Assembly (NCBI GenBank): GCA_018056925.1
Contig: JAGPEO010000004.1
Coordinates: forward strand, 1 to 33,218
Direction of reading: 5' to 3'
Length of the DNA stretch: 33,218 bases
Origin: Phycisphaerae bacterium
Lineage (GTDB): Bacteria > Planctomycetota > Phycisphaerae > UBA1845 > Fen-1342
Part shown: piece after piece, positions 1-33,218 of the stretch
How positions within the stretch are numbered: position 1 is the stretch's first letter
Layout: every line of letters begins with the position of its first letter
Program-made: the position numbers and the translations under genes
The notes under the pieces: generated by a model
What the model was told of the DNA's origin: nothing
The model's database searches: none
What the model saw: only the letters and a program-made list of their open reading frames with translations

Positions 1-1094
1 TGCGCCCGGGGGGCGCGCGCACGACGCGGCGGTATGTAGCCCTCGCCTTCCGGGCGGCCGAAGATCATTCGCCCGGCCGAGGTCTGCAGCACGCTGGTCA
101 CGGTCAAGGTCACTTCGGAGTTGATCTTGTCGCGTGAGCCCTCCGCCACCACCATGGTTCCGTCTTCCAGGTATCCGATCCCCTGCCCGACTTCTTCGCC
201 GGGCTTGATGATCTTGACCGTAACGGTCTCGCCCGGCATGACGACCGGCTTCATGGCGTTCGCCAGGTCGTTGATGTTGATCACCTCGACCCCGCGAATC
301 TGGGCAATCTTGTTCAGGTTGAAGTCATTGGTGACGATGCGGCCGTCCATCTTCTTGCCCATCTCAACCAGCTTCTGATCGACGTCCGCGGCCTCTTCGA
401 CACTCGGCAACCGGACATCGGAAATCTTGATCTCGACCTTGTCGTTGGTCTGAAGCTTGTTGAGCATGTCCAAGCCGCGGCGCCCGCGGTTGCGTTTGAG
501 CTTGTCGGAGCTGTCGGCGATGGTCTGCAGTTCCTGCAGCACAAAACGCGGAATGATCAAAGGCGAATCAATAATCCGCGTATTGCAGATGTCGGCGATC
601 CGTCCGTCGATAATCACCGAAGTGTCGAGAATCAGCGGCCTGACGCCGCGCGACTGCTTGGCGAATTCGACATACGGAATGACGAACCGGATATCGTCTT
701 TTGTTTGCAGGATGAAGCTGATGAATAGGTAACAGCAGGCCAACCCGAGCGTCAGCTTAAGTCCCACAATCAGGCCGTGAGCCCCGGTATCTGCCGGCGC
801 GCTGTATACGTCCGGCGCGTACGCCTGAATGACCAGGTCCATGACTAGCCCCAGGCCGTAGGCCACGACCATCCCAACCACCAAGCCCAGGAAAACGCCG
901 GAGAGCGCCGCCAATGATTTCCGGGGAATGAAAACATCGACCGCGATAATCGCCACCATGATGCAGATCGCCCCCACCATCAGGTAAACGCGCCATTGTC
1001 CCAGCCCGGCGGCCGCCCCAGGTTCGCCGCCGACCGAGAAGGCCACGGCGGAAATGAGCACGATGAACAGAGCCCGTAAGACCCACAGAACCAT
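1..1094 (-). CDS. Membrane-anchored PIN-TRAM domain protein (YacL-like), C-terminus cut by window edge
   Basis: The open frame starts at ATG 1094 after a GGAG six bases upstream and is still open at base 1, so at least 364 residues are present and the end is missing. Residues 1-130 hold about four hydrophobic helices (roughly 3-20, 36-55, 62-90, 107-130). Residues 152-285 form a PIN nuclease-like domain: it opens with ILDTSVIIDGR (acidic D157 and D163), contains VLQELQ, and later has DGRIVTNDFNLNKIA. Residues 287-346 look like a TRAM RNA-binding domain (PGETVTVKIIKPGEE, GIGYLEDGTMVVAEG). This membrane-PIN-TRAM order is that of the YacL family, whose function is poorly defined; RNA or DNA cleavage is assumed from the PIN fold. 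It lies 164 bases downstream of rpsA on the same strand and could be cotranscribed with it. Family confidence is high, biochemical role low. Confidence 0.88.
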   Translation of the reverse strand, partial: MVLWVLRALFIVLISAVAFSVGGEPGAAAGLGQWRVYLMVGAICIMVAIIAVDVFIPRKSLAALSGVFLGLVVGMVVAYGLGLVMDLVIQAYAPDVYSAPADTGAHGLIVGLKLTLGLACCYLFISFILQTKDDIRFVIPYVEFAKQSRGVRPLILDTSVIIDGRIADICNTRIIDSPLIIPRFVLQELQTIADSSDKLKRNRGRRGLDMLNKLQTNDKVEIKISDVRLPSVEEAADVDQKLVEMGKKMDGRIVTNDFNLNKIAQIRGVEVININDLANAMKPVVMPGETVTVKIIKPGEEVGQGIGYLEDGTMVVAEGSRDKINSEVTLTVTSVLQTSAGRMIFGRPEGEGYIPPRRARAPRA

Positions 1095-1258
1095 TTTCTG
1101 CTCCGTTGAATGAATCTACTACATATGAAGCCAGTTTACTGTCGCCGCAAGCGCGCCGGCGGCGGGCCGGATGAAACGATGAACTTCGCCGCCCCGGACA
1201 ACACAATCTTAAGCCGCGCGCATCGTCCCTCAATTTTGTGCCGCACTCAGCCTGGTGC

Positions 1259-2731
1259 TTACCAGGCCAGACCGCCGCGCAGCGGCCGCTTGCGCTTTTT
1301 CTCCGGGCGAGGCGGCGCGGCCGTCGCTTCGTCCCCGGCGGCGGCGCTTTCGGCGCGCTCGGGTTCCGGAGCCGGCAGGGGCTTCATCGAGAGCGAAACG
1401 CGGCGTTGGTCTGCGTCCACGGACAAGACTCGCACCTGCACCACTTTACCGACCTCGACCGCGTCGGAAACCGCTCTGATGCGCTGGGCGCTAATTTGCG
1501 ATATGTGCACCAGCCCCTCGATGCCTTCTTCAAGCTGCACGAAGGCCCCAAAGTTGGTAATGCGCGTCACCAGCCCGCTGACGGTCGTTCCGGGAGGATA
1601 GCGCTCGGTCACGCCCGTCCAGGGGTCGCTCGACAGGGCCTTCAGGCTCAGGCTCAACTTGCGGTTCTCCGCATCCAGCGACAGCACTGAGGTCCGCACG
1701 TTGTCGCCCACATTCAAGATGTCTTTCGGGTTCCGCACGTGTTGCGACCAGCTCATCTCGCTGATCGGAATCAGGCCCTCCACGCCCGGCTCCAGCTCGA
1801 CGAACGCCCCAAAGTTCATGAGCTTCAGAACTCGCCCCTCTACCGTCTGCCCCACGGCGTACTTGCTGGGGACCATCGTCCACGGGTCCGGGCTCAACTG
1901 CTTGACGCCCAGCGAAATGCGGTCTTTCACCAAGTCGATTTTGAGAATCTTGACGTCGATCTCAGCGCCCACGTTCAGCACTTCCCGGGGGTGCCCAACG
2001 CGACCCCACGTCATGTCGCTGACGTGCAGCAATCCCTCCACGCCCCCTAAATCCACGAAGGCCCCGAAATCCAGCAGCCGCACGACTTTACCGCGCCGCA
2101 CCTGTCCTTCAGCCAACTGAAACCGAAGCTGACGGGCGTCTTCCTCGCGCTGCCGCTCCAGGACCCGCCGTCGGCTGAGCACCAGGCCGCGGCCCTTGCG
2201 GTCCACCTCGGTCACCTCGCACTCCAGCCAGCGCCCGATGAAACCCGCCATGTCGTCATGCCGCACCAGATCGACTTGGCTCATCGGCATGAAGCCCCGC
2301 GCGCCATGAACCCGGAGTTCCAGCCCCCCGATGTTGCTGCCGGTGACCCGCGCCTTGACCACGTCGCCCACGCGGATCGACTCCATGTCGACCGCCAGCT
2401 TCGCCTCGCGCAACGACAGCCGCATCAACCCCGATTCCTTGTCGAAGCCCTGCGGTACCAGGTCGAGAACCTGATCGATGACCGGCGGCTGATCCGGCTC
2501 GAACTCGTCTAACGCGACAAACCCCTCGCTCTTGCCGCCAATATCGACAAACACATCCGAACCGCGGATGGCCAGCACCCGCCCGCGGAGTTTGCCGCGC
2601 GCATCCACCTGCGGCTCGCTGACCGGCGCATCGGCCATGCGGGCCAGGTCCTCTGAAGATACTTCGCCAAGCTCCTGATCCAGGTGCTGGCTCAGATCGG
2701 CGTCGTTAATTGAAAGCGGATCGACGGACAC
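1259..2731 (-). CDS. rpsA: 30S ribosomal protein S1 (five S1 domains)
   Basis: S1 binds mRNA on the small ribosomal subunit and helps load it for initiation. The protein has five S1 RNA-binding domains at about residues 46-110, 119-189, 208-277, 293-365 and 379-449. The last three carry the typical DFGAFV/NFGAFV and EGLLHVS/EGLIPIS/EGLVHIS cores. The tail is rich in Ala, Glu, Lys and Arg. At about 490 residues it is shorter than the 557-residue, six-domain E. coli protein. I chose the GTG at 2731 because TGAGGT lies eight bases before it. An in-frame ATG at 2779 would add 16 residues (MKRRAILFLKPYEVCI), but it has no good ribosome binding site and overlaps a candidate -10 box. Stop is TAA. 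The first two domains are more diverged, as is usual for the ribosome-binding part of S1. Confidence 0.93.
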   Translation of the reverse strand: MSVDPLSINDADLSQHLDQELGEVSSEDLARMADAPVSEPQVDARGKLRGRVLAIRGSDVFVDIGGKSEGFVALDEFEPDQPPVIDQVLDLVPQGFDKESGLMRLSLREAKLAVDMESIRVGDVVKARVTGSNIGGLELRVHGARGFMPMSQVDLVRHDDMAGFIGRWLECEVTEVDRKGRGLVLSRRRVLERQREEDARQLRFQLAEGQVRRGKVVRLLDFGAFVDLGGVEGLLHVSDMTWGRVGHPREVLNVGAEIDVKILKIDLVKDRISLGVKQLSPDPWTMVPSKYAVGQTVEGRVLKLMNFGAFVELEPGVEGLIPISEMSWSQHVRNPKDILNVGDNVRTSVLSLDAENRKLSLSLKALSSDPWTGVTERYPPGTTVSGLVTRITNFGAFVQLEEGIEGLVHISQISAQRIRAVSDAVEVGKVVQVRVLSVDADQRRVSLSMKPLPAPEPERAESAAAGDEATAAPPRPEKKRKRPLRGGLAW

Positions 2732-2777
2732 GATGCAAACCTCATAGGGCTTCAAAAATAATATCGCGCGACGTTTC

Positions 2778-2805
2778 ATGTTAACCGTTCATGCGCGAAA
2801 CACAA
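2778..2805 (-). promoter_or_regulatory. Candidate sigma70-type promoter of rpsA
   Basis: On the minus strand TTGTGT (2805-2800) and TAACAT (2783-2778) are separated by 16 bases. Transcription would start near 2770, leaving about 40 bases of leader before the GTG start at 2731. The boxes match the consensus only in part (3/6 and 4/6), so this is a suggestion. It fits the choice of the downstream GTG start. Confidence 0.33.
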
Positions 2806-3220
2806 GCGCATTCGAGCAGCTCGACCGTGTCACCGGCCAAGGCTGTTTCTCGATCTACGTGTCGTCGCGCCGCGCCGGCGCTGGGCGTCAGATAAACTTG
2901 GCCCGCAGCCTTCGCCGTTGGCCGTGGATGCTCTACCGGCGCCGGTGGCGCAGCATCATCGGCGGCTCCAGCAACCGGCGGAATTCGCATCTACCGCCGC
3001 TTGGACTTCCGGCGCTCAGCGAGTTGTGAAGCCTCACGGAGTGGTGAAGTGTTCGGGGAAACCGCAGGCCGCTGGTGTACGTCCTGCACCTACAAGAGCC
3101 AGTTCCGGCAGCCGTTAACCCCATCGGATCCGCCCGCCCGGGTGGGGCTTGTTGCCGGCGTGGCAGGTCGCACGCAACGCGCAGGGTGCGAGCGGAATTA
3201 GCTGCTGGGTAAACGGGTCC
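2806..3220. other. Intergenic region between the pilin-like gene and rpsA
   Basis: About 400 GC-rich bases. Short open frames exist on both strands (for example 2781-2990 minus, 69 codons), but they lack ribosome binding sites, recognisable motifs or a plausible composition. I see no RNA gene. The region separates the terminator of the pilin-like gene from the rpsA promoter candidate. Confidence 0.5.
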
Positions 3221-3263
3221 GAAAAATAAGTCCGGGCGGCGGACCCTCTGATCCACCGCCCGG
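3221..3263 (-). terminator. Rho-independent terminator after the pilin-like gene
   Basis: Read on the minus strand, 28 bases after the stop codon, CCGGGCGGTGGAT pairs with GTCCGCCGCCCGG (3263-3251 with 3244-3232; one G-T wobble) around a six-base loop. It is followed at once by ACTTATTTTTC (T-rich tract at 3231-3221). Strong GC stem plus T tract is the classic intrinsic terminator layout. Confidence 0.85.
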
Positions 3264-3291
3264 CTCCGTGCGTCAGGGCTTGCGGCACTGG

Positions 3292-4314
3292 CTATGGAAT
3301 AAGGACCGAGTCCGTATTCACCCAAGGACCCATTCTGTTTTCGGGGAATTTACCCAACAGAGAGCCTTCGACGGTCCAGTTGGTCGTCCGCGTGTAGATG
3401 TTGTCCTTGTTAAGACCGACGGTGGGCATCTTAACGTATTCGACGTGCCCATCAGCGATCAGCACGTTCTGGCCTTCGCCGCCGTGGTTGCGGCTGTTAT
3501 AAGGCCTCCAGATTTCCGGCCCGAGCTGCAGCAGGAATTCTTCGTCGTCTTGTTCAAACCTGATGTCGGTGTCGTCCGATTCGCCTCCCGAGCCCGCCAT
3601 GTCGCCCAGCTTGCGCGCTTCAGGAGTGTACTGGAGGTTGTCCAGGTTCCCACCGGTCTCGCCGCCCACCGCAAAAGCTGGTCCCTTGTCGGCGGCCAGC
3701 GGCTGGCGCGGATCCATGCCGTAGCGCGGCTTGCCATGCATTCCGAAAGGCATCTGGTAGCCGTAGCTCAGGTTGGGATAGCCGCGGAAGTCGAAGCGGT
3801 TGATGCCCGGCTGGGCTGCCACGGTGTTCTGGTCCGATCCGCCGCTGGAAGCGGGGATGTTGCGCATGACGTCTTCGTTCTCTCCGGAGCTAGCACAGGT
3901 GAACAACTTGGGCGTGCACTGACCGCCGATAATCGTCAGGAACAACGACCGGCTGATTGGCACGTTCGTGTTGATCGGCCCTTCAACGCCGTCCGAAGTA
4001 GTCCGCAGGCTGTGGTTGGCGCCAATGCCCGGGGAGTTCGTCTCGGCACCCTCGGTAAAGTCAACTACGTGTTCGCCGCGCGAGCTCTCGCTGTAGCTCA
4101 TGTTTTCGGCGAAGTACGACATCGGGAACCACTCGTTGTTGTCGTTCGAGTAGATGACGCACCCGCTGCCGATGCCCCGCAGGTTCGCCATGCACACTGA
4201 ACGTTTCGTCAGCTCGCGCGCCCGCGCGAGGCTGGGCAGCAGAATGGAGATCAACAGTGCGATGATCGCCACCACCACCAGCAGCTCAATTAATGTGAAC
4301 CCTTTCCTTTTCAC
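3292..4314 (-). CDS. Type IV pilin-like secreted protein with N-terminal methylation signal
   Basis: The first 34 residues are a class III (prepilin) signal: a short basic KRKG leader, cleavage expected between G5 and F6, E10 of the mature-pilin FTLIE motif, then a hydrophobic helix ending in [10 protein letters not shown]. This N-terminus, including the following [13 protein letters not shown], is common in the large planctomycete families of pilin-like proteins. Near the C-terminus [19 protein letters not shown] resembles the H-X9-DG motif of these families but has ten residues between H and DG. The start is GTG 4314, with AGGAGG eight bases upstream. The gene stands alone and ends at a strong terminator. 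Such proteins are processed by a prepilin peptidase and exported by pilus or type II secretion machinery; the role of this one is unknown. Confidence 0.9.
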
Positions 4315-4997
4315 CGTTCAAACCTCCTGCAATCAGACCCGTAATGTTCCTTTGCGATCGGCTCGCCGCGCGAGCCCGGTTCTTGAATTAATGACTGCAT
4401 TCGTACTGCCATGCGGACCAACCGCCTTGGCAGGCGTACACCAGGGCTTCGTGCCTGGGCCGGTCGCCGCGCTTCCTCACCCAGCCACACGCGGGCCGAA
4501 TGGGTGCTGTCGTACGGGATGGCGGACAGCGCGCGGGTTACACACTGATTTCCAAGACCAGGGAGCAAAAGCAACGAGCCAAGCGGGCGCATAAACTCAG
4601 CGCCGACAGCTCGTGCGGGAATGGCGGGAACAAACTGCTGTGTGACAACCGAAAGAGGGTCGGAATAATCGGATAGATTTTATCGTATGTATGATAGCAA
4701 ACTTATGAACAACCCAGTTTCGATCCCGTCACGCACTCCTTGTCGTTTTGTGTTGTGGTTCTCCATCAATAACTTAACTGCGCCGGGCCCCTCAGTCAAT
4801 GGAAAATTTCGGTTTGGCGTTATAGGACTTCTCGGCGAGCCCCCCGGGAGCGGTTGCGCAAGCCACTCCGCGCCCGCCTAATCCGCAGCTCATCAACCAA
4901 ATCCCTCAGCCCATAATATCACCCTTACCGATAGTTCGTGTATAATTTCCTTTTGCCAACGCGGTGGTTATCACACATTGTCAGGAGCGCGCAACCC
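4315..4997. other. Intergenic region with divergent promoters for pilin-like gene and UDPGP gene
   Basis: This 680-base gap separates divergent genes. Bases 4660-4830 are clearly more AT-rich than the surroundings (for example ATAGATTTTATCGTATGTAT near 4673-4692), so promoters for one or both genes are likely there. I see no convincing open frame with a ribosome binding site and no RNA gene. Confidence 0.5.
4941..4946 (+). promoter_or_regulatory. Candidate -10 box upstream of the UDPGP-family gene
   Basis: A perfect TATAAT lies 51 bases before the chosen ATG at 4998, directly preceded by TG. No good -35 box is found at 16-18 bases upstream, so recognition would rely on the -10 region or an activator. 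Its position inside the alternative longer reading frame (GTG 4938) argues for the ATG at 4998. Confidence 0.4.
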
Positions 4998-6437
4998 ATG
5001 GTGGCACAACAAGATGTGCTCGAGCATTACCGCCAGACGCTCGCCTGCTATCACCAGGAGCACCTCCTGGCATTTTGGCCGCTTCTGGATGACCGTCAGC
5101 GCGACCAACTACTCGAAGACCTCGCCCAAATCGACTTCGACGAGTGCTCCCGCTTGATCGATCGCCTCGTGCGACAAAAACCGGTTTTGCCCCTCCCGCG
5201 CAGTACGGAGCCCCCACAAGTCCTCCCAAGTGTCCCACGACAGGGTTCTCAGGCTGAGCAGTATGAGGCCGCCACCGCCCTCGGCATCCAGGCCATCCAG
5301 TCCGGCCAGGTTGCCGCGTTTACCGTCGCCGGCGGCCAGGGTACCCGCCTCGGCTTCGACGGACCCAAGGGCGCGTTTCAGATCAGCCCGATTCGCAATG
5401 CCCCCCTTTTCCAGTGGTTCGCGGAATCGCTCCGCGGTGTCCACCGGCGCTACGGCGCCTGCCCGCGCTGGTACATCATGACCAGCCCCACGAACGATGC
5501 TCAAACACGCGACTTCTTCCAGAAGCACGCTTACTTCGGCTTGCGTCCCGATAATGTCTTCTTCTTCGCTCAAGGCCAGATGCCCGCGTTTCGCCACGAC
5601 GGCCGCATCGCACTCGCTGAGCCGCATCGCGTGGCTTTATCCCCGGACGGCCACGGCGGGTGTCTGCGAGCCTTACGCCGCAGCGGCGCCCTGGACGACA
5701 TGCGCGCCCACGGGATTCAGCACATCAGTTACTTTCAGGTGGATAACCCGCTCGTCAAAACAATCGACCCGCTGTTCATCGGGTTGCACATCCAGCAGAA
5801 CTCTGAGATGTCTAGCAAGGCCGTCACGAAGGCCGACGATCTCGAACGCGTCGGAAACTTCTGCCTGGCCGACGGGCGTCTAACCGTCATCGAATACAGC
5901 GATTTGCCCGACGAGTTGGCACATGCCAGAAACCCCGACGGCAGCCGCCGCTTCGACGCCGGCAGCATCGCCGTCCACGTCCTGGCGCGCGAATTCGTCG
6001 AACGCCTGACCGCCGAAAACGCCGCCATCCAACTGCCCTGGCACCGGGCCGACAAGAAGGTGCGCATCATCGACGAGCACGGCCGGCCGGTCGAGCCGGA
6101 TCAGCCCAACGTCGTGAAGCTGGAAATGTTCATCTTCGACGCCATCCCGCTGGCACGCAATCCGCTCGTGCTGTACACCCAGCGCGAGGAGGAGTTCAGC
6201 CCGGTCAAAAATGCGACCGGCGTCGACTCGGCCGCCACTGCCCGCCGCGACCTGGTCCGCCGCGCCGCGCGCTGGCTGGAACAGTGCGGCTGCCGCGTGC
6301 CGCGCGACGCGGACGGCGAGCCCGACCTGCCGCTGGAAATCAGCCCAGCCGTTGCACTCGACGCCGCTGATTTGTGCGCGCAGCTTCAGAATGCCCCGCC
6401 GGTGCTCTCGCCAAAGAAGCCTTTCCTATTGGCGTAG
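4998..6437 (+). CDS. UDPGP-family nucleotidyltransferase, UDP-N-acetylhexosamine pyrophosphorylase type (UAP1-like)
   Basis: The family joins a hexose or N-acetylhexosamine 1-phosphate to UTP, giving a UDP-sugar and pyrophosphate for cell envelope or glycan synthesis. The 479-residue product shows the nucleotide-binding signature AGGQGTRLGFDGPKG at 111-125, SPDGHGG at 215-221 (UAP1 has PDGNGG at this place), YFQVDNPLVKTIDPLFIG from 245, and VGNFCLADGRLTVIEYSDLP, which matches the UAP1-type region. This is the eukaryote-like UAP1 architecture, not the bacterial GlmU type. The ATG at 4998 was chosen for its AGGAG ten bases upstream; a GTG at 4938 would add 20 residues, but a TATAAT box lies within that stretch. 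A lipoprotein gene follows after 70 bases. Whether the substrate is GlcNAc-1-P, GalNAc-1-P or glucose-1-P cannot be read from the sequence. Confidence 0.87.
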   Translation: MVAQQDVLEHYRQTLACYHQEHLLAFWPLLDDRQRDQLLEDLAQIDFDECSRLIDRLVRQKPVLPLPRSTEPPQVLPSVPRQGSQAEQYEAATALGIQAIQSGQVAAFTVAGGQGTRLGFDGPKGAFQISPIRNAPLFQWFAESLRGVHRRYGACPRWYIMTSPTNDAQTRDFFQKHAYFGLRPDNVFFFAQGQMPAFRHDGRIALAEPHRVALSPDGHGGCLRALRRSGALDDMRAHGIQHISYFQVDNPLVKTIDPLFIGLHIQQNSEMSSKAVTKADDLERVGNFCLADGRLTVIEYSDLPDELAHARNPDGSRRFDAGSIAVHVLAREFVERLTAENAAIQLPWHRADKKVRIIDEHGRPVEPDQPNVVKLEMFIFDAIPLARNPLVLYTQREEEFSPVKNATGVDSAATARRDLVRRAARWLEQCGCRVPRDADGEPDLPLEISPAVALDAADLCAQLQNAPPVLSPKKPFLLA

Positions 6438-6507
6438 CGCCGCTGATGCTTTGCGTTCCAAATGGCGCGCATCTATCATGGCCGCCGTGCCACGAGAGGG
6501 AAAACAG

Positions 6508-7644
6508 ATGAAGTTGTCCCATAAATGCTTGACCGTACTCGCCTTGCCCGGCCTGCTGTTGGGCGGCTGCCTGACGTTGCCGGGACAGCCGTCGCGCGTC
6601 GGGCCGGGCCTGCTCGCCGAGACGCGCGTCAGCGTGGCCGCCGACCCCAGCGCCCTGGCGTTCACTTCCGACGGCCGCGTCTTCTACACCGAGAAGAATA
6701 CCGGCCAGATCCGCGTCATCGATCAAGACGGGCTGCTCGCGCAGCCTTTCGCCCAAGTGCCGGTCAACTCGGCCGGCCAGCGCGGCCTGCTCGGGATCGC
6801 CCTGCACCCTGATTTTCCCACTGTACCGCGTGTCTACGTCTTCTATACGCGCTCGGACAGCGGCGTCAGCACGAATAACCCGCAAGCCGTGTTCGATAAT
6901 CGTGTCGTCTTTTTCCAAGCCAACGGCAGCGTAGCCGACGGCGGTGAAGTATTCGTCGCCACGCTTCCAGCGACATCCGCGACTACGAATGTCGGCGGTC
7001 AGATCGCCTTTGCCGCCGACGGAACACTGCTCGTAGCGCTCGGCGATCAGGCCGAATCTGCCGCGGCGGGCGATCCAGCGTCGCTGCTGGGCAAGGTTCT
7101 CAGGTACAACGACGACGGCTCCATCCCGGCGGATAATCCATCGCCCGATTCGCCCGTTTTCGCCAGCGGCCTCCGCAACCCGGGCGGGCTATGCGTCGAT
7201 CCGGCCAGTGGTTCCGTATTCGTCATTGACAGGGGCCCGGACGGCGCCAGTGAGATCAACCGCGTAACGTCCGGCGCGGACCTCGGCTGGCCCGCAGTGA
7301 GCGGCGCGGCGAACACGTCGGCCGAGCAGGCCTACGTCGCGGCCACCCCAGCTTACATTGACCCGCTCTACATCACGCCCAGCGGCGAATTGCTGGCCGG
7401 CTGCTCCTTCAATCCCAGTGGGCGCTATGGGCCGGATGTCCAGAACGAGCTCTTCTTCGGCCAGGCGACCGAGCAGCGCGTGATGATCGCCAGACTTGAT
7501 TCCCCGCGTACCGCGATAGTTGGCGTCGAACCATTCACGAACAGCTTGCGCGGACCTATTCATGCTTTGGGCTTCACGCCGGCCGGAACGCTGTACGTAG
7601 CTACTGCAAACGCCATTCTGCGCCTGGCTCCCCTCCCGGGCTGA
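6508..7644 (+). CDS. Glucose/sorbosone dehydrogenase-like beta-propeller lipoprotein
   Basis: The 378-residue product begins with a lipoprotein signal (hydrophobic stretch ending LLLGGC, lipidated cysteine C21), so it should be anchored on the outer face of a membrane. The body looks like the six-bladed propeller of the soluble quinoprotein glucose/sorbosone dehydrogenase family: ADPSALAFTSDGRVFYTEKNTGQIRVI, GQRGLLGIALHPDF, LRYNDDGSIPADNP and SGLRNPGGLCVDPASG are typical positions. Many family members have no proven PQQ-dependent dehydrogenase activity, so a binding or sugar-oxidising role is only possible. Start ATG 6508 has GAGAGGG eight bases upstream. The same frame stays open further upstream inside the UDPGP gene, but that part is in a different frame of that gene and not coding. 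Cotranscription with the UDPGP gene is plausible. Confidence 0.82.
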   Translation: MKLSHKCLTVLALPGLLLGGCLTLPGQPSRVGPGLLAETRVSVAADPSALAFTSDGRVFYTEKNTGQIRVIDQDGLLAQPFAQVPVNSAGQRGLLGIALHPDFPTVPRVYVFYTRSDSGVSTNNPQAVFDNRVVFFQANGSVADGGEVFVATLPATSATTNVGGQIAFAADGTLLVALGDQAESAAAGDPASLLGKVLRYNDDGSIPADNPSPDSPVFASGLRNPGGLCVDPASGSVFVIDRGPDGASEINRVTSGADLGWPAVSGAANTSAEQAYVAATPAYIDPLYITPSGELLAGCSFNPSGRYGPDVQNELFFGQATEQRVMIARLDSPRTAIVGVEPFTNSLRGPIHALGFTPAGTLYVATANAILRLAPLPG

Positions 7645-7727
7645 ATCGAAAGCGAGACTGTGGACAGAGCGGCGTCTGCCGTGAGGCTTGACTGTCTGTC
7701 CCGGTAAGCTGACCTGGGAGCTGTTAT

Positions 7728-8018
7728 TCAACCTTGCGGCTGGCCGCGGCGCGACCCGCGGGAAGCTCGAGAGCGCACTTCAGTCATCAATTCATGTTCG
7801 GCCAATACCCAGTCTCCGAATTGATCGCCTGGGGCGCCGTTCCGCCGCAGAAAAATCTGGTAGGCTCGGTTGCGAACTTGGTCATCGCTGATGCCAAGCT
7901 CTTGGCGCGTCTGCGGCCGGCCCGCCGGACGAGTCGTCTTGCGCGCCGCGGCGCCGCCACCGGCCTTCGGGGCGCTGGTCACTTTGCTTCTAGTCGTCCT
8001 ATTCGCTCTCTCAGCCAT
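7728..8018 (-). CDS. Small DUF2934-family protein
   Basis: The 96-residue protein has a basic, Ala/Thr/Lys-rich N-terminal tail (1-40), then QVRNRAYQIFLRRNGAPGDQFGDWVLAEHEL at about 48-78. That pattern (I/VRxRAYxxxxxRGxxxGxxxxDWxxAExEL) is the DUF2934 domain, found in short proteins of planctomycetes and proteobacteria with no assigned function. The basic tails before and after the domain could bind nucleic acid; this is inference. I chose ATG 8018, which has AAGG eight bases upstream, over the in-frame GTG at 8027, whose Shine-Dalgarno sequence would touch the start codon. It converges with the upstream lipoprotein gene and sits alone on its strand, downstream of the aminotransferase gene by 364 bases. 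Confidence 0.72.
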   Translation of the reverse strand: MAERANRTTRSKVTSAPKAGGGAAARKTTRPAGRPQTRQELGISDDQVRNRAYQIFLRRNGAPGDQFGDWVLAEHELMTEVRSRASRGSRRGQPQG

Positions 8019-8382
8019 ACATGCCACCTTTTTCCAGTTAAACGTACCTTCAGCGATCGCTCAGCGCAGAAAAGCACACTGTCGCGACGCTTCAAGCCTT
8101 AATATCGGCGGCTTACGTCCCCTGGCCGCCATCCATGGCCGTCCTGCATTTCACTGTTCTGACACGGCAGTCTACGACCTGATCACTGCTCGTATCGGAC
8201 GCTCGCAGGCTAGTGTCGGCAACCTTCACCGACAATGCCGCGACTCTACGCTTGATTGGAGTGGTTTGCAAGTCTTGATGCAGCCGGGAGCGATTCCGGC
8301 ATCGCGTCAGACGATTGCAAATCTGTAATAGCGCAAGTCCCGCGCGATGTTAATCCCGCAGTTCGCAGACGCCTTTTGACCC
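8019..8382. other. Intergenic region between DUF2934 gene and aminotransferase gene
   Basis: About 360 bases with lower GC than the neighbouring genes. TGTCGG and CCGACA near 8214-8234 can form a six-base stem, but without a T tract. I see no coding region, RNA gene or clear terminator; the promoter of the DUF2934 gene is expected here. Confidence 0.45.
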
Positions 8383-9495
8383 CTATAACAACTCCCTCAG
8401 GACTTTCGTAACCCGATCCACATCGCCTTCGCTCAAGCGATTGTGGAATGGCAGCGCTACCGTACGCGCCGACAGCGCCTCGGTCACCGGAAAGTCGCCC
8501 GGCTTGTAACCGAACTGGTCACGATAGAACGGCTGCAAGTGTATCGGTGTGAAGTAATTGCCGCAGCCGATGCCACGTTGTGCCAGCTTCTTCAGAATCT
8601 CATCGCGCTGCGCTTGGGTATAGTCATCGATCAGACGCACGACGAACACGAACCAGTTTATTGAAATCTCGTCGGGCACCAACTGCAACTGCAGCCGCTT
8701 CTCATCCCGCAGGCGCTCGATGTACCAGCCGGCCACCTGCGCGCGGCGTGCCTTGATCTCGTCCAGCCGCTTGATCTGCTCCACGCCGATGGCGCAGTTG
8801 ATATCCGGCAGACGGAAATTGAAGCCCAGTCGCGCGTGAGCCAGCCAGCCGGCCTCCGGATCGCGACCCTGGTTGCGGATCGAACGCGCCAGTCCGGCGA
8901 TCTCAGCGTTGTCTGTGACCAGCATGCCGCCTTCGCCGGTCGTGACCTGCTTGTTCGGATAGAACCCGAACACGCCAACCTCGCCGAAGGTGCCCGTCGG
9001 CTTGCCCTTGCGGGTAGTGCCCAAGGCCTCGCAAGAGTCTTCCACCACGCGCAGCTTGTGCCGCCGCACGATCGCGCTGATCGCGTCCCAGTCCGGCGTC
9101 GAACCGAATACGTCCACCGGGAGAACGGCTCGCGTCCGCGGAGTAATGGCCGCCTCGATCAGGCCGGCGTCGATCTGCCAGGTCCGCGGATCGATATCCA
9201 CGAACACCGGCCGCCCGCTCTCAAACATGATGCTGTTCGCCGACGCAATGAATGAAAACGGGGTGGTCACCACCTCGTCCCCCGGCTGCAGGCCGATGCT
9301 GCGCCACGCCATGTGCAGCGCCGACGTGCCGCTGTTGCAGGCCACCGCGAACTTCACGTTCAGGCGGCGAGCCAACGCCGCCTCGAACTCCGGGACCTTG
9401 GGCCCCAGGCTCAGGTGCGGCGTCCGCAAAACTGCGACCACCGCGTTGATTTCGGCCTCTGTGATATCCGGCCCGGAAAGACTAATCGTTTCCAC
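8383..9495 (-). CDS. DegT/DnrJ/EryC1/StrS family PLP-dependent sugar aminotransferase
   Basis: These enzymes transfer an amino group, usually from glutamate, to a nucleotide-linked keto sugar during synthesis of surface polysaccharide or glycan sugars. The 370-residue length fits. Hallmarks are ACNSGTSALHMA at 52-63, DEVVTTPFSFIASANSI at 73-89, VVEDSCEALGT (D153) and FGFYPNKQVTTGEGGML, in which K182 would hold the pyridoxal phosphate, and RNQGRD plus GFNFRLPDINCAIG further on. Start is GTG 9495, with GGGAG eight bases upstream. It is divergently arranged with the ABC exporter (108 bases between the starts), which suggests that both take part in making and moving an envelope glycan. The exact sugar substrate is not visible. 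Confidence 0.92.
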   Translation of the reverse strand: METISLSGPDITEAEINAVVAVLRTPHLSLGPKVPEFEAALARRLNVKFAVACNSGTSALHMAWRSIGLQPGDEVVTTPFSFIASANSIMFESGRPVFVDIDPRTWQIDAGLIEAAITPRTRAVLPVDVFGSTPDWDAISAIVRRHKLRVVEDSCEALGTTRKGKPTGTFGEVGVFGFYPNKQVTTGEGGMLVTDNAEIAGLARSIRNQGRDPEAGWLAHARLGFNFRLPDINCAIGVEQIKRLDEIKARRAQVAGWYIERLRDEKRLQLQLVPDEISINWFVFVVRLIDDYTQAQRDEILKKLAQRGIGCGNYFTPIHLQPFYRDQFGYKPGDFPVTEALSARTVALPFHNRLSEGDVDRVTKVLRELL

Positions 9496-9603
9496 GCTGC
9501 TCTCCCGCGGCTCTGCCGCGAAATTATTGCCCCGACGCCCCCCTCGGCTCCTTCTTCATTCGCACCTGCCCGTTGCGAGGGCAAGCTGTTATCATATCGA
9601 CCT

Positions 9604-11799
9604 ATGTCATCAGGCACATCCGACGGCGCCGGATTAAAGCATTTTCGCCGCAGCCTGACTTTCCTGCGGCCGCAGCGGCGCCTTGTCATTATGGGACTGC
9701 TGTGCGCGGTCGGTGTCAGTCTTTCGTACACCGCCAGCATATCGGCCCTGATTCCCGTGCTGAAAATAATGTTCGCCGAGCACGAGACGGTCGCCGACTG
9801 GCTCAACCGCACTGAAACCGAGCGCCGCCTGGGAATCGTGATCGGCTCAGACCTGCCGGACGATCCCGCCGGAATAATGATCGACCGCCTCCAGCATAGC
9901 GCAACCGCGAGCAAGCTGCGGCCCGGCCAGCGAATTGCCGCGCTCGATGGCCAGCCGGCCGGCTCGCACGAACTGATGTCGCGCCTCGCCTCAGCAACCG
10001 GCGACACCGCACGCGTTGCCTTACGAAATCCTGACGGCACAACATACGAAACCGAACTGCCTTTGCAGCCTTACCGCTCGTGGTGGCAAAAGCTGCACAA
10101 GCTCGCAGCCCTGCTGCCGGCCGATCGCGATCCGCGCGGGCGCTTGATCACGCTGGCGCTGGTAATGGCCGCCCTGGTGGCCAGTTCCATCTTCGGCGGG
10201 CTTTGCCGCTTTGCAAACGAGGGGCTGATCCAGACTGCGGTGCAGCGCGCCATGCACGCCTTCCGTACGCGCGTCGGAGATCACGTGCTGCGCCTGCCCA
10301 TGCAATGGCACGCTCTTCAGGCTGCGGGGGACACGCTGGCACGCCTTGCCACCGACATCAGCAAAGTCGAAGTCGGCCAAAGCACGCTCTTCGGCAAGGT
10401 CATCCGTGAGCCGCTGAAAGCGGTCTGCGTGCTCGCCCTGACGCTGTTCATCGAGTGGCGCCTGCTGGTAGCGGCCATGTTCGGCCTGCCGGTCGGCTGG
10501 CTGCTACTGCGAACATTTGGGCGCCTCGTCAAACGCGCCCAGCGCGGCGCCTCGCAGTCCTGGGGCCGGCTGCTGGACCATCTGGGCGAGCGCCTGGCGG
10601 GCATTCGCATCGTCAAAGCCTGCAATATGCAGCAGGCCGAGTGTCGCCGCTTCGAACGCGAAGGCGCCATCCTGACCCGCGCCCAGACGCACATCGAGTT
10701 GGTCGACGCCGCCACCAACCCGGCCCTCGAAATCCTGGCAACCACCGCCATCGCCGGCTTCATCCTCTACGGCGGCTACCGCGTCTTCCAGCAGCAGCTC
10801 GAACCGTCGCTCTTCTTCGCGGCCGTGATCTGCCTCGGCGGAGTCTTCGACCCCATCCGCAAAATGGGGAACGTAACCAATCGCCTCCAAGCGGCCGACG
10901 CCTCAGCCCGCCGTCTGTTCGAGTTGCTCGACCTGCCGGCCGAGGAGCAGAACGGCACGGCCCACGACGGCCCGCCCGCGACACGGGCCGACTTGCCCCC
11001 CTTCCGCGAAACGATCGAGTTCCGCAATCTCTGTTTCGCCTACGCGGCCAACGCTCGCCCGGTGCTACAAGACATCAACTTGACTATCAGCAAAGGCGAG
11101 TGCGTCGCGCTGGTCGGCCCGAACGGTTCCGGCAAGACCACGTTGGTCTCCTTGCTGATGCGTTTCTTTGAACCGACCAGCGGGCAAATCTTCATCGACG
11201 GCCGTGACATCGCCGACTTCACCATGCATTCGCTGCGCCGGCAGATCGGCCTGGTGACTCAGGACGCCGTCATCTTCACCGGTACGTTGCGCGAAAATCT
11301 TTCGTACGGAGCAACGAACGTCAGCGAAGACCGCCTGCAGGCCGCGGCGCGCCTGGCGCACGTCGACGAGTTCGCCCGCAATCTGCGCATCGAAGACAAC
11401 GGCCGAATCACCACCGGTTACGACGCCCACATCTCAGCCCGGACGCTCTCCGGCGGCCAGCGCCAACGAATCGCGTTAGCCCGGGCCGTGCTGCCCGATC
11501 CGCCCATCCTGATTCTGGACGAAGCGACCAGCCAGGTCGATAGCGAATCCGAACGCCGCATTCAGCAGGCCCTCGACGACGTAACACGCGGCCGCACGAC
11601 TTTCATCATCGCCCACCGCTTCAGTACCATCGCCCGCGCCAACCGCATCGTGGTCCTGAACGAAGGCCGCATCATCGGCTGTGGCACGCACGACGACCTT
11701 TTGCAATCCTGCCCGTTCTACGTGTCGCTGTGCCAAACGCAGTTCGCACACGGCTTCGAACCGGCAACGGTCGGCGCGTCAGCGGCGGAACCCGCATAG
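9604..11799 (+). CDS. ABC exporter (MsbA-like half transporter) with PDZ-like domain inserted after the first membrane helix
   Basis: The 731-residue protein fuses a membrane domain to an ATPase. The ATPase is complete: Walker A GPNGSGKT 505-512, Q-loop Q553, signature LSGGQ 615-619, Walker B ILILDE 635-640 and switch H671. Membrane helices are at about 26-57, 181-204, 270-305 and 374-415. Between helices 1 and 2, where ordinary exporters have a short extracytoplasmic loop, residues about 75-155 read like a PDZ domain of the HtrA type: LGIVIG, IDRLQHSATASKLRPGQRIAALDGQPAGSHELMSRLAS, GDTARVALRNPDG. Helix 1 plus the known exporter topology would place this domain outside the cytoplasm. Start ATG 9604 (MSSGTS) was chosen as the first ATG after the divergent promoter region; the frame is open further upstream into the antisense of the aminotransferase. 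Likely cargo is a lipid-linked glycan or lipid A-like lipid, inferred from family and neighbour. Confidence 0.9.
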   Translation: MSSGTSDGAGLKHFRRSLTFLRPQRRLVIMGLLCAVGVSLSYTASISALIPVLKIMFAEHETVADWLNRTETERRLGIVIGSDLPDDPAGIMIDRLQHSATASKLRPGQRIAALDGQPAGSHELMSRLASATGDTARVALRNPDGTTYETELPLQPYRSWWQKLHKLAALLPADRDPRGRLITLALVMAALVASSIFGGLCRFANEGLIQTAVQRAMHAFRTRVGDHVLRLPMQWHALQAAGDTLARLATDISKVEVGQSTLFGKVIREPLKAVCVLALTLFIEWRLLVAAMFGLPVGWLLLRTFGRLVKRAQRGASQSWGRLLDHLGERLAGIRIVKACNMQQAECRRFEREGAILTRAQTHIELVDAATNPALEILATTAIAGFILYGGYRVFQQQLEPSLFFAAVICLGGVFDPIRKMGNVTNRLQAADASARRLFELLDLPAEEQNGTAHDGPPATRADLPPFRETIEFRNLCFAYAANARPVLQDINLTISKGECVALVGPNGSGKTTLVSLLMRFFEPTSGQIFIDGRDIADFTMHSLRRQIGLVTQDAVIFTGTLRENLSYGATNVSEDRLQAAARLAHVDEFARNLRIEDNGRITTGYDAHISARTLSGGQRQRIALARAVLPDPPILILDEATSQVDSESERRIQQALDDVTRGRTTFIIAHRFSTIARANRIVVLNEGRIIGCGTHDDLLQSCPFYVSLCQTQFAHGFEPATVGASAAEPA

Positions 11800-11872
11800 C
11801 AGCGAACACGGCGACTTTCGCCGGCGCGCATTCCGGGCAGCACGCCCCGGCGTTGCTCTCCTGCAAGTGGCG

Positions 11873-12463
11873 CTAGTGCAAGTCCTTTTCTGCCGCCAGG
11901 CTCTTCCAGCCGGGACTGTATATCAGCGTATTCGTGAAGCCGTGGCCACCCAGGTATTCGCTCACCATATGGGCCGAGCCGCAGCCCGGGCCGGAGCAGT
12001 AGAGGATGATCAGCTCTCCCGGATCGATGCTGGCGCGGATCTGCTCCAAGTGGAGGTCCATCTGGTCCGCCGGTCCGGCCGGCAGGTTCAATGCCCCGCG
12101 TAAGTGGCCGCGCGCGAAGAATTCGGCCGGCCGTACGTCGATCAGGACGCCGGTCTCGTGCAGAACGCACTCGCGGACCTGCGCGAGCGTGGCCTCATGG
12201 AGCGGGTCCGGCGCCGAATCGAGGCGGTAGCCCACGAGCGCGCCGTCGGAGTCGTGAACGGCAGCCCCGCGTGCCTGAACACTTTCGAAGTCTGTACCGT
12301 CGCGCTGCGGCTGATTCTTGAACCCTACTTGGCGACTTTTGACTTCCGGCTCGTGACCTCTGACTTCCGTCTGACCATTGCGTGCAGCGCATCCTGCACA
12401 CACCAGCACTGCGGCAAGTGTAATGCCACTGAGTGCACGCGGCATATCAAGCCTCTGTCTCAC
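11873..12463 (-). CDS. Exported rhodanese-domain protein, probable lipoprotein
   Basis: Of 196 residues, 1-25 form a signal with a hydrophobic core ending in VCAGC; C25 could be lipidated although Cys at the -3 position is unusual. From about 95 a single rhodanese domain follows: GVLIDVRPAEFFARGHLRGALNLPAG and LIILYCSGPGCGSAHMVSEYL, with the catalytic-loop cysteine C156 in C-S-G-P-G-C-G. A second cysteine, C161, lies in the same loop, which is uncommon in simple sulfurtransferases and could allow disulfide chemistry. Rhodaneses transfer sulfur from thiosulfate or persulfides, or act as binding modules. Start GTG 12463 has GGGAGGG seven bases upstream. It follows the PGECY repeat protein by 109 bases on the same strand and converges with the ABC exporter; a short stem CGGCGA/TCGCCG lies between the two stops. 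Confidence 0.85.
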   Translation of the reverse strand: MRQRLDMPRALSGITLAAVLVCAGCAARNGQTEVRGHEPEVKSRQVGFKNQPQRDGTDFESVQARGAAVHDSDGALVGYRLDSAPDPLHEATLAQVRECVLHETGVLIDVRPAEFFARGHLRGALNLPAGPADQMDLHLEQIRASIDPGELIILYCSGPGCGSAHMVSEYLGGHGFTNTLIYSPGWKSLAAEKDLH

Positions 12464-12572
12464 GCTGAATCCCTCCCAACTTGGCGCCCATTGCCAGTTC
12501 CCCGGTCATTCGGACCAGTCTCCGTCGCCAAGTCCTGGCGGGCGCCAGGACCTGGCTCGGAGGACGTCTAGC

Positions 12573-13334
12573 TTACTCCCAGGCGACCAGCGAACCGACC
12601 GCCTTCGGCGGCGCTTGGCTCACCACGCCCTGGTTAAGGTCGCAATCCACCCGTTTCCACACCATTTTTCCATCGCACACTTTGATCGTCTTCTGGATGT
12701 CCGCGTACTCCGCCGGAATACATACCCTTCGCGTCGTAGCCGGCGCGACGAGTTTCTGTCTGCGAATGGTCTGGTACTCAGCCGGCACACACTCCTTTTC
12801 CACGTGCGCCGGCTTCGCTAGGCACTGCGTCTGCAGCGTCTGGTGAACGGCCGCGCGATTCACCAGGCAAAACACGTCTCGCGCCGGCTGACTGCTGTCC
12901 GCCACGCAGGTCGAGTTCTTGTTAACCTCCCACACCGTCTCCGCCGGCCGCTGCTCGAAGGTCAGCTCGCGCATCGCGAATTCCGCCGGCATCACGCGCA
13001 ACTGCTCCGAAGCGTCTTTGACACACACGCGCTCCTCGACCCACTCATACTGCGCCGGAATAACCTCCATTTCCTCGTACGCCTGGCGCACCATCACGCG
13101 CTCCGTCACCGTCTTGTACTCGGGCGGCACGTAAAACTTCGCGTAGCACTCGCCCGGCTTGGCGTTGGGCGGCAATGCGTCGGCGTCTGCAACCGCAGCT
13201 TTACAGGCCGGCTTACACGATGGTTTTGCTTTGTTCTTGCACGGTGAACACTTGGTGTCAGCGGGCGGCGCACCCATTCCCAAACACCCCAACACAGACA
13301 GGGCACACATGGCTTTCATAGCATTCGCAAACAT
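12573..13334 (-). CDS. Exported PGECY protein with 23-residue repeats
   Basis: I know of similar bacterial proteins with this PGECY motif and VPPxYKTVTE repeats but of no established function. The 253-residue product has a signal at 1-22 (a lipobox-like VLGC ends at C17), then a Cys/Lys-rich stretch C29-C44, then NAKPGECYAKFYVPPEY. The core has units starting V69-P-P-E-Y, I92-P-A-Q-Y, M115-P-A-E-F, V183-P-A-E-Y and I206-P-A-E-Y. The spacing is 23 residues between the first three and between the last two, so a beta-rich repeat is likely; residues 138-182 hold degenerate units rich in cysteine. The tail has KTIKVCDGKMVWKRVDCD. Start ATG 13334 has GGAAAGG close upstream. A shorter paralogue lies 520 bases upstream on the same strand. 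Confidence 0.75.
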   Translation of the reverse strand: MFANAMKAMCALSVLGCLGMGAPPADTKCSPCKNKAKPSCKPACKAAVADADALPPNAKPGECYAKFYVPPEYKTVTERVMVRQAYEEMEVIPAQYEWVEERVCVKDASEQLRVMPAEFAMRELTFEQRPAETVWEVNKNSTCVADSSQPARDVFCLVNRAAVHQTLQTQCLAKPAHVEKECVPAEYQTIRRQKLVAPATTRRVCIPAEYADIQKTIKVCDGKMVWKRVDCDLNQGVVSQAPPKAVGSLVAWE

Positions 13335-13854
13335 GACCTTTCCTTCCTCGTGGCGTCGTCACAGCCGCCTGGCCGGCTCGCACTCGGTGCTTAACGGCTA
13401 TGTTGCCGATCCACAAATTAATGTACACCGCGGCTGTAACATGAGAATAAATTCAGAATGAATCGAAAGTCAGAAGTTGGCGTCGGAAATAAGGTAAGAG
13501 GTCAGTACACACAAGTCTAATAGGGCCCAACACACGCCGCCTCGTAAGTCATATCGTTCGAATTCTCTGTACCTAGTGACTCTCTTGTGTCCTGTACTTG
13601 TGCAAGGGGGCCAGCGTGCACGAACACAGTTTGCCAGATGCGCACGTTCACTTCATGTTCACTGCGTGAGCAGAACAGCGAGATTATCGGCACACCAGGA
13701 CTCACCCCCGCATTGTCTCCACCCGCCTGGACGCAGTGCATTGATAGTTGTTGAGCCGCGCGCCCCCAATTACGACTTGGTTTGCGGCCGGAATTACGGC
13801 TATCGGTGAGCGCCTGCCGCCAGCGGCAGGTCGCCCCGCTCGCTATTGGACCTC
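13335..13854. other. Intergenic region between the two PGECY genes
   Basis: This 520-base stretch has no open frame with a ribosome binding site. Just after the stop of the shorter PGECY gene, CCTGCCG and CGGCAGG (13813-13830) form a seven-base hairpin with a four-base loop, but without a T tract. Bases 13390-13530 are relatively AT-rich and should hold the promoter of the longer PGECY gene. Confidence 0.45.
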
Positions 13855-14355
13855 TCAGACGCCCAGATCATCACCGTTATCGCAGCTCACCTGTTTCCAC
13901 AACAGCCTCCCCTCGCTGACCTTGATGGTCCTCTCAACCTCCGTGTACTCAGCCGTGCGCGTCGTGTGAGCCGGCACGAGTCTCTGCCTGCTAACTGTGC
14001 GGTAATCCGCCGACATGCTCATCTGCGCAGCACGCGGCGACTTCCAAGGGAAATCGATTTGAAACGTCTCATGAGCCGGCCGGCGGTCCTGCGCCAGAAA
14101 GAATTCCGACGCGGGCTGACCACCCTGAACCTCTTCGACCCCCTCATACTCGAAGGGCACCACCGCGAACGTTTCAGTCGCGTACTCAGGCGGCACGTAA
14201 ACCAGCGCGTAGCACTCGCCCGGCTTGGCGTTGATCGGCCACTCCTCGGCGAGCGGGCCAGAATCCGCGAGGCCGCCAAGCTGGCACGGCGTCAGCATTC
14301 CCATACCGGCACACATAGACAGCGCTGCTTTGACGAAACTGACAGTGGCTAACAT
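13855..14355 (-). CDS. Exported PGECY protein, shorter paralogue
   Basis: The 166-residue protein is clearly related to the 253-residue protein encoded downstream. Both have an N-terminal signal, the motif NAKPGECYAxxYVPPEY (here about 42-58), a middle region with ADYRTVSRQRLVPAxTTR (about 116-133), and an end of the form EYxxxxxTIKVxxGxxxWKxVxCD (from 136). Here the repeats are eroded: the last two Tyr residues of the repeat (Y118, Y137) are 19 instead of 23 residues apart, and the Cys-rich segment is missing. The signal (1-30) carries MCAGMGMLTPC without a proper lipobox. Start ATG 14355 has AAGGAAG eight bases upstream. It lies downstream of rpoC, separated by a strong hairpin. Function unknown; a surface or periplasmic structural role is only a guess. 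Confidence 0.7.
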   Translation of the reverse strand: MLATVSFVKAALSMCAGMGMLTPCQLGGLADSGPLAEEWPINAKPGECYALVYVPPEYATETFAVVPFEYEGVEEVQGGQPASEFFLAQDRRPAHETFQIDFPWKSPRAAQMSMSADYRTVSRQRLVPAHTTRTAEYTEVERTIKVSEGRLLWKQVSCDNGDDLGV

Positions 14356-14594
14356 GACTTACTTCCTTACGCCTGCCATTGGCCGGTCTATAAGCACTCG
14401 TGTTGCGTTGGCAGACAAATCAGCTCGCGCTGCTCGCAGATCACACTCGTAACTTACACGTGCGTCATGACGTGCGGCTAAATTCGCACTGAACGAGGTG
14501 TAAGAATGACAGCGAGAAAGGCGGGTAGCGATGATGACTCGGAATTTAGGAGCCGAGCTGGGAATCGCGGGCTGCGCCGTGGTTTCGAAACGAC

Positions 14595-14640
14595 AGCGAG
14601 CAGCGAGGCGGTAACCTCGCTGCTCGCTTACTTTTTCGCA
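14595..14640. terminator. Strong hairpin after rpoC, probable transcription terminator
   Basis: AGCGAGCAGCGAGG (14595-14608) pairs perfectly with CCTCGCTGCTCGCT (14615-14628) around a six-base loop, 55 bases past the rpoC stop. On the plus strand it is followed by TACTTTTTCGC; on the minus strand, the direction of rpoC transcription, only by GTCGTTTCG. The position fits the end of the rpoBC transcript, yet the better T tract is on the other strand, so it may work in both directions. The rest of 14356-14682 holds no gene I can support. Confidence 0.7.
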
Positions 14641-14682
14641 CTTCAAAGACCGGCCGTACACCGGTCGCGCACACGCGATCCG

Positions 14683-19098
<4,416 letters not shown>

Positions 19099-19147
19099 CG
19101 GCTGTACTACCTCTCTATTGAAAACTCACTCGGCGGGTAACCGCCGA

Positions 19148-19678
19148 TCAGTCGTTTCGTGCTCCATTTGACGACACCGCCTGTCCGGCCGCCCGCGACG
19201 ATCCGGCTGGTGCGGTGCTGCCCGGCCACTGGTCGGCCCGCATCGTCATGCCCACGAGGCCGCCTTGCTTCTGGAAACCCAGTTCCTCCAGGAAATCCAC
19301 CTCGGTGCCCCAAGCCACTACGTCCACACGCCGAATGCCGTCGGTGAACAGCTTGCCCAGCACACGTCGGGCCATTTCCAGAGCAATGCCGTTGGTGTCA
19401 TGTTCGATGCGGCCGTCCTTCTTGGTCACCGCCGCCGGACCCTGGTAACGCGGGTCCAGCTTGCACTCAGTCAGGTAGCCGCGCAGCCCGTCGCAAACGC
19501 CACGGGCGATGCCGATCAGCTTCCCGTCCAAGCGGGCGGTGACAAAAGTAGCGCTGTTGGCCAGCATCTTCTCAATCTGTTGCGGCTGGGCGGCGATGTC
19601 GTGCTGAACTTGGATGTAGAATTCGGCCAGCTCGGCCGGCGTAACATCGGTTCCGGTCCCGTAGACCACTTCGGACAT
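19148..19678 (-). CDS. GNAT-family N-acetyltransferase encoded between rpoB and rpoC
   Basis: The 176-residue product looks like a single GNAT fold. It has TPAELAEFYIQVQ (helix 1), ATFVTARLDGKLIGIARGVCDG (strands 2-3, about 43-64), a motif-A-like region HDTNGIALEMARRVLGKLFTDGIRRVDVVA (93-122) in which the usual Q/R-x-x-G-x-G/A is D94-x-x-G-x-A, and the closing strand-helix pattern VDFLEELGFQKQGG (127-140). The C-terminal 25 residues are Ser/Ala/Gly-rich and likely disordered. The family transfers acetyl from acetyl-CoA to an amine; substrate unknown. The ATG at 19678 was chosen for GGAGG seven bases upstream; an in-frame upstream start at 19723 would abut the rpoB stop but has no such site. 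It lies 45 bases after rpoB and 49 before rpoC, so it must be cotranscribed with both. Family call is by pattern only. Confidence 0.8.
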   Translation of the reverse strand: MSEVVYGTGTDVTPAELAEFYIQVQHDIAAQPQQIEKMLANSATFVTARLDGKLIGIARGVCDGLRGYLTECKLDPRYQGPAAVTKKDGRIEHDTNGIALEMARRVLGKLFTDGIRRVDVVAWGTEVDFLEELGFQKQGGLVGMTMRADQWPGSTAPAGSSRAAGQAVSSNGARND

Positions 19679-19723
19679 CAACCCGCCTCCTCGGGAATTA
19701 CGAATGCGCTTTTCTGCATTCAC

Positions 19724-22700
19724 TTATCCCAGCCGGCTCTTTTCGAGCTGGATGTTCAACCCCAGCCCACGAATCTCATTGCAGAGCACGTCGAACGAGA
19801 CCGGCGTACCGGCGTCGAGTGTGTGCGTGCCCTTGACCATGCTCTCGTAAATCTTGGTGCGTCCTTCGACGTCGTCGCTCTTGACCGTCAGCAGCTCCTG
19901 CAGCACGTAAGCCGCGCCGTAGGCCTCCAGGCCCCAGACTTCCATCTCGCCGAAGCGCTGGCCGCCGGTGCGGGCCTTGCCGCCCAACGGCTGCTGCGTG
20001 ATCAGGCTGTACGGGCCGGTCGAGCGGGCGTGAATCTTGTCATCCACCAGGTGATGCAGCTTGAGCAAATACATGTAACCCACGGTCACCGGCTGATCGA
20101 ACGGCTCGCCCGTGCGACCGTCGTACAGTGTTATCTTGCCGCTGCGCGGCATTTCGACCAGCAGCTCCCGCGTCTGCCCGGCATTGCGGACCACGTCCGG
20201 TTCCTGCCGGCGCTTGCGAACCAGGGCATTGGCCTCATCCACGCAGGCCTTGATCTCGGCCTCTTTGGCGCCGTCGAAGACCGGCGTGACGGCCTGGAAG
20301 CCCAGCACCGCCGCCGCCCAGCCCAAGTGCGTCTCCAGAATCTGCCCGACGTTCATACGGCTCGGCACGCCCAGCGGGTTGAGGCAGATGTCGATCGGCG
20401 TGCCATCCGCCAGAAACGGCATGTCCTCTTCGGGCAGGATCTTGGCAATGACGCCCTTGTTACCGTGCCGCCCGGCCATCTTGTCGCCGATCGACAGGGT
20501 GCGCTTGGTCGCCACGTAGACCTTGACCATTTCCAGCACGCCCGAAGGCAGTTCGTCGCCACGCTTCATGTGCCCCAGGCGACGCTCGCATTCGCTGGCG
20601 ATGTCGGCGATCTTGGGCCAGTACTGGTTGTAAATGGCCTCGGCCTCATCGCGCTTGCTGGCGGGCTTGACCCACTTGAGCGAGAAGGTGTCAATCTGTT
20701 CGCGGATGACTTCCGGGTTCTCGCTGCGCCCCACCTTCTGGCGCGTATTCGGGTCGATCAACACCTGCTCGGTCGCGGCCTCGATGGCCGTCACCATCTG
20801 CCGGAACAGTTTGATGCGCCGCGCATCGCAGTCGGCCTGGAAGGCCTTCATCTGCCGTTCGAGTTCCCGCTTCTGCTCTTCAGACAGGTGCGTGCGCCGG
20901 CTGAAGTGCCGCGTGCCGATCACGATGCCTTCCTGCCCGGCCGGCAGTTCGAGCGAGTCGTTCTTCACGTCCTCGCCGGCCCGTCCGAAGATCGCATGCA
21001 GCAGCTTCTCTTCGGGCGACAGCTCGCTCTTGCTCTTCGGCGAAACCTTGCCCACCAGAATGTCGCCCGGCCCGACGCGCGTGCCGATGCGCACGATACC
21101 CTTGTCGTCCAGGTTGCGCAGGGCGCGCTCCGAAACGTTGGGAATGTCGCGCGTGAACTCCTCGCGGCCCAGCTTCGTCTCACGAATCTCCACATCGTGC
21201 GACTCGATATGAATGCTCGTGAAAGTGTCGGTCTTGACCAGCCGCTCGGAGATCAGAATGGCGTCTTCGAAGTTGTAGCCGTCAAAGGTCATGAACGCGA
21301 CCAGCACGTTCCGCCCCAGCGCCAACTCGCCCTGGTGCGTGGCGGCGCCGTCCGCGATCACCTCGCCCGCCTTGACCTGCTGGCCGGGCTTGACGATCGG
21401 CTTCTGGTTCAGGCAGGTGCGCTCGTTGAGGCCCACGAACTTCCGCAGATCGTACTCGTCCGTGTCATTGATCACGATGCGCCGCGCATCGACGTACGTC
21501 ACCTTCCCGCTCGTGCGCGCCCGAACCACCATGCCGCTGTTCTCGGCCACTGCCCGTTCCATGCCGGTCGCGATGATCGGCGGCTCGGTCCGCACCAGCG
21601 GCACCGCCTGACGCTGCATGTTCGAGCCCATCAACGCACGGTTGGCGTCGTCGTGCTCGAGGAACGGAATCAACGCCGCCGAAACGCCGACCGTCTGCTT
21701 GGGCGAAATGTCAACGTACTCGATGTCGTCCGAGGTGGATTGCTGCAACTCGCCGTGAACTCGGGCCAACACGGCCCCGTCCTTCAGCTTGCGAGGCTTA
21801 CGCGCCCCGTCCGACCCGTCCCGCATTCGCCGCAGATACTCCTCACGCGGCACGACCGGGTGAAGCTCGCCGTCCTTGCCCTCGTCCACGACATCGGGCG
21901 GACCGAGAACGGTTTTCATTTCCTCATCGGCCCGCAGGTACACGACTTCGCCGTTTACCTTGCCGCGCTCCACCTTTCGGTAGGGCGTAATCAGGAAGCC
22001 GTACTCGTCCACGTCGCTGTAGATGCCCAGCGATGCGATCAAGCCGATGTTCACGCCTTCCGGCGTTTCGATCGGGCAGATGCGGCCGTAGTGGCTGATG
22101 TGTACGTCGCGGACTTCGAAGCCGGCCCGCTTGCGGTTCAGACCGCCCGGCCCCAGGGCCGACAGGCGCCGCTCGTGTGTAAGCTGCGCCAGCGGGTTGG
22201 TCTGGTCGACCACTTGCGACAGTTCGCTGCGGCCGAAGAAGAAGTCGATCGCGCTTGAAATACTCTTCGTGTTGACCAGTTCGGCGACTTTTCCGATCGA
22301 CTCGGGGTCCTTCAGGCTCATGCGCTCCTGAACGGTGCGGCGCAGCTTGAGGAAGCCCTTGCGCATCTCGTCGGAGGCCAGCTCATCGATGGTCCGCAGC
22401 CGGCGGTTGCCCAGGTGGTCGATGTCGTCCACCTGCCCGTCGCCAGAACGCAGGGCCAGCAGGTACTTCAGCGAGCTGACGAAGTCCTCCGGGCGCAGCA
22501 CCATTTCGGTTTCGGGGATGCCCTGTTCGAATTTGCGGTTCAGGCGGAAGCGCCCCACCTTGCCCAGACGATAGCGGGCGTCGTCGTAGAACTTCTCCTG
22601 GAAGAGCTTGCGCGCCTTTTCAAGCTGCACCGGGTTTCCCGGCCGCAGGCGGGCGTAGATCTTCATCAGGGCTTCTTCATGGGTGTGCGTGCTATCCTCG

Positions 22701-23548
22701 GCCAGCGTGTTCAGAATGATCGGGTCGACCATCTTGGCAATCACGTCGACCTGTTTGATCGAGGATTCACGAATCTTGTTGAGCGCCTCGCCGACCTGCG
22801 CACCGGCCCGCACTAGCTCTTCGCCGGTTTCGGGGTCGACGATCGCGGCGGCGGCGTACATGTCGGGCTTGAGGGCCTGCGTGCGGACCGTCTTCGAGGC
22901 GTAAAAGGTCTTTACTACCGCTTCGTCCGAGCCGTACCGCGGGTCCATCGCCCGCAGGAAGGTCGTCGCGGGTATCTTGCTGCTCTGGTCGATCCGGACC
23001 GCCAGCACGTCCTTGCGCGTCACGTTGATCTCGATCCACGAGCCGCGCTCCGGGATGATGCGACACGCGTGCAGGGCGCGGTCACCCTCGGCCGATTCCT
23101 TCACGAAGTCCACGCCGGGGGAGCGGTGGAGCTGCGAGACGATGACGCGCTCCGAGCCGTTCACGATGAACTCCCCGCCGCCCATCATGATCGGAATCTC
23201 GCCCAGGTAGATCGCCTCTTCCTTGACCTCCTCGACGTCCTTGCGGTGCAGACGCACGCGAACTCGGAATGGACGACCGTACGTCAGTCCCAGCTCGCGC
23301 GCTTCGTCGGGCGTGTACCGCGGCGGGTCGAGTTGGTAATCGACGTACTCCAGCCGCATGTTCCCGTCGTAGCTCTCGATCGGGAACACCTCGCGCAGCA
23401 GGGCCTCCAGGCCGATTGGCTGGCGTTTGGAAGGGTCAACCTTCACCTGGAGGAATCGGTCGTACGATTCCGTCTGAATTTCGATCAGGTTCGGAACGGG
23501 CACCGCGTCGCCGTGGCGACTAAAATCCCGAACGGAATTAATCAGCAT
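19724..23548 (-). CDS. rpoB: DNA-directed RNA polymerase subunit beta
   Basis: The second-largest RNA polymerase subunit, 1274 residues, complete. The rifampicin-pocket region reads [32 protein letters not shown]. The residues matching E. coli Q513, D516, H526, R529 and S531 are kept, so no classical resistance change is present. Downstream are the conserved [66 protein letters not shown] and the C-terminal [36 protein letters not shown]. Start ATG 23548 has GAGGGTGA upstream. The usual preceding genes rplK, rplA, rplJ and rplL are absent: the next gene is ruvX on the opposite strand. Transcription probably starts at the promoter at 23744-23771, leaving a leader of nearly 190 bases. Confidence 0.98.
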
Positions 23549-23743
23549 GCTGAGTCACCCTCGTGGCCAAGCCCTTGCCCAACTTAGTTCAACGGCCCCC
23601 GATTGAGGGGAGATGGCATAATAGCTCCCACGTAGGCCGAGTATCGGACCTGTTGGTCCATTGAGGCACTGCAACCCTTCGGCCGTCAGTTGCGACGAAC
23701 CGTGCTGAAGCTAGTCCCAAAGCCATCACCGCGTAGCCTCGTA

Positions 23744-23771
23744 ACTATAGCGAAGTTTTTGACCTTTGCAA
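23744..23771 (-). promoter_or_regulatory. Sigma70-type promoter of the rpoB-GNAT-rpoC unit
   Basis: On the minus strand TTGCAA (23771-23766) and TATAGT (23749-23744) are 16 bases apart; each matches the consensus in most positions. Just upstream lies an A/T-rich stretch (GAATTTTGAAAAATTGG) that resembles an UP element bound by the RNA polymerase alpha subunit. Transcription would start near 23737. It is the best promoter match I found in the window, and it stands in front of a gene set expected to be strongly expressed. Confidence 0.65.
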
Positions 23772-23882
23772 GCGCCAATTTTTCAAAATTCATCGCCCTG
23801 GCAACAAAATTGCTTAGCCCGGATATGGGACGTCGGCTGCCGGACATGGCTCCCGCCTCCGTCGGGTGCCACGGGTGCCGAA

Positions 23883-23935
23883 CGTGGGTTTGTGCCCCAC
23901 GTGGGTGCCATGCCCAAACTGTAAGCGCGGGCATG
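23883..23935. repeat. Short palindromic elements upstream of ruvX
   Basis: CGTGGG-TTTGTGC-CCCACG (23883-23901) is a six-base inverted repeat, and CATGCCC (23909-23915) pairs with GGGCATG (23929-23935). Variants of GGGTGCC/GTGCCAC occur several times between 23864 and 23912. GC-rich palindromes of this kind resemble dispersed intergenic repeats of planctomycete and other genomes, but one window cannot show that they are dispersed. Confidence 0.5.
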
Positions 23936-24004
23936 CCCCCGCCAACAGAACCGGCTCGCCCATGGCACGGCTTGGCGCCGCCGGCGGACAGTGTTTTCAC
24001 GGCC

Positions 24005-24032
24005 GTGCCCCTAGCACGGTGCCCCTAGCACA
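24005..24032 (+). repeat. 14-base tandem repeat, two copies, next to the ruvX start
   Basis: GTGCCCCTAGCACG (24005-24018) is followed directly by GTGCCCCTAGCACA (24019-24032), differing only in the last base. Each unit is itself palindromic (GTGC-CCCTA-GCAC, with CTAG at the centre). The second copy runs into the AGGAACG that may serve as ribosome binding site of ruvX, whose ATG is at 24045. Confidence 0.85.
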
Positions 24033-24044
24033 GGAACGCGCCTA

Positions 24045-24473
24045 ATGCCCCGCTGGATGGGCGTAGATTACGGTTCCCGCCGAATCGGAGTGGCAATAAG
24101 CGACTACGGCGGCTCCATCGCCTCCCCGGCGGCCGTCCTGCCGGGTTCCGGAAGCCTGTCCGGCGACGCCCGCCAAATCGTCGCCTGGGCACGTAAGAAC
24201 GAAGTTTCGGCCATCGTGGTCGGGCTGCCCCTGAACATGGACGGCACCGTCGGCCCGCAGGCCGACATTTCGACCAAACTCGCGGCCGAAATCGCCCAAG
24301 CCGCACCCGAATGGCCCGTTGAGCTGTGGGACGAGCGGCTGAGCAGCTTCGAGGCCGACGCGAACCTCGCCGCGGCCGGCGCACGCCCCAGCCGCCGGCG
24401 CGAGCTCCGCGACGCTTTGGCGGCCCAGGTCATCCTGCAATCTTTTCTAGATTCAAAGCGAGCCGGGAAGTAG
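24045..24473 (+). CDS. ruvX: RuvX/YqgF family Holliday junction resolvase-like protein
   Basis: The 142-residue product has the RNase H-like fold of the YqgF family: MGVDYGSRRIGVAISD (D8 as first catalytic acid), IVVGLPLNMDGTVGPQA, VELWDERLSSFEAD and RDALAAQVILQSFLD with the last acidic residue. In E. coli this family takes part in processing of pre-16S rRNA; the Holliday junction role was proposed from its fold. Length is normal. The weak AGGA lies 11 bases before the ATG and is preceded by a palindromic tandem repeat, which could influence translation. The gene is divergent from rpoB and converges with the M2 peptidase gene (63 bases between the stops; an imperfect CGCCC/GGGCG stem lies there). 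Confidence 0.92.
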   Translation: MPRWMGVDYGSRRIGVAISDYGGSIASPAAVLPGSGSLSGDARQIVAWARKNEVSAIVVGLPLNMDGTVGPQADISTKLAAEIAQAAPEWPVELWDERLSSFEADANLAAAGARPSRRRELRDALAAQVILQSFLDSKRAGK

Positions 24474-24536
24474 CCGGTAAATTTGGGAGTCAGCTCAGCA
24501 ACTGCACGCCACGCCCGGCGAGCCTTGCGGGGCGGT

Positions 24537-26240
24537 TTACCTTACGTATTCCTGGGCAAAGAACGTGGCTGACAGCGGTGCGCCAGTCGCCCGGCGCGTC
24601 AGCTCATTCCACGAGTACAAATTGCCCGGCGCGAAAACTCGTTCGCGCAACCAGGCCCCGACCGCGGGCTGATTAATAAAGCTGGCCCGCACCGGATCCG
24701 CCCCGCCGAGCACGTCTTTGGCGATCTGTGCTCTGATCTGGGCCGCGAACAACTCGCCCATCAGGTAGTTGTGGTAATAGATCGGCGTCGTAACGATGTG
24801 CGCCTTCGCTGCATAGTCAGGACGGCCCGTGTCCTTGGGCGGATTAAGGAGCTGGTATTTGCGTTTGAGGTCCCACCATAACTTGCCCAGATCCTGATCC
24901 GGGTCGGAATACATGCCCTGCTCGAAGCGCACCATCACCTGCGCCCAGCGGCTGAAAATCAGCTTCTCGGCCTGCAACGCCTCGCGCGCCGCAGCGCCTG
25001 CGCGGGCGGCTTCCGCCGCCTCCAGTTTCAGAAACTCCTTCAGCCACTGCTCATTCTTCGACATCGCCCCAAACATCAGGGCGACGCCCTCCGTCGTGAT
25101 GCCGTGCGACGCGGTGCGCAGCAGAAAGGGCAAGCTGGAGTCAATGTACACGTCATAGACAGCGTGCCCGAGTTCGTGCAGGATCGTGTCGGCCCAATAG
25201 GCGTTTGGCTGCAGATTCAGCAGGATGCGAACGTCGCCGGCGCGGTCGATGTCCGTCGCAAATGCGTGCGGCGTCTTGCCGGGCTGCTCGTATAGGCTGC
25301 TCCGCGCCAAAATATCAGCCACCTGCATACCCAGGCCGTCGAAATAGCGCGTCGCGATTTCAACCAAGTCAGCGTTCTTGAAAACGTCATCGAGACTAGA
25401 CCCCTCGGCCGGCGGCGCCTCCTGGAAGAACAAATCGCCGTAGTTCCACGGCCGCAGTTCCGCAACCCCAATTCCGAACCACGCCGCGCGCCGTGCATCG
25501 AGCTTGGCCTTGAGCTCGGCGAAAGGCGCGGCCGTCAGCGCGTCCAGCTCGTCGAACAGCTTAATCAGCTCATCACGATCGATCTCCTGCGTTTTGAGGC
25601 GCAGCGCTTGATAGTTGTCGAAGCCAAGCTGGCGGGCCATTTCGTTGCGCAATTTGACGAGCTCCCGCAGTTTCGGCTCGACGCGCCGGCCGACTTCCAT
25701 GTAGGCCTTCCAGGCCGCCTCGGCCGCGGCCGGGTCCTTGGTCGTGGCGATGATTTGGCGCACGTCGTTTTCGCTGAGCGTCTTGCCGTCCACGGTGGCG
25801 CGGAAAGTGTTGAAGGTCTGCTCGACCTCGCTCTCCAGCGCGACGATGCGTTTCTGCAACTCAGGGTCGGCCTGCCCCGGCAGGAACGCCCGGTACATAA
25901 CGTCAAGCTGCCGCGCCAATAGCGGGTCGGTGACCTGCCCACTCTCCTTGAGCTGCTTCAGCTCGGCGAAAACTGCGCGGTCGCTGCGCAGCTCAATCAA
26001 CGCCTGCTCGGCCGCCTGCTTGCGGGCGAAGTCGGCATCGCTGCCACTGATGTTCGCCGCCCAGTCGGCCCTTTCGCGCTCGATATGAAGCGGTTGGAAC
26101 CGGGCCACGTAGGTTTCCAACAGCTTGCGAAACCGAACCTCGGCCTCGCCGCCGCTATCCGGCTGGGGCGAGCCCGCGCCGGCCAACTGCCATCCGCCCA
26201 TACCTAGCACCGTCACGAGAAAGCACAAAACACCGCGCAT
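24537..26240 (-). CDS. Exported zinc metallopeptidase, M2 (ACE-like) family
   Basis: The 567-residue protein begins with a Sec-type signal (about 1-23). It has the gluzincin zinc site H355-E-L-G-H359 with the third ligand E384 in ITTEGVALMF, 25 residues later. Further along, HIVTTPIYYHNYLMGELFAAQ (from 481) matches the substrate-binding His/Tyr region of angiotensin-converting enzyme relatives. The N-terminal part is helical (VARFQPLHIERERADW, RNEMARQLGFDNYQAL) as in M2 enzymes. These enzymes usually remove dipeptides from the C-terminus of peptides. The M3 family shares the HExxH scheme, but the spacing and the HxxxxPxxYxxY region favour M2. Start ATG 26240 has GGAGACGG nearby. It is divergent from the sugar operon by about 190 bases, where TATAGT and TATACT boxes (26275-26290) may serve as -10 sites. 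Confidence 0.85.
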   Translation of the reverse strand: MRGVLCFLVTVLGMGGWQLAGAGSPQPDSGGEAEVRFRKLLETYVARFQPLHIERERADWAANISGSDADFARKQAAEQALIELRSDRAVFAELKQLKESGQVTDPLLARQLDVMYRAFLPGQADPELQKRIVALESEVEQTFNTFRATVDGKTLSENDVRQIIATTKDPAAAEAAWKAYMEVGRRVEPKLRELVKLRNEMARQLGFDNYQALRLKTQEIDRDELIKLFDELDALTAAPFAELKAKLDARRAAWFGIGVAELRPWNYGDLFFQEAPPAEGSSLDDVFKNADLVEIATRYFDGLGMQVADILARSSLYEQPGKTPHAFATDIDRAGDVRILLNLQPNAYWADTILHELGHAVYDVYIDSSLPFLLRTASHGITTEGVALMFGAMSKNEQWLKEFLKLEAAEAARAGAAAREALQAEKLIFSRWAQVMVRFEQGMYSDPDQDLGKLWWDLKRKYQLLNPPKDTGRPDYAAKAHIVTTPIYYHNYLMGELFAAQIRAQIAKDVLGGADPVRASFINQPAVGAWLRERVFAPGNLYSWNELTRRATGAPLSATFFAQEYVR

Positions 26241-26433
26241 GCATCCGTCTCCGAGAAGCTTCGAATCGCGAGTATAGCACTATAGCAGGGCCTGTGCGTC
26301 CGTTCCCGCCGAGCGCCGTTGGCAGTTGGTCCTCGACCCAAACCGTTGTAGCAAGCAACACAGCGGCGTATCCTGCCCATTCCGACGCGCCGCGAAGGCC
26401 GGCGCGGTCGGGCCGTGAGGAGGAGAGCCCGCC

Positions 26434-27435
26434 ATGACGAGCGTCTTCCGCGTAGGCGTCGATAGCTACAGCCTGGGCCCCCTGCGACTCAACCCGTTGG
26501 CACTGCTGGATTGGGCGAAGGCCAATGGGGCCGACGGAGCGCATTTCACTGACATCTACCTCGAGCCCGGACAGACGCTAAACGACGAGCTGCTGACCCA
26601 GGTGGGCCAGCGGGCTGCGGAGCTCGGCTTGTACGTCGAATGGGGCGGCGGACAGCACATCCCGTTCGACACAAACACGTGGCAGCCCAAAGACCTGCGG
26701 CCGATCAACGAAGCAGCGGCGCGGCAGGCGCGCCTGGTAGGGGCGCGCGTGGTGCGCTCGTGCTCGGGCGGGCTGATGCGCTGGTCTGACCAGGCGCCGC
26801 CGACAGAGACGCTGCTGCGCGAGACGGCGCGGGCTTTGCGGGCCCAGAAGGCAATGCTGACCGAACTGGGCATCGTGCTGGCAATCGAGTTGCACTTCGA
26901 ATTCACTACATTCGAACTGTTGCGGCTGTTCGACATGTGCGACGCGGAGCCCGGCGGATGCCTGGGCATCTGTCTGGACACGATGAACCTGCTCACGATG
27001 CTCGAAGACCCGGTGGCGGGGACCGAGCGGATTCTGCCGTGGGTCGTCGCGACGCACGCCAAGGACGGCGCACTGCGCCTGACCGACGCGGGGCTGGAGT
27101 CGTTCACCACCGAGATTGGCAACGGAGTTGTTAATTTCCCGCGAATTTTGTCGCGGCTGGCAAACCTCGACCGGCCGATCCACCTATCGGTCGAGGATCA
27201 CGGCGGCTCGTTCGCCCTGCCCATGTATGACCCAACCTTCCTGTCGCGCTTCCCCGACCTGACCGCGATGGAGTTGGCGCGATTGGTGCAACTAGCCCAT
27301 CGCACCCCCCCTGCCGCTGCCCCGCTGGAGCGTGCCGAGTGGCCCAAGCAATGTTCATCACGCTTGTCGCGGGACATCGCAAACCTTAAGGCCATCGTGG
27401 AGCGTTGGAGTTCTTCGACCGGGCGCGCCGTGTAG
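26434..27435 (+). CDS. Xylose-isomerase-like TIM-barrel protein (sugar isomerase/epimerase family)
   Basis: The 333-residue product fits the AP endonuclease 2/xylose isomerase-like barrel. The likely metal ligands are E152 (AIELHFEF), D182 (GICLDTMN), H208 (VATHAKDG) and E254 (HLSVEDHGG), each at the end of a predicted strand. Members act as sugar or ketose epimerases, inosose isomerases or dehydratases, hydroxypyruvate isomerases, and lyases or hydratases on 3-keto sugars; which one applies is not visible. The start ATG 26434 has GAGGAGGAG upstream. It is the first gene of the operon; the Old Yellow Enzyme-family gene follows after 13 bases. The C-terminal 50 residues (after LVQLAHRT) are basic and look like an added helical tail. 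A weak promoter candidate (TTGTAG, 17 bases, TATCCT) lies at 26346-26374. Confidence 0.83.
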   Translation: MTSVFRVGVDSYSLGPLRLNPLALLDWAKANGADGAHFTDIYLEPGQTLNDELLTQVGQRAAELGLYVEWGGGQHIPFDTNTWQPKDLRPINEAAARQARLVGARVVRSCSGGLMRWSDQAPPTETLLRETARALRAQKAMLTELGIVLAIELHFEFTTFELLRLFDMCDAEPGGCLGICLDTMNLLTMLEDPVAGTERILPWVVATHAKDGALRLTDAGLESFTTEIGNGVVNFPRILSRLANLDRPIHLSVEDHGGSFALPMYDPTFLSRFPDLTAMELARLVQLAHRTPPAAAPLERAEWPKQCSSRLSRDIANLKAIVERWSSSTGRAV

Positions 27436-27448
27436 AGGGTGGCAGGAA

Positions 27449-28852
27449 GTGGCAGCATCGCAGCACGAACGATTCCGGCTTGTCGACCTTGCGGGCCTGG
27501 CGGCCTGCGCCACAAGGATTGGCGTCAGCATCCCCTACTCCGACGACGTTCGCGTCCTTCTTTCGCCGCTGCAGCTTGCCGGCCGGCGTTTGCCCAACCG
27601 TTTCGCCGTTCAACCAATGGAGGGCTGCGACGCGGAGCCCGACGGCGCGCCGGGGCCGCTGACTCTGCGGCGCTACCAGCGTTACGCGGCGGGCGGTAGC
27701 GGGCTGATCTGGTACGAAGCTACAGCCGTGACGCAGGAAGGGCGCGCGAATCCGCGCCAACTCTGGATCACTGCGGCTAACGTCGGCGCGTTTCGAACGC
27801 TGGTGAACGAAACGAGGGCGGCGGCCCGGGATTGCTGGGGAACTGCACACGATCCGCTGCTTATCCTGCAACTGACACATTCTGGGCGTTATGCCCGGCC
27901 CGACGGCAGGCCACGCCCCGTGATCGCCCAGCACAACCCTATCCTCGATCCGCGGCTGGGGATCGGGCCGGATTATCCGCTGGTCACCGACGCCGAGCTC
28001 AACCGCCTTCAGGACGCATTTGTCAGCGCGGCCGAATTGGCGGCCGCCGCGGGCTTCGACGGCGTCGATATCAAAGCCTGCCACGGTTACCTGGTCTCAG
28101 AACTGCTGGGGGCGTTCACGCGACCACACAGCCGCTACGGCGGACCGTTCGAGAACCGGGCCCGCTTTCTGCTGGAGGTCGTGCAACGCATCAGGGCGCA
28201 AGTACCCGCGGTTTTCGTCACCAGCCGGTTCAACGCACACGACGGCCTGCCACATCCGCACGGCTTCGGCAACGACGAAGAGGCGCTGACCGAAGCGTGT
28301 GAGTTGGCGCGGCGTCTGCGCGCTCTGGCTTGTCCGGTGTTGAACGTGTCGTTGGGAAATCCCTACTACAACCCGCACTTCGGCCGGCCTTATGATTCGC
28401 CTATCGCTTGGGCGGCGACTCCCGACGAGCATCCGCTGGCCGGCGTAGCGCGCCTGCTGCAGGCCGCTGCGACCGTTCAACGCGCGGTGCCCGACGTTCC
28501 AGTGATCGGCGCCGGATATAGCTGGCTGCGGCATCTGTTTCCGCACGTGGCCGCAGCGGTCGTTTCAGCCGGCAACGCCGCGCTGGTTGGCCTCGGGCGC
28601 ATGGCGCTGGCGTATCCCGATTTCGTGAAGGATTTGGCGCAAAACGGCGCCCTTGACCCCAAAAAGACTTGCACAGCTTGCTCAGGCTGCAGTCAGATCA
28701 TGCGCGACGGGGGGCGCGCCGGCTGTCGCGTGCGCGATCCTGAAATTTACGCGAAGGAGTACCGCGAGGGCCGCGCCAGGGCCGTCAGCCAGTCGAAAAC
28801 CGGCCCCACACAGTCGAGCGGGCCAGCGCCAGCGGAGGCCTCGCGGTCATGA
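27449..28852 (+). CDS. Old Yellow Enzyme-family NADH:flavin oxidoreductase with a C-terminal cysteine cluster
   Basis: The 467-residue product has the FMN-binding barrel of this family: NRFAVQPMEGCDAEPDGAPG (50-69), LLILQLTHSGRYARP (137-151), FDGVDIKACHGYLVSELLGAFTRPHSRYGGPFENRARFLLEV (203-244), and IGAGYSW/VGLGRMALAYPDFV for phosphate binding. The K-x-C-H-G-Y-L at 209-214 replaces the usual H-x-A-H-G-Y-L. After the barrel, C408-x2-C411-x2-C414-x11-C426 resembles the [4Fe-4S] site of 2,4-dienoyl-CoA reductase (C-x2-C-x3-C-x11-C), but the FAD/NAD domains of that enzyme are missing. The start is GTG 27449 (GAGGG nine bases upstream); the frame is open further upstream inside the preceding gene. 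It ends in ATGA overlapping the FAD protein gene. Substrate unknown; it should reduce or oxidise a conjugated carbonyl-type intermediate. Confidence 0.87.
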   Translation: MAASQHERFRLVDLAGLAACATRIGVSIPYSDDVRVLLSPLQLAGRRLPNRFAVQPMEGCDAEPDGAPGPLTLRRYQRYAAGGSGLIWYEATAVTQEGRANPRQLWITAANVGAFRTLVNETRAAARDCWGTAHDPLLILQLTHSGRYARPDGRPRPVIAQHNPILDPRLGIGPDYPLVTDAELNRLQDAFVSAAELAAAAGFDGVDIKACHGYLVSELLGAFTRPHSRYGGPFENRARFLLEVVQRIRAQVPAVFVTSRFNAHDGLPHPHGFGNDEEALTEACELARRLRALACPVLNVSLGNPYYNPHFGRPYDSPIAWAATPDEHPLAGVARLLQAAATVQRAVPDVPVIGAGYSWLRHLFPHVAAAVVSAGNAALVGLGRMALAYPDFVKDLAQNGALDPKKTCTACSGCSQIMRDGGRAGCRVRDPEIYAKEYREGRARAVSQSKTGPTQSSGPAPAEASRS

Positions 28853-30873
28853 CCAGCTTGCCGGCGGAAGTCTTGGCGGCCGGGGCGGAGTTGCAGCTAT
28901 ACAGCACGAACACGCTGATCGTCGGCTCTGGGGCGGCCGGGCTGAATGCGGCGCTGCAACTCGTCGCGCATGGGCAACGCGATGTAATCCTGGTGACAGA
29001 ACGCTGGGGCGCCGGGGCGTCCAATGAGGCCGGTTCCGACAAGCAGACCTACTACAAGCTTGCGCTGGCCCACGCGGCGCTCGATTCGCCGCGGCAGATG
29101 GCCGAGGACCTGTTTGCCGGCGGCAGCATGCACGGCGACATCGCACTCTGCGAGGCCCAGCATTCCGCCCAGGCCTTCTACCACCTCGTCGCCCGCGGCG
29201 TGCCGTTCCCGCATGACCGGTACGGGGCGTATGTCGGCTATCGCACGGACCACGACCAGCGCGGCCGGGCGACATCCGCCGGACCTTTGACCTCGCACCT
29301 GATGTGCGAATGCCTGGGTCGGGCAGTGCGCGAGGCGGGCATCAAGGTCCTCGACCAGCACCAGGTTGTGGCGCTGCTGACGTACGAGGCCCGCTCCGAG
29401 AAGCACGTGTGCGGAGCCGTCGCCCTGGATATGAACAATCTGGACAGTCCACACCACGGGCTGGTCGTGTTCAACGCGGTAAACGTGATTCTCGCCACTG
29501 GCGGTCCCGGCGGCATGTATCGCACCACGGTGTACCCGCACAGCCAGGTTGGCTCGACCGGTATGGCATTGGCGATCGGCGCCGCGGCGAACAACTTGAC
29601 CGAATCGCAATTCGGCCTGGCATCGACGAAGTTCCGCTGGAACTTGTCCGGCACCTATCAACAAGTGATTCCGCGCTACGTCTCGACCGACGCCAACGGC
29701 GGCGACGCGCGCGAGTTCCTCAACGAGGCCTTCCCTGACCTGCGCTCGCTGGCCGGCGCAATCTTCCGTAAAGGCTACGAGTGGCCGTTCGACTGCGCTA
29801 AGGTGCGCGGGCACGGCTCATCGCTGATCGACCTGCTCGTTTACCAGGAAACTGTACGCCGCGGCCGGCGGGCATTCCTCGATTTCACGCAGAATCCGAC
29901 CGATCCGGCCGGCCGCGAGCCGTTCTCGCTGGATTGTCTGGATGAAGAGGCGCGCACGTATCTGCAACGGTCAGGCGCCACCGCGGCGACACCCATCGAA
30001 CGCCTGCGGCAGATGAACGAGCCGGCCTATCAACTGTACCGTTCTCACGACATTGACCTGGTCCGGGAGCCGCTCGAAATCGCGGTCTGCGCCCAGCACA
30101 ACAATGGCGGACTGGCCGGCAATATCTGGTGGGAATCCAACATCCGCCACCTGTTCCCCATCGGCGAAGTGAACGGCACGCACGGCGTCCGCCGCCCGGG
30201 TGGCGCGGCTCTGAACGCGGGCCAAGTCGGCGGGTTGCGGGCTGCGCTCTTCATCGCCCGCCGGTACGGCGTAGCGCCGCCCGCTGCGAACGACTTCGTG
30301 AAGCGCGTCGAGGCGCAACTCGCTGACAGTTTGGAATTCGCCCGTAGCGTGACTGCGCGATCGAGCGGCGGACTGAAACCGGAGCAGGTTATCGCTGAAA
30401 TCCAGGAGCGCATGTCGAGCTGCGCGGCGATCGTCCGGGAAGTCGGCGCGATCCGGGCCGCGGCCGAGGCGGCATGGCGCCTGCACAAACGCGTACAACG
30501 CGAGTCGTCCGGCTCACTGCCGCTTGCCTTCCGCGCCCGGGACATGTGCCTGACTCACGCCGTTTACTTGGAAGCGTTGCGTGAATATCTCGAACGCGGT
30601 GGCCAGTCGCGCGGTTCGTATCTGGTCCTTGACGCCCGCGGCGCGACGCTCGATGCGAACTTGGACGAGGAATGGCGTTTCGGCCTGGCGCATCCGGCGG
30701 ATTTCGTGAGTCAAAACATCCTGGAAATCGAGCTGGCCGCTGACCAGCACGCGGACGTCGCCGCTGAGCAGCATGTCCAGAAGCGCTGGGTCCCAATCCG
30801 GCCGATCCCGAAGCCGGACGGCTGGTTTGAGAATGTATGGAATGACTACCGCCACGATCGCATCGTGCAGTAA
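28849..30873 (+). CDS. Fumarate reductase/succinate dehydrogenase-like FAD-dependent oxidoreductase
   Basis: The 674-residue protein opens with a Rossmann FAD site, TLIVGSGAAGLNAAL (22-36). It continues with ERWGAGASNEAGSD, a second FAD contact VNVILATGGPGGMYRTT, and the late FAD motif LFPIGEVNGTHGVRRPGGAALNAGQVGGLRAA. This is the flavoprotein architecture of FrdA/SdhA/L-aspartate oxidase. The covalent-FAD and substrate motifs of true succinate dehydrogenases are not evident (SNEAGSDKQTYY and CAQHNNGGL stand in their place), so the substrate is probably different. A helical C-terminal domain follows (470-674). The start ATG overlaps the stop of the Old Yellow Enzyme-family gene by four bases (ATGA), implying coupled translation and perhaps an electron-transfer pair. 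No membrane anchor or iron-sulfur subunit gene is nearby. The stop region is duplicated downstream (see repeat). Confidence 0.87.
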   Translation: MTSLPAEVLAAGAELQLYSTNTLIVGSGAAGLNAALQLVAHGQRDVILVTERWGAGASNEAGSDKQTYYKLALAHAALDSPRQMAEDLFAGGSMHGDIALCEAQHSAQAFYHLVARGVPFPHDRYGAYVGYRTDHDQRGRATSAGPLTSHLMCECLGRAVREAGIKVLDQHQVVALLTYEARSEKHVCGAVALDMNNLDSPHHGLVVFNAVNVILATGGPGGMYRTTVYPHSQVGSTGMALAIGAAANNLTESQFGLASTKFRWNLSGTYQQVIPRYVSTDANGGDAREFLNEAFPDLRSLAGAIFRKGYEWPFDCAKVRGHGSSLIDLLVYQETVRRGRRAFLDFTQNPTDPAGREPFSLDCLDEEARTYLQRSGATAATPIERLRQMNEPAYQLYRSHDIDLVREPLEIAVCAQHNNGGLAGNIWWESNIRHLFPIGEVNGTHGVRRPGGAALNAGQVGGLRAALFIARRYGVAPPAANDFVKRVEAQLADSLEFARSVTARSSGGLKPEQVIAEIQERMSSCAAIVREVGAIRAAAEAAWRLHKRVQRESSGSLPLAFRARDMCLTHAVYLEALREYLERGGQSRGSYLVLDARGATLDANLDEEWRFGLAHPADFVSQNILEIELAADQHADVAAEQHVQKRWVPIRPIPKPDGWFENVWNDYRHDRIVQ

Positions 30874-30897
30874 GCACAGACCGCATCGTGCAGTAAG
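30859..30897 (+). repeat. 16-base direct repeat spanning the stop codon of the FAD protein gene
   Basis: CGCATCGTGCAGTAAG occurs at 30859-30874, including the last codons and TAA stop, and again at 30882-30897, with a period of 23 bases. It looks like a small tandem duplication that left a non-coding copy of the gene end just before the ribosome binding site of the next gene. Confidence 0.9.
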
Positions 30898-30909
30898 TTG
30901 GAGCGCAAA

Positions 30910-31695
30910 ATGAGCAATCATCCCGTGGCTTTCGTGACCGGCGCCAGTCGCGGAATCGGACGCGGCATCGCCCTGGCGCTGGCGGCCAGCGGCTTTGACG
31001 TGGTCGGCAACGCCCGGACCTACGACCCAAAGGATCGACACACGGGACTGGCTGAAGTGCAGGACCGCGCGCGCGAACTCGGGGTCGAGTTTGAACCCGT
31101 TGCGGGAGACATCGCCAACCTCGAGTCGCACCCGAGACTGCTCCAGGCCGCCCTGCAGCGCTTTCGCCGCGTTGACGTGTTGGTCAACAACGCCGGCATC
31201 GCGCCGCAAAAAAGGCTCGACGTACTCGAAACAACCCCAGAGAGCTTCGACCGCCTGCTGGCCGTAAACGCACGCGGCCCCTTCTTTCTGACGCAGTGCT
31301 TCGCCCGCCACATGCTCAGCCAGCCGCGCGGCCCGCTTACCCCGGCGATCATTTTCGTCTCATCGATTTCCGCCGAGGTATCTTCGCCCTCGCGCGCGGA
31401 ATACTGCATTTCCAAAGCAGCCCTGAGCCAGGCCGCCACCGTTTTCGCCGATCGCCTGGCCGAAGCCGGCATCAACGTCTACGAGGTCCGGCCGGGAATA
31501 ATCGCCACCGACATGACGGCCCCCGTGAAAGCGCAGTACGATGCGCGCATTGCCGCCGGGCTGGTCCCGCTGCGACGGTGGGGCCAGCCGGAAGACGTCG
31601 GCCGGGCCGTGGCGGCGCTGGCCCGCGGCGACCTCGGCTACGCCACCGGCCAGGTGATTGAGCTGAGCGGCGGCATGAACATTCGGCACTTGTAA
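30910..31695 (+). CDS. Short-chain dehydrogenase/reductase (SDR), NAD(P)-dependent
   Basis: The 261-residue product is a classical SDR: cofactor motif TGASRGIG (10-17), NNAG (93-96), a serine around S152-S154, catalytic Y165-x-x-x-K169 and RPGIIATDM after the sixth strand. It resembles 3-oxoacyl-ACP reductases in sequence style, but the position in a sugar-type operon favours oxidation or reduction of a sugar, sugar acid or polyol hydroxyl. Two features are distinctive: the segment NARTYDPKDRHTGLAEVQ after strand 2, which fixes the cofactor choice, and a 10-residue insertion (SQPRGPLTPA) before strand 5. ATG 30910 has GGAG six bases upstream and was preferred to TTG 30898. The gene follows the FAD gene after 36 bases and precedes the aldolase-kinase gene by 25 bases. 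Confidence 0.9.
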   Translation: MSNHPVAFVTGASRGIGRGIALALAASGFDVVGNARTYDPKDRHTGLAEVQDRARELGVEFEPVAGDIANLESHPRLLQAALQRFRRVDVLVNNAGIAPQKRLDVLETTPESFDRLLAVNARGPFFLTQCFARHMLSQPRGPLTPAIIFVSSISAEVSSPSRAEYCISKAALSQAATVFADRLAEAGINVYEVRPGIIATDMTAPVKAQYDARIAAGLVPLRRWGQPEDVGRAVAALARGDLGYATGQVIELSGGMNIRHL

Positions 31696-31720
31696 GCCGC
31701 GGAGAGAGAGGAGAGGCGGG

Positions 31721-33218
31721 GTGAGCGTCTCGGAGTCACTTTGGGAAAAGCTTAGGCACTACCGGCTCACGGCGCTGCTCGCGCCGCAAAGCCCCGAAGC
31801 GTGCGTGGCCGCGTATGAACTGTTTGAGCCGCTGGGGGTGGTGCTGGAGATCGCGCTGCGAACCAGCGCCGCTTTAGACGGCATCGCTGCGGTCCGTCGG
31901 CGTCACCCAAACGCGCTCCTGCTGGCCGGCACCGTGCTGACGGCCAGCCAGGCCGAACAGGCCATCGCGGCCGGGGCGGCGGGAATCGTTTCGCCCGATT
32001 ATCTGCCGCCCGTGGTGCAGGTGTGCGTGGCGCGCGACGTGATGTGCGTTCCGGGGGGCTTAGGCGATGTTGGCAAGCAGCTTGCGCAAAAGGCGGAAGG
32101 CTACGGCTGCACGTTGGCGGAGTTGCGAAAGCATCATCCGTATCAGTGGGTGCACAAACTCTTTCCGGTCACAGCAGGCGGCGCGCTCTTGGTAGACGTA
32201 GCCGCCGCCTGGCAAGCGGTGTATCCCGAGCTGACGGTGATGTACACCGGCGGGGTGACGTTCGAGCGACTGGCTGAAATCGTGCGGCGCGACCCGCGCG
32301 CCATCATCTGCGGCTCGGCCCTGACGCGCCGCATTGAGGACGCCCAGGCCACTGCGGCCGAGGCGCAGCGCTGGCTTGACGTTATCCACGGCCGCGCGTC
32401 GGGCACGCCCCAACATGCGCCCCGCACGACGGCCGCCCAGCCGACGCCGGCCGCAGGCGCGGTGGTCACGTTAGGCGAAATCATGTTGCGCCTGACCCCG
32501 CCGCCGGGTCGCCGCTTTAGCCAGGCCGGCAGTCTGGACGCGTCTTTCGGCGGCGCGGAAGCAAACGTCGCGGTGGCACTGGCGCAGTGGGGCGTTCCGT
32601 CACGCTTCGTAACCGCCGTGCCGGATCAAGCACTCGGCCACGCGGCAATTGAAGCCCTGCGGGCCCACGGCGTCGACACTAACCACGTGTTGCGTCACGG
32701 CACGCGCCTGGGTCTTTATTACCTTGAACAAGGGGCGGCGCAGCGCCCGGCGCGGGTCATTTACGATCGAATGAATTCAGCCATTGCAGAGCTGCCGCCC
32801 GGTAAGGTCGACTGGAATCCAGTCTTTGACGGCGCCGACTGGCTACACTGCACCGGAATCACGCCCGCGCTGAGCCCTTCCACAGCCGAGCTGACGCGCC
32901 AGGCTCTGAAAAGCGCAAAGCGGGCGGGTTTGACAGTGAGCTTCGACCTCAACTACCGCGCCAAGCTCTGGCCGCCGCAGCGGGCGCGCGAAATCCTCAC
33001 GCCGCTGATGCAGCACGTCGACGTCCTGATCTGCAACGAAGAGGACGCCGCACAGGTTTTCGGCATTCACGCCGGCAACTCAGACGTCGCAGCCGGAAAG
33101 CTCGACGCGGAAGCTTACCGAAACGTCGCCGAGCAATTGCTTTCTCGCTTTGGCTTTAAGGCCGTGGCAATCACGCTGCGCGAGAACCTCTCGGCCTCTG
33201 ACAACCGTTGGTCGGCTT
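31721..33218 (+). CDS. Fused KDPG aldolase-2-keto-3-deoxygluconate kinase, cut by window end
   Basis: The frame starts at GTG 31721 after a purine-rich ribosome site (GAGAGG) and remains open at the last base (499 codons seen). Residues 1-225 are a KDPG/KHG aldolase: E43 in VLEIALRT, LLAGTVLTASQAEQAIAAGAAGIVSPDY (67-94), Schiff-base K146 in VHKLFPV, and MYTGGVTFERL plus ICGSAL for phosphate binding. A Pro/Ala/Thr linker (226-246) leads to a PfkB-family sugar kinase that starts VVTLGEIMLRLTPPPGRRFSQAG and contains FGGAEANVAVALAQWG, SFDLNYRAKLW and ICNEEDAAQVFG, all typical of KDG kinases; the C-terminal ATP-binding and catalytic GAGD motif lies beyond the window. The two parts perform consecutive steps: kinase KDG to KDPG, aldolase KDPG to pyruvate and glyceraldehyde 3-phosphate. 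This identifies the operon as catabolic for a sugar acid-type substrate. Confidence 0.9.
   Translation, partial: MSVSESLWEKLRHYRLTALLAPQSPEACVAAYELFEPLGVVLEIALRTSAALDGIAAVRRRHPNALLLAGTVLTASQAEQAIAAGAAGIVSPDYLPPVVQVCVARDVMCVPGGLGDVGKQLAQKAEGYGCTLAELRKHHPYQWVHKLFPVTAGGALLVDVAAAWQAVYPELTVMYTGGVTFERLAEIVRRDPRAIICGSALTRRIEDAQATAAEAQRWLDVIHGRASGTPQHAPRTTAAQPTPAAGAVVTLGEIMLRLTPPPGRRFSQAGSLDASFGGAEANVAVALAQWGVPSRFVTAVPDQALGHAAIEALRAHGVDTNHVLRHGTRLGLYYLEQGAAQRPARVIYDRMNSAIAELPPGKVDWNPVFDGADWLHCTGITPALSPSTAELTRQALKSAKRAGLTVSFDLNYRAKLWPPQRAREILTPLMQHVDVLICNEEDAAQVFGIHAGNSDVAAGKLDAEAYRNVAEQLLSRFGFKAVAITLRENLSASDNRWSA

Follow-up and report, generated by a model that had tools for sequence, protein, structure and literature searches.

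A conserved pairing of an OYE-family protein with a FrdA-like flavoprotein in predicted sugar-acid breakdown operons of many bacterial phyla

In E. coli 2,4-dienoyl-CoA reductase (FadH, PDB 1ps9), an OYE barrel is followed by four [4Fe-4S] cysteines and by C-terminal FAD and NADPH domains; the single-domain OYEs YqjM, chromate reductase and xenobiotic reductase end without a cluster segment. Proteins of the FrdA/SdhA fold, known from the flavoprotein of complex II, usually work with an Fe-S subunit. Here we analysed a 33,218-nt stretch of DNA (the window; contig JAGPEO010000004.1 of a Phycisphaerae bacterium), in which a gene for an OYE with FadH-like cysteines overlaps one for a FrdA-like FAD protein. 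The initial annotation had proposed that this FAD protein feeds electrons to the OYE cluster, making a two-subunit flavin/iron-sulfur enzyme. Comparison with related loci suggests that the two proteins probably act separately in one pathway instead of forming a single enzyme and, as judged from sequence, that numerous bacterial phyla keep the two genes paired in operons for the breakdown of sugar acids. Literature searches found no paper describing an OYE/FAD/SDR cluster. All coordinates are positions in the window, where the locus comprises the following features:

26434..27435, + strand: AP_endonuc_2 TIM-barrel (sugar isomerase/epimerase type; PF01261), upstream gene of the cluster
27449..28852, + strand: OYE-family ene-reductase with a [4Fe-4S]-type cysteine motif and no FAD/NAD domains (PF00724, E=2.5e-32; HMM alignment to E. 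coli FadH, 99.6%)
28073..28093, + strand: OYE active-site motif K209-A-C-H-G-Y-L215 (from the sequence)
28670..28726, + strand: CTACSGCSQIMRDGGRAGC, C-x2-C-x2-C-x11-C, predicted [4Fe-4S] ligands (from the sequence, homologues and the FadH alignment)
28849..28852, + strand: ATGA, OYE stop and FAD-gene start, 4-nt overlap (ORF coordinates)
28849..30873, + strand: FAD protein of FrdA/SdhA/NadB fold, a distinct subfamily (PF00890, AlphaFold, Foldseek)
29032..29058, + strand: GSDKQTYYK family signature of the FAD protein (alignments A1/A2)
30091..30111, + strand: AQHNNGG, at the position of the FrdA/NadB substrate-histidine motif (aligned to AHYTMGG/AHYTCGG)
30193..30216, + strand: R-P-G-G-A-A-L-N, at the position of the FrdA substrate-arginine motif (aligned to FrdA NRLGSNSL)
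30910..31695, + strand: SDR dehydrogenase (NF009386, 340 bits, cut-off 250)
31721..33217, + strand: KHG/KDPG aldolase-sugar (KDG-type) kinase fusion, cut by the window end (NF041633, 722 bits, cut-off 700)

The ATGA that joins the two genes, already seen in the initial annotation, has counterparts in the ORF coordinates of four other loci, and close homologues of the TIM-barrel gene lie at three comparable loci. The OYE ORF has alternative starts (27332/27449..28852) and its start codon is not certain; an AGGAA directly abuts the GTG at 27449, and OYE homologues begin near the same residue.

The OYE protein of 467 aa contains a single Pfam domain, Oxidored_FMN (PF00724, 112.9 bits vs a gathering score of 27). 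Unlike in FadH, a Pfam scan of the chain detected no C-terminal FAD or NADPH domain, in agreement with the first reading of the sequence. Over the barrel, its best PDB matches are the single-domain OYEs, but those proteins lack the segment that follows here, with C408-x2-C411-x2-C414-x11-C426. These four cysteines align with C335-x2-C338-x3-C342-x11-C354 of FadH (HMM alignment, probability 99.6%). The likeness to 2,4-dienoyl-CoA reductase that had been pointed out thus holds for their position but not for their spacing, as the gap between the second and third cysteine is one residue shorter (x2-x2-x11 vs x2-x3-x11). The motif is more than chance, because it recurs in ∼40 linked OYE homologues from many phyla. 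At the active site, K-A-C-H-G-Y-L aligns with M-G-S-E-G-Y-L of FadH: the Tyr of G-Y-L is retained, whereas the active-site Glu before G-Y is absent, with His in its place and a Lys three residues upstream. The motif also differs, as had been noted, from the common H-x-A-H-G-Y-L, which is found in chromate reductase, and nearly all linked OYE homologues keep its Lys, within K-x-[CAV]-H-[GR]-Y. A single-sequence structure model of the OYE reached a pLDDT of only 38 and was discarded.

The FrdA-like identity given to the FAD protein was borne out by its match to PF00890 (E=8.6e-21) and by its AlphaFold model (pLDDT 93.3). With this model, Foldseek placed FrdA/SdhA closest (E to 4e-29, TM-score mostly 0.6-0.8, 12-20% identity), and the modelled likeness extends through the entire fold, its C-terminal helical region included. 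The best sequence-profile match in PDB was NadB. Scores for both the NadB family TIGR00551 (93.8 bits, cut-off 452.75) and the FrdA/SdhA family TIGR01812 (78.6 bits, cut-off 567.3) nevertheless fell below the cut-offs. In the family alignment, the GSDKQTYYK signature has invariant S63 and K65 and nearly invariant G62, D64, Q66 and T67. The AQHNNGG motif, which replaces A-H-Y-T-C-G-G of NadB, has invariant G420 and G421 and Q416 and H417 conserved at 90%+. R449, at the substrate-Arg position of FrdA, is likewise conserved at 90%+, next to invariant G452, L455 and N456. In contrast to FrdA/SdhA, with which it shares <20% identity, the FAD protein lacks the covalent-FAD histidine, as the FrdA R-S-H-T-V-A region aligns with A-S-N-E-A-G, and no conserved histidine occurs at this site in the family consensus. 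The histidine of the FrdA motif QYHPT is also replaced (Q-F-G). Because no pyridine-nucleotide-binding domain was recognised above the cut-off in a Pfam scan, the FAD protein is no obvious NAD(P)H-to-cluster donor. It had no relatives in the viral contigs searched.

We examined the linkage of both genes across genomes. An OYE lies within ∼10 kb of the FAD-family gene in 52 of ∼80 informative loci, 41 of these with the cluster, so the two genes usually occur together; in the clade of the window, all 11 informative members show both linkage and cysteines. Linkage of cluster-bearing OYE, FAD protein and SDR spans Clostridia, Halanaerobiales, Aminicenantes, Planctomycetota, Armatimonadota and others. 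Among the best 30 Planctomycetota OYE matches, the FAD gene was present in the genome for 13/13 with the cluster and found in 0/17 without it, a perfect co-occurrence that would also suit a direct OYE-FAD partnership. We considered correlated evolution of cysteines and FAD gene in these 30 matches (Fisher p=8e-9) and rejected it, since only 2 independent pairs exist on the tree, which amounts to essentially one event and gives no phylogenetic support.

A two-subunit enzyme, with electrons passing between the FrdA-like subunit and the OYE cluster as between FrdA and FrdB, would fit the overlapping ATGA, the 41 linked cluster-bearing loci and the Planctomycetota pattern. It would also fit the lack of an adjoining Fe-S subunit gene, which FrdA/SdhA-fold relatives usually have: among window genes scanned with Pfam, none of FrdB/SdhB type lies beside the FAD gene. 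We nonetheless consider it improbable. Besides the few independent changes behind the correlation, the cluster is not always present in such pairs: 10 FAD-linked OYEs, all from a cysteine-less clade, have no cluster motif, and none of the four cysteines remains in those of Victivallales and Thermoguttaceae. Conversely, many FAD-protein homologues, including that of E. coli, lack a neighbouring OYE. It is the SDR (60 of 80 loci), not the OYE (43 of 80), that most constantly accompanies the FAD gene, and E. coli and Cellulomonas have FAD protein and SDR with no OYE.

Natural gene fusions argue further against the FAD protein as the electron-feeding subunit. In four OYE relatives, the chain also contains a GltD-like [4Fe-4S]/FAD/NAD(P)H module, recognised as Fer4_20 plus Pyr_redox_2 in one (genome G127) and as a GltD homologue in three. 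In these proteins, the fused module supplies the electron route missing from the OYE, yet all four keep the cluster motif and are accompanied by the FrdA-like gene in their genome or locus. Thus, of the earlier two-subunit proposal, conserved cysteines and linkage stand, whereas the electron-feeding role is not supported. The genome of the window encodes separate GltD-like proteins, akin to GltD/NfnB-type NADPH:FAD/[4Fe-4S] reductases, one of them adjoining a DHODB/NfnA-like gene. As fusions were seen in only 4 of ∼45 cluster-bearing OYEs, the donor of the window's OYE is one that we infer; the fusions offer a concrete hypothesis for it.

OYE and FAD_binding_2 enzymes both act on C=C bonds next to a carbonyl or carboxylate, which raises another alternative. 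The FAD protein might dehydrogenate one intermediate and, via a carrier such as ferredoxin, allow the OYE to reduce a later one, in a redox-neutral isomerisation or dehydroxylation similar in kind to bile-acid 7-dehydroxylation. The combination of OYE, SDR and FAD protein resembles the bai gene set in kind, and linkage occurs in many anaerobe lineages. Against this stands the FAD gene without OYE in other organisms, and we regard such coupling as unlikely.

The genomic setting differs from that of FadH as well. In the window, both NF041633 and NF009386 score above their cut-offs, and related loci carry IlvD-type dehydratase, Zn-ADH, Gfo/Idh and LacI genes; heparinase II/III family genes, a TRAP transporter annotated in E. 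coli and, in G127, PL22 are also part of this sugar-acid setting. A replacement of KduI by the cluster was considered: KduI was found neither in the genome of the window nor in G127, but it is present in five other FAD-bearing genomes, with no clear pattern. A search for UxaC in the window's genome was negative, a weak indication given its completeness of 84%. A role for the OYE as a CoA-thioester enzyme like 2,4-dienoyl-CoA reductase, located here by happenstance, appears highly improbable. The cysteine alignment with FadH would agree with it, as would E. coli, where a CoA-transferase gene and one of the enoyl-CoA hydratase family accompany the FAD/SDR relatives. However, the window locus has no CoA ligase or thiolase, its neighbours are KDPG aldolase and KDG kinase, and the active-site exchange of Glu for His, with its upstream Lys, departs from FadH.

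Overall, we favour, with some confidence, a model of two redox enzymes acting in one sugar-acid pathway, probably of uronate type, together with SDR, TIM-barrel protein, KDG-type kinase and KDPG aldolase. In this putative catabolic operon, the OYE would contain FMN and one additional [4Fe-4S] cluster and would catalyse the reduction (or formation) of a C=C bond adjacent to a carbonyl of a pathway intermediate. Its electrons would be supplied by a separate donor of low potential, namely ferredoxin or a GltD/Nfn-type NAD(P)H:FAD/[4Fe-4S] reductase of the kind fused to it in several relatives. The FrdA-like protein would be a second, separate FAD oxidoreductase that, with the SDR, converts a keto or hydroxy acid, and the final products would enter the lower Entner-Doudoroff steps via kinase and aldolase. 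Gene order, conservation, the cysteine alignment, the fold of the FAD protein and the fusions are observed, whereas the cofactors, the donor, the direction of the reactions and the uronate-type substrate class are predicted.

Two enzyme groups become recognisable by sequence. One comprises OYEs that carry a FadH-type cluster and are either stand-alone or fused to GltD; the other is a FrdA-fold FAD family marked by the motifs G-S-D-K-Q-T and A-Q-H-N-N-G-G. The widespread sugar-acid operons in which both occur are of uncharacterised chemistry. A FAD-protein relative occurs in 3106 of 5426 complete E. coli genomes (57%), which makes the FAD/SDR half testable by simple knock-out in a commensal strain. 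More tentatively, uronic or other sugar acids could be processed by a flavin-dependent pathway not yet described, made up of OYE, SDR and FrdA-like proteins, that forms and reduces C=C bonds to remodel the carbon chain ahead of KDPG-type cleavage. Such a pathway would operate in anaerobic polysaccharide degraders of many phyla, with a homologous FAD-SDR branch in over half of complete E. coli genomes.

The genes for the Old Yellow Enzyme (OYE) family protein and the FrdA-like flavoprotein (FAD protein) stand second and third in the following cluster.

Genes of the OYE/FAD cluster in the window
26434-27435, plus strand, TIM-barrel protein
27449 (GTG) or 27332 to 28852, plus strand, OYE-family protein, PF00724 its sole domain
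28849-30873, plus strand, FAD protein
30910-31695, plus strand, SDR, passes the NCBIfam cut-off
31721 to the window end, which cuts it, plus strand, KDPG aldolase/sugar kinase fusion, passes the NCBIfam cut-off

Upstream, the minus strand carries rpoC and rpoB (14683-23548), and the remaining window genes are ordinary (UDPGP, GSDH, ABC transporter, M2/M3 peptidase). The OYE and FAD genes share an ATGA, and coordinates place the same 4-nt overlap at four other loci (L067, L068, L070 and L076). After its barrel the OYE carries four cysteines (CTACSGCSQIMRDGGRAGC), the predicted [4Fe-4S] ligands, and its active-site motif is KACHGYL. In a profile alignment of 38 sequences these cysteines fall on C335, C338, C342 and C354 of E. 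coli FadH, although FadH has one residue more between the second and third. The initial annotation had read the ATGA, the lack of FAD/NAD domains, both motifs and the likeness to 2,4-dienoyl-CoA reductase correctly.

A search of 294 genomes from the window's phylum found homologues of the FAD protein in 34. A species-level genome collection yielded at least 187 candidate places, of which the best 80 were kept as loci; their sources include Clostridia, Halanaerobiales, Planctomycetota, Lentisphaerota, Aminicenantes, Armatimonadota, Acidobacteria, Spirochaetes, Actinobacteria and one archaeal bin, among others. Many contigs are short; an SDR was near the FAD gene in 60 of these 80 loci and an OYE in 43. 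In about 40 linked OYEs the cysteines follow C-x2-C-x2-C-x11(12)-C, in most cases together with K-x-C-H-[G/R]-Y. On a tree of 114 FAD proteins, each scored for a nearby OYE, a cluster-type OYE lay close to 41 and an OYE lacking the full set of cysteines close to 11; 3 had an unlinked and 1 a partial OYE, 29 had none despite at least 4 kb available on both sides, and 29 were not judgeable. In the window's 13-member clade all 11 informative members have a cluster-type OYE. Close homologues therefore keep the cysteines, and homologues of the two genes do not usually occur apart, so neither outcome that would have refuted the initial annotation was seen. One OYE was scored as incomplete solely because its second cluster cysteine codon is TGA (L075:2200-2320, Halanaerobiaceae bin), the rest of the motif being in frame; this may be a sequencing error, a pseudogene or selenocysteine.

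A model of the FAD protein built from 58 relatives (pLDDT 93.3, pTM 0.94) was closest to FrdA and SdhA, with PAPS/APS reductase and L-aspartate oxidase next. Its fold resembles FrdA in every part, although identity does not exceed 20%. The histidine that binds FAD covalently in FrdA has no counterpart, whereas R449-P-G-G preserves the substrate-arginine motif; QYHPT and AHYTMGG of FrdA become QFGLA and AQHNNGG. Where the alignment is weak, its exact register is uncertain. The protein scores far below every NCBIfam cut-off for FrdA, SdhA and NadB, and represents a subfamily of its own within the FrdA/NadB fold.

The initial annotation also proposed that the FAD protein feeds electrons to the OYE cluster in a two-subunit enzyme. 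Among the top 30 Planctomycetota OYE matches, all 13 with the cluster have a FAD gene and none was found for the 17 without it, a split that favours direct partnership but comes down to about two independent changes on the tree. Against the proposal stand OYEs that bring their own reductase. The complete genome G127, from the window's class, has an OYE whose C-terminus is fused to Fer4_20 and Pyr_redox_2 domains (Pfam), which together make a GltD-like NAD(P)H/FAD/[4Fe-4S] module. Genomes G075 and G031 and one bin of Armatimonadota (L120) have equivalent fusions of ~880 aa.

OYE-GltD-like fusions (about 880-897 aa)
L046:12395-15088 (the G127 locus), minus strand, Fer4_20 + Pyr_redox_2 by Pfam
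L120:6445-9084, GltD-like module by tblastn
L176:8585-11233, minus strand, GltD-like module by tblastn
L177:6144-8789, GltD-like module by tblastn

Their architecture differs from that of FadH. Each retains the cluster motif in a genome that also has a FrdA-like gene; as the fused module fills the electron route to the OYE, some other task must fall to the FAD protein there. A second point against the proposal is that the cluster cysteines are missing from FAD-linked OYEs in Victivallales, in Thermoguttaceae and in one other lineage, so the pairing exists without the cluster; on the tree they form one clade with cysteine-less planctomycete OYEs for which no FAD gene was found. Many planctomycetes encode a closely related OYE that has K-x-C-H-[G/R]-Y but not the cluster cysteines (L180-L195, for example L184:6157-7584, G194), and within the range searched it comes without a FAD gene.

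The FAD protein also occurs without OYE, none being near it at the loci inspected in Cellulomonas, Rhizobium and E. coli. Its E. coli homologue, present in 3106 of 5426 complete genomes (~57%), is 40% identical to the window protein, and the SDR 46%. It belongs to an island found in about the same share of these genomes, which in strain HS lies between ytfB and rplI (L199:2524-11447) and encodes SDR, sugar-isomerase family, enoyl-CoA hydratase family, CoA transferase, FAD and TRAP transporter proteins; a literature search found no description of the function of this FAD-SDR-TRAP island. Together with the fusions and the cysteine-less linked OYEs, these cases make the two-subunit enzyme the less likely reading.

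Neighbours at other loci include an IlvD-type dehydratase, Zn-ADH, Gfo/Idh oxidoreductases, LacI regulators, AP_endonuc_2 proteins and gene clusters assigned to TRAP transporters by gene sizes, whose E. coli counterparts are annotated as TRAP. An oligogalacturonate-lyase family gene in G127 and a heparinase II/III family gene point to uronate-type substrates. Beside the G127 OYE/FAD cluster, three tandem genes (L046:435-4383, minus strand; ~440 aa) form one homology cluster; the one scanned belongs to PL22, the oligogalacturonate lyase family. KduI and UxaC had no match in the window's genome (84% complete), nor KduI in G127; KduI is present in other carriers of the FAD gene. In different lineages, a URO-D-family (uroporphyrinogen decarboxylase-like) gene is found close to the FAD gene:

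L046:11374-12417, minus strand, URO-D-family gene
L069:4871-5890, URO-D-family gene
L095:977-2020, URO-D-family gene

Alongside the observed gene order, conservation, fusions and FAD-protein fold, we infer cofactors, donor, direction and substrate as follows. The OYE, with FMN and a predicted [4Fe-4S] cluster, would reduce a C=C adjoining a carbonyl; either ferredoxin or a GltD/Nfn-type reductase would supply its electrons. A candidate donor is encoded in the window's genome, where a GltD-like protein adjoins a DHODB/NfnA-like protein, possibly NfnAB (L203:1462-3898, minus strand, G000:C81). On the same intermediate, the FAD protein and SDR would carry out oxidation or reduction at adjacent positions, and the KDG-kinase/KDPG-aldolase fusion would phosphorylate and cleave the product. 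Overall, OYE and FAD protein are a real, well-conserved two-flavoprotein module of an uncharacterised sugar-acid pathway, of interest as a problem in enzymology.
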